Shown in pieces: positions 1-64,000 of a stretch of DNA of 64,000 nucleotides. Origin of the DNA: Alphaproteobacteria bacterium (GTDB lineage Bacteria > Pseudomonadota > Alphaproteobacteria > Puniceispirillales > Puniceispirillaceae); assembly GCA_022425485.1 (NCBI GenBank), contig JAKMFL010000033.1, forward strand, positions 1 through 64,000, given 5' to 3'. Each line of letters opens with the position of its first letter. The stretch's first letter is position 1. Both the position numbers and the translations under genes were made by a program. The notes under the pieces were generated by a model, which made no database searches, was not told the DNA's origin, and worked only from the letters and a program-made list of their open reading frames with translations.

Positions 1-335
1 ACTAAATCTTTATAGAAGGCTCTGGTTTCTGTCGCTAAATTCTCTGGCACTTGGCCCCAAGGATAGACATGAAAAAATTCTTTTAAGTCTTTTTCGTCCG
101 CGTCTTTGGCATGTTCGGACTTAAACGGAAAATAGCCATCTTGGCGTATAGGGTCGCGCAAATAATCTTGCTTGCCTTCAGAGGCAAAAAAACTTCCCCA
201 GCTTGCATAAATGGCGTCAATTCGCTCAGCTGTAATTGGATGGTTGCGCAATACCGCAAAGCCTGTCTCGCGCAAGGATTGTGCTAGAAAGTGCGGTGCA
301 TTATCTGCCTGATAATCAATAGTTTGAATGTGCAT
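1..335 (-). CDS. 2OG-Fe(II) oxygenase / isopenicillin-N-synthase-like protein, N-terminal part, truncated by the window edge
   Basis: Not in the ORF track. Manual reverse translation from ATG at 335 gives MHIQTIDYQADNAPHFLAQSLRETGFAVLRNHPI...GYFPFKSEHAKDADEKDLKEFFHVYPWG, open to the window edge; typical N-terminus of the family. Confidence 0.75.
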   Translation of the reverse strand, partial: MHIQTIDYQADNAPHFLAQSLRETGFAVLRNHPITAERIDAIYASWGSFFASEGKQDYLRDPIRQDGYFPFKSEHAKDADEKDLKEFFHVYPWGQVPENLATETRAFYKDL

Positions 336-427
336 CTTAACCAATAAATTTCATATTTTGCTAGCCATCATCTATTTCTAAAGATAACGGTCTTCTTATC
401 TTCCATACCCACAAACAGCTTGCTCGA

Positions 428-1399
428 TTAGGTGGCCGCAATTCGCTTATTTCTTATTGTGTCAGCTTGTGCGCAGATATCCAGAAAAATTTTACGAACG
501 CGCGCACTATCTACACCTACCGCTACATTAACAGGCCGCCGTCCACTTTGCGTTTCCGCTACAGTCTGGCCAATCTCCTCACCTTCGCAAATAACCCGCA
601 AAGGGGCCTGACGAAATTCAAACGCATCTCTATCTGTAATCGCAATGACGGCCGAGGGGTCATGCATCATACAAATATGCTGGCCTACAACAGAATGATA
701 AAAATCAATATAAAAGCTGGTTATATCCGCAAGAAAGCCCCCAATTTCAGGCGAAGTCTGACGCAAGCCCTCAAAATCATCTTGCACACAAGTAACTTTT
801 TGCGTGACATCAAGGCCGATCAAATCAATATCCCAGTCCGCCGCAAAAACGCGGTCAGCAGCATGCGGGTCATTCCAGATATTAGCCTCAGCCACCTGCG
901 TGACATTACCCGGGCACCACACTGCCCCGCCCATAATGACCAGCTTTTTCACATGTGCCGCTATATCTGGGTCTACATCTAACAGCGCCGCAATATTGGT
1001 AAGCGGGCCCACAGGACACAAGATTATCTCACCGCTTTGTTGCCGGCACATCTCAGACAAGAGATGCGCAGCTTCGCGCGGGTCTGGCTGGGCTTTTGGC
1101 GTTGGGGCTGGCAACGTGCCGAACCCTTCTTTTCCATGTACATAATGCGAGGGGGTATTTGGCGTTTGCGTGCGCGGGCGCATAGCCCCTGCAGCTACGG
1201 GAATGCGGCTACCAGCCTGCTCTACAAGGGCAAGGGCATTGCGGGTGGCTTGGTCTGTAAACACATTACCGAAAACCGAAGTAAGCGCTAGCAGCTCCAA
1301 ACGCGCATCGGCAAAGGCCAGATGGATAGCCATCGCATCATCAATACCTGGGTCTGTATCAATAATAATTTTCGCTGCTTTATCTTTATTGGCGCTCAC
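428..1399 (-). CDS. inosine/uridine-preferring nucleoside hydrolase
   Basis: IIIDTDPGIDDAMAI motif and family-wide similarity. The ORF runs to 1447, but an in-frame GTG at 1399 (VSANKDKAAKIIIDTDPG) avoids overlap with pyrE. Confidence 0.88.
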   Translation of the reverse strand: MSANKDKAAKIIIDTDPGIDDAMAIHLAFADARLELLALTSVFGNVFTDQATRNALALVEQAGSRIPVAAGAMRPRTQTPNTPSHYVHGKEGFGTLPAPTPKAQPDPREAAHLLSEMCRQQSGEIILCPVGPLTNIAALLDVDPDIAAHVKKLVIMGGAVWCPGNVTQVAEANIWNDPHAADRVFAADWDIDLIGLDVTQKVTCVQDDFEGLRQTSPEIGGFLADITSFYIDFYHSVVGQHICMMHDPSAVIAITDRDAFEFRQAPLRVICEGEEIGQTVAETQSGRRPVNVAVGVDSARVRKIFLDICAQADTIRNKRIAAT

Positions 1400-1407
1400 A
1401 GCCCACC

Positions 1408-2100
1408 TTAATCCTTGGTTGTTGTGCCCCCATTGGCTGCCGACCATCCTTTGGGATCGTGCAAGAAAGCTTCCACCGCTGCACAGGTTTTATCATCAAA
1501 CTTATCGCTATTTTTAATCTGCTCTAAGACATCCCACCAGCTTGCCAGATAATGTAATTCCAAGCCAGCTTCTTTCATTTCTTCCCGCGCATGCGCGAAA
1601 ATATCATAATAGAACACAACAAACACATGATTGCACTGTGCGCCGGCCTTGCGAAGCGCATCCGCAAACATAAATTTACTGCCACCGTCGGTTGCTAAAT
1701 CCTCAACCAACAGCACGCGGCTATCTTCTACCAGATGGCCTTCTATCTGCGCATTGCGGCCAAACCCTTTCGGTTTTTTGCGCACATATTGCATAGGCAA
1801 GGCAAGCCGTTCAGCCATAAAAGCTGCAAAAGGAATGCCAGCTGTCTCACCGCCTGCCACACTGTCAAAGGCTTCAAACCCTGCTTCTTGTGACAGCACA
1901 GAAATACCAAAATCCATTAAGGCTGCGCGAATACGAGGGAAAGAGATAAGCTTGCGGCAATCAATATAAACTGGACTTGCCGCCCCTGAGGTTAGAATAA
2001 AAGGTTTTTCAGCATTGACATGCACCGCTTCAATTTCCAACAACATAGAAGCCGTTGCCGCTGCAATCATCTTTTTATCTGTAAGGCTTACGGAAATCAT
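1408..2100 (-). CDS. pyrE: orotate phosphoribosyltransferase
   Basis: PRPP-binding motif [34 protein letters not shown]. Confidence 0.9.
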
Positions 2101-2136
2101 CTAAACCCTTTCCTCTTTGTAAAATCAGCACCCTGT

Positions 2137-3183
2137 TTAGGGCTTATCTGCTATCGACCAGAATATCTCTATTTGCGGATCAAAAACAGTTACCGGCCCT
2201 TCTTCCGTAGCCACAGGCGCTAGCGCTGGCTGGGCAGTATCATGCCGGATAAGCGTTATCGTATCTGAATTAACAGGCAGGCGATAGAATTCTGGCCCAT
2301 ATATAGACGTAAACCTCTCCAGCTTATCAAGCACATCATGCGCTTCGAAGAGCTGCGCAAGGCAGGCAAGTGTATTTGGCGCGTTGAAAATACCCGCACA
2401 ACCACAAGGTTGCAATTTCGCAGGGTCAAGATGCGGGGCACTATCCGTGCCTAAAAATACCTTGCCTGTATCTGCTAGCACCGCTTCTAGCAACGCTAGT
2501 CTATGGCTTTCTCTTTTTGCGACAGGCAGGCAATAATAATGCGGCTTTATACCCCCTGCTAGAATAGCATTGCGATTGATTAGCAAATGATGGGGGGTAA
2601 TAGTTGCGCCCAGATTATCCTCTCCTGCTAGGACGAATTCAGCCGCCTGACGGGTAGTGATATGCTCAAAAACGATCCGCAATTCAGGCAGTCTTTTTCG
2701 CAACGGTGCCAACACACGGTCAATAAAGACCGCTTCTCTATCAAAGATATCAATATCGCTATCTGTTACCTCGCCATGCACAAGAAGCGGCAGGCCTATC
2801 GCTGCCATTTCTTCTAAAACAGGCATCACCTTTTCGATATCGCGCACACCACTATCAGAGTTGGTTGTTGCCCCAGCTGGATACAACTTAACCGCCGTCA
2901 CAATGCCAGCGGATGCCCCTTTGCGCACCTCTGCTGGCGTGGTTGTCTCGGTCAAATACAGCACCATAAGAGGCATAAAATTATGCCCTTCAGGTAGGGC
3001 TGCAAGGATACGCTGGCGGTATTTATCCGCCATTTCAGACGTTGTTACAGGCGGGATAAGATTGGGCATAATAATCGCCCGCCCACACCAGCTAGAGCTA
3101 TGCGGCAACACGGCTTGCATGACCACCTCGTCACGGAGATGCAAATGCCAGTCATCGGGACGCCTGATGGTCAGTTGCTGCAT
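2137..3183 (-). CDS. pyrC: dihydroorotase (class II, PyrC type)
   Basis: [48 protein letters not shown]; start probably MQQLTIRR at 3183. Confidence 0.93.
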
Positions 3184-3193
3184 TATATAGCCT

Positions 3194-3733
3194 TTATGCT
3201 TTTGCGCGCTCAATAGCGGCTTTAATCATTTCTGCGGCTTTTTCAGGGCCTTCCCAGCCTTGCACTTTTACCCATTTGGTTTTTTCAAGGTCTTTATAAT
3301 GCTCAAAGAAATGGCCAATTTGTTCAAGTATAATGGAGGGTAGATCATCCGCAGATTTTACATCCTTATAAAGGGGGTGCAATTTATCCACTGGGACGCA
3401 AAGTAGTTTTTCATCTACACCGCTTTCATCTTCCATCATCAATACACCAATAGGGCGCGCCGCGATAATACAGCCATGAATAATCGGCAATGGGGTGAGC
3501 ACACACGCGTCAATCGGATCGCCGTCATCTGACAGGGTATGCGGCACAAAGCCATAATTGACCGGGTAATGCATTGGCGTATGCAAAAATCTGTCTACCA
3601 AAAGTGCGCCTGAATCTTTATCCAGCTCATATTTTACGGGTGCAGATTGTGCAGGAATTTCAATCGCAACATTAATTTCTTCAGGCGGGTTTTTGCCAAC
3701 GGATATTTTGTCCAAATTCATTGTCTTGCTCAT
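3194..3733 (-). CDS. ppa: inorganic pyrophosphatase
   Basis: [34 protein letters not shown]; start probably [13 protein letters not shown] at 3733. Confidence 0.93.
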
Positions 3734-3922
3734 CCTTTTTAACACGTGAGGACAGAAGTCAGCGCATCTGTTTTCAGCATTGCAGCTTGCATCTGTCTGC
3801 TTGTGCCTATGTAATACCGAGATGCAAAACATTTTACCAGACAGAAATCATATAATCGTCACCACACAAGGTAAATTTCATCAAAGACAACAGCCTTTGT
3901 TTTAGGGTAGAACAGTCTGGAT

Positions 3923-5032
3923 ATGACAAAGACAGTTGCAATTATTGGTCAAGGGCTAACAGGTGTCACCGCAGGCTTGATGCTTGCCGAACACGGGTAT
4001 GATATTTTGCTGGTTGGCGCAAAGCCGCCGCTTATTGGTGGGCTACAATTGGCCCCAAATGGGCTGGAAGCTTTACGCACAATTGGGCTATATGATGCGG
4101 CGTTGAGCGGCGGGGTGCGTTTGGATAATATTGCTATCACGGCAATGAATGATGGCCGAACGCTCGCGGAAATTCCGCATCCTCAAAACCGGGTTTATAT
4201 TGGTATCGGACGCGCAGACCTCTATCAAGCGGTTGAGGCCAAGCTTGCGGGGAAGAAAAATATTAAACGCATGGCCAGCCCAGCAATCAGCATCATGCGC
4301 GCAAGTGACAAGATGGAACTGGTTCTAGAAGATGGTCAAACCCTATATGTAGACGAAATTATTGGGGCTGACGGCGTTAATGGGCTGTGCCGCTCTTTTG
4401 TATGCGGTGCCCAGCTAAAGGCGAAAACAGCCCCTTATTATGCAATGCGAAGCGAAATTGAAGCCCGTGCCCTGCCGCGCCTATTTAGCCGGACACAAAC
4501 GCAGCTTATCTTGGGTGATGGCTGTCATTTTGTAAGCTACCCTATTGCTGGCCAGAAACGGATAAATGCGGTATTTTGTGCATCACCAGAAAAGCTTGGG
4601 CCGGAATGGCAGGCACAGCTATTCGCCCCGCACCCGATTTTGAAATATGTTGCAGACGCCTCAGCGCAGTGGGTAAAGCTGCCCTTATTCGCAAACAGCT
4701 TACCCGCTAGCTGGCGGCGAATGCAGGTAACATTGATAGGCGATGCTGCCCATATTATGCCGCCCCATCTAGCACAAGGAGCTGGCCAGAGTTTTGAAGA
4801 TATCGCCTATCTAAAAACACAGCTACAAGAAAAACCGTTATCTGATGCGCTGCACTCTATGTCTATTTTGCGGGCCAGCCAGCTAAAATCCACAACCAAC
4901 AAGGCCAGTCTAACAGGGCAGGTTATGAGGCTTTCAGGCCTGCCAGCACAGCTTCGTGATAGCTTGCTTGGCCTATCTGGCGCACATCTCCTCGAAAATT
5001 GGCTAGCAGACGTCTGGCAAGCCAATAGTTAG
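3923..5032 (+). CDS. FAD-dependent monooxygenase (UbiH / salicylate hydroxylase-like)
   Basis: N-terminal GQGLTGVTAGLMLAEHG FAD fold and C-terminal LIGDAAHIMPPHLAQGAGQSFED. Confidence 0.82.
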   Translation: MTKTVAIIGQGLTGVTAGLMLAEHGYDILLVGAKPPLIGGLQLAPNGLEALRTIGLYDAALSGGVRLDNIAITAMNDGRTLAEIPHPQNRVYIGIGRADLYQAVEAKLAGKKNIKRMASPAISIMRASDKMELVLEDGQTLYVDEIIGADGVNGLCRSFVCGAQLKAKTAPYYAMRSEIEARALPRLFSRTQTQLILGDGCHFVSYPIAGQKRINAVFCASPEKLGPEWQAQLFAPHPILKYVADASAQWVKLPLFANSLPASWRRMQVTLIGDAAHIMPPHLAQGAGQSFEDIAYLKTQLQEKPLSDALHSMSILRASQLKSTTNKASLTGQVMRLSGLPAQLRDSLLGLSGAHLLENWLADVWQANS

Positions 5033-5132
5033 ACCGCTTCGATTAACAGGCATCTAACCACGAGCCGGCAGCGTATAATAGATGTTTTCCATCTCTATGT
5101 TTTATTACAAGTTTTTACCGAGGCTCTTGAGC

Positions 5133-5711
5133 ATGTTCAGAAAAGCTTTTTTAGCGCTTTTATGTGTAACCAGTTTAATGGCCCCAGCACCGCTACTGGC
5201 AGGGCAACAGCAGATGAGCGTTTCCGCATTTGATTTCAGCTTTCCTTCTATCGAAGGCACTAACCTTAATTTATCCGATTATCAGGGGCGTGTGTTGTTG
5301 ATTGTTAACACCGCTTCGCGCTGCGGTTTTACAAGGCAATATAGTGCCCTGCAAAATCTTTGGTCTGCATACCGAAAGGAAGGGCTAGTGGTAATTGGCG
5401 TTCCATCAAATGATTTTGGTGGCCAAGAACTAGGTACAGAAGCAGAGGTAAAACAATTCTGTGAAGTGAATTTTGATATCGACTTCCCTATGACCGCTAT
5501 CACCGAAATCAAAGGTGCAGACGCACATGAATTTTACAAATGGGCAGGGGCGCAAGTTGGCATGTTGGGCAAACCAAAGTGGAATTTCCATAAATTTCTG
5601 GTGGGGCGAGATGGCCAAATTGCAGACTGGTTTTCTTCGGTAAGCGAGCCAGATAGTCCAAAATTCCGCAGCGCGATAGAACAGGCACTTGCCCAAAACA
5701 GCGCATCATAG
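5133..5711 (+). CDS. glutathione peroxidase family protein with N-terminal signal sequence
   Basis: NTASRCGFTRQY, GVPSNDFGGQE, WNFHKFLVGRDG; hydrophobic leader MFRKAFLALLCVTSLMAPAPLLA. Confidence 0.87.
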   Translation: MFRKAFLALLCVTSLMAPAPLLAGQQQMSVSAFDFSFPSIEGTNLNLSDYQGRVLLIVNTASRCGFTRQYSALQNLWSAYRKEGLVVIGVPSNDFGGQELGTEAEVKQFCEVNFDIDFPMTAITEIKGADAHEFYKWAGAQVGMLGKPKWNFHKFLVGRDGQIADWFSSVSEPDSPKFRSAIEQALAQNSAS

Positions 5712-5803
5712 CACGCCTGCTGCTTGATAAAATTACACTGCTCATGTATGCAAAGAGGGTTTTTTAACGCCCTTACACTGCCGCTAAGAAGTGATGTGAG
5801 CTG

Positions 5804-6862
5804 ATGCATAACCTGCCCAAAACCAATCAGTATGTGGTCGCTGCCTTATACCAGTTCATTAAGGTTGATGAGATTACCCAATGGCAAGAGGCCTTGCGCG
5901 AGAAATGCGATATATGCCAGCTGATGGGCACGCTTCTGATTGCAGAAGAAGGGCTAAATGGCACCATATCAGGGCGTTATGACGATATGCATCGCTTTTT
6001 AGATTGGCTACTCAGCGAGACACTCTTTACCGCGCCCGAGCTGAAATTTGCTGTACATGAAGAACGGCCCTTTCACAGAATGAAAGTCAGGCTAAAACGT
6101 GAGATTGTCACTATGGGCGCTAGCGGCATTAGCCCAACAAAACAAGCCGGCACATATGTAAATCCAAAGGATTGGAACAAGCTGATATCTGACCCAGATG
6201 TGATGGTTGTGGATACCAGAAATGATTATGAGGTAGCGATAGGCCAGTTTCAGGGAGCGGTAAATCCGCTGACAAAGACCTTTCGAGACTTTCCAGAATG
6301 GGCAGCAGAACTAGCCGCCTTGCCAGAAGAGAGCCGCCCAAAAAAGCTGGCAATGTATTGCACAGGGGGTATCCGGTGCGAGAAATCAACAGCCCTGATG
6401 AAAAATCTGGGCTTTGAAGATGTCTATCACCTAAAGGGGGGCATCCTGCAATATCTGGAAGATATCCCCCAAAACCAGTCTCTATGGGAGGGAGAATGTT
6501 TTGTATTTGATAGCCGGGTTGCCGTAGATCACAATCTGCAACGCGGAAAATACGCGCTATGCCATGCCTGTAAAATGCCGCTTAGCAAACAGGAGATGGC
6601 CTCTGCGACCTATGTGGCCGGCATTAGCTGCCCACATTGCATTGATAAAACCACACCAGCACAGCGTGCCCGGTTTTCAGAGCGTGCCAAGCAGATAGCG
6701 CTCGCGAAGCAGCGCGGCGATGCCCATATTGGCGCAAAGCCTGTGAGCAAAGAGCCTTTCCAAAAAGAATCTTTCCAAAAAGAACTGGGGCGCGAGCAAA
6801 ATCCCCTGCGCGAGAAAAATCCTGGGCGCGAGAAAAATATAGAAAAAAAGAAAGAAATCTAG
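5804..6862 (+). CDS. trhO: rhodanese-related tRNA uridine 5-oxyacetic acid hydroxylase (TrhO/YceA)
   Basis: EEGLNGTISG, rhodanese loop CTGGIRCEKSTALM, Cys-rich C-terminal region; repeat-rich C-terminal tail. Confidence 0.88.
   Translation: MHNLPKTNQYVVAALYQFIKVDEITQWQEALREKCDICQLMGTLLIAEEGLNGTISGRYDDMHRFLDWLLSETLFTAPELKFAVHEERPFHRMKVRLKREIVTMGASGISPTKQAGTYVNPKDWNKLISDPDVMVVDTRNDYEVAIGQFQGAVNPLTKTFRDFPEWAAELAALPEESRPKKLAMYCTGGIRCEKSTALMKNLGFEDVYHLKGGILQYLEDIPQNQSLWEGECFVFDSRVAVDHNLQRGKYALCHACKMPLSKQEMASATYVAGISCPHCIDKTTPAQRARFSERAKQIALAKQRGDAHIGAKPVSKEPFQKESFQKELGREQNPLREKNPGREKNIEKKKEI
6756..6838 (+). repeat. in-gene tandem repeats at the 3' end of trhO (15 bp x2, then 18 bp x2.7)
   Basis: ctttccaaaaagaat/ctttccaaaaagaac, then three near-copies starting cgcgag(c/a)aaaat; encodes FQKESFQKE and REQNPL-REKNPG-REKN. 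Confidence 0.9.
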
Positions 6863-7515
6863 CCGCGAATAGTGGTTATCGCAGCGGCATATCCCTCTGC
6901 TGCCCCAAAAATAGCCGAGCCAGCTACCAGATTATTAGCCCCGGCTGCGATCACTTTTGGCGCCGTTTCTGCGGTAATGCCGCCATCAACCTGAAGGTGG
7001 ATATCACGCCCCTTAACCATCGTTGCGGCCTGTTCGATCTTTGGCAGCATCGCATCAATAAAATGTTGGCCGCCAAACCCGGGATTCACCGTCATTACCA
7101 GCAAGAGATCAAGCTTGTCCAAACAATGCTGCACCGTGCTAAGCGGCGTCGCTGGATTTAGAGCTACTCCAGCTTTACAGCCAAGCTCCCGAATATAGCT
7201 TAACGTCCTGTCCAGATGTGTACAGGCTTCAACATGCACGGTAATATTTTGCACGCCAGCATCTGCAAAATCACTAAGTAAGGGGTCTGGCGCCTCAATC
7301 ATTAGGTGCGCGTCAAAATATGCATCACAGCTTTGCCGAACAGCTTTAATAATTGGCGCACCAAAACTCAGATTGGGAACAAATTGCCCATCCATCACAT
7401 CAAGGTGTATCCAGTCCGCCCCTGCGCGATATACATCTGTAATTTCCTGTCCAAGCGCCGCAAAATTACTCGCTAGGACAGAAGGCGCAATGATAACAGG
7501 CTTAGAAGAGGTCAT
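6859..7515 (-). CDS. rpe: ribulose-phosphate 3-epimerase
   Basis: APSVLASNFA, DWIHLDVMDGQFVPNLSFG, MTVNPGFGGQ, DGGI. Confidence 0.94.
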   Translation of the reverse strand: MTSSKPVIIAPSVLASNFAALGQEITDVYRAGADWIHLDVMDGQFVPNLSFGAPIIKAVRQSCDAYFDAHLMIEAPDPLLSDFADAGVQNITVHVEACTHLDRTLSYIRELGCKAGVALNPATPLSTVQHCLDKLDLLLVMTVNPGFGGQHFIDAMLPKIEQAATMVKGRDIHLQVDGGITAETAPKVIAAGANNLVAGSAIFGAAEGYAAAITTIRG

Positions 7516-7618
7516 CTTAAACTAGCTCCCGCTTTACACAGCTTTTGTTTTATAGAAACCAGATGAGCTTGTAAAATTTATCCCGCTTATCGGCATTTTA
7601 CAGCGCGGCCTTGGATAT

Positions 7619-9439
7619 CTAAACCACATCTTTTGCTTTGAAGTAAGGCAAATTATCCTGAGATGAGCAGCCCATCACCGACAGACGTTCAATGATTTGC
7701 AAAGCACGTTGATATTTACGCTCTAGCTCTTCTTCTGAACACTCTGCAAACAGCTCTCCACATAATAAAATACCGTGATTTGCCTGCAAGGCCCGAATAC
7801 GCCTGCCATGCATCAGCCCATCAACCAGCACAGCATGTTCGAACTCTTCGCCTTTTGTTATCTGTATTCTGTTTTCGACAAGGAAATGGCGGATGGCTGC
7901 CTCACCTTGCAAGGCATAATGCCAAAATTCAGAATCAGAAGAAGAGGGCACGCCGCTAACAAGGCTGAAAGCTTTACAAAAAGCAAGGAAGATAAGCTCA
8001 TCCCGCTCTGCCCCTGTCCATGCGGTACGCCCTAGCGTGCGCCAAATATCTTTATTCATTTCTTCATAGATGGCTGGGATCCGCTCAAAGAATAAACGGT
8101 GCAGGCCAATATCATTGACCGAATCTTCCATCCGCTGCTCTTTATGAATATCAATAGCGCTGTAAGAGCCACAAACCGGACAACCAGTATCTGAGAATTT
8201 GTCTTTCAGATAAATATGCGAGCAGCGAAGTCCGCTTTCCAGCTTGTTATCACACAAGAAATAGCTTTGCTGTTCATCCACTGGCTGCTGAGCTATCCAT
8301 TGGAACCTGTTTTTATAACGCAGATAGGTGCCGCGATGCGACCACAAGCTCCATTGTAAATTTTCAACAGGCCCGAAAGTTGACCAGTTAGAACTGACAT
8401 CAATCACAACACAGCTATCTTTGCCTTCTGCTGCACGCAACCCACGACCAACAGATTGCCCCCATAACACTTTAGACAAGGTCGGGCGCATATGCACAAT
8501 CAGATTACAATGTGGGTTATCCCAGCCTTCAGCAAGTACGCCAACTGATACCACCGCTTCCACCTCGCCCCTAGCATGCGCAGATAACATTTGCATCCGC
8601 TCCTTAATCGGGGTGCTAGCGGTTATCAAATTTACCGACAGGCCAAGCTCTTCGATAGCTTCCACCGTCGTTTCTGCAACGGTTACATCTGGGCAAAACC
8701 ATGCTGATATCGGCTTTGGTGTTACTTTTTCCCGCTCTTCTAAATAGATAGAGCAGGCATGGCTAATCATCGAGGATTTGATAATCGCAGGTGCCAATTT
8801 GGTAACAGGAAAATCCCCAGAGCTGATATCAATAGAGGCAAGTTCAAGATCATGAATAAAATGTGGGCGATAGCGCGGGCGCACCAATATGCCTTCTTCA
8901 AACAACTTTTCCATATCCGCGCCATCAATAATGGCATCAAAGGCAAGGCTAAGCTGGTCACGCTGGTCTGCTGTGCGGCGCTCAGGAGAAGCGGTTAGCC
9001 CCAGCAGATGAGCATCATCACGCCCCTTTTCCATAAAGCATTCCAAAATCCGCTTATAACCAGTACCGTTCGGGGACACCCGGTGCGCTTCATCAATAAT
9101 TATTAGTTTTGCCTGTGCGACCGCATCATCCAGAATATCGCGTGCACGGGTGCTCGTTGATAGTAAAACATCATAATCAACAAAGGCTTTTTCAGAATGG
9201 TTTAGGTTAAGTTTACAGACTTTATGTTCACGGGCCAGCGCGCGTTCCAACTGTTCTAACAAGACCAAACGGTGACAGAGAACAATGACCTTCTCGCCAG
9301 CATAAAATTGCCGAATAATCTCACTCGCCAGAACCGTTTTACCAGCCCCCGTAGGGGCTTTGATGATAAAACGTCTATGCGCTTTCTGGATATCCGGGAA
9401 ACCATCAATGATTTCCTGTTGCCATCGTCTGAGTTCCAT
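7619..9439 (-). CDS. superfamily II DEAD/DEAH helicase with zinc-ribbon-like insert
   Basis: Walker A KAPTGAGKT, DEAH (IIIDEAHRVS), LGLTASPERR, motif VI QSVGRGLRA; Cys cluster C..CSH...CPVCGS. Confidence 0.88.
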   Translation of the reverse strand: MELRRWQQEIIDGFPDIQKAHRRFIIKAPTGAGKTVLASEIIRQFYAGEKVIVLCHRLVLLEQLERALAREHKVCKLNLNHSEKAFVDYDVLLSTSTRARDILDDAVAQAKLIIIDEAHRVSPNGTGYKRILECFMEKGRDDAHLLGLTASPERRTADQRDQLSLAFDAIIDGADMEKLFEEGILVRPRYRPHFIHDLELASIDISSGDFPVTKLAPAIIKSSMISHACSIYLEEREKVTPKPISAWFCPDVTVAETTVEAIEELGLSVNLITASTPIKERMQMLSAHARGEVEAVVSVGVLAEGWDNPHCNLIVHMRPTLSKVLWGQSVGRGLRAAEGKDSCVVIDVSSNWSTFGPVENLQWSLWSHRGTYLRYKNRFQWIAQQPVDEQQSYFLCDNKLESGLRCSHIYLKDKFSDTGCPVCGSYSAIDIHKEQRMEDSVNDIGLHRLFFERIPAIYEEMNKDIWRTLGRTAWTGAERDELIFLAFCKAFSLVSGVPSSSDSEFWHYALQGEAAIRHFLVENRIQITKGEEFEHAVLVDGLMHGRRIRALQANHGILLCGELFAECSEEELERKYQRALQIIERLSVMGCSSQDNLPYFKAKDVV

Positions 9440-9604
9440 TTAATGAAGACCTGTCATCGGCTGCACAAAACTTTCAAGGCGCCTAGTCTACACGGTTTTT
9501 TATAAAAGATAAGCATTGAAATAAAAAAAAAGTTCTAACAGTGAATTTTCTGTCGCTAGAAACCCGTTATTTACTGTTAAATATGCTATGCGCTGCGGCT
9601 TATC

Positions 9605-10609
9605 CTACAATAATCCCCTGATTTTCTCTACCAAGGCCGCGTTAATTTGACGCGGCCCCATATCTAGACGATTTTTATGACGTCGTTGCCCGGGCAAGCG
9701 GATACCGTCAAGCTGAGACAAAGTTTGGATGAAAGCTTCATTATGTTCCTGCCAGCTATCACCCGCTATTAGTTTTGGGCTCATCGCTAGCACAAATTCA
9801 CCGCCCTTGGCTGGGCCACCATCATTATTGTCCTGCTGACCAGCTTCGTAAGAGAAATTATCCCCTGTCATACCCGCCGCCAGAAACTCTACCATCAGGG
9901 CAATTGCTGAGCCTTTATACCCACCAAAAGGAAGCAAAACGCCTTTGAGAATTTCTGCTGGATCATCTGATGGCTTGCCATCTGGCCCTAACCCAGTTCC
10001 AGGCGGCACTGCATGACCATCACGCGCCGCGATTTGCACATCCCCTTTTGCCAAAGTGGAAGTGGCCATGTCAAACACAATGGGGGTGTGGCCCGGACGT
10101 GGCCACGCAAAAGACAGAGGATTAGTGCCAAAAAAGGCTTGTGTTGCACCCGCGGGCGCAACAGTTGGTTTAAAGGCTGTACAGGCAAGACCCGCCAGCC
10201 CCTGTTCAGCCAGATATTCTGTTTCTGGCCACATCGCTGCAAAATGGAACGAATTAATAATTCGCATCACCGCAATACCCGTTTCAGAAGCTGCCTTTGC
10301 CAGCACCGGCAAACCCACCTCAAGGGCAAGCGGGGCATAACCATAGTCACCATCAACGGTGATGACAGAAGCTAAACTTTGTTCAATTTTTGGCGTGGCA
10401 TCGCCTTTCACTTTTCCAGAATTCAGCGAAGCGATGTATCCCGGCACCCGAAACAAGCCATGAGAGAGAGAACCATCCCGCTCTGCCCGAACAACTGTCC
10501 GCGCCAATGCAGCAGCATTTTCAGTAGAACAACCATGTTTGGTAAAAACACGCAAAGCCAAACTTTCAATGTCAGAAAGACTCATTTCTGTAGTTTCAAT
10601 TGCAGTCAT
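9605..10609 (-). CDS. malate/L-lactate dehydrogenase (Ldh2/DpkA-like) family oxidoreductase
   Basis: SHGLFRVPGYIASL, FGTNPLSFAWPR, VFDMATSTLAKGD, GGYKGSAIALMVE; start MTAIETTEM at 10609 has an upstream GAGG. Confidence 0.85.
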   Translation of the reverse strand: MTAIETTEMSLSDIESLALRVFTKHGCSTENAAALARTVVRAERDGSLSHGLFRVPGYIASLNSGKVKGDATPKIEQSLASVITVDGDYGYAPLALEVGLPVLAKAASETGIAVMRIINSFHFAAMWPETEYLAEQGLAGLACTAFKPTVAPAGATQAFFGTNPLSFAWPRPGHTPIVFDMATSTLAKGDVQIAARDGHAVPPGTGLGPDGKPSDDPAEILKGVLLPFGGYKGSAIALMVEFLAAGMTGDNFSYEAGQQDNNDGGPAKGGEFVLAMSPKLIAGDSWQEHNEAFIQTLSQLDGIRLPGQRRHKNRLDMGPRQINAALVEKIRGLL

Positions 10610-10762
10610 TTGTCTATTCCTCGAACCTGTTGTTTGTTTCTTGTATGTTATCCTGTGATAGTCACAAGCCATTTATTTTTTTAAAACACTACCTTGTCTG
10701 ACCATGGCTGTCTAATTTCAGCTATCGGTCAAGATGTCCTAATTACCTGCCGGCTATTCCTT

Positions 10763-10799
10763 ATCTACTAGTCATCATCTACTAGTCATCATCTACTAG
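10763..10799. repeat. 14-bp tandem repeat, about 2.6 copies, spanning the stop of the DUF3726-like gene
   Basis: atctactagtcatc x2 followed by atctactag. Confidence 0.95.
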
Positions 10800-11420
10800 G
10801 CCTGCACCTGCGCCTGACAGACGCGAGGCTTCTGTTTCTGGCACATAGGTTTGCATCGCCAATGCGTTTAGCCGCGTCCATACCGCATCCGAAACGACAC
10901 TATGGCCCGAAGCCACAAAGGACGGTGGCGGCGCGCTATCGCTAATCCCTACAACAAGCTTGCCAGAAATCTGCTGGCATGTTGCGACAGAGTCTACTGT
11001 CTCATCTGGTATATTAATCGGTGCTTCTAGCGCTTCACTCACAAGCCTAAACTGTCTTTGATAAGCTTGGCCGGCTTGCCATAACAAGCCAGCAAACATC
11101 ACCGGGTGGGCCAAACAAGCTATTTGAATTTCAGCGCCGCTATCTGCTGCCAAAAGCCAGTCAATTGACGCCACCCCTTCAAAAGCTGGACGGCATTGCG
11201 ATATCTGCAAAACACCCGCCTCAAGATGCAGGCCAAGCTGAATATCCTTTTTGTCTTGTGTGTCTGCAAGCAAGCTATCCAGAACGGTGCACCCCATCAT
11301 GCCCGCGCATTGCAACCAGCTAGTAGCAACCGCAATATCTTCGGCTCTATCCTGCAAGTAACCAGCCGCTAGACAGGCCTTTCTAGCTGTCTGATAAACC
11401 TCATTTGCGGAGACCTGCAT
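10782..11420 (-). CDS. uncharacterised protein, DUF3726-like
   Basis: MQVSANEVYQTARKACLAAGYLQDRAEDIAVATSWL resembles DUF3726 proteins from memory; no enzymatic motif. The ORF track start at 11456 would overlap the upstream gene. Confidence 0.6.
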   Translation of the reverse strand: MQVSANEVYQTARKACLAAGYLQDRAEDIAVATSWLQCAGMMGCTVLDSLLADTQDKKDIQLGLHLEAGVLQISQCRPAFEGVASIDWLLAADSGAEIQIACLAHPVMFAGLLWQAGQAYQRQFRLVSEALEAPINIPDETVDSVATCQQISGKLVVGISDSAPPPSFVASGHSVVSDAVWTRLNALAMQTYVPETEASRLSGAGAGLVDDD

Positions 11421-11440
11421 AATAAGACTAGACCCCGCTT

Positions 11441-13168
11441 TTAGCTGCTCATACAAGGGCGCAATGGGAACAACCAGTCATCTAAATCATGGGATGGGGC
11501 GGTTGCAAGATCAGCAGCCGTTGGCGCACCTTGATACAAGGTTATTCGAGTCCATTTATCTGATTTCGGATCAAATTTGCTTGCACCAAAAAAAGATAAT
11601 TTACAGCGCAGGAGGTCAATCGGCCGACAATGCGCCCCAACCAGATTATCACGAATCTCTCCATAGGGAAATTTATCAATGGTTTGAATGCGCCGAAGAA
11701 TATTTCTGAACTCTGGTGCGCGTAGCAAAAAAGCGGCGACCAGCTCATCTTCCTCTACCGTGGCGAGAGCCGATTTCAAGGCGCGGATATAGCCAGCAAT
11801 ATTAAAAGGCATTTCAAGCTCTGCGCCCGGCTCTTCATGGCGCAAGCCAAGACGCGGCTCTAGCTTGGCAGCTGACACATACCAGAATTGTGCGTCTGCA
11901 TCTGGGGCATTGAAATCTATATCCTCCACCCAATGATAATGGGCGTCTATTAAGGCCTTAACCTCACCAATACGCATATCCGGGATCAGGCGGGGCTGGG
12001 CATCCGTTGCCATGCAGTCTGCCAACATATCTACTTCTTCTGGCACCAGCTCTATAATAAGGGATACCAGTAATTCTTGCAGCTCTTCCGACCCCTCTTT
12101 TGCCCGTTCATTGAGATCAGCAAAGGGCGCTTTTTTTGCTAGGGGACGTGCCGATATATCCGCACATAACTTATCTAATTCAGCGCGAAGGATTTCAATA
12201 TTTTGCATCTGGGGCGTGTCTTCTACCTCCCATTCATAGCAATGCAGGCGGGCACGCTCCAGCAATGTGGTGACGCGCTGCAATTGGGCATTGCTAGCCG
12301 CATCCACCGCCAGCCCCCGTGCAAAAGCAACCTCGCGGGCCATAATCCAACTATTCAGCAAACAAGGATGCGTAACAAGGAACGGGGCCATACCCAGCCC
12401 CGTTGAATTACCAACCCCTAAATAGCGGCGATGCGCGTCTGATAAGCTAGCAGCCTTCTGGCCGCCCCGCTCTTTTGCACAATATTCAGCCAGCAGAAGC
12501 GTGAATTCACGAATCAAAAACACGGTCAGCATTTCCGCTTGAAATGCCCCTTCCAACCCGTCATAACCAGCGACTTTATCTCTATCGGCAATGCCAAATT
12601 TTCCATTACCATAAACAGCCGTCGTACGCATCAGATAGCCTGTTGCCGCCAGCGCCTCTGTATCTGGCTGCTGACCTTTGGCAAGCCTGTCCACCACATG
12701 ACGAAATAGCCGCAGGGATTTATTTGCCCGTGACAGCGTCAATATCCGCGCATCATAACGGCCAGCTTCTTGGCGTGTTACCTGCTCTGCTAGCTGGTCA
12801 ATATCCGCCAGAGACGGCACCCCATCAAATAGACAAAAGCTGGCATCCCACTGTGTTGCGATAACCCGGTCTGTACGCTCGCCATCCTCTATATCGCGGC
12901 TAAAGGCAATCAATGAATAAACACGGCCAGACAGCGCGAGGCTCAGCACCACATGGCCAAACCCGTTTTTATCCAACGCGCAAACAGGCATTTGCATCTT
13001 TGATTTTTGTGCTGCTAGCCTGCGGATCAGGACTCTCATAAAACTTAGTCGGTGCGGGAAAAATGCACCCATGCGTGATAAGCGCATCACGCTGTTATAG
13101 GAACGCAAAGGCGGCAAGGCGTCACCGCAAGCTAAATCACTATTTTTATGAAGAGAGGTTTTTGCCAT
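11441..13168 (-). CDS. uncharacterised 575-aa protein, no recognised domain
   Basis: Long ORF. Upstream stop TAG (13169-13171) is directly followed by its ATG. Segment RRYLGVGNSTGLGMAPFLVTHPCLLNSWI looks like a constrained core. Confidence 0.8.
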   Translation of the reverse strand: MAKTSLHKNSDLACGDALPPLRSYNSVMRLSRMGAFFPHRLSFMRVLIRRLAAQKSKMQMPVCALDKNGFGHVVLSLALSGRVYSLIAFSRDIEDGERTDRVIATQWDASFCLFDGVPSLADIDQLAEQVTRQEAGRYDARILTLSRANKSLRLFRHVVDRLAKGQQPDTEALAATGYLMRTTAVYGNGKFGIADRDKVAGYDGLEGAFQAEMLTVFLIREFTLLLAEYCAKERGGQKAASLSDAHRRYLGVGNSTGLGMAPFLVTHPCLLNSWIMAREVAFARGLAVDAASNAQLQRVTTLLERARLHCYEWEVEDTPQMQNIEILRAELDKLCADISARPLAKKAPFADLNERAKEGSEELQELLVSLIIELVPEEVDMLADCMATDAQPRLIPDMRIGEVKALIDAHYHWVEDIDFNAPDADAQFWYVSAAKLEPRLGLRHEEPGAELEMPFNIAGYIRALKSALATVEEDELVAAFLLRAPEFRNILRRIQTIDKFPYGEIRDNLVGAHCRPIDLLRCKLSFFGASKFDPKSDKWTRITLYQGAPTAADLATAPSHDLDDWLFPLRPCMSS

Positions 13169-14158
13169 CTAGCGCTGCCCACCAAAATTCTGGTCATAAA
13201 AACGTAGCCAGTTTCCGCCCATTATAGCGTCTATATCCTCTTGCGCAAAGCCAACATCGCGCAGGCCTGTTGCCAAATTAGGAAAATCCCTGATGCCTTG
13301 AAACCATGCAGGTTGATCAGGAAAGCCAGGATTAGATGCACTGCCTTCGCCAAAATCCGTTTCCCGTGACCAACGGCCATTGCGCATCCATTCTACCACA
13401 CTATCCGGCTGATTCTGACATAGATCAGAGCCGATCCCCAAAGCAGACACCCCATAACGTTCTGCGGCCTCTGCAATCATCTGACAGAAGCTCTCTAGGG
13501 TACAGTCACTGCCCCCTTTTAGGTGATGCGGATATAAAGAAAACCCGATCATGCCGCCGCTTTGGGTCAGCGCCTCTATCAAGGCATGCGATTTATTCCG
13601 GCGGGCTGGATGCCACCAGTCTGGATTGGCGTGCGTAATCGCTATTGGCCGCTCGGAAGCCTCTATCGCTTCTAAACTAGAGCGTTCTGCAGAATGGCTC
13701 ATATCAATAACCAGCCCAACCCGGTTCATTTCCTTAATAGCTTGTCTGCCAAAACGCGTTAGCCCCGGATCCTCAGCCTCATAACAGCCGGTCGCCAAAA
13801 GCGACTGATTATTGTAGGTCAGTTGCATAAAGCGTCCGCCTAGCTGATGCAGAATTTCAATTAGCCCGATATCATCTTCCATCGGCGCACAATTTTGAAA
13901 CCCATAAAAAATAGCTGTGCGGCCGCTAGCATGGGCAGCGCGTACGTCTTCGCCCGTGCGCCCAAACATCAACCTGTTCGGATGCGCTTCAATATAACGA
14001 TTCCAGCTAATCATATTTTCCACAGTCTGACGAAAATTTTCATGATAGCAAATGGTAACATGCACAGCCGCAAGATGGGCCACTGCCATTTCATCAAACA
14101 AGTCTGGCGACCAGTTAGCATATTGCAAATTATCAATAAAAAGCGGGGTCTGAGACAT
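13169..14158 (-). CDS. membrane dipeptidase (renal dipeptidase family, peptidase M19)
   Basis: MQLTYNNQSLLATGCYE, DMSHSAERSSLEAIEASERPIAITHANP, LGIGSDLCQ. Confidence 0.85.
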   Translation of the reverse strand: MSQTPLFIDNLQYANWSPDLFDEMAVAHLAAVHVTICYHENFRQTVENMISWNRYIEAHPNRLMFGRTGEDVRAAHASGRTAIFYGFQNCAPMEDDIGLIEILHQLGGRFMQLTYNNQSLLATGCYEAEDPGLTRFGRQAIKEMNRVGLVIDMSHSAERSSLEAIEASERPIAITHANPDWWHPARRNKSHALIEALTQSGGMIGFSLYPHHLKGGSDCTLESFCQMIAEAAERYGVSALGIGSDLCQNQPDSVVEWMRNGRWSRETDFGEGSASNPGFPDQPAWFQGIRDFPNLATGLRDVGFAQEDIDAIMGGNWLRFYDQNFGGQR

Positions 14159-14216
14159 AGTGCACGCTATCCTTCATCTTCTCGCCTGCTGGGCCATCGC
14201 CAGCAAAAGGCACTTA

Positions 14217-15449
14217 TCAGCCTAATCTGGTCTCTAGCCAGCGAGCAAGCCCCAATAAGGCACTGTCCCGTCCTGTGGTAGCGGTTAGCTGGACACCAAC
14301 GCCCAACCCCTTTGGCCCCGATATTTGAAACCGCCCCGAAATAGGCAGGCTAATGCAAGGATAGCCCGTTAGACTCCACAAACAATTACAGACGGAATCG
14401 CCTGTACCTTCCTCAAAAACTGGGGCTTCCCCTGTTGCAGAAGCCGTTAACAGCCCGTCATATCCAGCCAGTAACCCGCCGAAATATAGGGCGGCTTCGT
14501 CGCGCTCAATCAGGGCTTTTTCATAATCTGATATAGCCACCTTCTGCCCGCGCTTTATCGCTGCCAGAATTTCTGCGCTCATCTGGCTTTCATGACTGCT
14601 CATAAGCGGGCCAATATTCTGGCAAATCTCAAAATCATAGATGGTTTTATGGGTTTCTAAATAGCGGGCTATCTCCGCCGCTGGGGCAGGCAGGATGTCT
14701 ATATGGCTCGGCAGCGCTGTTGCTATTTTTTGCAAGCCTTCATGCACATAACCTTGCACACGCGCACCGTATAACCCATCTAGATAGAGAAGCCTTGGCG
14801 GTGCGGCTGGCAGGTGATTAAGCGCATCTTCTAAATCTGGCTGGTTGGTGACCACGCTGCCTAATCTGGCTAGATAATTTAAATTACGCGCAAATATACC
14901 TACCTGATCAAGCGTTTGCGAAGTTTGCAAAACCCCTGCTCGGCTGATTGCTCCCCTCGTCGGCTTTAGCGCATGCACCCCGCAATAAGAGGCTGGGCGG
15001 ATAACCGACCCCCCTGTTTGTGTACCAATAGCCAGTTCAACTTGGCCAGCTGCAACGGCGGCGGCTGAACCAGATGAAGACCCGCCCGGCGAATGGCCAA
15101 GATTATGGGGGTTGCGTGTGATGCTTTTCTGCATAAAGGCAAATTCGGTCGTTACTGTTTTGCCAAGAATAGCTGCCCCTGCCATGCGCAAGGCTGTGAC
15201 CAGTTCGGCATCTGCCTCAGCAATACGCCCAGCAAATATAGGCGAGCCATAACAGCAAGCCATGCCAGCGACATCAATAATATCCTTCACGCCCACCGCC
15301 ATGCCGGCAAGCGCACCAGAGCTATTAGATGCTGCCTTTCTATCAAGGACAGCCCATGCTTTTATTTCTGCGTCTGAACGGTCGATTGCCGCAAGGCAGG
15401 CCGCAACATCCATTGGCGAATCTTCTGGCGAATCTTCTGGCATGACCAT
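14217..15449 (-). CDS. amidase signature family protein
   Basis: GVKDIIDVAGM, HSPGGSSSGSAAAVAAG, IGTQTGGSVIRPASYCGV. Confidence 0.87.
   Translation of the reverse strand: MVMPEDSPEDSPMDVAACLAAIDRSDAEIKAWAVLDRKAASNSSGALAGMAVGVKDIIDVAGMACCYGSPIFAGRIAEADAELVTALRMAGAAILGKTVTTEFAFMQKSITRNPHNLGHSPGGSSSGSAAAVAAGQVELAIGTQTGGSVIRPASYCGVHALKPTRGAISRAGVLQTSQTLDQVGIFARNLNYLARLGSVVTNQPDLEDALNHLPAAPPRLLYLDGLYGARVQGYVHEGLQKIATALPSHIDILPAPAAEIARYLETHKTIYDFEICQNIGPLMSSHESQMSAEILAAIKRGQKVAISDYEKALIERDEAALYFGGLLAGYDGLLTASATGEAPVFEEGTGDSVCNCLWSLTGYPCISLPISGRFQISGPKGLGVGVQLTATTGRDSALLGLARWLETRLG
15415..15438. repeat. 12-bp tandem duplication at the amidase N-terminus
   Basis: ggcgaatcttct x2, encoding PEDSPEDSP. 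Confidence 0.95.
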
Positions 15450-15483
15450 TTTCCAATCTATCTGGTTATTTTCAAAATGCCGG

Positions 15484-16593
15484 TTAGAAAACCACTACAG
15501 ATCGGATGGAGCTGCCCTCATGCATCAGATCGAAACCTTTATTAATATCTTCCAAAGACAGGGTATGGGTGATCATTGGGTCAATTTCGATGCGACCATC
15601 CAGATACCAATCAACAATCTTAGGCACATCTGTGCGCCCTCTTGCCCCGCCAAAAGCAGTACCGCGCCACGAACGGCCTGTTACCAGCTGGAACGGACGC
15701 GTACTAATCTCTTTGCCTGCGCCTGCCACACCGATAATAATGGATTCGCCCCACCCCTTATGGGCGCATTCCAACGCCACACGCATCACTTCAGTATTGC
15801 CGATACATTCAAAGCTATAATCTGCACCCCCATCCGTAAGCGCTACCAAATGGTTGGTGAGGTCGCCAGAAACTTTGGAAGGATTCACAAAATCAGTCAT
15901 GCCAAATTGGCGACCCCAGCTTTCCTTGTCATCATTTAAATCCACGCCAACAATTTGACTAGCCCCTATCATGCGCAGACCTTGAATGACATTTAGCCCA
16001 ATCCCGCCTAAACCAAAAACGACCGCCCGGCATCCGGGCTCAGCTTTGGCAGTATTGATAACCGCGCCAATACCTGTGGTCACCCCGCAGCCGATATAGC
16101 AAATTTTGTCAAATGGCGCTTCTTTGTTCACCTTCGCCAAAGCGATTTCAGGCAGAACGGTAAAGTTTGAAAAAGTAGAAGTGCCCATATAATGATGCAC
16201 TGATTGCCCTTTATAGGAAAAGCGAGACGTGCCATCTGGCATCAGTCCCTGACCTTGTGTCGTGCGTATAGCCTGACAAAGATTAGTTTTAGGATGCAGG
16301 CAATAATCACATTCGCGGCATTCTGGCGTATAGAGCGGTATCACATGATCGCCCGCAACAAGAGAAGTGACCCCAGCGCCAACCTCACGCACAATGCCAG
16401 CCCCCTCATGGCCTAGAATAGCCGGAAACAGCCCTTCAGGATCAGCGCCTGACAGCGTAAACTCATCTGTGTGGCAAATGCCTGTCGCCATGATTTCAAC
16501 AAGAACTTCGCCTTGTTTTGGGCCTTCAAGATCCAGCTCGACTATCTCAAGCGGCTGTCCAGCTTCAAAAGCAATTGCAGCTCTGGTTTTCAT
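15484..16593 (-). CDS. adhC: S-(hydroxymethyl)glutathione dehydrogenase / class III alcohol dehydrogenase
   Basis: [68 protein letters not shown]. Confidence 0.94.
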
Positions 16594-16608
16594 CTAATCC
16601 CTCCTTCA

Positions 16609-16624
16609 GGTGATGTGTATCACC
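16609..16624. promoter_or_regulatory. inverted repeat GGTGAT-N4-ATCACC immediately upstream of adhC
   Basis: ggtgatgtgtatcacc, 15 bp upstream of the adhC ATG (16593); possible operator. Confidence 0.5.
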
Positions 16625-16708
16625 GTGTTTTTTTATGGTGCTTATTATTTGCATCACAAAATAACCACCACTGACAACAAAATAATATAAAGCAGGAAAA
16701 CTTCGCCT

Positions 16709-17494
16709 TTAAAGCGCGGGAAGCGGGAAGCTTGGTTTATAGTCTGCGCACGCGATAAAAGGGCCATTTCTCCACCCCTCTTTGCCATAGCGGTGCGGTG
16801 TGCCATCACTTGCCAGCACCTGCCCCCCAGCGGCGCGCAATATTGCCTCTCCAGCGGCGGTATCCCATTCCATAGTAGGGCCAAAGCGTGGATAAATATC
16901 TGCCGTTCCTTCCGCCAGAAGTAAAAATTTCAAGGAAGACCCAGCAGAAACAATATCGGTTATATTTTCAGCACGCAGAAAGGCATCTGTCATCGCATCC
17001 CGGTGCGAGCGACTAGCCAATGCAGCCGCCCCTGACGGCGGTACATCCCTTATAATCAGGGGGCTTTTTTGACCGCCGCGTTCCTGATGCGCTTTAAAAG
17101 CTGTATCTGTCCAGCAAAGCCAGTCCATAGCCGGGACATAAATAAGCCCGCCACAGGCCATACCCCCTTGCACAAAACCAATATTAACGGTGAAATTACC
17201 ATTGCTATCTTCGCGTAAAAACTCTCTTGTGCCATCTAGCGGATCGACCAAAAAATAAAAGTCGCTAGGACGCGAGAGATGGCTATCTGCATGCTCTTCA
17301 GAGATAACCGGAATATTTGGAAAATGAGTCTCCAGCGCTGCCTTTAAGATCGCTTCACTTGCATGATCAGCTGCCGTAACAGGTGACGCATCTGATTTAT
17401 ATTCAGCCGTAACACCCGCAGATTTTACCTGCATTATGGCTGCCCCTGCCTCCCGCATCGCTGGCATCAGGCAGTTGAGATCTATTCCCCTCAT
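16709..17494 (-). CDS. cysQ: 3'(2'),5'-bisphosphate nucleotidase
   Basis: DASPVTAADHASEAIL, VISEEHADS, FLVDPLDGTREFL, EWDTAAGEAIL. Confidence 0.85.
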   Translation of the reverse strand: MRGIDLNCLMPAMREAGAAIMQVKSAGVTAEYKSDASPVTAADHASEAILKAALETHFPNIPVISEEHADSHLSRPSDFYFLVDPLDGTREFLREDSNGNFTVNIGFVQGGMACGGLIYVPAMDWLCWTDTAFKAHQERGGQKSPLIIRDVPPSGAAALASRSHRDAMTDAFLRAENITDIVSAGSSLKFLLLAEGTADIYPRFGPTMEWDTAAGEAILRAAGGQVLASDGTPHRYGKEGWRNGPFIACADYKPSFPLPAL

Positions 17495-17504
17495 CTTGTT
17501 CTAC

Positions 17505-19001
17505 TTATTTCGTGTGCGGGATAACAAATTCCGCCCCTTTGGAAATTGAATCTGGCCAGCGTTGCATCACAGATTTCTGCTTGGTATAGAACTGCACCGC
17601 TTCATTGCCAAAGGCGTGCAAATCGCCAAATAATGACTGCTTCCATCCCCCAAAACCATGCCATGCCATCGGCACGGGTATCGGCACATTGACGCCGACC
17701 ATACCCACCTGTATCTGGCGCGAAAACTCGCGTGCGGTATCGCCGTCAGAGGTAAACACAGAAACGCCATTGCCATAGCGATGGTTATTAATCATCTCAA
17801 TTCCGTCTGCCGAGTTGGCCACCCTAACGCAAGACAGCACAGGGCCAAAAATCTCTTCTTGGTAAATCGACATCTCTGGGGTGACATGATCAAATAAACT
17901 TCCCCCCATGAAATAGCCTTGATTATGGCCCGGCACAGATACCCCGCGCCCATCTACAACAAGCTCAGCGCCTTCTTGGACACCTTTTTCGATCATGGTG
18001 GTAATGCGTTCATGCGCAGCAGAAGAAACAATTGGGCCCATTTCGGCATCTAGCTCCATGCCGTTTTTCACCTTCAAGGCCTTTGCCCGTTCGGCTAGCT
18101 GTGGGACAATTTTGTCACCAACATCCCCGACCAAGACAGCAACAGAAATCGCCATACAACGTTCACCAGCAGAACCATAAGCAGAACCAATTAAGGCATC
18201 TACCGTCTTGTCCATATCAGCATCTGGCATCACCATCATATGATTTTTTGCACCGCCCAGCGCTTGTACGCGCTTCCCGTTTTCTGCACCCTTGGTGTAA
18301 ATGTAATGCGCAATTGGCGTAGAACCAACAAAGGATACTGCCGAAATCGCTTGATTTTCCAAGATAGCATCTACCGATTCCTTGTCCCCCTGTATAACGC
18401 TAAACACCCCCTCAGGAAGACCCGCTTCAGCGAGCAAATCTGCCATCATCAGCGATACAGTAGGGTCGGTTGGGCTAGGCTTTAAAATGAAACAATTGCC
18501 AGTTGCTATCGCTAGCGGGAACATCCACATCGGCACCATCACTGGAAAGTTAAATGGTGTGATGCCAGAAACAATGCCCAGCGGCTGCCGGAAAGTAAAA
18601 TTATCAATACCTGTTGACGCTTGGGCAGAATACTCCCCCTTCAGCAAGGCTGGAATACCGCAGGCAAATTCAACAACCTCAATGCCGCGCTCCACCTCAC
18701 CACATGCATCGGTAAAGACCTTGCCATGCTCAGAGGTAATGGCTTCAGCCAGTTTTTCTTTATCACGGCGAACCAATTCAAGAAATTTGAACATCACCCG
18801 CGCACGCCGTACTGGCGGGGTTGCGGCCCAAGATGGGAATATTTTTCTGGCCGCTTCAACAGCCTCATCCACATCCTGTGCTGTTCCCATAACAACTTCG
18901 CCTTTTTTCTCACCAAGCGCAGGATTATAGATATCTTGCATTCTTGTAGATGCACCCTTTGTCTGTTTGCCCGCGATATAGTGAAGAGCTGTATCTGTCA
19001 T
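17505..19001 (-). CDS. mmsA: CoA-acylating methylmalonate-semialdehyde dehydrogenase (MmsA/IolA family)
   Basis: Aldehyde dehydrogenase fold; [51 protein letters not shown]. Confidence 0.93.
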
Positions 19002-19156
19002 GTTTTATCCTCGTTAACAAAAACACGGGCATGAACAGGATGAAAGAATGACCTGCTAACCCTCAAAAAAAAAGAAACTCAAACCTATCAAACGATAATC
19101 CTCTAGCCTGCAATGGTCAATTGCTGTTCAGCGTCTAGCCCTTACATAAAAAATAA

Positions 19157-19184
19157 CAGGGCCAAAATATCAGGGCCAAAATAA
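19157..19184. repeat. 14-bp tandem duplication in the mmsA/gloA divergent intergenic region
   Basis: cagggccaaaatat / cagggccaaaataa. Confidence 0.9.
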
Positions 19185-19345
19185 CAAGACTAAGATACTA
19201 CGAGCCTTTTTTGAAAAAACGCTACCAAACAAACCTTTTATAAAAGTCCTGTTTTCAAAAATAGATAAATCAGATTATGCTGGTAGGGTAGTTACCGTCT
19301 AACCTGAACTTGTAAATATGAGCTGCATTAAATAAGGAAAATATT

Positions 19346-19789
19346 ATGAAATATCTACACACCATGATTCGCGTTCAAGATGTTGATGCGGCATTAGATT
19401 TTTTTGTGGGCAAGCTTGGGATGACAGAGGTTCGGCGCAAGGAAAACGAAGCTGGGCGTTTTACCCTTATCTTTCTAGTCGCAGATCAGGATCTTGCGCA
19501 ATCAACAGCAGAGCGTGCGCCAGAATTAGAGCTAACTTATAATTGGGATAATGAAGAGCCCTATGGTGGCGGCCGCAATTTTGGTCATCTTGCCTATACG
19601 GTAAAGAATATTTATGAAACCTGCCAAAGTCTTATGGATGCAGGTGTAACCATCAATCGGCCGCCTCGCGATGGACGCATGGCCTTTGTGCGCTCCCCTG
19701 ATGGTATCTCTCTTGAGCTGTTACAAGAAGGGGACGCGCTAGAACCCGCAGAGCCGTGGGTATCTATGGGCAATACGGGTAGCTGGTAG
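19346..19789 (+). CDS. gloA: VOC-family lactoylglutathione lyase (glyoxalase I)
   Basis: [50 protein letters not shown]. Confidence 0.85.
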
Positions 19790-19818
19790 CCTGCGAGCGT
19801 TAAAGCTAGGGCCTGTTT

Positions 19819-20604
19819 TCACCACGTCTCTCCGCCGCAAACCGATAACGCTTGGCCATTGACGCCGCGGGCATTATCGCTAGCCAGATAGAGCGCTGCG
19901 GCGGTAACTTCTTCTGCATCAAACAGGCGATGTTGGGGGGTAAAGACTTTCAGTTTTTCCTCTGCTGCCTCTGCGCTCAGACCCGTCTTTTGCTGGATCA
20001 TCGCAATCGATCTTTGGGTCATTTCTGTGTCCAGATAGCCCGGGCAAATCGCATTTACCGTTATCCCCAGCTTGGCCGTTTCCAGTGCCGCGGATTTAAC
20101 CAGCCCTAGCACCCCATGTTTGCTAGCAGCATAGGCTGAAATATACGGATAGCTGCGCTTACCTGTCATGGAAGCAATAGCAATAAGCCGGCCAGAAGGC
20201 AGCGACGCTGCTTTCATGCGTCCCAACCCCTCCCGCAGGCAGAAAAACACCCCGGTTAAATTAATCGCCAAAATATCTGTCCACATCTGAAGGGAAGTTT
20301 TCTCAAGCGGGGCACTATCTGCAAACCCTGCATTGGCGATAACAATTTCGGCAGGCAGGCCATTTTCTGAGGCCGCATCAAACAAACGCTTAACGCCCTG
20401 CTCATCTGCCATATCCGCAACCACATAATGAATGGTAGGGTGTTGGCTAGCTACTGCCTGCAAAGCTGGCTCGCGCCGCCCGCTAATCCAAACTTCTGCG
20501 CCGCGGCTGGCAAAGCTCTGCGCCATATTCGCGCCAACGCCGCTAGACCCGCCAGTAATTATCACTTTTTTTTGAGCAAAATCTGTGGCTGAATTATCTG
20601 GCAT
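19819..20604 (-). CDS. short-chain dehydrogenase/reductase (3-hydroxybutyrate dehydrogenase-like)
   Basis: TGGSSGVGANMA, YAASKHGVLGLVKSAALE, NAICPGYLDTEMT. Confidence 0.85.
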   Translation of the reverse strand: MPDNSATDFAQKKVIITGGSSGVGANMAQSFASRGAEVWISGRREPALQAVASQHPTIHYVVADMADEQGVKRLFDAASENGLPAEIVIANAGFADSAPLEKTSLQMWTDILAINLTGVFFCLREGLGRMKAASLPSGRLIAIASMTGKRSYPYISAYAASKHGVLGLVKSAALETAKLGITVNAICPGYLDTEMTQRSIAMIQQKTGLSAEAAEEKLKVFTPQHRLFDAEEVTAAALYLASDNARGVNGQALSVCGGETW

Positions 20605-20750
20605 GAAGATGAATCCCTAACGGCATGAATTTAGCAGCAAAAAACAAAGCATAGCGTTTTTTACACTTTCTATTATGCCTATAGCCAGCGCATTTCCGCA
20701 AGGCAAGCTACTTGGAAGCTAAAGCAGCTATATAAAAAAAGGAGAGGCGA

Positions 20751-21203
20751 GTGAAAATTGAAGCATTGCGTGAAAAGATAGGCACCCTTGTTGGAACTTC
20801 TAACTGGTATCTATTAGATCAAGACCGAATTAATCAATTTGCGGCGGTCACACATGATGAGCAATTTATTCACACCGACCCAGAAAAGGCCGCCACAACC
20901 CCGTTTGGTAGTACAATCGCCCATGGGTTTCTAACGCTTGCCTTGCTGCCAGCTATGGGCGGGGATGTAATCCCCAAACTGGATGGCCATGTAATGTCGG
21001 TAAATTATGGGTTTGAGAAATTACGCTTTTTATCCCCTGTCCCCGCAGGCTCGCGGGTGCGCGGCCATTTCACCCTATCCTCGCTAGATGTGCGCAAACC
21101 AGGGGAAGTAACCCTTTTATGGGAAGTTACGATTGAAATTGACGGCAAGGAAAAACCTGCCCTCTATGCAGAATGGCTAAACCGGCGCTATATTAAAATA
21201 TAG
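20751..21203 (+). CDS. MaoC-like dehydratase
   Basis: DQDRINQFAAVTHDEQFIHTDPEKA...FGSTIAHGFLTLAL hydratase-2 motif. Confidence 0.87.
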   Translation: MKIEALREKIGTLVGTSNWYLLDQDRINQFAAVTHDEQFIHTDPEKAATTPFGSTIAHGFLTLALLPAMGGDVIPKLDGHVMSVNYGFEKLRFLSPVPAGSRVRGHFTLSSLDVRKPGEVTLLWEVTIEIDGKEKPALYAEWLNRRYIKI

Positions 21204-21210
21204 AAGCAGG

Positions 21211-22002
21211 CTACTCTTCTGGGAAAGTGGGGGGGCGCCGTTCAATAAAGGCGGTTATTCCCTCTTTTGCTTCTGCCCCGCCCAGTGCTTGCGCAAGATT
21301 ATCTGCCTCTGCTTCGAGCTGTTCATCAAAGCTGTTGGAGGTTGCCCCGCTAAGCAAGCTTTTTGCGCGCATAATCGCCCCAGCAGGCCCTGCCTCTAGC
21401 CTTGTTGCCATCGCCATCGCCGCCTCTAATGCCCTGCCTTCCTCTGCCAGATAGTTCACTACGCCTAATTCATATAGCCGCGTGGCTGGAATTTTATCCC
21501 CCGTAAATAATAACTCAGCAGCTAGCCAGCGCGGTATAGCTGCATTTAAAAATACCGTTGTACCTGCATCAGGCGTTAAACCGATTTTCACATAACTAGA
21601 GGCAAGAAAAGCTGTCTTGGACGCAAAAATCATGTCACAGGCCAGCGCAATAGCCGCGCCTGCGCCTGCTGCCCCGCCTTCAACACAAGCTATCACCGGA
21701 CAGGGGCAGGTGCGAATGGCCCGCACCAACTCGTTCAACCTGTCAATGAGGGCGCGCCGCGCGGCATAGTGACCTTGTGTGCGTTCCTGCAAACCAGACA
21801 TATCGCCGCCAGAGCAGAAGAAACCACCAGCACCACTTAGGATAACCGCCCGCGGCTTGGGCTTCGCTGCTTCCCTGAAATCATTCAAGAGCGTTGCCAG
21901 CCCGTTAATATAATCTAGGGTCAGCGAGTTACGCGTTGCCGGATTATTATTGACCACATGGCAAATCTGACCCTCATAGGTAATGATAATTGGCGATCCC
22001 AT
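21211..22002 (-). CDS. enoyl-CoA hydratase/isomerase family protein
   Basis: LSGAGGFFCSGGDMSG, VIACVEGGAAGAGAAIALACDM; ATG at 22002 has a GGAGGGAG ribosome-binding site. Confidence 0.86.
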   Translation of the reverse strand: MGSPIIITYEGQICHVVNNNPATRNSLTLDYINGLATLLNDFREAAKPKPRAVILSGAGGFFCSGGDMSGLQERTQGHYAARRALIDRLNELVRAIRTCPCPVIACVEGGAAGAGAAIALACDMIFASKTAFLASSYVKIGLTPDAGTTVFLNAAIPRWLAAELLFTGDKIPATRLYELGVVNYLAEEGRALEAAMAMATRLEAGPAGAIMRAKSLLSGATSNSFDEQLEAEADNLAQALGGAEAKEGITAFIERRPPTFPEE

Positions 22003-22077
22003 CTTCTCCCTCCCTTTACATAAATACTCATCCTGCATTCTGATTCTTAATTCTGGTTCTGCATTCTAACTCTGGGT

Positions 22078-23751
22078 CTAAAGCTTGAAAAAGCTGAACC
22101 GTGCGAGGCGCACCCGCGCCACGCGGTCACAAATCAGAAAGACACATAATGGTAGAGCCATCTGCATCAAGCTGGCAATACCCAGATTCTGCCGCCCTGC
22201 GCCTGCTGCTAGGGTAACCGCCTCGGTAGTTAACGTCATCACCCGTCCATTACTCGCAAAAATAGTTGGCAAATATAGCGCTGAGCTTACCGCAAATCCA
22301 ACCGCAAAGGCGGTGAGCACAGGCAGCGTCATCATGGCGAGCTTGATAGCCAGAAATCGGCGCAAAGGCCCAGCACCCAATGTAGCAGCAATCGCGAGAT
22401 ACCGAGCATCAAAGCGCCGCCATGTTGGGGCTAATGATAACATCACATAAGGAAAGACAAATAAGGAATGCGCCCATATAAGCGCCAGGAACAAACCATC
22501 AAATCCCAGCCAAATCAACAGAATTTGCATGCCAAATAAAAACGCAATTTGTGGCAGTAATAAAGGAATATAAATCAGCCTTTCAGCATGCTTATCACCT
22601 TTCGCGGTTTCGGTTTGCAACCATAATAGCGCCAGCGAAACACAAATCGCGGCTGTCACCAGCCCCAAAACCAAACTATTTAAGGTCGCTTGCCCAAGGC
22701 TTATATAAGCGTATTTCCATGCATTCAGGCCCCATTCATCTGGCAAAGCAGAAGGATAGCGCCAAATATCGGCAAAGGCCCAGATAAGCGCCGCTAACAT
22801 CCCGAAACAGGCCATAGCGCAAGGCCATACCGCCAGTATCACACCGCCTTTTTTCAAAGCAGAAACAAAGCTGGAAGGAAGGCGCGAGAAACGCTGACCG
22901 GCCGCGCTAAGCCGGGCGATTAGAAACAAAATGGCTTTATCTGTTCCCACCCATATAATGCAGGCTAAAAGCGCACAAGCAAGCTGCATCACCGCCGCCG
23001 CCGCGGCAATGAATTGGTAAGATAAATCTGGGTCACGAAACCAAGTTAATATACGCACCGCCAACGGGGCAGGGGTAGAGGGCGCAAGAAGTATCGCCAT
23101 ATCAACCACGGATATCGAAAACACCATCACGATTAAAACCGCCAACCGCAAACGCGCCGCCAATTGTGGTTGCACCAGATGCATCCAACCCGCGAGCGGG
23201 CCATAACCAAGTGATGCAGCTGTATCTAATAGCGGGCGTACCTTTATCTGGCTCAAAGCCGACAGCCCCATCAATAATAAAAAGGGCAACTCTTTGGCAA
23301 TGAGCGCCAAGACGAGTACGAACGCATTTTCATCTGGCACAATGTTTAAATTAGGGGGACGCTGCCAGCCAGTAAGCCATGGCGAGAACAGCCGTGATAA
23401 CCAGCCACTTGGCTGTAAAAGGAATAAGAACCCAACCGCAATGGTAATATGCGGAACAGATAAGAGCGGCGATATCAGTCTGAACAAAAACCCGGCGCGT
23501 CCCTGCCCATACAAAATGGCCAGCAAAAACATCGCCAGCCAATAAGATAAAAAGGTAGCAAGCAGTCCAACAGAAAGGCTCAGATAAAGCGATCGCCGCA
23601 AGCCCGGCTGGGCAAAAAAATCAACAAAGGGCTGGAAAGAGAAATGATATTCCCCTAGCGGCGGAAACCAGCCTAAGGCTGGCAGAATAGCCCCCAGCAA
23701 TCCAACCGCCACAGGCATCAAACACAATAACAATATTGCTATTCTCACCAT
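22078..23751 (-). CDS. ABC transporter fused double permease, YnjC-like
   Basis: 557 aa, many TM helices, two inner-membrane permease repeats; operon with YnjB-like SBP. Confidence 0.75.
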   Translation of the reverse strand: MVRIAILLLCLMPVAVGLLGAILPALGWFPPLGEYHFSFQPFVDFFAQPGLRRSLYLSLSVGLLATFLSYWLAMFLLAILYGQGRAGFLFRLISPLLSVPHITIAVGFLFLLQPSGWLSRLFSPWLTGWQRPPNLNIVPDENAFVLVLALIAKELPFLLLMGLSALSQIKVRPLLDTAASLGYGPLAGWMHLVQPQLAARLRLAVLIVMVFSISVVDMAILLAPSTPAPLAVRILTWFRDPDLSYQFIAAAAAVMQLACALLACIIWVGTDKAILFLIARLSAAGQRFSRLPSSFVSALKKGGVILAVWPCAMACFGMLAALIWAFADIWRYPSALPDEWGLNAWKYAYISLGQATLNSLVLGLVTAAICVSLALLWLQTETAKGDKHAERLIYIPLLLPQIAFLFGMQILLIWLGFDGLFLALIWAHSLFVFPYVMLSLAPTWRRFDARYLAIAATLGAGPLRRFLAIKLAMMTLPVLTAFAVGFAVSSALYLPTIFASNGRVMTLTTEAVTLAAGAGRQNLGIASLMQMALPLCVFLICDRVARVRLARFSFFKL

Positions 23752-23824
23752 CTACCCACCGACGAAAATGCTTTCACAATCGCATATCGTAAAAAGCTGG
23801 CAAGTCTAACCAGCACTGCGTTTA

Positions 23825-25093
23825 TTAATTAGCAGAATAGCGTGCCATCCATGCCCGTTCAATCACCCCCACCCAACTTGGATGCGGTTCTGGCAACGTG
23901 CGATTTAAATCTGCTGGGCTCAGAGTAGCCATACCGCGTGGCAAATCTGCAAAGGCTTTCGCATCTGCTGCATCTAGCTTTGGAATGGAAAGAACCGTCG
24001 GATCGCCCCACAGCTCAGGATTGGCTTTACGAATTTGTGCCTCTGGCGAGAGCAGAAAATTAGCCACCACCTGCGCACCATCGGCCGCAGAAGCATTAAA
24101 GGGGATAGCAACGAAATGAACATTCGCGAGGGTACCAGCATCATGAATATAGGTGCGCACGCTATCTGGCAAAATACCCTGTGAAATGCCATTAGAAAAT
24201 TCGGCAGGGTTAAATACCATCGCAATCGCCAATTCACCATCCCCTAGCAGTTGCACCATAGAAGTGTAATTTGGGGGATAATTCACCCCGCCCCGCCAAA
24301 GATGTGGGCGTACCCTGTCGAGCCATGAAAATAGAGGCGCTAAGGCTGTTTTTGTATCTGCTTCACTAGCTGGCGCTGCAAAAATACCCTTATCCGGGCT
24401 AACCTCTAGTAAAATCTGTTTCAGAAAACTGGTACCTGTAAAATCTGGCGGCTGTGGAAAGGTAAATCGACCGGGGTTTTTTTCAATCCAGTTTGCAAGT
24501 TCTTCGGCTGACCGCGGCGGGTTTGGAACAAATTGGGTGTCATACCCAAACACAAGTTGGGCGCGTCCCCATGGCGATTCCAGCCCGTCAGTTGGGTTCG
24601 CAAAATCGCTAATGATACCGGGTAATGCCTCTGCATCTGTATAAGCGAAAGAAGGCAGGGCAAACGCCCAGCTATCAGAGCGCAACAGACCTTGCCGCTT
24701 GAGCGACGCAAAATTCTCACCATTTACCCAAACCAAATCCACAGATCCGCCTCGGGTTTTGCCTGCTGACTTTTCCGCCAAAATACGCGCTACCGCATCT
24801 GCTGTTTCGGTAAGTTTCACATGAACAAGCGTTATACCATATCGCGATTTAATCTGGCTACCTGCCCAAGCAATATAACTGTTAGTCTGGGGCGAGCCGC
24901 CCCACGCATTGAAATAGACAGTCTGGCCTCTCGCTTTTTTAGCCATCAGTTCAAAATCAGCAGCTTGTGCAGAAACACCCCCGAACACCAATCCAAACGC
25001 CAATCCGAACACCAATCCAGAGGCCATCATCAAAGCCAAAAATTTGGTGCGGAAAATTTGCCGGTATTTCAGGAAATGGAAAAGAATACGCAT
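23825..25093 (-). CDS. ABC transporter substrate-binding protein, YnjB-like
   Basis: Signal sequence; ARGQTVYFNAWGGSPQTNSYIAWAG; start MRILFHFLK at 25093 likely (track start 25180). Confidence 0.75.
   Translation of the reverse strand: MRILFHFLKYRQIFRTKFLALMMASGLVFGLAFGLVFGGVSAQAADFELMAKKARGQTVYFNAWGGSPQTNSYIAWAGSQIKSRYGITLVHVKLTETADAVARILAEKSAGKTRGGSVDLVWVNGENFASLKRQGLLRSDSWAFALPSFAYTDAEALPGIISDFANPTDGLESPWGRAQLVFGYDTQFVPNPPRSAEELANWIEKNPGRFTFPQPPDFTGTSFLKQILLEVSPDKGIFAAPASEADTKTALAPLFSWLDRVRPHLWRGGVNYPPNYTSMVQLLGDGELAIAMVFNPAEFSNGISQGILPDSVRTYIHDAGTLANVHFVAIPFNASAADGAQVVANFLLSPEAQIRKANPELWGDPTVLSIPKLDAADAKAFADLPRGMATLSPADLNRTLPEPHPSWVGVIERAWMARYSAN
24982..25017. repeat. 12-bp x3 tandem repeat inside the SBP signal-peptide coding region
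   Basis: cgaacaccaatc / caaacgccaatc / cgaacaccaatc, encoding GLVF-GLAF-GLVF. Confidence 0.93.
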
Positions 25094-25357
25094 GCGAAAA
25101 TGCCCCCGCAGTTTGATGTCAAAAAATGTGCTTGGCGCATCCATTTTACTGGCGGCCTGTTTGTGATTGCACAAGAACATATCATGCTAGCCTAATTTCC
25201 TTAAATAAGGTTTAAGAAATTATCAAAATTCAGATAATTTCCGTATTTTATTTCGTCTGAGCAGAATGTTACTTATACACTATCAGGAAATGCTAGCTTG
25301 GTTAAAGGGGGCTAGCTTTCTGGAACCTATGCTTTAGAAATACCAAAAAGCCGTAAA

Positions 25358-25405
25358 ACCAAGCTACCATACTACCAAGCTGTCATAAAACTAAGCTGCC
25401 ATAAT
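25358..25405. repeat. three degenerate 16-bp direct repeats just upstream of the ynjD-like gene
   Basis: accaagctaccatact / accaagctgtcataaa / actaagctgccataat. Confidence 0.85.
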
Positions 25406-25411
25406 TAAGGG

Positions 25412-26053
25412 GTGTCATCTATGCTTATCCTCAAAGATATATCCCTAAATTTTCAAAACACGCCCCTTTTTGCCCCCCTAACGCTTGAGATTGGCGGCGG
25501 CGACATCTGTGTTTTGAGCGCGCCTAGCGGGGCTGGCAAATCTACCTTGCTGCGCTGGGTAGCAGGTATCCCAACCGAAGGTTTGACGGCGCAGGGCTGT
25601 ATTTGGCTGAATGGCCAGAAAATAGATACGCTAGCACCAGAAAGACGGCGTGTCGGGTTAATGTTTCAACAACCTTTATTATTTCCCCATCTTAGTGTGG
25701 CAGATAATTTGGGCTTTGGCCTTCCAGCTTGTGTAAAGGGGGAGAGCCGAAAAGCGCAAATAGAAGACGCCCTAGCTATTGCAGGACTAGAAGAGATGGG
25801 CGGGCGCGATCCAGAAACATTATCAGGTGGTCAGCAAGCCCGCATCGCCCTTTTGCGCACGCTCCTCGCCAAGCCTGAGGCGCTGTTGCTGGATGAGCCT
25901 TTTTCAAGCTTGGATGATAGCCGGCGCACGCAAATTGTCTCGCTTGTACAACGCGAAGCCCAGCGCCTAAACCTGCCCGTGCTGCTGGTTAGCCATGATC
26001 CGCGTGATGTGGATGCGGCAACAAATAGTGTTGTCGAGCTGGAAACTATTTAG
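25412..26053 (+). CDS. ABC transporter ATP-binding protein, YnjD-like
   Basis: Walker A SAPSGAGKST, ETLSGGQQARIALLRTLLAKPEALLLDEPFSSLD; recalled E. coli YnjD has the same WLNGQ.ID.L...RR.G..FQ...LF pattern. ATG at 25421 is an alternative start. Confidence 0.82.
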   Translation: MSSMLILKDISLNFQNTPLFAPLTLEIGGGDICVLSAPSGAGKSTLLRWVAGIPTEGLTAQGCIWLNGQKIDTLAPERRRVGLMFQQPLLFPHLSVADNLGFGLPACVKGESRKAQIEDALAIAGLEEMGGRDPETLSGGQQARIALLRTLLAKPEALLLDEPFSSLDDSRRTQIVSLVQREAQRLNLPVLLVSHDPRDVDAATNSVVELETI

Positions 26054-26055
26054 CC

Positions 26056-28368
26056 CTATCCTGTCAGCATATTCGCAATCATATCCGCAGAAGCGTCTGT
26101 TCTGGAAAGGTGCAGAAAAGCCCGTCTTTCACGGTCATATAAAGTTTGCTCATCACTCACTGCGTCCTGACCATCATCTGCGACAATGATAGTCGCAATC
26201 GCCATGGCAACGACTTTATTATGCGCAGTGAACATGCCTTTATCGACGCCATCCTGCATAAAGCTATCCATCTTTTCTATCAGGCTATGACTGGCCAGCC
26301 TCACTTCAGGCACCTTGCTTGGCTGATAGCCTGTCGCAAGCGCCTTGGTTTCAGCAATGGCTCTGGCCAGCAACCTGTCGCGGCTCATCACGGCGATATC
26401 ATGCCCCTCACGGAAATATTCAAACTTTGCCGATAATTGTGGTGAGCTTCCCGTGCGACCATAGCCAATTTGCATCCAAACCTTCCATGCCGCTTCATCC
26501 CAGTCACCGGTTTTTGCATACCAGCGCAGATAGCTTTCCTTGACGCCCCCACCACTTGGCACCAGCCCAACCCCTGCTTCCACAAGCCCCAATACTGAAT
26601 TGGTATGCACGACCAGCTTGTCGCAATGCATCAGCACTTCAAAGCCGCCACCAGCCGCCAAGCCAGAAGGGGCACCTACCACAGGTACAGGCGCATATTT
26701 CAACGCCTTAACGGCTTGCTGAAAACGGTTAAGAAAGGCATCAACTTCATCAAAATCCCGGGCTTTGATCAGCGCCTGAAAATGGTTTAAATCCACGCCT
26801 GCCGAAAAATGCTGCGCATCATTATGCACAATTATTCCGCGCCCATGATCAGATGCAGCTGCCTGCACAATCTGCATGGATAAATCATTTAGCGCGTTTG
26901 CTTTGGAATGAAATTCGATAAGACGCAAATCACCTTCCAAACGATAAAGGCTAGCGGCGTCATTCGTTTCTAGCAGCTCTGTGCTGCGCCGTAGCATTGA
27001 AAAGCGCATCGCACCATCTGGCAGGCTAACAGGCTGATAGCCTGCGCCCGCAACTTCAATTTCCAACTGTCCATTTTCGGCGCGGTAATAAGGCTGGCTG
27101 CGCTGTGATAGCTGTTCTGGCAGCGGCAACGCCATTTGTGTTGCCAGCGCTTTAATCCGCTCAATGCCGACCGCATCAATCATCTCAAAAGGGCCTCGTT
27201 GCCAATTAAACCCAAGCTTCATAGCATCATCAATATCTTGCGCAGATGCGGTAATTTCTGGCACCAGACTAGCTGCATAAGATAAGATGCGCAGCAATAC
27301 ACGGCGCGCAAACGCCCCCTCAATACTGTTATCCTCAAAAATGGCATCAAGCGGTTCTGCCTGACGAGCTTGATATTCAGCAGCACGCATAGCCGCAGCA
27401 GGAAGCTGGCCTGAAGCCGCAGCCCAGCCCTTATCAACACCCCCTTTAGCTATGACGCGCACCTCGCGCCCATCATCCCCTTCACGGTAGAAACCGCCTC
27501 TACCTTTATTGCCAGTATAGCCATCCTTTATCATTTGTTGCACCAATTCAGGCGCAAAACCGACCTTATGAAACGCGTCTCCTTCGGGGAGAATAGTAGC
27601 AAGAGACTTTACAACATCTGACATCAGGTCAATGCCGATAAGGTCATATAAACCGAACACCCCTGTCTTTGGAATACCCATAGGCCGGCCGATAAGCGCA
27701 TCTGCATCTTCCAGCGCAATCCCGCTAGCAAGGGCTTCATGCAAGCCCACTTGCAGTGCAAAAACACCAACTCTATTGCCAAGAAAACCGGGTGTGTCCT
27801 GACAGCGAACCACCCCCTTACCAAGCATTTGGTCATTAAATTCTGCTAGCCTATCCAGAATTTCTGGCTTCGTCTCTGCCCCGCTAACCAGCTCCAACAA
27901 GCGCATATAGCGTACCGGATTAAAATAATGCGTAATAGCAAAGCGCGCACAAAAATCGGCCGGCATCTGCGCGGTTAACAAAGAGATAGGAATGGTAGAG
28001 GTGTTTGAGGTTATGACACAATCTTCAGATATTGTTTCATAGAGCCGCTTATATAAGGATTGCTTGACAGGCAGCTGCTCGATAACCGCTTCAATGATCA
28101 AATCGCATTTTGCCAATTTGTCAAAATCAGCTTCCATATCCCCTGTTGTGATCTTCTCGGCAAGGCTGGGATGCATAAATTGTGGTGGCTCAGACTTTAA
28201 CAGCTTTTGAATAGCCTGCTCTGCGGGGCTTACCTGCTGATCTGGTCTACATGGCAAATCTAGCAACAGAACAGGCAAACCCGCATTCGCAATTTGCGCA
28301 GCGATACCGCTGCCCATTGTCCCTGCACCAATGACAGCAATATTTGAAAAGATTTTTGATGCAGACAT
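26056..28368 (-). CDS. 3-hydroxyacyl-CoA dehydrogenase / enoyl-CoA hydratase multifunctional protein
   Basis: GAGTMGSGIAAQIANAGLPVLLLD, HYFNPVRYMRLLELV; crotonase domain in the C-terminal half. Confidence 0.9.
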   Translation of the reverse strand: MSASKIFSNIAVIGAGTMGSGIAAQIANAGLPVLLLDLPCRPDQQVSPAEQAIQKLLKSEPPQFMHPSLAEKITTGDMEADFDKLAKCDLIIEAVIEQLPVKQSLYKRLYETISEDCVITSNTSTIPISLLTAQMPADFCARFAITHYFNPVRYMRLLELVSGAETKPEILDRLAEFNDQMLGKGVVRCQDTPGFLGNRVGVFALQVGLHEALASGIALEDADALIGRPMGIPKTGVFGLYDLIGIDLMSDVVKSLATILPEGDAFHKVGFAPELVQQMIKDGYTGNKGRGGFYREGDDGREVRVIAKGGVDKGWAAASGQLPAAAMRAAEYQARQAEPLDAIFEDNSIEGAFARRVLLRILSYAASLVPEITASAQDIDDAMKLGFNWQRGPFEMIDAVGIERIKALATQMALPLPEQLSQRSQPYYRAENGQLEIEVAGAGYQPVSLPDGAMRFSMLRRSTELLETNDAASLYRLEGDLRLIEFHSKANALNDLSMQIVQAAASDHGRGIIVHNDAQHFSAGVDLNHFQALIKARDFDEVDAFLNRFQQAVKALKYAPVPVVGAPSGLAAGGGFEVLMHCDKLVVHTNSVLGLVEAGVGLVPSGGGVKESYLRWYAKTGDWDEAAWKVWMQIGYGRTGSSPQLSAKFEYFREGHDIAVMSRDRLLARAIAETKALATGYQPSKVPEVRLASHSLIEKMDSFMQDGVDKGMFTAHNKVVAMAIATIIVADDGQDAVSDEQTLYDRERRAFLHLSRTDASADMIANMLTG

Positions 28369-28440
28369 CCTACACCCTTCCCTGAATTATATTAACAAAA
28401 ACGGCAGCTAACCCAACATATAAGCTGGTGACAGATAGCG

Positions 28441-29241
28441 TTAAGCAGGCGCGGTCAAAAACCCTGCAAGCGCTGAATTTACGTCATCTGGACTTTCCGA
28501 AGGCAGCATATGGCCAGCGCCAGCAATTTCAACGAGCTGACTGCCAGCTATTGCCTGCGCTAACGCCCGCCCTTTTTTAGGCGGCGTCATTTTATCAGAG
28601 CCTGCCAATATAATCAGGCAAGGCTGATGAATTGCGGCAGCAGCCTCTGCACCGCCATCATACGCATTACAGGCACCCAAATCTGCATGCAAGCTGGTGA
28701 TATTATTGCCAGCCATAAGCGCACGTCCAAAGCCCAGATGTGAAAAACCGGGCTGGGTATTATCGTAAAAATGCCCCGCGCTACCATGCCCCCACCCCGT
28801 CATCATCTTAATCGCGGTGGGCTGTTTATCTTTTGATGCAGAAACCAAATAATCATTTACCGGTATAGCAAGGGCGGTTGCGATCAATACCAATTTATCA
28901 ACGCGGGCTGGATAGCGGGCTGCGAGCTCCAGAGCCACAAGCCCACCTTGCGAATGGCCAAGCACCACCGCCTTGTCGATACCAAGCGTATCCATAAGCG
29001 CAATAATCCAGTCTGCCATTTCCTCGATACGCGCCAATGGCGTCCCTTCTGACAGGCCGTGCCCCGGAAAATCTGGTGCAATAACATTGAACGCTTCATA
29101 AGCAAAAAACCGTGTTTGCAACACCCAGCTTAAATGGGATTGCCCGCTACCATGCAGGAAAATCAAAAAAGGCGCTTGGTCGTTAAATTTTCTGCCACCC
29201 GTAGAGAGATAGCTTTTCTGTGCCTGAACTTGCGCAAACAT
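28441..29241 (-). CDS. alpha/beta hydrolase
   Basis: FLHGSGQSHLSW, LGHSQGGLVALELA nucleophile elbow, GAGHMLPSESPD. Confidence 0.85.
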   Translation of the reverse strand: MFAQVQAQKSYLSTGGRKFNDQAPFLIFLHGSGQSHLSWVLQTRFFAYEAFNVIAPDFPGHGLSEGTPLARIEEMADWIIALMDTLGIDKAVVLGHSQGGLVALELAARYPARVDKLVLIATALAIPVNDYLVSASKDKQPTAIKMMTGWGHGSAGHFYDNTQPGFSHLGFGRALMAGNNITSLHADLGACNAYDGGAEAAAAIHQPCLIILAGSDKMTPPKKGRALAQAIAGSQLVEIAGAGHMLPSESPDDVNSALAGFLTAPA

Positions 29242-29249
29242 AACCTCTC

Positions 29250-30548
29250 CTAGCCTCTGGTCTTTTTACGGGCAGCCCGAAAGCCATTTTCAAAATCGGC
29301 CTTGATATCATCAATATCTTCCAAGCCTACAGAAAGCCTTATCATATCATCGCTCAAACCACCCTGCTTCATCGCCTCTGCATCAATATGCGAATGGGTC
29401 GTGCTGGCAGGATGAATAACAAGCGTCTTGGCATCCCCGACATTTGCTAGATGCGAGGCCAGTTGCACCGCCTCGATAAAGGCACGTCCGGCATCCCGCC
29501 CGCCCTTAACACCAAAGCTGATTATAGAGCCTGCACCGCGCGGCATCAGTCGCTTGGCAACTTCATGCCCCGGATGGTCAGCTAGGTTTGGATGACGCAC
29601 CCATGCCACATCTTCATGACCTTTCAGGAAATCAAGCAGAGCAAAAGTATTATCCATATGGCGCTGCATACGAAGCGGCAGCGTTTCTAGCCCTTGCAGT
29701 AAATGAAACGCATTTGTTGGTGACAGGCAGGGGCCAAAATTATACATCGCTTCGGCGCGAAACTTTGCCGTAAAGGCAACCGGGCCATATTCTTCGGCAA
29801 AATTAATGCCATCCATCGAATAATGCGGCTCGGCAATGGTGGGGAATTTATCATTTTGGCGCCAGTTAAAATTACCGCCATCAACAACGGCGCCGCCAAT
29901 GGCCACACCATGCCCGCCCATCCATTTTGTCAGCGAATGAATGATAATATCAACACCCTTTGTTACCGGCTTTAACAACCAAGGCGTATTAAAAGTCGCA
30001 TCTATCACCAAAGGAATACCAGTTTCATGCGCAATAGTGCTTACCGCTTCAACATCCATAATATCTAGACCAGGATTGCCGATAACCTCGCCAAAGACTA
30101 ACTTGGTATTAGGCTGTATTGCGGCCCTAAAGGCCTCTGGATCCGTGGCAGAAACAAAGCTGGTTTCAATACCAAAACGGGGCAAGGTATATTTAAGCAA
30201 ATTCACATTTGCGCCGTAAAGCTGGCCAGAGGCAACAATATGATCGCCAGCAGAACACAGCGTCATTAATGCAGAGGAAAGGGCTGCCATGCCAGAGGCA
30301 GTCGCGGTGCAAGCCGCAGCCCCTTCAAGAGCCGCAATACGCTGTTCTAGCACCGCTACAGTTGGGTTGGAAATACGCGAATATAAATGCCCGCCAACTT
30401 CCATATTATACAGGGCTGCGGCATGGCGCGTATCTTTAAACACATAAGAAGTAGTCTGGTGGATAGGCACCGCGCGCGAGCCATACCGGTCATCAGGAAC
30501 ATGACCAGCATGCAGGCTTAGCGTATCAAATTTATAATCATCACTCAT
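29250..30548 (-). CDS. metY: O-acetylhomoserine aminocarboxypropyltransferase / sulfhydrylase (PLP-dependent)
   Basis: DTLSLHAGHVPDDRYGSRAVPIHQTTSYVF, DIIIHSLTKWMGGHG, LIRLSVGLEDIDDI. Confidence 0.93.
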   Translation of the reverse strand: MSDDYKFDTLSLHAGHVPDDRYGSRAVPIHQTTSYVFKDTRHAAALYNMEVGGHLYSRISNPTVAVLEQRIAALEGAAACTATASGMAALSSALMTLCSAGDHIVASGQLYGANVNLLKYTLPRFGIETSFVSATDPEAFRAAIQPNTKLVFGEVIGNPGLDIMDVEAVSTIAHETGIPLVIDATFNTPWLLKPVTKGVDIIIHSLTKWMGGHGVAIGGAVVDGGNFNWRQNDKFPTIAEPHYSMDGINFAEEYGPVAFTAKFRAEAMYNFGPCLSPTNAFHLLQGLETLPLRMQRHMDNTFALLDFLKGHEDVAWVRHPNLADHPGHEVAKRLMPRGAGSIISFGVKGGRDAGRAFIEAVQLASHLANVGDAKTLVIHPASTTHSHIDAEAMKQGGLSDDMIRLSVGLEDIDDIKADFENGFRAARKKTRG

Positions 30549-30562
30549 CAGCTTCGTCCAAT

Positions 30563-30577
30563 TTTCTTGGCAAGAAA
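30563..30577. promoter_or_regulatory. 15-bp palindrome TTTCTTG-G-CAAGAAA upstream of metY
   Basis: Perfect 7-bp arms, 1-nt centre, 14 bp upstream of the metY start (30548). Confidence 0.45.
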
Positions 30578-30605
30578 GGGTGCTGCCAATCTGACAAGAA
30601 ATGCC

Positions 30606-32369
30606 CTATCTGGCAAGCCATTCTGGGCGCATGGATAACACATCAGACCCAGCTGAACAGATTTTATCTGATAGAGCCCCAATATGCGGCAAACAGCTAG
30701 ATAAATAGATTTGGCATGTAGCCTGCTTCGCCGCTACAAAATCAGGTGAGAAAGTCGCTACCGCATCCCTGCCAGCTATATGCGCTGATTTTGCCATTTG
30801 CCAGCCACCAAAAAGGTAGCCAAGCAACATAAGCCAATCGACCCCGCTAACCGCCACATCCCGGGGGTTGTTCGCACGTGCGCATAAAGTATCCAAAGTT
30901 GCTCTAGCCCTATCTAGCCCCTGCATCACCGGCGTTGAATATTGGGCTGACACGCCTTTCATATCGCCTTCGATTTCAGCGAATAAAGCTGTTAGTCCAG
31001 CGCCATTATCGCGCAAGGTTTTCCGGAATAGCAGATCATTTGCCTGAATAGCGGTGGTACCTTCATAAATCGGCAGAATACGCGAATCACGGAAATGCTG
31101 AGCAGCGCCTGTTTCCTCAATAAAACCCATGCCGCCATGCACCTGCACCGCATCTGAGGTCAGCGCCACCGACCGTTCGGTCAGCCATCCTTTAATAATA
31201 GGGATCAACAGCGAGGCACGCTGCTCTTCAAAGGCTTTTTGGCCTTCCTCAGCATGGTGGGCTTTATCCAGTGCCGCCCCACCAACAAGGATAAGCGCAC
31301 GCATCGCCTCTACCTCTGCCCGCATTACACTCACCAGACGCAATACATCTGGATGCTCTATAATAGCTGTTCCTTCCGGCCTATCAAGCGGGGCTCCCTG
31401 CACCCGGTTAGCCGCATAATCCACCGCCTGTTGATAAGCGCGTTCAGCGATAGAAAGTCCCTGCAAGCCGACCGCAAAACGGGCATGGTTCATCATGCCA
31501 AACATGATCTCCAGCCCCTTATTTTCTTCTCCTACCAGATAGCCTATTGCCCCGCCTTTCTCTCCATATTGCAGAACAGCGGTAGGCGAGGCTTTAATGC
31601 CCAGCTTTTTTTCAATAGACAGGCATTTCACATCATTGCGTGCGCCCAAACTGCCATCTTCGTTGACCAGAAATTTTGGCACGATAAACACGGAAATACC
31701 CTTTACCCCCGGCGGGGCATCAGGGGTGCGGGCCAGCACCAGATGAATGATATTTTCTGCCATATCATGCTCGCCATAGGTGATATATATTTTCTGGCCG
31801 CTTATCAGATAATGATCGCCGTTCGGGACTGCCCGACTTTTAATCGCGGCAAGGTCGGTACCTGCCTGCGGCTCGGTCAGGTTCATGGTGCCTGTCCAAC
31901 GCCCCTCCACCATCGGCGGGACAAATATTTCTTTTTGTGCATCATTGGCTGATTTCTGGAGCGCGTAGATCTGACCTTGCGTTAGCAAATGGCATAAAGC
32001 AAAGCTCAGGCTAGCAGATTGCCACATCTCATTCACTGCGGCACTAACAGCCATCGGCATATGCTGGCCACCAAATTCTTCGGCGGCTTCCATCGCAGTC
32101 CAGCCCGCCTCGCCCATCGCTTTATAGGCGCTTGCAAACCCATCTGGGGTTTTAACCTCACCATCTTCAGTTCGCACACATCCCTGATTGTCAGCACTAT
32201 GATTTAAAGGAGCAATCACATCCGCTGCCAGTTTGCCAGCTTCCTCTAAAACAGCATCTGCTAGCTCTGTGCTGATATCCCCAAATGGCGGCAATCCCGA
32301 CAGCTTGTCTAAATCTGCCAGATAGCGCAGGCCAAATTTCATATCATCAATAGGCGGTGTATAATTCAT
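30606..32369 (-). CDS. acyl-CoA dehydrogenase (long form)
   Basis: MNLTEPQAGTDLAAIKSRA, QVHGGMGFIEETGAAQHFRDSRILPIYEGTTAIQANDL. Confidence 0.92.
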   Translation of the reverse strand: MNYTPPIDDMKFGLRYLADLDKLSGLPPFGDISTELADAVLEEAGKLAADVIAPLNHSADNQGCVRTEDGEVKTPDGFASAYKAMGEAGWTAMEAAEEFGGQHMPMAVSAAVNEMWQSASLSFALCHLLTQGQIYALQKSANDAQKEIFVPPMVEGRWTGTMNLTEPQAGTDLAAIKSRAVPNGDHYLISGQKIYITYGEHDMAENIIHLVLARTPDAPPGVKGISVFIVPKFLVNEDGSLGARNDVKCLSIEKKLGIKASPTAVLQYGEKGGAIGYLVGEENKGLEIMFGMMNHARFAVGLQGLSIAERAYQQAVDYAANRVQGAPLDRPEGTAIIEHPDVLRLVSVMRAEVEAMRALILVGGAALDKAHHAEEGQKAFEEQRASLLIPIIKGWLTERSVALTSDAVQVHGGMGFIEETGAAQHFRDSRILPIYEGTTAIQANDLLFRKTLRDNGAGLTALFAEIEGDMKGVSAQYSTPVMQGLDRARATLDTLCARANNPRDVAVSGVDWLMLLGYLFGGWQMAKSAHIAGRDAVATFSPDFVAAKQATCQIYLSSCLPHIGALSDKICSAGSDVLSMRPEWLAR

Positions 32370-32411
32370 AACCCTCTACCTTTATCCTATTTTGTTTTTT
32401 CTTTTTACCTG

Positions 32412-32437
32412 CGCACTTCTATTCCGCACTTCTATTC
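32412..32437. repeat. 13-bp perfect tandem duplication spanning the stop of the indolepyruvate oxidoreductase gene
   Basis: cgcacttctattc x2; the TAG stop (minus) is at 32432-32434. Confidence 0.95.
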
Positions 32438-35400
32438 TGCATAGAAACGTTTCTTTAACGCCTGTAATTCTGTCTCTGCCGCAATCATATGGCTTAGGCG
32501 CACAGGGCCAAAGCCACGTATTTTTTCTGGAAGGCTGGCCATTTCCACTGCAGATTCATAATTTTTTGGCGTTAGATTAGCACAAATTTCCACGAGTATC
32601 GCACAATAATCATCACGGGCTTGGCGCTCTCGTTTGCGCTCTTCTGTATAGCCAAAAACATCCATCCATGTGCCGCGCACCGCACGCAGATACCGCAATA
32701 GTTTAAAAGCTGGCCAAATCCAGCTGCCATATTGGGATTTGCGTGGGCGTCCGCTCGCTGGATCTTGCTTGGCCAATAATGGCGGCGCCAGATGCACAGA
32801 CAGTTTTACATCCCCTTCAAACATTTGTTTTATCTGCTGGCTGAACTGGCCATCGCTGTAGAGGCGTGCCACCTCATACTCATCTTTGATAGCCATCATC
32901 TTATATAAATATCTAGCCGCAGCTTTTGATAATCTTTGGCGCTCATCCTTATCGCCCGCGATAACCGGGCGAAGCAAGCTGCGATACTGTTCTGCATAGC
33001 GTGCATCCTGATAAGTAGTAAGGCGGGCCACTCGGTCAGCAATAATATCGTCTAAATCTTCAATGCGGCCAGCCATAGCAAGCGGCACCGTGGCTGCTTT
33101 TTCAGCAAGCGCTGCTTCCACCTCTTCAGGGTCTGCTACCCATTGGCGCCCCCACATAAAGGCCTGTTTGGACTGCTCAACAGCAACATTATTTAACGTT
33201 ATCGCCTCTTCTATAGCGCCCGCAGAAAGCGGGATAAGGCCGCGCTGAAAAGCTACACCTAGCAAGAATAAATTGGCCGCAATGGCATCGCCTAGCAAAC
33301 TAAGCGCCATCTGGGTTGCATTAACCATAAAGGCGCGGTCTTCGCCAACAATGCCAGACAGACGCTGGGCAATATCCGCGCTGGGCAAACTTGCATCAGC
33401 ATCACGGGTAAAATCGCCTGTTGGCATCTCATAGCTATTTGCAACAACATGACCATCTGCGCGCATAAGCTTTAACAGCCCTGCTTCAGCACTGACCAAA
33501 TTATCACAGCCAAGCAATAGATCAGCACTGCCCGGCCCGATACGGATAGCTGAAATATCTTCAGGGGTGGCAGCAATACGAATATGGCTGGTTACGGCCC
33601 CACCCTTCTGAGCTAGCCCTGCCATATCGATAATGCCGCACCCCCTGCCTTCGAGATGCGCTGCCATTCCCAACAAGGCACCGATAGTGACGACACCGGT
33701 ACCGCCCACCCCGGTTAAAACGATGCTCATTGGCTTATCAAGCGGGAAGACAGGTGTAGGCGCAGCTAAATCACTGGTTAGCTGGGTAGCTTCTGGTTTA
33801 CGCAATTGGCCACCCTTGACGCTAACAAAGCTTGGGCAAAACCCTTTAATACATGAAAAATCTTTATTACAAGCAGACTGATCGATCTGGCGTTTGCGAC
33901 CTAATTCTGTTTCTAAAGGCAAAATAGCCACACAGTTTGATTGCACACCGCAATCGCCACATCCCTCACATACCTCAGGGTTGATCATAATCCGCTCATC
34001 AGGATCAACCATCTTGCCGCGCTTGCGCCGCCGTCGCTTTTCGGTTGCGCATGTCTGGTCATAAATTAGACCGCTAACGCCTTTAACCTCGGCCAATTCT
34101 TTTTGCACAATCTGCAATTCGCTGCGGTGATAAAAGCGCATCCCATCAGGATAGGCCGATTTATCATGGCGGGTTAAATCATCTGTGACCAGCACCAGCG
34201 GCGCCACCCCGCTAGCACGCAGCAAACCAGCAATTTCAACAGGTGTTATCCCGCCTTCATGCGTTTGCCCACCTGTCATTGCCACCGCATCATTATATAA
34301 CACTTTATAGGTCATATTGACGCCTGCTGCGACCGCCGCCCGTATTGCCATTAATCCAGAATGATTAAAGGTGCCATCACCGATATTCTGGAACATATGC
34401 GGGCGATGCGAAAAACAGGCCTCGCCGATCCAGTTAGCCCCCTCGCCCCCCATATGGGTGAAGCCTTCCACATCCCGGTCCATAAATTGGGCCATCCAGT
34501 GACAGCCAATACCCGCATAACCGCGCGTGCCTTCGGGCAGAACAGTGGAGCTATTATGTGGACAGCCTGCACAAAAATAGGGGGCACGCGTCACTGATAA
34601 AGGCGCAAATTCCCGCATTAATGCTGTATCTATTTCAGCCAGCCTCTTATTCAGGCTGGCGCTTCGTACCTCTTCTGGCAGCAGCTTTGCAGCAATAGCT
34701 CTGGCTACCTCCATAGAGGTTATAGAGCCTTCTTCGGTCAGCAAACGCGCACCCTCTAGATCGCGCTTACCAAAAACAGATGGCGACTGCGCAGTATTAT
34801 AGAGAATTTCTTTAACCTGACTTTCCAGCAATCCGCGTTTTTCTTCGACCACGAGGATATCGGTTAACCCAGATGCAAATGCTTTCAATCCTTCTGGTTC
34901 AACCGGCCAGGACATACCTATTTTATAAACACTAAGGCCAAGCTTCTCTGCTGCACGCGCATCAATGCCTAAATCAGCGAGCGCCTGCACCACATCCATA
35001 TAGGCCTTGCCAGTACTGACAATGCCAAAGCGCGGCGTCTGCCCGCCGCTTACCGTGACGCGGTCTAATTTATTCGCCCGCACATAGGCATTAACCGCCC
35101 GCATTTTGTGCGCGTGCAAACGCTGTTCCTGATCATGACGATGGTCAGCACGCCTGATATTAAGCCCGCCCATCGGCATCTCAAAATCATTGGGCAAATG
35201 GGTATGAAAACTATCTGGGGTTAAGGTAACAGATGCGGTGGATTCGATATTATCTTTAACACATTTTATCCCGCACCAGACACTGGCAAAACGTGACAAC
35301 GCCCATCCATGCAAACCAAAATCTACCATCTCTTCTAGATTGGCAGGGTTCAGAACCGGGATCATCACATCCATCATAGCATATTCTGACTGGTGGCAGA

Positions 35401-35902
35401 CGGTTGAGCTTTCACCGCCATGGTCATCCCCCATCAGCGCCAATACCCCGCCCTTATCGGCCGTACCTGCGAGATTTGCATGGCGAAATACATCGCCTGT
35501 TCTATCAACGCCCGGCCCTTTGCCATACCAGATGCCGAACACCCCATCATATTTGCCCTCCCCATGCAGATTAGCTTGCTGGGTACCCCACAATGCGGTG
35601 GCCGCTAAATCTTCGTTCAAGGCAGGCGCAAAAGTAACATTAGCTGCTTCTAAAACGTTGGTCGCTTGTTCAAACTGCAAATCGATGCTGCCCAAAGGAG
35701 AGCCCCGATAGCCGCTGACATATCCGGCCGTATTTAGACCAGCGCGGCGGTCTATTTCTGCCTGCAACAGGCACAAGCGCACTAACGCCTGAGTGCCGCT
35801 AACAAATACATCTGGAGTTTCCAGATCATATTTATCGGCAAGGCTTACTGGACGCAAAGCAGCCTCATGCAAAATACGGGTATTTTTAGTATCACCATCC
35901 AT
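32432..35902 (-). CDS. fused indolepyruvate ferredoxin oxidoreductase
   Basis: 1156 aa: N-terminal TPP/pyrimidine domains, CEGCGDCGVQSNC ferredoxin-like cluster, gamma domain TGVGGTGVVTIGALLGMAAHLEG. Confidence 0.9.
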   Translation of the reverse strand: MDGDTKNTRILHEAALRPVSLADKYDLETPDVFVSGTQALVRLCLLQAEIDRRAGLNTAGYVSGYRGSPLGSIDLQFEQATNVLEAANVTFAPALNEDLAATALWGTQQANLHGEGKYDGVFGIWYGKGPGVDRTGDVFRHANLAGTADKGGVLALMGDDHGGESSTVCHQSEYAMMDVMIPVLNPANLEEMVDFGLHGWALSRFASVWCGIKCVKDNIESTASVTLTPDSFHTHLPNDFEMPMGGLNIRRADHRHDQEQRLHAHKMRAVNAYVRANKLDRVTVSGGQTPRFGIVSTGKAYMDVVQALADLGIDARAAEKLGLSVYKIGMSWPVEPEGLKAFASGLTDILVVEEKRGLLESQVKEILYNTAQSPSVFGKRDLEGARLLTEEGSITSMEVARAIAAKLLPEEVRSASLNKRLAEIDTALMREFAPLSVTRAPYFCAGCPHNSSTVLPEGTRGYAGIGCHWMAQFMDRDVEGFTHMGGEGANWIGEACFSHRPHMFQNIGDGTFNHSGLMAIRAAVAAGVNMTYKVLYNDAVAMTGGQTHEGGITPVEIAGLLRASGVAPLVLVTDDLTRHDKSAYPDGMRFYHRSELQIVQKELAEVKGVSGLIYDQTCATEKRRRRKRGKMVDPDERIMINPEVCEGCGDCGVQSNCVAILPLETELGRKRQIDQSACNKDFSCIKGFCPSFVSVKGGQLRKPEATQLTSDLAAPTPVFPLDKPMSIVLTGVGGTGVVTIGALLGMAAHLEGRGCGIIDMAGLAQKGGAVTSHIRIAATPEDISAIRIGPGSADLLLGCDNLVSAEAGLLKLMRADGHVVANSYEMPTGDFTRDADASLPSADIAQRLSGIVGEDRAFMVNATQMALSLLGDAIAANLFLLGVAFQRGLIPLSAGAIEEAITLNNVAVEQSKQAFMWGRQWVADPEEVEAALAEKAATVPLAMAGRIEDLDDIIADRVARLTTYQDARYAEQYRSLLRPVIAGDKDERQRLSKAAARYLYKMMAIKDEYEVARLYSDGQFSQQIKQMFEGDVKLSVHLAPPLLAKQDPASGRPRKSQYGSWIWPAFKLLRYLRAVRGTWMDVFGYTEERKRERQARDDYCAILVEICANLTPKNYESAVEMASLPEKIRGFGPVRLSHMIAAETELQALKKRFYAE

Positions 35903-36103
35903 AGTTTTATGTTAGCCCGATCTCTGTTCTTTCGCCAATATAATCAAAACTAATCTGCCTCTGTTTTTTTATAATGTGATGCAAAGATACCAAAGACAGG
36001 CCTTAAAACATCAATATTTGGATTTTACTAAAACTGCGCTTATGCTTAGATATAGTGTTTGCACCCCAAGAGGATAGGGCAGAACGCCTTAGGGAGAAGC
36101 TAG

Positions 36104-36940
36104 ATGACGCCAGATGCACAAAATCCAGAAGAAAGTTCGCGTGAAAAAACGCAAAAAGCCTATGTGCTGGAAGTCCATGACGGCACTATCGCAACGCTGA
36201 CGCTAAATCGGCCAGAGGCCAGAAACAGCTTGTCCCTAGCGATGCTAGATGCGCTACATGACGCTATCAAACGGCTATCAGAAGATAGCCTTATCAAAGT
36301 TGTTATCCTTAGCGCCAACGGGCCGGTTTTTTGCGCAGGACACGATCTGAAAGAATTGACCGCCGCGCGAAGCCAGCCCGATAGAGGCCGCGCTTTCTTT
36401 GATAAAACCATGACCAAATGTTCCCAAGTGATGCAAGCTATCATTGCCTGTCCAAAGCCAGTCATTGCCTCTGTACAGGGCACAGCAACGGCGGCTGGGT
36501 GCCAGCTGGTGGCAACCTGCGATCTGGCCGTTGCCGCAGAAGAAGCAAGCTTTGCAACGCCAGGTGTACATATTGGGCTCTTTTGTTCTACCCCCATGGT
36601 GGCCTTATCGCGCAATGTGCCGCGCAAAAAAGCCATGCAAATGCTGCTGACCGGCGAGATGGTCAGCGCACAGCAAGCGGTTGAATGGGGCCTGTTAAAC
36701 CAAGCCGTTCCTCTGTCAGAGCTGAAGCCAGCAACCATCAAAATGGCCGAACTTATCGCTAGCAAACCTGCCTCAACAGTCAAAATCGGTAAAGAAGCGT
36801 TTTATAAACAAGCTGAAATGGGGCTTGCAGATGCTTATGATTATGCTGCATCTGTAATGACCCAGAATATGCTGGAGCGAGATGCCGAGGAAGGCATAGG
36901 CGCTTTTATCGAAAAGCGCAGCCCGAACTGGCAATCCTAA
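36104..36940 (+). CDS. enoyl-CoA hydratase/isomerase family protein
   Basis: LNRPEARNSLS, PVFCAGHDLKEL, ASVQGTATAAGCQLVATCDLAV; AGGGAGAAG upstream. Confidence 0.88.
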   Translation: MTPDAQNPEESSREKTQKAYVLEVHDGTIATLTLNRPEARNSLSLAMLDALHDAIKRLSEDSLIKVVILSANGPVFCAGHDLKELTAARSQPDRGRAFFDKTMTKCSQVMQAIIACPKPVIASVQGTATAAGCQLVATCDLAVAAEEASFATPGVHIGLFCSTPMVALSRNVPRKKAMQMLLTGEMVSAQQAVEWGLLNQAVPLSELKPATIKMAELIASKPASTVKIGKEAFYKQAEMGLADAYDYAASVMTQNMLERDAEEGIGAFIEKRSPNWQS

Positions 36941-36950
36941 AGCTGCGAAG

Positions 36951-37712
36951 TTACGGCTTTAGCCGATACCCAGTTTTAAAAATTACTGAAATCACCGCAA
37001 CAAATAGCAAGCTGAATAAAGCAATCGCCATGAGGCTATAGGTGACCGCAACATCTGCTGTATCAAAAAACGCCCAGCGAAAGCCAGAGACCAGATAAAC
37101 TACCGGATTAAACAAGGTTGCTGTCTGCCAGAAAGGAGGCAGCATGCTGATAGAATAAAAACTGCCACCTAGGAAAACAAGCGGCGTAATAATAAGCGCA
37201 GGCACCAAATTCAGCTGTTCAAAATTTCGCGCACAAATGCCAATAATAAAACCAAGCAAACTAAAGGAAACACACGTCAGCGCAAGGAAAGCGACCATCC
37301 AGACAGGATGCGCAATCTGCAATGGCACAAACAAAAATGAAGTCGCTAAAATAATCAAACCAATTATCATAGACTTTGTAGCTGCCGCGCCAACATAACC
37401 AACCAGCATTTCAAGATAGGAAACAGGCGCTGACAAAGGCTCGTAGATCGTGCCAATGAATTTCGGAAAATAAATGCCAAACGAAGCGTTGGTAACGCTC
37501 TGCATCAGAACCGTTAACATGATAAGGCCGGGAACAATAAACGCGCCATATGATACCCCATCAATGGCAACCATGCGGCTGCCGATGGCAGAGCCAAACA
37601 CAATAAAATATAAAGCTGTGGAAATCACAGGCGAGATAATAGATTGTAATAAGGTGCGAAAAGTGCGCGCCATTTCAAAGAAATAAATTGCTTTAACTGC
37701 ATGCAGATTCAT
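36951..37712 (-). CDS. ABC-2 type transporter permease (YadH-like)
   Basis: Six-TM ABC-2 permease; partner ATPase directly upstream. Confidence 0.82.
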
Positions 37713-37716
37713 CTGC

Positions 37717-38637
37717 TTAATCCTTTACCAAATCAACAAAGATATCTTCCAGAGAACTTTGCGAGGTTTGCAAATCGCGCAACAAAAAACCAGCGCTAGA
37801 GAGATCAGCTAGCAAGCCTGTAATGCCGGTGCGCTCTGCTTTGGTATCATAGCTGTAAATCACGCTTTGTTTATCCGGCGCAAGGCGCAACGCATATCCT
37901 GCCAGTGCCTCTGGCAGCTTATCAACAGATTGCTGCAAATGAATAGTCAGCTCTTTGGTGCCCATTTGGTGCATGAGCTGGTCTTTATTTTCTACCAACA
38001 AAATGCGGCCATGCGAGATAACCCCCACCCTATCTGCAAGGGCTTCAGCCTCTTCAATATAATGGGTGGTTAGCACGATGGTCACACCGTCTGCTTTTAG
38101 CTCTTCAACAATCCGCCACATATCTTTGCGCAATTCGACATCCACGCCGGCAGTTGGCTCATCCAAGAATAGCACACGCGGCTCATGGCTCAGCGCTTTG
38201 GCGATCAGCACGCGCCTTTTCATGCCCCCAGACAACTCCCTAATCGGGGTATCGCGCTTATCCCATAAGGACAGCTTTTTCAGCACCGCTTCGATATAAG
38301 ATTTATCAGGAGCAAACCCAAACAGGCCGCGCGAGAATTGCACCGTATTGATGACTTTCTCAAATGGCTCTAGGGCTACTTCTTGCGGCACCAATCCAAT
38401 AAGCCGGCGTGCGGCGCGGTAATCTGTTAGAATATCATACCCATCCACACTAACACGGCCAGCGCTGGGGTTTACCAACCCACAAATCATCGAAATCAGA
38501 GTAGTTTTACCGGCGCCATTTGGCCCCAACAAAGCAAGGATTTCGCCCTTATTGATCTCAAGATCAACCTTGTCCAAAGCAATATTGCCAGATGCATATA
38601 CCTTGGAAAGGCCCTGCACTGAAATCATTTTTTCCAT
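37717..38637 (-). CDS. ABC-2 type transporter ATP-binding protein (YadG-like)
   Basis: [49 protein letters not shown]. Confidence 0.9.
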
Positions 38638-38673
38638 ATAATTTGTCCCTGAAGGGCAGTTTTTATACCTGCA

Positions 38674-39318
38674 CTAGTCCCATTCGATTTTGAAATGAGT
38701 AGCCAGATCCTTAATTTGGGCATCGTCCATGATAGTGGGTTTCATGCCTTTGAGTAATAGACATAACTTAGCGGTCTCTTCTAATTCTTCAATGGCAAAT
38801 ACAGCAGCTTCTAACTCTAGTCCAGCAACAACTGGCCCATGGCTAGCCAACATCACTGCCGAGCGCTTGCCAGCAAGCGAGCGCACCGCATCCCCCATCG
38901 CTGGATCGCCCGGCCGAAAATAAGGCAGTAATTCAACCCTGCCAAGCCGCATCACCGAATAGGCTGTCAAAGGCGGCAGAAAAGGGGTGCCATCTTGCGG
39001 GGTCACCATAGATAGCGCGACCGAATGGCTAGAATGTAAATGCACTACTGCCCCTGTATTTTGGCGACTTTCATAAAAGGCGCTATGCAGCGACATTTCC
39101 TTGGTTGGGGCATCCCCGGACAGCAACGCTCCAGTATCGCTGATATGGGAAAGCTGGCCGGGATCAAGACGGCCAAAGCAGGCACCAGTAGGCGTAACCA
39201 ATAAGCTATTATCCGCCAAGCGAACAGAAATATTACCACTTGCCCCAGCCGTCAGACCGCGATCAAACATGGATTTTGCCAGCATACAAATCTGCTCACG
39301 TGTCTTTGCATTACTCAT
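38674..39318 (-). CDS. otnC: class II aldolase/adducin family protein, OtnC-like (3-oxo-tetronate 4-phosphate decarboxylase candidate)
   Basis: GASGNISVRLADNSLLVTPTG, HLHSSHSVALSM, VMLASHGPVVAG; start MSNAKTREQ at 39318; follows an OtnK-like gene. Confidence 0.72.
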   Translation of the reverse strand: MSNAKTREQICMLAKSMFDRGLTAGASGNISVRLADNSLLVTPTGACFGRLDPGQLSHISDTGALLSGDAPTKEMSLHSAFYESRQNTGAVVHLHSSHSVALSMVTPQDGTPFLPPLTAYSVMRLGRVELLPYFRPGDPAMGDAVRSLAGKRSAVMLASHGPVVAGLELEAAVFAIEELEETAKLCLLLKGMKPTIMDDAQIKDLATHFKIEWD

Positions 39319-39349
39319 CGCCTTACCCCTTGCTCGCCAGCCTATCTGC

Positions 39350-40615
39350 CTATTTTCCTGCAAGGCAGTCTGCTGCCTTAAGGAAGAAATCCTCTGCGCC
39401 GAAATTGCCGCTTTTAAGGGCAAGGGTGAGGGCGGGGCCGCCGCGTAAGGCCGGCACGCCCGGGTCAATCTCTGGCCCAATAATCAGCGCTGGCAGGCCA
39501 AGCGCTTCAACAACCGCACCAGACGTCTCACCGCCAGCAACTATCAGCCGGCTAGCCATATCATTAACCACCGCAACAGCCAACGCACCAAAGAAACTCT
39601 CAAACGCTTCTGCTGCTAGCTCACGGCCAAATTCTTGCTGAATTTTGCGCACCTCTTCTGGCTCTGCAGAACTATATATCAGCGGCACCGCATCGGGGCT
39701 TGCCGCCAATGTTTCTTCTGCCCATGCCAGCGCGTCTGATATCCCAAACTCCCCTGTAATGACCGCAGCGCTATCTAGGGCTAATACTGGCTGTCCAGCT
39801 GCCTTATGGGCAGCTATCTGGGCACGGGTAGCTGCCGCGCAAGATCCACAAATGGCCACACATTTTCCAGCCTCACCTGTCCAGTTTTGTGCGCTATGTT
39901 TGCCTCCAGCTAGCCCATCAAAATTTTGCGGCAAGCCGATAGCAATTCCAGAACCACCGGTGACGAGCTTCTGTGATTTCAATGCCTTGCCTACAACCAT
40001 CAAATCCTCATCATTAATGGCGTCCACAATCATGTAATTTCTGCCAGCAGCGGCTTCATCAGCCATTTTCTGGCGCACTTGGCTATCCCCTTGCCGCACA
40101 TCTTCATAAGCCACATGACCAATTTTTGTTCCTGTTTGCAGAGCCAGCCATTTACGCAAATCAGATTCTGTCATTGGATTTAAAGGATGGTCTTTTAACG
40201 GGCTATCCGATAGCAATTCTTGGCCTACAAACAGATGTCCTTGATAAATAGACCGCCCCGTAGTTGGAAACGCAGGACAGAAAATGACCTGCTTTGCGGA
40301 AAGCCTTTCTGCCAGTGCCATGGCCACCTGACCAATATTACCTTCTGGGGTCGAATCAAAGGTCGAACAATATTTGAAAAAGAATTGCTCACAGCCTTGT
40401 GCTTGCAGCCAGTCAAGCGCGGCAAGCGATTGGGCAATGGCCTCATCAACCGGAATAGAACGCGATTTTAGCGCAACAATACCTGCGTCAACATCACCAG
40501 CAGCCGGCATATCTGGTATGCCCGAATATTGAACCACATGCATGCCTGCTTTGGTGAGCATATTTCCAAGATCGCTGGAACCTGTAAAATCATCACCTAT
40601 ACAACCCAGATACAT
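39350..40615 (-). CDS. otnK: four-carbon acid sugar kinase family, OtnK-like (3-oxo-tetronate kinase candidate)
   Basis: MYLGCIGDDFTGSSDLGNMLTKAGM, KYCSTFDSTPEGNIG, VAGGETSGAVVEALGL. Confidence 0.82.
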   Translation of the reverse strand: MYLGCIGDDFTGSSDLGNMLTKAGMHVVQYSGIPDMPAAGDVDAGIVALKSRSIPVDEAIAQSLAALDWLQAQGCEQFFFKYCSTFDSTPEGNIGQVAMALAERLSAKQVIFCPAFPTTGRSIYQGHLFVGQELLSDSPLKDHPLNPMTESDLRKWLALQTGTKIGHVAYEDVRQGDSQVRQKMADEAAAGRNYMIVDAINDEDLMVVGKALKSQKLVTGGSGIAIGLPQNFDGLAGGKHSAQNWTGEAGKCVAICGSCAAATRAQIAAHKAAGQPVLALDSAAVITGEFGISDALAWAEETLAASPDAVPLIYSSAEPEEVRKIQQEFGRELAAEAFESFFGALAVAVVNDMASRLIVAGGETSGAVVEALGLPALIIGPEIDPGVPALRGGPALTLALKSGNFGAEDFFLKAADCLAGK

Positions 40616-40646
40616 TGCTATCCCCTCATCGTAAAAATGGTAAAGG

Positions 40647-42152
40647 CTATTTCAGCCTATCAATAAAAGCGCGGGCAGCTGGACTAAACTGGCTGAGATC
40701 AGCATCAGACTGCAGACTGTTTGCCATCTGTTTGCCAAGCTCCACCCCCCACTGATCAAAACTATTCACATCCCAGATAAACCCTGAAACTACCGTAATA
40801 TGTTCGTATAATGCTAGCAAGCGCCCCAATGCGTAAGGGGTTGTTTTATCCCAACTTAACAAAATTGTTGGCCGATTACCCGGAAAATGACGATGTGGCT
40901 CAGCCGTATTTTTCGAGCCAAGTGCCAAAGCTTCTGCTTGGGCAACCGCATTGATAGCCAGCATTCTATGGCTAGCCTGCCATTTTGCATCTTCTAGTCC
41001 TTTTGCTGGTTGCAGAGCTATTAAGATATCGATAGGCGTGACATCAACACCCTGATGCAACCATTGAAAAAAACTATGCTGACTATTGGTGCCAGGCTCA
41101 CCCCAAATCAGCGGCCCAGCTGGCGCATCTAGCGGCTGACCCGCGCGGTTTACCTGCTTGCCATTACTTTCCATTTCCAGTTGCTGTGCCCATGCAGGCA
41201 GACGCGCTAGGCGCTGATCATAAGGCATCAACCCATAAGTAGGAGCCTTTAAATAGCTGCGGTGCCAAACGCGCAACAGCCCCATAATGACGCCTATATT
41301 CTGGCCAAACTCACCTTCCCTTACATGCCTGTCCATAGCGTGCGCACCAGCCAGCATTTCTGAAAAATTATGGCTGCCGATAGCTATCATCACGGATAGG
41401 CCAACCGCAGACCATAGCGAATAACGCCCGCCCACCCCTTCGGCAAAGGAAAAAATCTGTGCCTCTGGAATACCCCAATCGCGGGCACGCTTATCATAAG
41501 CAGTCACGGCTGCCATTGCTGTATTCGGTGCCACGCCATACTCTTCCAGCCAGCTTTTTGCAAGCTCAGCATTGGCAAGGGTTTCAGCCGTAGTAAAGGT
41601 CTTTGAGGTGATAATAAATAGCGTTTTATCTGCCTCACATTTTGCCAGTACATCATGCAAATCGCTAGGGCAGATATTGCCAACATAATAGCATTCCGGC
41701 CCATCATGATAACCAGCAAGCGCCCCTGCCACCATCGCTGGCCCCAGATCAGAGCCGCCTATGCCCAAATTCACAATCGCGTTAATATCACCAGCGCTGC
41801 GCACCTTATCTGCAAAGGCGCATAGACGCATATATTCATCAGACTGCCCGCGTTCGGGGCGGCGCAAATCACAATGCACAACAGGCCGGCTTTCCGTTAC
41901 ATTAATAGCTGCGCCAGAAAACATTTCCTCCAGACGTGCCTTTAGGCCACGCGCTTGTGCCAGCTCCAGCAATAAGGACAGGGCCTCGCTATCAATGGGC
42001 TGACGGGTACAGTCAGCTTCTAAATCCTCAAAGCGAAAGATGAGCTTATCGCGGCTTGGCGCACGCATCAGATCAGACAGGCGGGTATCTGCTAGTCTGG
42101 CGGCAGCCGCTTCTAATGCCTTATGAATCTCTATTTCATTTTTATCTGACAT
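40647..42152 (-). CDS. pgi: glucose-6-phosphate isomerase
   Basis: NLGIGGSDLGPAMV, ITSKTFTTAETLANA, GGRYSLWSAVGLS, WGEPGTNSQHSFFQ. Confidence 0.95.
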   Translation of the reverse strand: MSDKNEIEIHKALEAAAARLADTRLSDLMRAPSRDKLIFRFEDLEADCTRQPIDSEALSLLLELAQARGLKARLEEMFSGAAINVTESRPVVHCDLRRPERGQSDEYMRLCAFADKVRSAGDINAIVNLGIGGSDLGPAMVAGALAGYHDGPECYYVGNICPSDLHDVLAKCEADKTLFIITSKTFTTAETLANAELAKSWLEEYGVAPNTAMAAVTAYDKRARDWGIPEAQIFSFAEGVGGRYSLWSAVGLSVMIAIGSHNFSEMLAGAHAMDRHVREGEFGQNIGVIMGLLRVWHRSYLKAPTYGLMPYDQRLARLPAWAQQLEMESNGKQVNRAGQPLDAPAGPLIWGEPGTNSQHSFFQWLHQGVDVTPIDILIALQPAKGLEDAKWQASHRMLAINAVAQAEALALGSKNTAEPHRHFPGNRPTILLSWDKTTPYALGRLLALYEHITVVSGFIWDVNSFDQWGVELGKQMANSLQSDADLSQFSPAARAFIDRLK

Positions 42153-42200
42153 AGTTTTTTTTCCGTAGCTTTTTTCTTACCGAAGACCGCCTCTGGCTTT

Positions 42201-42230
42201 CTGCATCACTTACTTCTGCATCACTTACTT
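42201..42230. repeat. 15-bp perfect tandem duplication in the eda-pgi intergenic region
   Basis: ctgcatcacttactt x2. Confidence 0.95.
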
Positions 42231-42242
42231 CTGGGCCGCTTA

Positions 42243-42866
42243 TTATTGGCCTATTTGCGAAGCGGCGCGTGCATTCTCCGCAATAGCCTTGAAATTTTGC
42301 TCTGCAATAAGCTTTTGTGGGGCAACCCAGCTGCCACCCAGGCAGGGTATATTACCAAGCGCGAGCCAGTCTGGTGCCGTAGCAAGGGTAATACCGCCCG
42401 TTGGGCAGAACTGAAATTGCGGCAACGGGCTTATCAGCGCTTTCAGAAAATTTAAGCCGCCCGCAGCCGTGGCAGGGAAGAATTTCAAAACTGAGAAGCC
42501 TTTCTCGCCAAGTGCCATCATCTCAGATACGGTGCTTGCCCCGGGCAATAACGGCAAGCTTGCCGCTTTACAGCCTTCTATCAATGCGTCTGTAGCGCCC
42601 GGACTAACCGCAAAACACCCGCCTGCATCCCGCACGCGAGCTGCATTTTCCGCACTCATTACAGTACCTGCACCAACGAGCAAATCAGGGCAGGCCCTCG
42701 CCATCGCTTCTATTGCATCCAAAGCTTCGGGCGTACGCAACGTTACTTCAGCGGTTTTAATGCCGCCCTCTAGCAGCGCATTCCCAAGCGCGCTAGCATC
42801 ACGCGCCTTATCGATAACAATGACCGGCATTATCCGGCCGGCTGCGATAATATTTTGAATATTCAT
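42243..42866 (-). CDS. eda: KDPG aldolase
   Basis: EVTLRTPEALDAI, VGAGTVMSAENAA, FFPATAAGG, FCPTGGI. Start overlaps the edd stop by 1 bp. Confidence 0.94.
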   Translation of the reverse strand: MNIQNIIAAGRIMPVIVIDKARDASALGNALLEGGIKTAEVTLRTPEALDAIEAMARACPDLLVGAGTVMSAENAARVRDAGGCFAVSPGATDALIEGCKAASLPLLPGASTVSEMMALGEKGFSVLKFFPATAAGGLNFLKALISPLPQFQFCPTGGITLATAPDWLALGNIPCLGGSWVAPQKLIAEQNFKAIAENARAASQIGQ

Positions 42867-44731
42867 TAAACTTCCCCTGCGTTCTGGCTAGACATTTGGC
42901 CTAACAATGTTACGCCCCCACCTTGTTCTGCATCGCCTGCGCTGTTTCGCATAGCCGCCATTAACCCACGTCCAAATCCGCTTTTATTCAAAACAAAATC
43001 TGTCTTAGGCGGCCGCGCAGATAAATCAGCATCAACACTTAGCGCGCCCGTGACCGCATCAAGGGTGATGATATCGCCCTCTGCTATTTGACCAATTGGC
43101 CCACCTGCCACAGCTTCGGGGCAAAGATGGATAGCCGCTGGCACATTCCCTGACGCACCAGACATTCGGCCATCGGTAACCAATGCAACCTTAAAGCCCT
43201 TATCTTGAAGCGTGGATAGAAGCGGGGTCAAACTATGCAATTCTGGCATACCGCAGGCGCGCGGACCTTGGGCGCGGACAACAACAATACAATCTTTATC
43301 TAACCTGCCTTCTGCAAAGGCCTGCTTTACATCTGCTTCATTTTCAAAAACGACTGCTGGGGCTTTGATGATATGCCGGCTTTCCTCTACTGCCGAAATT
43401 TTAATCACTGCCCGCCCCATATTGCCAGACAGCATTTTCAGTCCGCCTGTTTTAGCATGTGGGCGAATGGTGGGGCGCAAAATCTCTTCATCTGCTGACA
43501 TCTCAGGCGCTGCACGCCAAGCAATATCATTACCTGCCAAGATAGGCTCCACCGCGCAATCTTCTATATTTTCGCCATAGATAGAGGCCGCACTTCCATC
43601 TAGCAACCCTTCTTCAAGCAAGGTGCGCATTACAAATCCGATACCGCCCGCAGCATGAAACTGATTTACATCTGCTTTGCCATTTGGATAGACCCGCGCC
43701 AATAGCGGAATAATATCTGAGAGATCAGCAAAATCTTCCCAGCGCAAATCAATGCCTGCTGCTGCTGCCATCGCTGGCAGATGCAGTGTATGGTTGGTTG
43801 AGCCGCCCGTAGCGTGCAAGCCAATAATTGCATTGATGAAAGAACGCTCGTCCAAAATCTGGCCAAGTGGGCGCGGCTGTCCAGAACGTCGATGGATAGC
43901 TACCGCCTGATGCACAGCCTTTGCTGTCATGGCGTGGCGCAAGTCACTATGTGGGTGCACAAAAGCAGAGCCGGGAAGATGCAACCCCATAATTTCCATT
44001 AACATCTGATTGGAATTTGCGGTGCCATAAAAGGTACAGGTGCCTGCCGCATGATAAGCTGCAATCTCTGCTTTTAGGAGCTCGGCACGTCCTATTTCCC
44101 CCCTAGCAAAAGCTTTGCGAATTTGCGCTTTTTCAGCATTTGGCAGACCAGATTCCATTGGCCCTGCAGGAACAAAAATAACGGGTAGATGACCAAAGGA
44201 TAGCGCGCCCATTACCAAGCCCGGAACAATTTTATCACAGACGCCAAGACATAAAGCCGCATCATAAACATTGTGTGACAAGCCAACAGCTGTGGACATG
44301 GCAATAATATCACGGCTGAAAAGAGACAGCTCCATACCTGGCCGGCCTTGTGTCACCCCGTCACACATAGCAGGCACGCCCCCAGCCACCTGTGCCGTGG
44401 CACCCGCCTCTCTAGCCGCTGCCCGGATAAGCGCTGGATAATTCTCAAAAGGCTGATGTGCAGAAAGCATATCATTATACGCAGTGATGATGGCAATATT
44501 GGGCTTTAACGCCTCTGACTGGCTTAGCAATTCATCTTGGTCTTGCCCAGCAGCAGCAGCGACATGTGCCATATTAGAGCAGGATACAGACCGTCTGTCT
44601 GAGTCAGGCGCAATATGCATCGCTTTTATATCTGCAAGATAGGCAGAACGGCTGGCAGCGGAGCGTTCGCGCACGCGATCAAGAACCTGCTGTATTTTTT
44701 TGTGCAATGGCTTTTTTTGCAACGGCTTCAT
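42866..44731 (-). CDS. edd: phosphogluconate dehydratase
   Basis: [63 protein letters not shown]. Confidence 0.95.
44699..44728 (-). repeat. 15-bp imperfect tandem duplication at the edd N-terminus
   Basis: AAGCCGTTGCAAAAA / AAGCCATTGCACAAA, encoding [10 protein letters not shown]. Confidence 0.85.
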
Positions 44732-44753
44732 ACTATTCCTCTATAAATAGGCG

Positions 44754-45416
44754 TTAATCTAACATACATAGCTGCACAGTTTTTTTGCTTTGCGCCAAAA
44801 GCATCCCCACCGGATAGCGTTGTGGGGCAGCAACGGCTTCGCCGCGCACCTCCTCTATCAGTGCTTTTTTCTCAGCGCCCTTAACCAGTAATAATAAAGC
44901 CTGACAATTTGTTAGCATGGCTAAATTCATGGTGATGCGCGGCAAAAGCGGGTTGCCTTTAGCCTCTGTCGTTAGAATTTGCGGCGGTGCACGCAAGCTA
45001 AACGCATCTGCATTATCCAGCATATCTGGAAAGAGCGAGGCAATATGCCCATCAGGCCCCATCCCTAATAGCACGACATCAAAGGGCATTTCTGCACCCG
45101 CATCTAAATCTTGAAGCCGGCTAAATTTAGCCGCCGCTACATATCCAATTAACAAATGCTCCGATACCAGCTTGATATTGCTATGCCCATCGCTTGCTTC
45201 TACCAGCCGGTCATCTGCAAGCGTGATATGCACCGCCCCCCAATTGATCTGTATAGTGGAAAGCTCAGCAAAAACACCTAGAGGGCTAGAACCGCCACAA
45301 ACAACCAAGCTTGCTTTGCCATTTGCCTCTATTGCTTTTTCCAAACGTGCAGCAATAGCCTTAGCGATTTGCTGGCTAGAGGTATTATTATGGGGTTCTG
45401 TCATGGCAGGGTACAT
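44754..45416 (-). CDS. pgl: 6-phosphogluconolactonase
   Basis: VCGGSSPLGVFAEL, ITLADDRLV, LGMGPDGHIASLFP. Confidence 0.93.
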   Translation of the reverse strand: MYPAMTEPHNNTSSQQIAKAIAARLEKAIEANGKASLVVCGGSSPLGVFAELSTIQINWGAVHITLADDRLVEASDGHSNIKLVSEHLLIGYVAAAKFSRLQDLDAGAEMPFDVVLLGMGPDGHIASLFPDMLDNADAFSLRAPPQILTTEAKGNPLLPRITMNLAMLTNCQALLLLVKGAEKKALIEEVRGEAVAAPQRYPVGMLLAQSKKTVQLCMLD

Positions 45417-45440
45417 TGAGGCTGGTCTGTTAAAAACAAA

Positions 45441-46904
45441 TCAGCTTTCATCCTCTCTTGGGTTTAGCCAGCTATCATTGCCATCATCAAAGAAACTATC
45501 TTCTGGGCCAAAAGTGCCCGCACGATACAAGCTTGGCGGCGTCTGGCGAGCGAGCGCGATAACGGGGTCAACAAAGGCCCACGCAGCGAGCACTTCATCA
45601 TGGCGCATAAACAAGGTTTGATTGCCTCTAGCCGTATCCATCAAAAGGCGCTCATAGGCATCTGGTAGGCGCGCCTCAAACGTATTGTCAAAAGATAGAT
45701 TAAGCTCTGACGGGAATAGGCGCATGCCCCCCGGCCCGGGCTCTTTTGAGATGAGTTGCAAGCGCAGCCCTTCTTGAGGTTGCAGCCTTATCACCAGCCG
45801 GTTCGGCAAGTCATCTTTAGCATTTGCCTGTTTGCCATTAGCGAAAATATCATGCGGCTTTTTCTTGAACGTAATGACGATTTCGCTCGCGCGCATCGCT
45901 AGCTTCTTGCCCGTGCGCACATAAAAAGGCACCCCAGCCCATCGCCAATTCTCAATACCAAGTTTTAACGCAACATAGGTTTCTGTATCCGAGCGGCCAC
46001 CGATTTCCCCCTCATATTCCTGATATTGACCGCGCATAATATCTTCTGCTTGCAACGGACGAAGCGCCTTTAAGACGCGTAATTTTTCGTCACGAACCTG
46101 ATTTGCATCAAAGTGCGAAGGCGGCTCCATCGCCACCAGACAGACCAGCTGCAAGATATGGTTTTGAACCATATCACGCAAAGCACCGCTTTCATCATAA
46201 TAGCTGCCGCGCTGACCCACCCCGACCGTTTCCGCAACGGTGATTTGCACATGATCAATAGCGTTGTTATTCCATTGACTTTCAAAAATGACATTTGCAA
46301 AACGCAGCGCCATAAGGTTTTGAACTGTCTCTTTACCCAAATAATGATCAATTCGGTAAATTTGATCTTCACTGAAGACAGAACGCACTTCCTGACTGAT
46401 TTTTTCAGCTGATGCGTAATCATGGCCTAGCGGTTTTTCCACCACCAACCGGCTCTGTGGCATGGCTAGCCCAACTTTTTCCAAAAGCTGGCAACTTGGC
46501 CCGAACAAGGCAGGTGCAACAGCTAGATAGAAAATTAACGGCCTGTCCTTGCTCGCGCCCTGCGTAAGGAAACCAGCCATCTCTTCTGCCCCATCACCTG
46601 AGGCAATATCTACAATCTGGATGGTAACAAGCTGGATAAATTCTTGCCAAAGCGTATCTGCATTCGCGGTGGTTGATAACGCATCCTGACAAAAAGGCTT
46701 TAGCTTTTCTGAAAATTCAGAAACATCAATTGGCTTGCGCGAAGTCGCTATCAGCCGGAAATTTTTACCAATCTGACCATCAATATAACGCCAAAAAAGG
46801 GCTGGGAAAATTTTGCGTAATGCAAGGTCGCCTGTGCCACCAAATATCACATAATCGCTATCTGGTATGGCCGCGCTCTGGGGAATTTGTTCTAGCATTT
46901 TCAC
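45441..46904 (-). CDS. zwf: glucose-6-phosphate 1-dehydrogenase
   Basis: IFGGTGDLALRKIFPAL, RIDHYLGKETVQNLMALRFAN. Confidence 0.96.
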   Translation of the reverse strand: MKMLEQIPQSAAIPDSDYVIFGGTGDLALRKIFPALFWRYIDGQIGKNFRLIATSRKPIDVSEFSEKLKPFCQDALSTTANADTLWQEFIQLVTIQIVDIASGDGAEEMAGFLTQGASKDRPLIFYLAVAPALFGPSCQLLEKVGLAMPQSRLVVEKPLGHDYASAEKISQEVRSVFSEDQIYRIDHYLGKETVQNLMALRFANVIFESQWNNNAIDHVQITVAETVGVGQRGSYYDESGALRDMVQNHILQLVCLVAMEPPSHFDANQVRDEKLRVLKALRPLQAEDIMRGQYQEYEGEIGGRSDTETYVALKLGIENWRWAGVPFYVRTGKKLAMRASEIVITFKKKPHDIFANGKQANAKDDLPNRLVIRLQPQEGLRLQLISKEPGPGGMRLFPSELNLSFDNTFEARLPDAYERLLMDTARGNQTLFMRHDEVLAAWAFVDPVIALARQTPPSLYRAGTFGPEDSFFDDGNDSWLNPREDES

Positions 46905-47013
46905 TAACTATTTTTGAGTTTCAAAACTAGGGCGGTTCTAGCACAAAGACGGCGAATTGTCTTGTTTTAATCAAGGCCCGTTAAAAAAGCAGCCGCCTAA
47001 AAAATTTATACAT

Positions 47014-47418
47014 TTACCCTAGATGCACCGGCTGGCCATGGGGGGTATGTTTGTAGGCGTCTGCCCATCTATGTTTCATCTTGGCGATATCCTGATGTGA
47101 GGTTATCTGCTTATCACAAAGAAGCGCACAAAGCGCCCCTAGCCATGCATGATAATACGCATCATCCCCCGCATCTCCTTTGATATTATTATCAAGGCCT
47201 GCTTTGGCGAGATCAAACTCAGGCACATGCTCTTCTTTTAGCGCCTTACCCAGATATTGTGTCCATTCTGGCCAGCTAAAATGGCCAGCTTTATACAAGG
47301 ATAGCGTCAACGCAAAAAGCTCTGCATGCCAAGGAGATTGAAAGTTTCCCGGCTTATATGACGGCAACAAATTAGAGAGGTGCGCCTCTGTTTTATCGGA
47401 GTGGTTTTTATCGCTCAT
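47014..47418 (-). CDS. nitrile hydratase accessory/activator protein
   Basis: FQSPWHAELFALTLSLYKAGHFSWPEWTQYLGKAL; 4-bp overlap (ATGA) with the beta-subunit gene. Confidence 0.87.
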   Translation of the reverse strand: MSDKNHSDKTEAHLSNLLPSYKPGNFQSPWHAELFALTLSLYKAGHFSWPEWTQYLGKALKEEHVPEFDLAKAGLDNNIKGDAGDDAYYHAWLGALCALLCDKQITSHQDIAKMKHRWADAYKHTPHGQPVHLG

Positions 47419-48101
47419 ATTTTCACCGGCTGCAGATAACTCTCAAACAGATCTAGGCAAATCTCGTCCCCGGGCCGCTCAGGATCTGGGAAAAGATCGC
47501 CTGCCAGAAATCGCACGCCATAAAGATATTCCGGTGCTTCACCTTTAAAGTGCGCATGGCTATCTGGCAAAATATGCGCATCATGGCACGCGATAATCAC
47601 ACCTTTTTTAACGCTGGCATAATAGGGCAGGCGGGTATGGTTATTTTGCTGAGGGGATATTTGAGACAGGGATTTGGTCATTACAACATCACCGACAATA
47701 AAGCACGGTTCAGCAGCGATCGCTCGCCGTGTAGGCCCACCCTTTTTTAAGACAGCTGGAACCTTTGCCGCTGGCAAGGGGGTGGCGGCTATATCAGCAG
47801 CCTCCTTATTTGCCTGTCCTGCGCGTAATTCATCTGGGCTAACAAGTTGGTGGTCTACCAGTAAATTGGTCAGTCCAGCCAGCCACTTTTCGTAATAGCT
47901 AAAGCGGTTATAATCATCTGCTGGCAGGCATTCACGCGCATTTCGGGATGCATCTAAATTCCAGCGCCCTAATGCGCCAGCCGCCAATGTTAGCGCTAGC
48001 GCCCGGCCATGCCAGCCTTCTTTAAATACAGCCTCTTTGCCAAAATCAGGGACAATAGCCCCGCCCGGCAAGCCGCCCATATCATGCGGTTTGTTGCTCA
48101 T
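47415..48101 (-). CDS. nitrile hydratase beta subunit
   Basis: MSNKPHDMGGLPGGAIVPDF, YEKWLAGLTNLLVDHQLVS, SH3-like C-terminal domain YLYGVRFLAGDLF. Confidence 0.92.
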   Translation of the reverse strand: MSNKPHDMGGLPGGAIVPDFGKEAVFKEGWHGRALALTLAAGALGRWNLDASRNARECLPADDYNRFSYYEKWLAGLTNLLVDHQLVSPDELRAGQANKEAADIAATPLPAAKVPAVLKKGGPTRRAIAAEPCFIVGDVVMTKSLSQISPQQNNHTRLPYYASVKKGVIIACHDAHILPDSHAHFKGEAPEYLYGVRFLAGDLFPDPERPGDEICLDLFESYLQPVKI

Positions 48102-48111
48102 ACGCGCCTGC

Positions 48112-48735
48112 CTATCCTGCCTCAGGGGGTTTTGGAAACCCTGTGCCGATCATGCTGTCTCTTGTAACCCAGCCTCGCAGCGCCTCATCCGTCAACCCTG
48201 CGGTTTCGGCTGGACGTTCAGGCAATACCAGATAGCGAATTTCGGCGGTAGAATCCCATACCCGAATTTTCTTATCCTCTGGAAGTTCAACGCCAAATTC
48301 GGCAAGTACGGAGCGCGGGCTATGCACAGCGCGGCGACGATAGGCATCTGACTTATACCAAGAAGGTGGAATGCCCAATAGTGGCCAAGGGTAGCAGCTA
48401 CATAAGGTGCACACCACCAGATTATGTGTATCTTCTGTATTTTCAACGACAACAACATGCTCACCTTGCCGTCCAGAAAGCGCCATTTCCCCTAATACAG
48501 ATTCAGCGTCCGCTAGCAGCCGTTTTTTGAAGGCCGGCTCTTGCCAAGCTCTAGCAACAATATCGGCGCCGATTTGTGGGCCTATCTGATTTTGATAGAC
48601 ATCAATAATGGCATCAAGAGCCTCTCGGTCAATCAACCCTTTTTCGCTAAGGATAGTCTCAAGTGCCTTTACCTGAAGCTGCGGGTCAGGAGGCAAAAGG
48701 CTATGGGAATGGTCATCATTATGATCATGTGGCAT
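48112..48735 (-). CDS. nitrile hydratase alpha subunit, Co-type metal motif
   Basis: VCTLCSCYPWPLLGIPPSWYKS (CTLCSC claw, Co-type); His-rich N-terminus MPHDHNDDHSHS. Confidence 0.95.
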   Translation of the reverse strand: MPHDHNDDHSHSLLPPDPQLQVKALETILSEKGLIDREALDAIIDVYQNQIGPQIGADIVARAWQEPAFKKRLLADAESVLGEMALSGRQGEHVVVVENTEDTHNLVVCTLCSCYPWPLLGIPPSWYKSDAYRRRAVHSPRSVLAEFGVELPEDKKIRVWDSTAEIRYLVLPERPAETAGLTDEALRGWVTRDSMIGTGFPKPPEAG

Positions 48736-48870
48736 GAAAAAATACTGCCACAGCCGCGCGGCATCGGTAAAGCGAGATTTAACGCTTGTTAAAACCCTAT
48801 CAAAGTAAAAGAGTTGAACCCTGCAAATTCAGCTTGTTTCAGCACGCTAGCAACGATAGATTCTATCCTT

Positions 48871-49077
48871 ATGGAAAATAAATTTGATATTAATGATGTA
48901 AAAGACAGGCTGGCTGCGGCAGGGATCACGCAGGCAGAGATTAACCTAGCAGCAGAGACAAGTGCCAGTTTGCTGGAATTGCTCGCCAGCTATCCACTAG
49001 ATGAGCGGCTGAAAAAATCTGTTAAGGATTTATTCGAAGATGCCGCCGCCAGCCAGCGCCGCGCGATGGATAATTAG
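48871..49077 (+). CDS. small GatC/AtzG-like (DUF4089-type) subunit
   Basis: ATG at 48871 gives MENKFDINDVKDRLAAAGITQAEINLAAETSASLLELLASYPLDERL; sits 2 bp upstream of an amidase. Confidence 0.65.
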   Translation: MENKFDINDVKDRLAAAGITQAEINLAAETSASLLELLASYPLDERLKKSVKDLFEDAAASQRRAMDN

Positions 49078-49079
49078 CC

Positions 49080-50495
49080 ATGCCGTTTTATCAATCAATC
49101 CCTGAGATTCTAGCAGAGAACCGTGCCGATAAAAAAGCGGTGGAGACACGCGCTGAAAGGGTCGTTAGCGCGCTTGACGGGTTGGGCAGGGAATTAGACG
49201 CAACAGTTTTTCTAGACCCTGAATTTAGCCATAATCAGGCCAGAAGCCTCAGCGACGGAGATAAAAATCTGCCGCTTTTTGGCGTGCCACTCGCGCATAA
49301 AGAATTATATGGCCGCAAACAAGCCAGTGCGGTCTGGCCAGATGAAGGGGGATCGAAATCCTGTAAAGGCCAGATGGCCACAAAGACAGCCACAGTGATT
49401 GATAAGCTGGACACCGCCGGCGCAGTAGATTGCGGAAGGCTGGTTTCGGTTGAATATGCGCTGGGGGTTACTGGCCATAATGCCTATGCAGGCACCCCTA
49501 AAAATCCATGGAATCGTGAATATATTTGCGGCGGCTCTTCTTCAGGCTCAGCTGCTGTGGTGGCGGGCGGTATTGTAGCAGGGGCGCTGGGCAGTGATAC
49601 AGGCGGGTCTATTCGCCTGCCTGCGGCTGCGTGTGGGCTGGTGGGGATTAAACCTACGCAAGGGCTGGTTTCGCGAAGCGGTATCTTCCCACTTTCCACC
49701 TCTCTTGATACAGCAGGCCCTCTTACCCGGTCCGTTGAAGATGGCGCCCTTATCTTGAATGCTATCACGGGCTATGATGCCACAGACGCGATGAGCGTAG
49801 ATGCAAAAAAGATAGACTATACAAAAAGTTTGGATGCAGGGCTGAAGGGGCTGCGGATAGGCTTGCCAGAACGCTATTTCCTAGAAGGGAGTGATAGTGA
49901 TATCGCTGATAAAATAGCGGCGGTTTTTGATCGGCTAAACCAGCTAGGCGCAAATGGGCATGCTATCGAAATCAAAGGAATTGAGAATACTAATCCGTTA
50001 AATGTCTTGCTTATCGCTACCGAAGCTACGCATGTACATGGTGGCCGTCTAGCCGATATCCATGCAGATTTAAACGCGCAGACCCTGATACGGATATTGA
50101 CAGGCGCCTTTACCAGCGCTGCAGATTATACGCGCCTTTTAGCTTGCCGCGCAGATTATATCGCAAGGACGCTGCCAGATTTATTTGATAAGGTAGATAT
50201 GTTTCTAACGCCTGTTTGGCCCTTTGCCCTGCCTAGCATTGAGCAGAGCGATGTGGGTAGCAACCCTGAAGCCGTCGCTCTGGTACAGAAAATTGGCCAT
50301 AATACACGCCCCGTAAACTTTCTAGGCTTGCCCGCTATTTGCCTGCCGATTGGGTTTGATAAAAACGGCCTGCCAGTTTCTGCCCAGCTTGTTGGAAAGC
50401 CTTTTTCAGAAGATTTGCTTCTTCGCGCTGCCCGCGCAATTGAACGTGAATATCAGTTCTGGGATAACCGCCCAGCAGATATCAAAACAGCTTAA
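49080..50495 (+). CDS. amidase signature family protein, AtzE-like
   Basis: GVPLAHKELYGR, ICGGSSSGSAAVVAGGIVAGALGSDTGGSIRLPAAACGLVGIKPT; paired with the small subunit. Confidence 0.88.
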   Translation: MPFYQSIPEILAENRADKKAVETRAERVVSALDGLGRELDATVFLDPEFSHNQARSLSDGDKNLPLFGVPLAHKELYGRKQASAVWPDEGGSKSCKGQMATKTATVIDKLDTAGAVDCGRLVSVEYALGVTGHNAYAGTPKNPWNREYICGGSSSGSAAVVAGGIVAGALGSDTGGSIRLPAAACGLVGIKPTQGLVSRSGIFPLSTSLDTAGPLTRSVEDGALILNAITGYDATDAMSVDAKKIDYTKSLDAGLKGLRIGLPERYFLEGSDSDIADKIAAVFDRLNQLGANGHAIEIKGIENTNPLNVLLIATEATHVHGGRLADIHADLNAQTLIRILTGAFTSAADYTRLLACRADYIARTLPDLFDKVDMFLTPVWPFALPSIEQSDVGSNPEAVALVQKIGHNTRPVNFLGLPAICLPIGFDKNGLPVSAQLVGKPFSEDLLLRAARAIEREYQFWDNRPADIKTA

Positions 50496-50497
50496 TA

Positions 50498-51103
50498 TCA
50501 GCTTTGTTTATCCAAGTCAGCCAAACGTTCTAGCTTTTTATACGCTATCTCTTCGCTTTCATGGAAATCTATAGTGCCTTTAAACTGGCCGTTCTTATCG
50601 AGCAAAAACACAGTCGCTGTATGGTCGATATTATAGCCCTGTTCAGTCACATTATTTTTCTGCCAGAAAACACCCCATTTGCGGGCTAATTCATGCACCG
50701 CATCTGGCGTGCCGGTAATCCCTGTGATACCGCCGCCAAAATAGGGGATATAATCCTTTAAAGCGGCAACTGTATCGCGTTCTGGATCAACGGTAATAAA
50801 GAAGATATTTAAATCTCCTCCCGCCACGCGCAATCTGTCTCGCAAGAGTGTTAAGTCGTTCATTGTTGTCGGGCAAACTTCAGGACAATGGGTAAAGCCA
50901 AAAAATACAGCAGAAGGGGTGCCTTCAAAAGCTTGCTCGGTGATTGTCTTGCCTGTATGCGCAACAAGGGAAAACGGGCTGCCTAGCTGGAACTGGGATG
51001 ATGCAGATTGCGGGTATATCTGGCGTGCAATAAATTCAGAAAGGCTGTATGCCCCTGCGAGCACAGCGGCAAAGATGACCCCTATAACAACAATTTTTTT
51101 CAT
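50498..51103 (-). CDS. SCO1/SenC copper chaperone
   Basis: FFGFTHCPEVCPTTMNDL, FFITVDPERDT, NIDHTATVFLLD. Confidence 0.92.
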   Translation of the reverse strand: MKKIVVIGVIFAAVLAGAYSLSEFIARQIYPQSASSQFQLGSPFSLVAHTGKTITEQAFEGTPSAVFFGFTHCPEVCPTTMNDLTLLRDRLRVAGGDLNIFFITVDPERDTVAALKDYIPYFGGGITGITGTPDAVHELARKWGVFWQKNNVTEQGYNIDHTATVFLLDKNGQFKGTIDFHESEEIAYKKLERLADLDKQS

Positions 51104-51160
51104 AGGTCTTTACTCCTGTTTACCATCAGGCTTGCTCGGAATCTCAATTTCCAGCAATTT

Positions 51161-51174
51161 TGGTTAATGGTTAA
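51161..51174. repeat. 7-bp perfect tandem duplication spanning the stop of the PCuAC gene
   Basis: tggttaa x2; the stop is at 51171-51173. Confidence 0.85.
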
Positions 51175-51746
51175 TGATTATGTTTATGGCTATGACCAGA
51201 TGCTGGTTTTGTAACCACCATAAAATCGGCCCGCATCTCGCCGCAATTATCAAACACCAGCTTCACTTTGTGCATTTGTGTTGGCTTAAGCTGCGCTGTT
51301 AGCTTCATAAACATAATATGCAAACCGCCCGGTTTTAGCTGGACTGTAGCGCCTGCAGGAATTTCAATGCCCTTTTCAAGAGGGGCCATTTTCATAATCC
51401 CCTCTTCATGCTTCATTTCATGCAACTCTGTATGCTGGGCAAAATCAGCCTGCACAGAAACCAGCCGCTGGGCTTTTTTGCTGTTATTCTGGATATGTAA
51501 ATAGCCGCCCGTAACAGGCGCGTTTGGCGCCGTCGCTCTAATTTCAGCCTTAGCGAGATGCAGGTTACATGTCTGGGCTGATGCGATACTGGTGAGGGCA
51601 GGTAAAAACAACCCAAAAGAAAGGCCTAATACAGCTATTACCCGCATCTTTGTGTCCGATACGAAACCCATTCTACCCTCCTTTTTTTTCTCTTCTAGAG
51701 AAATCAAATTTTGCCCCTGATGACTGCTCATAGCATAGTTAGGCAT
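51171..51746 (-). CDS. PCuAC-family periplasmic copper chaperone
   Basis: Signal peptide; GGYLHIQNNSKKAQRLVSV, HEMKHEEGIMKM, LKPGGLHIMFM; C-terminal HSHKHNH. Confidence 0.9.
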   Translation of the reverse strand: MPNYAMSSHQGQNLISLEEKKKEGRMGFVSDTKMRVIAVLGLSFGLFLPALTSIASAQTCNLHLAKAEIRATAPNAPVTGGYLHIQNNSKKAQRLVSVQADFAQHTELHEMKHEEGIMKMAPLEKGIEIPAGATVQLKPGGLHIMFMKLTAQLKPTQMHKVKLVFDNCGEMRADFMVVTKPASGHSHKHNH

Positions 51747-51832
51747 TTAGGAGATAGATATTGTTTGCGCCTGTGGCAATTTTATACAATTCTTGAAAGT
51801 AATGTGTGCGATAAAAAAGAAGAGAGAAGAGA

Positions 51833-53056
51833 ATGTCTGCTCCCCTTTATCCAGACCGCCCGACAGCGACGCATTATGATGTGGTTATTGTTGGCGGCGC
51901 TATAATTGGCTCATCTATCGCTTGGTTTTTGTCCAGTAACCCTGATTTTAATGGCTCACTTCTTGTCATAGAGCGTGACCCTTCTTATGAGTTTGCCTCT
52001 ACTTCACGTACCAATTCTTGTGTCCGTCAGCAATTTTCAACGGAAATCAATATCCGCATTTCTCAATTTACAGCAGAATATGTAAAAAATTTTAAAGAAT
52101 ATATGGGGGGTGAGAGTGAGGTTCCAGACCTTGTCTTAGATGCGTTTGGCTATATGTATCTTGCCGATAATGAAACTTTTGCCGCGCATTTGCGCACGAA
52201 CCAGAAATTACAAGCCGCGCTTGGTGCGGGTACCAAGATATATACGCCAGATGAGATCCTTGCTGCCTATCCTTTTTATCATATCGATGATCTCATTCTG
52301 GGTAGCCACAATCTGAAGGATGAAGGCTATTTTGAAGGCAGCACCATGTTTGAATGGTGGCGACGCTCTGCCCGAAAGAAGGGCGCCGAATATATCCATA
52401 ACGAAGCCATTGATATCCAGCTTAATGCAGCTGGCAATAGGGCTGAAGCGGTTACGCTATCCACCGGTGAGAAGGTTTCCTGCGGGACGCTGATAAATGC
52501 TGCTGGCCCGCGTGCTGCGCAATTTGCTAGCCTTGCAAACATCCCATTGCCGATAGAGCCACGCAAGAGATTTACTTGGATTTTCTCTGCCGAAAAACCG
52601 CTAGACCGTCCCTTGCCCTTGACCATTGACCCCTCTGGTATCCATATCCGTCAATATGGCAAAAACGACTATATGGCTGGCTCACCCCCGAATAGTGACC
52701 CTGCCGCACCATTTGATGATTTTGAAGAAGATCATAATTTGTGGCAGGAACATGTCTGGCCGATAATCGCGGCGCGGGTGCCGCAATTCGAGGCTATTCG
52801 CGTAACCTCTTCTTGGGCCGGACATTACGCCTATAACAGGCTGGATCATAACGCTGTTTTAGGCCCGCATACAGAGATAGATAATTTTGTCTTTGCGAAC
52901 GGTTTTTCAGGGCATGGCTTGCAGCAATCCCCTGCTGTTGGGCGCGGCATTGCTGAGCTGGTACTTTATGGTCGTTATCGCACGCTGGACTTATCTGATT
53001 TCAGCTATCAGCGCATCGAAGAAAGCCGGCCCTTGCTGGAAACCGCAATTATTTAA
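51833..53056 (+). CDS. FAD-dependent oxidoreductase (DAO superfamily, FOXRED1-like)
   Basis: DVVIVGGAIIGSSIAWFL, NSCVRQQFSTEINIRIS, GLQQSPAVGRGIAELVL. Confidence 0.83.
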   Translation: MSAPLYPDRPTATHYDVVIVGGAIIGSSIAWFLSSNPDFNGSLLVIERDPSYEFASTSRTNSCVRQQFSTEINIRISQFTAEYVKNFKEYMGGESEVPDLVLDAFGYMYLADNETFAAHLRTNQKLQAALGAGTKIYTPDEILAAYPFYHIDDLILGSHNLKDEGYFEGSTMFEWWRRSARKKGAEYIHNEAIDIQLNAAGNRAEAVTLSTGEKVSCGTLINAAGPRAAQFASLANIPLPIEPRKRFTWIFSAEKPLDRPLPLTIDPSGIHIRQYGKNDYMAGSPPNSDPAAPFDDFEEDHNLWQEHVWPIIAARVPQFEAIRVTSSWAGHYAYNRLDHNAVLGPHTEIDNFVFANGFSGHGLQQSPAVGRGIAELVLYGRYRTLDLSDFSYQRIEESRPLLETAII

Positions 53057-53063
53057 CCCAGCT

Positions 53064-54002
53064 TTAGGCATAGGATTCTAAAAAGGCGGTAACCTGTTCT
53101 CTTATCGGAATCGGGGCCACCGCCCCATAGCCGGTTGTAGACAAAGCGGCTGCCGCATTCGCATATCTTGCCGCCTCAAACGGGCTACTACCTGCCAGCA
53201 ATTCAGCCAGAAATGCGCCATCAAACGTATCCCCGGCAGCGGTAGCATCGACAGCTTGCACGGAAAAAGAAGAGATAAGCTCGCGCGCCTCAGGCGTAGC
53301 AACAAGGGTGCCTTTTGCGCCAAGCGTTAACGCCACCACCGACACATTTAAGCCTAAATAAAAATCCGCAATATCGTCTGGCGTGTTAAGCCCTGTTAGC
53401 TGGCTAGCATCATCTAAACCCGGCAGGGCAATATCACACCTCATCATCGTATCATGGATTGTTGCGCGTGCCTCTTCGAGTGACCAAAGTCCTAAGCGTA
53501 AATTCGTATCGTAACTCACGCGCCCGCCAGCGGCCTTTACCGCGTCAATAGCCGCCAATACCGCAGCACTGGCGCTTTTTGATATGGCTTGTGAAATTCC
53601 AGAGACATGCAGCATGGATGCAGAAGCCAGCTGGTCTGCTGGCACATCACTCGCTTGCATATTGGCAGCCGCACTCATCTTGCGATAATAGCTAAAATGA
53701 TGCCCATCTGTATCATGGGTAACAAAATATATCCCTGTCTGTGCATCAACACAGCGTTTCACTAGATGGGTTTCAATGCCCTCGCCATGCCATAGCTCTA
53801 GCAGGCCATCTCCAGCAGGGTCGCAGCCAATATGGGTAAAAATACCTGCTCGCGCGCCTTGCCGCGCTGCTGAAATGGCCGCGTTAGAAGTGTCTCCACC
53901 AAACCCCTGCACATAACGGCCATCTGGTTGCTGATTATATTCAGCCATTGGCTCACCCATGCATAAAAGCAAGGGGGCGTCCTTTTGCAGCTTTTCTTCC
54001 AT
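53064..54002 (-). CDS. PfkB-family sugar kinase (2-keto-3-deoxygluconate kinase-like)
   Basis: FGGDTSNAAISAARQGARAG, DATAAGDTFDGAFLAELL. Confidence 0.85.
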   Translation of the reverse strand: MEEKLQKDAPLLLCMGEPMAEYNQQPDGRYVQGFGGDTSNAAISAARQGARAGIFTHIGCDPAGDGLLELWHGEGIETHLVKRCVDAQTGIYFVTHDTDGHHFSYYRKMSAAANMQASDVPADQLASASMLHVSGISQAISKSASAAVLAAIDAVKAAGGRVSYDTNLRLGLWSLEEARATIHDTMMRCDIALPGLDDASQLTGLNTPDDIADFYLGLNVSVVALTLGAKGTLVATPEARELISSFSVQAVDATAAGDTFDGAFLAELLAGSSPFEAARYANAAAALSTTGYGAVAPIPIREQVTAFLESYA

Positions 54003-54007
54003 TTGGA

Positions 54008-54904
54008 TTACATTTCTATCTGATAGCCGGCCGCTGTTAATATTTCCACCAGAGTTTGGTGGCCTAATTGCGCCATTTCAAGAGGTGGATTTTCTTTTGG
54101 ATCCTGTTCTGCCTCTACTACAAACCACCCTTCATAAGCATAGGAAGCTAGCTGTTTAACAATTTCAGCAAAATCAATATCGCCGTCTCCGGGAACCGTA
54201 AAAACGCCCTTCACAACTGCATCCAAAAAGCTTTCTTTTGATTTGTTCACCCCGCGCATTACTGTGTTGCGGACATCCTTGGTATGGACATGGGTAATGC
54301 GTTTATGGTGATGGTCAATAACGCGCAGATTATCCCCGCCTGCAAAGGCCATATGACCTGCATCGAACAAAAGTGGGATAGAGGAATGTTTCATCAATAA
54401 ATCGAGTTCTGCCTCATTTTCTACAACCGCACCCATGTGATGATGATAAGAAAGCGGCATACCCATCTGCGCACAATAATCAGAAAAGTCTGAGACCTTG
54501 CGGCCATAGACAGCCATTTCTGCTTCACTAATAACCGGTTTTTGGCTAAGGGTTTTATCCCGCTTGCTTTGCACCGAGCCGGATACTTCGCCATAGACAA
54601 GGCATGGGGCTTTGGCTTCTTTGAAAAATTGGAGCTGTGCTTCTACCCGCTCTTTTTCAACTTCCAAAGAGCCAGTAAGCAAATCACCTGAGAACCAGCC
54701 GCCACAAACCTGCATCTTATATTTGTCCAAGATGGGGCCTAGCTCTTCCATATTCATTGGAAAACGTTGGCCTGTTTCCATGCCGGAAAATCCCGCAACA
54801 GACGCCTGACGCAATGCTTCGTCAAGGCTAACATCGTCTGATAAGTTCACATCATCATCATTCCACCACGCGATGGGGGAGATACCCAGCTTAGCCTGCA
54901 ACAT
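54008..54904 (-). CDS. iolE: myo-inosose-2 dehydratase
   Basis: KLGISPIAWWNDDDVNLSDDVSLDEALRQASVAGFSGMETG, HHHMGAVVENEAELDLLM. Confidence 0.9.
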   Translation of the reverse strand: MLQAKLGISPIAWWNDDDVNLSDDVSLDEALRQASVAGFSGMETGQRFPMNMEELGPILDKYKMQVCGGWFSGDLLTGSLEVEKERVEAQLQFFKEAKAPCLVYGEVSGSVQSKRDKTLSQKPVISEAEMAVYGRKVSDFSDYCAQMGMPLSYHHHMGAVVENEAELDLLMKHSSIPLLFDAGHMAFAGGDNLRVIDHHHKRITHVHTKDVRNTVMRGVNKSKESFLDAVVKGVFTVPGDGDIDFAEIVKQLASYAYEGWFVVEAEQDPKENPPLEMAQLGHQTLVEILTAAGYQIEM

Positions 54905-54906
54905 AC

Positions 54907-56766
54907 TTAAATACCCTGACGTTGTTTTTTTCTAAATTCTTCTTGGGTTGCGCGTGCTTTGCGCACAGCCTCACGCTCGGAAACCTCTGGCACGCCGACA
55001 TACCAATCAGCCCCGCCCGGTGTCCATTTATACGCGTCGGTATTGAGCGTTAGCACAGTTGTTTTATCAGTGGTTTGTGCCCATGCCATCGCTTCGTCTA
55101 AATCAGACAGGCTTTCACAGTGGCGTGCATGTGCCCCCATTGCCTTGGCGTGTGCCGCAAAATCAACATGCGGAATATTGTCTTTATCTGCCACCCGGCA
55201 ATCCGCTAGCAGATTGTTAAATCCAGCCCCGCCCATACCTGTTTGCAGCCGATTAATGACGCCAAACCCGCCATTATCACAGACAATGACAATCATCTTA
55301 TGACCAGACAGAACAGAGGAATAAATATCTGAATTCATCATCAAATAAGAACCATCCCCGACCAGAACAATTGGCACCCCATTACCCTGCTTGGCGATAG
55401 CATGCCCCCAACCGCCAGCCACTTCGTAGCCCATACAGGAAAAACCAAATTCACAATCAAAGCTATATGGGGAAATACAACGCCAGTTTTTTATCGTCTC
55501 CCCTGGCAGCCCCCCTGCGGCGGTGACCATGATGTCTTCTGGCTTGGCTTTTTTATTGATTACGCCGATCACCTGTGCATAGCTTGGCAGCTCAGCATTG
55601 GTTGGCACTTGACCAGCGTCAACCTCACGGTTCCAGTCAGCATATAAAGCCTGTGCGTGTTGCATGCGCTCTGGTGGGCAAGACCAGTCGCCAAGCGCGT
55701 CTGATATTTCCTGCAAACAGACCAGCGCATCCCCTACCACCGGAAGGGCGCGATGCTTGCCAGCGTCAAAGCGCGCCGCGTTGATAGTGATAAATTTAGC
55801 ATCATGGGCAAATGTAGTCCAAGAACCTGTAGTGAAGTCCTGTAATCTAGTGCCAATGGCAATTACCACATCCGCAGTTTCAGCTAGTTCTTTTGCGGCA
55901 TCTGTGCCTTCGATACCCATCGCGCCAACATAAGAGGGGTGGTTATGCGTAACCCCGCCCTTACCAGCAATAGTTTCTGCCATAGGAATAGCGCGGGCGC
56001 TTGCAAATTCTGCTAGCACTTCTTCTGCCCCTGAATAGCGCACGCCGCCACCAGACAGAATAAGAGGCTTTTTAGCGGTTTTGAGCAGATTGACTGCCGC
56101 TTCGATTTGATCAGAAGATGCGCGAGGGCGCGCAATACGCCATGTTTTCTCTTCAAAAAATTCTACCGGATAATCATAAGCAATTTCCTGAATATCTTGC
56201 GGCATGCCGATAAAGGCTGGCCCACAATCTGCAGGGTCTAGCATTGTGGCCACCGCTTGCGGCAAAGAACTTATAATTTGTGCAGGATGGGTGATGCGAT
56301 CCCAAAAGCGCGAAACGCTGCGGAAGCTGTCATTTACCGTTGTTGAAGGCGCCCCAAAATGTTCCACCTGTTGCAGAACCGGATCTGGCAAGCGGTTCGT
56401 AAATGTATCGCCGCATAACAATAATACGGGCAGACGATTAGCATGCGCCACCGCTGCCGCGGTTACCATATTGGTAGCCCCGGGCCCTACCGAGCTCGTA
56501 GCTATCATAATCTGGCGTCTTTTCTTGGCCTTGGCAAAGGCAATAGCCGCAAGCGCCATAGATTGCTCGTTCTGACCACGCCAAGTTGGCAGCTGATCCT
56601 GCACCCGCTCAAGGGCTTCGGCAAGACAGGTGACATTACCATGCCCGAAGATGCCAAATGCACCTGCAAAAAGCGGCACACGCACGCCATCTATTTCGGT
56701 ATATTGATTTACAAGATAGCGAACAATAGCCTGTGCCATCGTCAGACGAACAATATTATTTCCCAT
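54907..56766 (-). CDS. iolD: 3D-(3,5/4)-trihydroxycyclohexane-1,2-dione acylhydrolase (TPP-dependent)
   Basis: FAGAFGIFGHGNVTCLAEAL, SVGPGATNMVTAAAVAH, GDGSYLMMNSDIYSSVLSGHKMIVIVCDNGGFGVINRLQ. Confidence 0.93.
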   Translation of the reverse strand: MGNNIVRLTMAQAIVRYLVNQYTEIDGVRVPLFAGAFGIFGHGNVTCLAEALERVQDQLPTWRGQNEQSMALAAIAFAKAKKRRQIMIATSSVGPGATNMVTAAAVAHANRLPVLLLCGDTFTNRLPDPVLQQVEHFGAPSTTVNDSFRSVSRFWDRITHPAQIISSLPQAVATMLDPADCGPAFIGMPQDIQEIAYDYPVEFFEEKTWRIARPRASSDQIEAAVNLLKTAKKPLILSGGGVRYSGAEEVLAEFASARAIPMAETIAGKGGVTHNHPSYVGAMGIEGTDAAKELAETADVVIAIGTRLQDFTTGSWTTFAHDAKFITINAARFDAGKHRALPVVGDALVCLQEISDALGDWSCPPERMQHAQALYADWNREVDAGQVPTNAELPSYAQVIGVINKKAKPEDIMVTAAGGLPGETIKNWRCISPYSFDCEFGFSCMGYEVAGGWGHAIAKQGNGVPIVLVGDGSYLMMNSDIYSSVLSGHKMIVIVCDNGGFGVINRLQTGMGGAGFNNLLADCRVADKDNIPHVDFAAHAKAMGAHARHCESLSDLDEAMAWAQTTDKTTVLTLNTDAYKWTPGGADWYVGVPEVSEREAVRKARATQEEFRKKQRQGI

Positions 56767-56931
56767 AATAACGCCCCGTTTTATTTTCCATTTTGGCTAT
56801 GTTAGTTTAGAAGATAGACGCTTTACAAAGCAACGTTTTTTAACAGAATGATCGAAGGTTGAAAAACAGCGGAAAAGCCCCAATTTTTAAGTGGTTTTAA
56901 CAGATATGAAATCAGATCTAAGAGAGCGGAA

Positions 56932-58041
56932 ATGACAGATATTAAAGTTGGCCTTGTTGGGACAGGTTTTATGGGCAAGGCACATGTTTTTGGATTTGCC
57001 ACCGCTGGACGTGTTTTTGATTTACCGGTTAATTTTCACTTGGAAATGGTGGCTGATGCCAGTGATGCGCTTGCACAGAAGGCCTGCAACGCGCTCGGCT
57101 TTAATCGCCATACTTCACGCTGGAGAGATTTAGTTGAAGACCCTGAAATTAGCCTGATTAATATCACCGCACCAAATGCTCTACATAAAGAAATCGCCCT
57201 TGCCGCCATTGCTGCTGGCAAACATGTCTATTGCGAGAAACCGCTGGCCCCTAGCGCAAAAGATGCCTTTGAGATGACCTGCGCTGCAGAGCAGGCAAAC
57301 ATAAAAACACAAGTTGGTTTTAACTATCTGACCAATCCAATATTTGCCCTAGCAAAAGAAATGATAGAGGCAGGCGAGCTAGGGGAGATCTATTCCTATC
57401 GCGGTGTGCATGCAGAAGACTATATGGCAAGCCCTGAGGCGCCTGTCTCCTTTCGCCACGACAAAATAGGTGGTGGTGCCCTAGCCGATATTGGCAGCCA
57501 CGCGCTAGCTACGGCTGAATTTATGCTAGGCCCGATCACACAGGTCAACGGGTATTGCAAAACCCTGATCCCCAAACGCCCAGACGCAAATGGCACCATG
57601 CACGATATTGAAGTGGATGATGTAAGCCATGTCGTTTTAGAATTTGCGAGCGGGATTTCAGGCACCATAGAGGCGAATTGGTGTGCAACTGGCCGTACCA
57701 TGCAGCATGACTTTGAAATATATGGCTCAAAAGGCGCATTATTTTTTACCCAAGAGAGATTGAATGAGCTGCATTTTTTTGACGGGAAGGATAGCCATAA
57801 TAGGCGTGGCTTCAGACGTATTGAGGCCAGCCCAGCCCATGCCCCTTATGGCCAGTTTTGCGTCGCACCGGGCCATCAGATAGGGTTTAACGATCTAAAA
57901 GCCATTGAAATCGCAAAATTTGCAGAGGCCATTGCGGGTAATAGCGAAGAGCCCTTTAATTTCAGAGCTGGCCACCGCATCCAGCATATTGTGGAAACCA
58001 TCCAGAAATCTTCTGAACAAAGAAGCTGGCTAAAAATTTGA
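56932..58041 (+). CDS. Gfo/Idh/MocA family oxidoreductase
   Basis: VGTGFMGKAHVFGFA, GKHVYCEKPLA, GGGALADIGSHALATAEFMLG. Confidence 0.9.
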   Translation: MTDIKVGLVGTGFMGKAHVFGFATAGRVFDLPVNFHLEMVADASDALAQKACNALGFNRHTSRWRDLVEDPEISLINITAPNALHKEIALAAIAAGKHVYCEKPLAPSAKDAFEMTCAAEQANIKTQVGFNYLTNPIFALAKEMIEAGELGEIYSYRGVHAEDYMASPEAPVSFRHDKIGGGALADIGSHALATAEFMLGPITQVNGYCKTLIPKRPDANGTMHDIEVDDVSHVVLEFASGISGTIEANWCATGRTMQHDFEIYGSKGALFFTQERLNELHFFDGKDSHNRRGFRRIEASPAHAPYGQFCVAPGHQIGFNDLKAIEIAKFAEAIAGNSEEPFNFRAGHRIQHIVETIQKSSEQRSWLKI

Positions 58042-58053
58042 AAAATTAAAGGG

Positions 58054-58842
58054 CTAGATCGCTAGCTCTTTGGCTAAATCGCCAATTTTTGCACCGCCAG
58101 CCATTAGGCGTTTAATATCATCCCCTTCTAGGTCTTTTGAAGTGCCTTCACCAATAACTTCCCCAAGAGATAAGAAGGTAAAACGGTCAGCAATCAGCCG
58201 TGCATGAATTTCATTATGGGTAATCAGGATAATCGCGATATTGCCCAGCTTTTGAACCCGGCGAATAGTCTTTAGCACTTCCATTTGCTGTTTCTGACCT
58301 AGGGCTGAGGTAGGCTCATCAAGTATGAGCACTTTTGCACCAAAATAAATGGCCCGAGCAATCGCCAATGTTTGACGCTGGCCACCAGACATCGTACCTA
58401 CCGCCTGTTCAGGATCGCTAATCGTTATGCCTATCTTCTTCATTTCCTGCATCGCTATTTGATGCATTTCACCCATTTTTAATAATCCAAACGGGCTTTT
58501 GAAACGGGTTAGCTCACGCCCAAGGAAAAAATTGCGGGTGACAGAGGTGAGGGGGTTTAGCGCTAAATCCTGATAGACGGTACCAATACCTGCCTCTGTG
58601 GCATTGCGTGGCGAGGCAAAAGATACGACCTCCCCCTCTACAGCAATCTCCCCGCTGGTTGGCGGAAAAACCCCAGATAGAATTTTAATCAAGGTCGATT
58701 TACCTGCGCCATTATCGCCTAACAGCGCATGTACTTCACCAGAATAAACCTTCAAGGAAACACCGTTTAGGGCCGTAAAACTCCCAAACTTTTTGACCAG
58801 ATTACGCGTCTCAATAAGCGGCTTTGAAGCGTTAGCAGACAT
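58054..58842 (-). CDS. sugar ABC transporter ATP-binding protein
   Basis: LLGDNGAGKSTLIKILSG, TMSGGQRQTLAIARAIYFGAKVLILDEPTSALG. Confidence 0.93.
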   Translation of the reverse strand: MSANASKPLIETRNLVKKFGSFTALNGVSLKVYSGEVHALLGDNGAGKSTLIKILSGVFPPTSGEIAVEGEVVSFASPRNATEAGIGTVYQDLALNPLTSVTRNFFLGRELTRFKSPFGLLKMGEMHQIAMQEMKKIGITISDPEQAVGTMSGGQRQTLAIARAIYFGAKVLILDEPTSALGQKQQMEVLKTIRRVQKLGNIAIILITHNEIHARLIADRFTFLSLGEVIGEGTSKDLEGDDIKRLMAGGAKIGDLAKELAI

Positions 58843-58844
58843 GG

Positions 58845-60431
58845 TTATATCGTTCCCATAATGCGTTTACGGATATTTTCATTCAGCAAAGCAGAAGCCA
58901 CGATCACTAAGCCTAGAAAGACCCGGTAGAATGACCCGTCGATCCCGGGTATGTAGAAGAATGCCTCTTTGGCTAGCCCAAAAATAAACGCACCCACGAC
59001 AATGCCTAAAACCGTACCAAACCCTCCGGTCATTACAATGCCACCAATAACTGCGGCCGCTATAGCTTCTAACTCTTTTAAATTACCCCTGGCTGCGTCT
59101 GCTGTGTTTACTTCGAACACCTGACATGCCGCGAAAATTGTCGCGCAAAAAGCTGAAAAGATAAACAAACAAACTTTGACTTTGTCAGTCGGTACACCAT
59201 TAGCTTTTGCGGCCTGCAAATTACCACCAGTTGAATAAATCCAGTTGCCAGCCTGAGTCCGGCTTAAAACTATGTGACAAGCCAAAGCGAGTATTAGCGC
59301 TATCATCACGCAGGAATAAAGACCTTGCGCAAACTGGTTCCCAAAATTATTCGTATTCCAATCAACTGAGAAATAAAGCCAGTCAAAAAATGGCTCTAAA
59401 ATATCACCACCAAAGAAGTTTGCCACAGGTCGAGCCGAGAAAACTGTATCAAGGTAGGCTCTAGCAACATCAGCTTGAGAAACACTTTTTGCAACTACTG
59501 GCTCGATTGAGAAGGTAGCTATCTTATCTCTAATCGTGTCAGCCATTTGGGTATTGCCAGATTCGACTGCGTTTTCGAGTGCCCTTTCAAGGGGTTTAAC
59601 GCCCCTAGAAGCCATTATATCCGTTTTTGCATCAGCTACCCGTTGATAGGTGTAGTTCAATTTCTCGGTTAAATCCGCTACCGTCGAGGCTGGCAAAGCA
59701 TCAAAAATACCAACCAAATCTTTTTCCGGCAAAGCCTTAGCCGCCTCCCGCTCTATTTCGCCATAACCAGGAACTTCAATAATATTTTTTATATCAGGTA
59801 TCTCAGTAACGGTTGTCGCCCCTTTTACTTGGTCGGGACGGTGATTGAATGAGCGCAAGGATACTTCTGTCAGACCACGAAGAAAAAAGAGCCCACCTAG
59901 AGTTACTATGAAGGATGGCAATCCAGATTTGACAACAATAAAACCTTGTAACCATCCAAAGAATAACGTGAAACATAAGGTGATTAAGATGGCTCCAATT
60001 GGAGATATATCAGAAATATGTATGAGGGTGATAAATTCAATATGCGGTCCGCCAGCAAAAGAAACGTAGGGAACAATTATGGTAAAACCCCACCTTAAAA
60101 TCATTGCCATACAAGCGCCAGCGAAGCCGATCATCGACCCAATAGAGAGATCGAATTCACCTGCTACTATTAACAGACCCGCTCCTAATGCAATGATGCT
60201 AAGCTGCGAGATAACCTTTAAGTTGTTTCTTATTCCTAAAGCATTAAAACCTTCGCCCGCAAAGGGATTCCAAGAAAACTCACCTGCGGGAATAGAAAAA
60301 TAACCCAACATTCCAAAAAGCAGCAGCATTACGCCTATGGGGCCAATTTCTGGCCGTGCAAAGATAACTCCAAAAAATGATTTTGCATCAAGTCTATCTG
60401 TTTCTTTTCGTGACACAGCAGAATTTTCCAT
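58845..60431 (-). CDS. sugar ABC transporter permease with atypically long insert
   Basis: LIVAGEFDLSIGSMIGFAG, GLPSFIVTLGGLFFLRG, AVIGGIVMTGGFGTVLG; start probably MENSAVSRKE at 60431. Confidence 0.9.
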   Translation of the reverse strand: MENSAVSRKETDRLDAKSFFGVIFARPEIGPIGVMLLLFGMLGYFSIPAGEFSWNPFAGEGFNALGIRNNLKVISQLSIIALGAGLLIVAGEFDLSIGSMIGFAGACMAMILRWGFTIIVPYVSFAGGPHIEFITLIHISDISPIGAILITLCFTLFFGWLQGFIVVKSGLPSFIVTLGGLFFLRGLTEVSLRSFNHRPDQVKGATTVTEIPDIKNIIEVPGYGEIEREAAKALPEKDLVGIFDALPASTVADLTEKLNYTYQRVADAKTDIMASRGVKPLERALENAVESGNTQMADTIRDKIATFSIEPVVAKSVSQADVARAYLDTVFSARPVANFFGGDILEPFFDWLYFSVDWNTNNFGNQFAQGLYSCVMIALILALACHIVLSRTQAGNWIYSTGGNLQAAKANGVPTDKVKVCLFIFSAFCATIFAACQVFEVNTADAARGNLKELEAIAAAVIGGIVMTGGFGTVLGIVVGAFIFGLAKEAFFYIPGIDGSFYRVFLGLVIVASALLNENIRKRIMGTI

Positions 60432-60443
60432 AAAATTTTTCCC

Positions 60444-60476
60444 AAAAAAAAAGGTGGGTAGCAAAAAGCTACCCAC
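60444..60476 (-). terminator. intrinsic terminator/attenuator between SBP and permease genes
   Basis: Minus strand: GTGGGTAGC-TTTTT-GCTACCCAC, one C, then nine T; 9-bp perfect stem (60454-60462 with 60468-60476). Confidence 0.82.
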
Positions 60477-60490
60477 AATTGTTTTTTTGT

Positions 60491-61399
60491 TTATCTGTCT
60501 ACGCCTGCGAGTGCAGCGACTGATGACGCATTAGATTTGTCCACAAAGCCAGGCCCTGATGGAATATTTGCGCCAGGCAGTAAGCCAGCACCATTATTAT
60601 ACAGATGCATAACAATGATTGGCATATAGCCTTGCAAACGCTGCTGCTGGTCAATTGTGTATTTTACTTTACCAGCGTTAATCATGTCCATAACCGGTGG
60701 GCTTAGGTCAAAGCAAGAATGGTGAACAGACATACCAAGTTCATCAATTGCTTGCTGAACACCAACACAAACATGCGGGCCAACTGACAGAACAGCGTCT
60801 ATGTCTGGATTTGCTTGTAGGCCAGCTGCCGCACGTGTTGGGATCGTAGCTGGATCATTTGAGCTATCGACAAGCTTGATTGGCACAGCTTCGCCATACC
60901 CATTACATCTGTCGTTCAATGCGGTGTTATAAGCTTCCTGAATAAAGCATAGAGCGTTTGTAGCACCCTCAGCCTTTGCGCGGGCACCTGCTGACTGACC
61001 AGCAAGATATTCTGGCTGGCCAACATGCATTAACGCGCCAACTTCTTTTGACGATTCAAGGCCAGAGTTCATTGTAACAACGGGAATGCCCGCCGCAACG
61101 GCATCTTTAATAGCCTGACCTAATGCATCTGGGTCTGGCAACGATACAACAATTCCATCTGGCTGAGTAGCTGCCGCCGCCGTAATTGACTTGGCCATAT
61201 CGCCCATATCACCTGATGGGTTGAAGATATATTCAAAAGCCGCACCAACATGACGGGCTGCATCTTCCCCACCTTTTTGCACTACTGGCCAAAAGGGGTC
61301 TTTCCCTTCGCCGTGCGTTACCATGACATAGCGTTCTGCCTGTGCAGCACCTGTCATCATTACCATTGCAGCGGTTGCTGCTAACATCATTCTCTTCAT
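60491..61399 (-). CDS. sugar ABC transporter periplasmic substrate-binding protein
   Basis: Signal peptide MKRMMLAATAAMVMMTGAAQA; DGIVVSLPDPDALGQAIKDAVAAGIPVVTMNSG; GGAGGAAG ribosome-binding site. Confidence 0.92.
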   Translation of the reverse strand: MKRMMLAATAAMVMMTGAAQAERYVMVTHGEGKDPFWPVVQKGGEDAARHVGAAFEYIFNPSGDMGDMAKSITAAAATQPDGIVVSLPDPDALGQAIKDAVAAGIPVVTMNSGLESSKEVGALMHVGQPEYLAGQSAGARAKAEGATNALCFIQEAYNTALNDRCNGYGEAVPIKLVDSSNDPATIPTRAAAGLQANPDIDAVLSVGPHVCVGVQQAIDELGMSVHHSCFDLSPPVMDMINAGKVKYTIDQQQRLQGYMPIIVMHLYNNGAGLLPGANIPSGPGFVDKSNASSVAALAGVDR

Positions 61400-61668
61400 T
61401 TTCTTCCTCCACTTTTATTGCTAGCCGTGATAGCTAACATATTTTTATAAATACGATAAACAGCGCTCATAATTTTAGTAAAGTGTTTTTATGAACTATT
61501 TCACCGCCATTTTAGGGGGGGGTAAAAAGATAGTCAGGCTGGGCACAAGGGTATCTTGGGAGGGAATAAAACTCACCACCAAAGAACAGCTCAATTAAGC
61601 AGCCGCACAGCGCACTGAAAACCTTAAAAAAAACAACAACCCCCTATTAATTTCCAAATGAAAGATAG

Positions 61669-62835
61669 ATGCAGAACAGGAGAATAGAGATGAAAGAAAT
61701 TGGCATTGGCGTTATTGGAACAGGATTTATGGGCAAGGCACATTCTATTGCTTATAGCGCGTCTGCATCTGTTTTTGGGACTGGCCTGCGTCCACGTTTG
61801 GAAATGGTTTGCGACCTAAGCCCTGAACGCGCGCAAATACGTGCCGCCGATTTAGGCTTTTCGCGTTACAGTTCTGACTGGCGCGAAGTGGTAAATGACC
61901 CTGCTGTTGAGCTGATATCTGTTTGCACCCCTAATGACACCCATGCTGAAATTTCTATCGCCGCACTTGCTGCTGGCAAGCATGTCTGGTGTGAGAAGCC
62001 TATGTCTACCACATTGACTGACTCGGCAGCCATGCGCGACATGGCCATAAACAGTTCGGCAAAAACTATCATTGGCTATAACTATACCAAGAACCCTGCA
62101 GTTACCCATGCAAGGCGGCTTATTGAAGAAGGACGTATTGGCCGTGTTTCGGGATTTTTCTGTCGCTATGATGTAGATAATGAAGCAGATGGTAATCGGC
62201 CTTGGTCGTGGCGTATGTCACGGGATAAATCTGGAACAGGCGCAAATGGAGATGTGCTATCGCATGTCATATCTGTGGGGCATTATTTAACCGGCTCGAC
62301 CATTTCCAAGGTTGTTGGCGATATCGCCATTATTCACCAGCAGCGTGCAGATGCAGATAACCCTGACAGCCAAAAGACTGTTGATAATGATGATATGGTC
62401 TCAGCGCTCGTGACCTTTGCAAATGGCGTAAAAGGGCATATTGGGGCAAGCCGAGTAACTTGGGGGCGGAAATGCGGCCTGCGCTGGGAAATTCATGGAA
62501 CAGAAGGCACCATCCTATATGACCAAGAAAGATTGAACGAGCTAAAGCTCTTTATAAAGGATACTGATGCAGGGGATTCTGGTGCCGCTATAGCTGGATT
62601 TAGAACCATTCTGACCGGCCCACAGCACCCGCCTTATTCTGCGTTTTTGCCAAATGGCGGCCATAGCCTTGGCTATATGGATGTAAAAATCTGTGAGCTG
62701 CATGAACTCTTGACCGCTATTGAGAGCGACAAGCCGGTCTGGCCAAATTTTGATGATGGGCTGGCAATTGAGAATGTGATGGATGCTGTAGACCGATCAG
62801 CTTTATCTGGTCAATGGGTTGAGGTAGGAAAATAA
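61669..62835 (+). CDS. Gfo/Idh/MocA family oxidoreductase
   Basis: IGVIGTGFMGKAHSIAYSA, GKHVWCEKPMSTTLTDS; ATG at 61690 (MKEIGIG) is a likely alternative start with an AGGAGA upstream. Confidence 0.9.
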   Translation: MQNRRIEMKEIGIGVIGTGFMGKAHSIAYSASASVFGTGLRPRLEMVCDLSPERAQIRAADLGFSRYSSDWREVVNDPAVELISVCTPNDTHAEISIAALAAGKHVWCEKPMSTTLTDSAAMRDMAINSSAKTIIGYNYTKNPAVTHARRLIEEGRIGRVSGFFCRYDVDNEADGNRPWSWRMSRDKSGTGANGDVLSHVISVGHYLTGSTISKVVGDIAIIHQQRADADNPDSQKTVDNDDMVSALVTFANGVKGHIGASRVTWGRKCGLRWEIHGTEGTILYDQERLNELKLFIKDTDAGDSGAAIAGFRTILTGPQHPPYSAFLPNGGHSLGYMDVKICELHELLTAIESDKPVWPNFDDGLAIENVMDAVDRSALSGQWVEVGK

Positions 62836-62839
62836 CTAG

Positions 62840-63640
62840 GTGGGACAAACGATGCAAAGCACTGATCATTCACAAACCACGGCACTAATAACCGGCGGCA
62901 CACAGGGGCTAGGGCTGGCAGTAGCCCATGAATTGGTAGCGGCCGGATGCCGCCAACTTATCCTTGTGGGTCGCTCTGCTGAAAAAGGCGCACGCGCGAA
63001 AGCAGAGCTTGAGGCAAAAGGAGCAAAGGCCGTGTTCCAGTCTTGTGATATTGCCAAGGCAGATGCGTGTGAAGCTTTGCTTAAGACAGCCCATGCTGAA
63101 TTTGGCCCTATTAACGCCCTTCTAAACTCAGCTGCCCTCACCACTAGAGGCAGTATTCTGGATAGCTCCCCAGAGCTGTTTGATGCGCATATAAATACCA
63201 ATTTACGAGCACCATTTTACCTGATGCAAGGGGTTGCTAACCAGTTGATAGCAGCAGATCAAAGCGGCAGTATGGTAAATATTTTGTCTGTTTCTGCCTA
63301 TGTTGGGCAAAGCTTTCTGGCACCCTATGCAGCGTCAAAGGGCGGGCTTATCAGCCTGACCAAAAATGCTGCCAATATGCTTCGCCATCACAAAATAAGA
63401 GTAAATGGTGTGGCGCCCGGCTGGATGGATACGCCGGGGGAGGATGATATTCAAAAACAATTTCATGGTGCGGATGATAATTGGCGCGAGGCCGCGGCAA
63501 AATCATTACCGCTAGGCCAACTGGTCGATCCGGCTCAGCTTGCCCCGCTTATCAGCTATTTGCTGTCACCTTCCTCTGGGGTCATAACCGGCTCAATTAT
63601 CGATTATGACCAACAGATAGTTGGCGCCTTACCAGAATAG
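62840..63640 (+). CDS. short-chain dehydrogenase/reductase
   Basis: ITGGTQGLGLAVAHEL, YAASKGGLISLTKNAANML, RVNGVAPGWMDTPGE. Confidence 0.88.
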   Translation: MGQTMQSTDHSQTTALITGGTQGLGLAVAHELVAAGCRQLILVGRSAEKGARAKAELEAKGAKAVFQSCDIAKADACEALLKTAHAEFGPINALLNSAALTTRGSILDSSPELFDAHINTNLRAPFYLMQGVANQLIAADQSGSMVNILSVSAYVGQSFLAPYAASKGGLISLTKNAANMLRHHKIRVNGVAPGWMDTPGEDDIQKQFHGADDNWREAAAKSLPLGQLVDPAQLAPLISYLLSPSSGVITGSIIDYDQQIVGALPE

Positions 63641-63673
63641 CCAGAAGCGATAATCCTGCGCCGCCAGCCAGCC

Positions 63674-64000
63674 CTAGACCCAGCCGCCATCAACAATATA
63701 ACTCTGATTGGAACAACCACCAGCCTCGTCAGAAGCCATAAACAGCACAAAACGCGCAATGTCATCTGGAACTAATTTGCGCTTAATGCATTGGCGCTGC
63801 ATCAGCTCTTTTTCGCTTTCTTCGGTTAGCCACATATCTATTTGACGCTGTGTCATAATCCAGCCCGGAATAACCGAGTTTACTCGAATATTCTTTGGCC
63901 CTAAATCGCGTGCCAAGCCTCTCGTTAGACCTTGAACCGCTGATTTTGAGGTGGTGTAGCATGGCATTCCGCCCTGACCGATAATCCAGCTGGTCGAGCC
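63674..64000 (-). CDS. short-chain dehydrogenase/reductase, C-terminal part, truncated by the window edge
   Basis: Frame stays open past the track start (63967) to the edge: GSTSWIIGQGGMPCYTTSKSAVQGLTRGLARDLGPKNIRVNSVIPGWI. Confidence 0.85.
   Translation of the reverse strand, partial: GSTSWIIGQGGMPCYTTSKSAVQGLTRGLARDLGPKNIRVNSVIPGWIMTQRQIDMWLTEESEKELMQRQCIKRKLVPDDIARFVLFMASDEAGGCSNQSYIVDGGWV

Follow-up and report, generated by a model that had tools for sequence, protein, structure and literature searches.

Trigonelline is degraded in Acinetobacter by the tgn pathway, in which ring cleavage yields an N-formyl-N-methyl semialdehyde that is then processed by an aldehyde dehydrogenase (ALDH) and by hydrolysis; the cleavage itself is carried out by a flavin monooxygenase with a reductase. 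In dimethylglycine clusters, a predicted dipeptidase gene, pepD, lies beside dgcAB and is linked to N-methyl amine catabolism. A catabolic pathway for homarine (N-methylpicolinate) has reportedly been described by Ferrer-Gonzalez et al. in 2026 (Nat Microbiol 11:1531), its genes reportedly being named homABCDER. A role in homarine catabolism is reported for N-methylglutamate dehydrogenase (Mgd), whose gene mgd adjoins an AraC-type regulator (2026 paper, PMC13390433). Homarine is among the osmolytes present at high concentration in diatoms and is drawn down within hours by a model roseobacter (PMC12817926).

The locus studied here lies in a stretch of 64,000 nucleotides (the window, meaning the whole DNA analysed). 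We consider it somewhat more probable than the contrary that this locus is the form taken in SAR116 by a widespread module through which a pyridinium betaine bearing an N-methyl group, most likely homarine, would be converted to N-methylglutamate, to be split into glutamate and a one-carbon unit by a sarcosine-oxidase-type Mgd encoded elsewhere. The four leftward open reading frames (ORFs) called in a first-pass annotation were all present as it had placed them (Table 1). The tight spacing attributed to the four genes was seen for those of the M19-family protein, the 575-aa protein (U575) and the DUF3726 protein, hereafter the triad, and the M19 stop codon TAG indeed abuts the ATG of U575 (TAGATG). 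This did not extend to the Ldh2 gene, separated from the DUF3726 stop (10782) by 109 nt when counted from the ORF start at 10672 and by 172 nt from ATG 10609, the start supported by the alignment of relatives. A DUF3726 start inside the 3' end of U575 holds for the mechanical ORF, opening with TTG at 11456, but alignment to relatives places the likely start at ATG 11420, 20 nt past the U575 stop, so that the two genes probably do not overlap in the window genome; in many relatives they overlap by ATGA. An amidase gene, omitted from the earlier four-gene set, precedes M19 by 58 nt in the same orientation and is nearer to the triad than Ldh2. Its synteny was confined to its own genus and to several sister genera, and it is possibly a lineage-specific accessory. 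Promoter matches in a scan were no more frequent than in shuffles.

Table 1. Features of the module and its surroundings, in window positions.
Feature	Position	Strand	Evidence
M19-family protein, 329 aa, degenerate metal site	13169..14158	-	Pfam PF01244, 239.9 bits; nearest PDB 2i5g; subfamily alignment
U575, 575 aa, module core protein	11441..13168	-	Conservation; AF2 model; without Pfam, NCBIfam or PDB match
DUF3726 protein, 212 aa from ATG 11420 (TTG ORF from 11456)	10782..11420	-	PF12525; alignment; AF2/Foldseek; hhalign; co-occurrence
Ldh2-family oxidoreductase, DpkA-like, 334 aa from likely ATG 10609	9605..10672	-	PF02615, 300.7 bits; 1wtj identity; start alignment
Amidase-signature protein	14217..15449	-	PF01425; synteny
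14-nt tandem repeat, about 3 copies, DUF3726 3' end and gap before Ldh2	10754..10799	.	

Adjacency of the triad was kept across lineages. It is common to SAR116, SAR11, Rhodobacteraceae, rhizobia and some Gammaproteobacteria; nearly every SAR116 genome carries it, as do many SAR11 genomes. The catabolic module with two function-unassigned proteins recognized earlier is thus retained as a conserved unit, with a core of three genes rather than four, Ldh2 being a frequent accessory drawn from two divergent clades. U575 was kept in 54 of the 61 genomes of the family. Among 386 alphaproteobacterial genomes it occurred in 53 and DUF3726 in 43, and all genomes bearing DUF3726 also carried U575 (43/43; Fisher p = 8e-48, with genomes treated as independent despite their relatedness). 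Because M19 immediately preceded U575 in 63 of 91 loci and DUF3726 was confined to U575 genomes, the gene arrangement is far beyond chance; DUF3726 is an obligate partner of U575.

Full clusters, found in named roseobacters and rhizobia, comprised, in this order, a LysR regulator, an ALDH, M19, a betaine transporter (BCCT or OpuABC), U575, DUF3726 and Ldh2. The cluster ALDH was closest to the 2,5-dioxovalerate / alpha-ketoglutarate-semialdehyde dehydrogenase models but did not reach their cut-offs; it was absent from the window lineage and from SAR11 Ia (best about 33% identity), and no LysR, ALDH or transporter gene adjoins the window module. Another ALDH of the window (17505-19001) was rejected as the pathway enzyme, being a methylmalonate-semialdehyde dehydrogenase (652 vs. 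448.5 bits) only 29% identical to the cluster ALDH.

The M19 protein clearly passed the Pfam family model (cut-off 26 bits), but the binuclear metal site of N-terminal HxD and bridging Glu was not found in it: HxD is replaced by IDNLQ and GxEG by GFQN, leaving Gln at the bridging position. IDxLQ and GxQN were conserved throughout this subfamily, in whose alignment the metal-binding His of DxSH, that of THA and the active-site Asp of GSD were invariant, and the same replacement (GFQN, no HxD) occurs in the nearest PDB entry, the M19 amidohydrolase 2i5g. Lacking HxD and with Gln for Glu, the protein is not an ordinary dipeptidase, and "membrane dipeptidase" misleads as a name for the subfamily; it is probably the N-formyl/enamide hydrolase of the pathway. 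This bears on the original proposal, a pathway for cyclic imines, D-amino acids or dipeptides in which an amino acid freed by a genuine M19 dipeptidase would pass to Ldh2. Family membership of M19 and Ldh2 agrees with that proposal, which we nevertheless regard as very improbable, given the missing metal ligands and, in the clusters examined, transporters of betaine or polyamine type with no recurring peptide transporter. The betaine transporters, the C5-semialdehyde dehydrogenase and the gmaS-linked Mgd clade described below instead favour an N-methylated betaine as substrate, homarine being the most likely one.

The window Ldh2 was 45% identical to delta1-piperideine-2-carboxylate reductase (DpkA, 1wtj) and kept the family SHG motif (S70-H71-G72, invariant in the alignment), bearing out its assignment to the cyclic-imine / N-methyl-amino-acid reductase kind, with DpkA / N-methyl-L-amino-acid dehydrogenase (PDB 1wtj, 2cwf, 2cwh) as its nearest known counterpart; we propose the window Ldh2 as a putative imine reductase yielding N-methylglutamate. 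Roseobacter cluster Ldh2 was only 36% identical to DpkA and 35-40% to the window Ldh2, which may represent a separate recruitment.

The DUF3726 assignment was confirmed (PF12525, 40.4 bits against a cut-off of 22.1). Foldseek with its AF2 model (pLDDT 86.5) gave 14 PDB matches at E<=0.001, all from the Ldh2 (type 2 malate/lactate dehydrogenase) family, with probability 1.00 and TM about 0.45 of the query, and hhalign against Ldh2 gave E 1.3e-4, confined to the N-terminal 42 columns. The prediction for DUF3726 is thus an Ldh2-like fold in shortened form, of 212 aa as compared with about 340 aa in the Ldh2 family, apparently without the cofactor (NAD(P)) domain. No His was found in the DUF3726 alignment at the position of the SHG catalytic histidine and, unlike the Ldh2 family, DUF3726 bears at its C terminus an invariant tail of its own, AGAGL(T/V)D(N/D)D. 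No papers on DUF3726 were found in the literature searched, and it now gains a predicted fold and a partner.

That partner, U575, is of unassigned family, as first thought: no family was found in Pfam or NCBIfam, and searches against PDB sequences (phmmer, profile) and of its fold against PDB (Foldseek) returned noise only. The AF2 model had pLDDT 80.7 and pTM 0.86, and about 110 residues are invariant, with conserved loops at 101-103, 187-191, 257-259 and 534-539. Profile comparison with Ldh2 gave nothing. Of the two outcomes named at first as refuting the proposal, a lack of conserved adjacency and a confident match of U575 to a characterised family, neither was observed. U575 is proposed as the ring-opening subunit; since it has no recognisable cofactor motif, an oxidative opening is a guess.

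In Ruegeria sp. TM1040 and a second roseobacter (G370), adjacency and tree analysis placed beside the cluster a sarcosine-oxidase-type operon of the gmaS-linked Mgd clade. The SoxB of both fell in one clade (support 87/89, 99/96) with SoxB of four genomes (G699, G588, G296, G628) in which gmaS lies 1-17 kb away on the same contig; no gmaS was found in G370. In XES5, a SoxBDAG-type operon beside the cluster is accompanied by purU and folD (one-carbon units), and AraC-type regulators are present at the TM1040 and XES5 operons. Against the homarine reading, a SoxA or SoxB gene fell within the inspected stretch in only 4 of 66 non-SAR11 loci, and genome G205, with a nearly complete cluster, lacked a SoxB belonging to the Mgd clade. 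Of two SoxB genes in the window genome, the one on contig C23 grouped with module-near SoxB of G041 and G211 (100/98) outside the gmaS-linked clade, and the only gmaS candidate of this genome was a sub-cut-off glutamine synthetase match. The Mgd-clade operon beside the cluster suggests N-methylglutamate as the product, and the reported role of Mgd in homarine catabolism makes homarine the preferred substrate. The transporters and the Mgd linkage would fit equally another N-methylated betaine ending in N-methylglutamate, such as proline betaine or hydroxyproline betaine via N-methylproline, with U575-DUF3726 acting on a five-membered ring and the ALDH on N-methylglutamate semialdehyde; the alpha-ketoglutarate-semialdehyde-type ALDH and DpkA-type Ldh2 also resemble enzymes of proline/hydroxyproline breakdown. 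We rate this as rather improbable, since the annotations of the clusters examined include neither a Rieske enzyme nor any other demethylase known from stachydrine breakdown, an N-formyl hydrolase would be left without a function and, besides methylamines, homarine is the only Mgd link in the publications consulted.

From what was computed (triad conservation, U575-DUF3726 pairing, gene neighbourhoods, the Mgd-clade linkage of two roseobacters, folds and motifs) we infer homarine as the substrate, a sequence of steps and an activity for each protein. U575 and DUF3726 would cleave the ring at C5-C6 to give an N-formyl-N-methyl C5 semialdehyde, which an ALDH, encoded in the cluster in many relatives and necessarily another enzyme in the window lineage, would oxidise to the acid; the atypical M19 protein would remove the N-formyl group, and the DpkA-like Ldh2 would reduce the N-methylimine of 2-oxoglutarate to N-methylglutamate. 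As the window lineage is without the cluster ALDH, we only infer that its module functions identically to the complete clusters. The absence of this ALDH there and in SAR11 Ia also suits a reading in which one general reaction of the triad serves several N-alkyl heterocycles or amides, the substrate depending on lineage: homarine in roseobacters and others in the window lineage, SAR11 and rhizobia. Rhizobial triads, whose U575 is 27-32% identical, adjoin a PotABCD-type transporter and RidA, that of S. meliloti also a class III aminotransferase and a succinate-semialdehyde-type dehydrogenase, and second U575 copies without M19 occur in some Rhodobacteraceae. Among main-branch U575 proteins, however, identity is 40-60% and most conserved motifs stay the same, which favours one reaction, and we hold lineage-dependent substrates to be unlikely. 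Regarding the rhizobial branch simply as trigonelline genes was rejected, the aminotransferase arguing against it; no literature text was found tying trigonelline in S. meliloti to the triad.

Returning to homarine, the pathway had first been called undescribed, which is doubtful, since, as the Mgd link suggests, it is probably described in the 2026 homarine work; the U575-DUF3726 ring opening seems to be the part still unexplained. The two proteins may, tentatively and against the balance of probability, constitute a two-subunit enzyme of a new kind, present in bacteria that are among the most abundant in the ocean: a new-fold catalytic protein and a pseudo-Ldh2 subunit, whose invariant C-terminal tail would reach the active site, dearomatising and opening N-methylpyridinium rings with no recognisable cofactor motif. 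Once known, the U575-DUF3726 reaction would provide a marker by which turnover of a major nitrogen compound of the sea could be followed, and possibly new ring-opening chemistry. Compared with dgcAB clusters, no dgcAB gene lies beside the window module, and the likeness of its M19 to pepD is one of N-methyl amine linkage. The proposed steps follow the same logic as the tgn pathway (cleavage, ALDH, hydrolysis), whereas U575 and DUF3726 have no recognisable relation to its ring-cleavage enzymes, and Pfam and NCBIfam revealed no flavin monooxygenase with reductase of tgn type among the module proteins. The window lineage departs from the complete clusters in the genes beside its module, as given above. 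In complete clusters, the five enzyme genes and LysR would fit the name homABCDER. The module shares with the homarine pathway its occurrence in environmental bacteria and, going by the operons beside the TM1040 and G370 clusters, possibly the involvement of Mgd, which is reported for that pathway (PMC13390433).

Inspection of the ORFs of the window bore out the four leftward genes of the first-pass annotation and the abutment of M19 dipeptidase and U575 (the 575-aa protein). The tight spacing claimed for all four held for M19, U575 and DUF3726 but not for the Ldh2-family dehydrogenase gene, separated from DUF3726 by 109 nt if counted from the ORF start, or by 172 nt from the start that relatives support. 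The spacings measured from M19 to Ldh2 thus indicated that tight coupling is limited to three genes, the fourth lying outside. A DUF3726 start within the 3' end of U575 applied to the TTG codon, but alignment to relatives supported ATG 11420, 20 nt past the stop of U575. An amidase gene was located 58 nt upstream of M19. The gene two places upstream of M19, which keeps its synteny in sister genera, encodes S-(hydroxymethyl)glutathione dehydrogenase (formaldehyde detoxification); this enzyme could have a part in N-methyl oxidation, but its position may be coincidental.

Coordinates of the module genes and associated features
Feature	Position	Strand	Remarks
M19	window 13169-14158	leftward	stop TAG, then at once U575 ATG
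U575	window 11441-13168	leftward	575-aa ORF
DUF3726	window, TTG start 11456	leftward	overlaps U575; Pfam-confirmed
14-nt tandem repeat	window 10754-10799		spans DUF3726 stop codon
S-(hydroxymethyl)glutathione dehydrogenase	window 15484-16593		
U575 of Tabrizicola MAG	L045 4561-6149		broken by apparent frameshift near 5330
Divergent rhizobial triad (U575, 240-aa partner, M19)	L165 10944-14390		IclR regulator
Divergent rhizobial triad (U575, 240-aa partner, M19)	L166 9962-13358		IclR regulator
Beta-subunit gene, genome G370	C2:144293-145540		cluster ALDH at C2:151416

U575 was present in 54 of 61 same-family genomes (27 of the 28 near-complete ones), in 53 of the 386 genomes sampled from the class, in a number of genomes from the phylum's other classes, including Gammaproteobacteria such as Vibrio, and in 168 plasmid records, mostly of Sinorhizobium and Phaeobacter. 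In 63 of 91 loci the gene immediately preceding U575 was M19, and the two were most commonly -4 to +3 nt apart; Ldh2 and an aldehyde dehydrogenase occurred within four genes of U575 in 22/91 and 23/91 loci, respectively. Every one of the 43 class genomes with DUF3726 (PF12525; 43/386) also belonged to the 53 carrying U575. The DUF3726 places listed for this sample adjoined U575; the two therefore behave as obligate partners. Some Rhodobacteraceae (L113, L156, L159) carried U575-DUF3726 copies without M19 among housekeeping genes (TamA/TamB-like, truA-like). Contig PCCK01000066.1 (L015), filed under a gammaproteobacterial Porticoccaceae MAG, showed the gene order of SAR116 loci L143 and L144 and is probably mis-binned.

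U575 matched nothing in Pfam, NCBIfam or PDB sequences. Structure search of both proteins pointed to an Ldh2-like predicted fold for DUF3726 and returned no PDB fold match for the U575 model, of good predicted quality (pLDDT 80.7, pTM 0.86). Low-confidence loops of this model were among the most conserved motifs (DRVIA, GNGKFG, NSTGLGMAPF, KFDPKSDKW), as would be expected if they become ordered by a ligand or partner. The top 27 Foldseek matches of the DUF3726 model (pLDDT 86.5) were all Ldh2-family dehydrogenases (probability 1.00), and an independent profile comparison aligned its first 42 residues to the Ldh2 N-terminus (E 1.3e-4). Compared to Ldh2, DUF3726 is shorter and lacks the histidine at the SHG position; its disordered C-terminal end, AGAGL(T/V)D(N/D)D, is nearly invariant. 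In the M19 protein the HxD motif is missing and GxQN replaces GxEG, both histidines and the aspartate being retained; 2i5g displays the same replacement. Identity to DpkA (delta1-piperideine-2-carboxylate reductase type) was 45% for the window Ldh2 and 36% for the roseobacter cluster Ldh2, and 40% between these two.

Complete clusters comprised LysR, ALDH (aldehyde dehydrogenase), M19, a BCCT transporter, U575, DUF3726 and Ldh2 in Ruegeria sp. TM1040, and LysR, ALDH, M19, U575, DUF3726, Ldh2 and an OpuABC-type betaine transporter in Aminobacter, Pararhizobium and a plasmid recorded as Roseateles sp. XES5. Alisedimentitalea had Ldh2 followed by BCCT; in Phaeobacter inhibens DSM 17395 the ALDH, M19, U575 and DUF3726 part adjoined DMSP demethylation genes. 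The best models for the cluster ALDH, at scores below their cut-offs, were 2,5-dioxovalerate and alpha-ketoglutarate-semialdehyde dehydrogenase, that is, enzymes for five-carbon acid semialdehydes. The cluster of plasmid L162 (NZ_CP084753.1) most resembled those of Shinella and Aminobacter, and the label of this plasmid, Roseateles (UNVERIFIED_ORG), may be incorrect.

Next to the cluster, TM1040 and XES5 carried an operon of sarcosine-oxidase type encoding four subunits (beta, delta, alpha, gamma), together with an AraC-type regulator. AraC-type tmaR precedes mgdABCD, for N-methylglutamate dehydrogenase (Mgd), in Ruegeria pomeroyi (PMC13390433), and that article cites a report giving Mgd a role in homarine catabolism. 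In order to decide between Mgd and sarcosine oxidase for TM1040, gmaS (N-methylglutamate pathway marker) was located in 17 Rhodobacteraceae genomes, and their beta-subunit homologues were compared with gmaS linkage. The gmaS-linked beta subunits of four genomes grouped with the TM1040 and G370 subunits in one clade (support 87/89 and 99/96), at 77-82% identity to TM1040; separate clades stood at 66-71% and about 50%. G703 was an exception, its gmaS-linked homologue falling outside the clade. The gmaS search did not find this gene in G370, where the Mgd-clade gene and the U575 cluster are about 6 kb apart; the presence of Mgd there is therefore most simply explained by the cluster. Genome G205 had ALDH, M19, transporter, U575 and DUF3726, yet no beta subunit of the gmaS-linked clade, and a sarcosine-oxidase-type gene occurred near the module in just 4 of 66 non-SAR11 loci.

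The cluster ALDH was absent from the window genome (best match 33% identity), two close relatives, two other SAR116 genera and SAR11 Ia, but present in other SAR116 genera. One of two beta-subunit homologues of the window genome (contig C23) grouped (100/98) with module-near homologues of G041 and G211. A shared function is thus plausible for the window lineage, though less certain than for complete clusters.

Sinorhizobium and Neorhizobium carried a U575 homologue with 27-32% identity. The genes that followed it encoded a 240-aa protein and an M19 altered at the same motifs, then a PotABCD-type transporter and RidA, and S. meliloti also had a class III aminotransferase and a dehydrogenase of succinate-semialdehyde type. 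Such an arrangement suggests that the chemistry of the triad is used for another substrate.

For homarine, we propose that the ring would be opened between C5 and C6, giving the exact glutamate skeleton (C2-C5 plus carboxylate), and C6 would end up as N-formyl. C5 would be oxidised by ALDH and formate taken off by M19, and the resulting enamine/imine would be reduced to N-methylglutamate by the DpkA-type enzyme. Such a scheme would account for every recurrent gene, for purU and folD, present in XES5, and for Mgd.

The pathway is probably not, as first thought, undescribed: homarine catabolism was published in 2026 (operon reportedly named homABCDER), and the window is probably a member of that pathway lacking the cluster ALDH and regulator. 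As far as can be told, the obligate U575-DUF3726 pairing, the Ldh2-like predicted fold and conserved tail of DUF3726, a U575 without any known fold, the degenerate M19 site and the linkage of the cluster to the Mgd clade are new. Trigonelline degradation follows the same logic as the proposed homarine route, but with different proteins.
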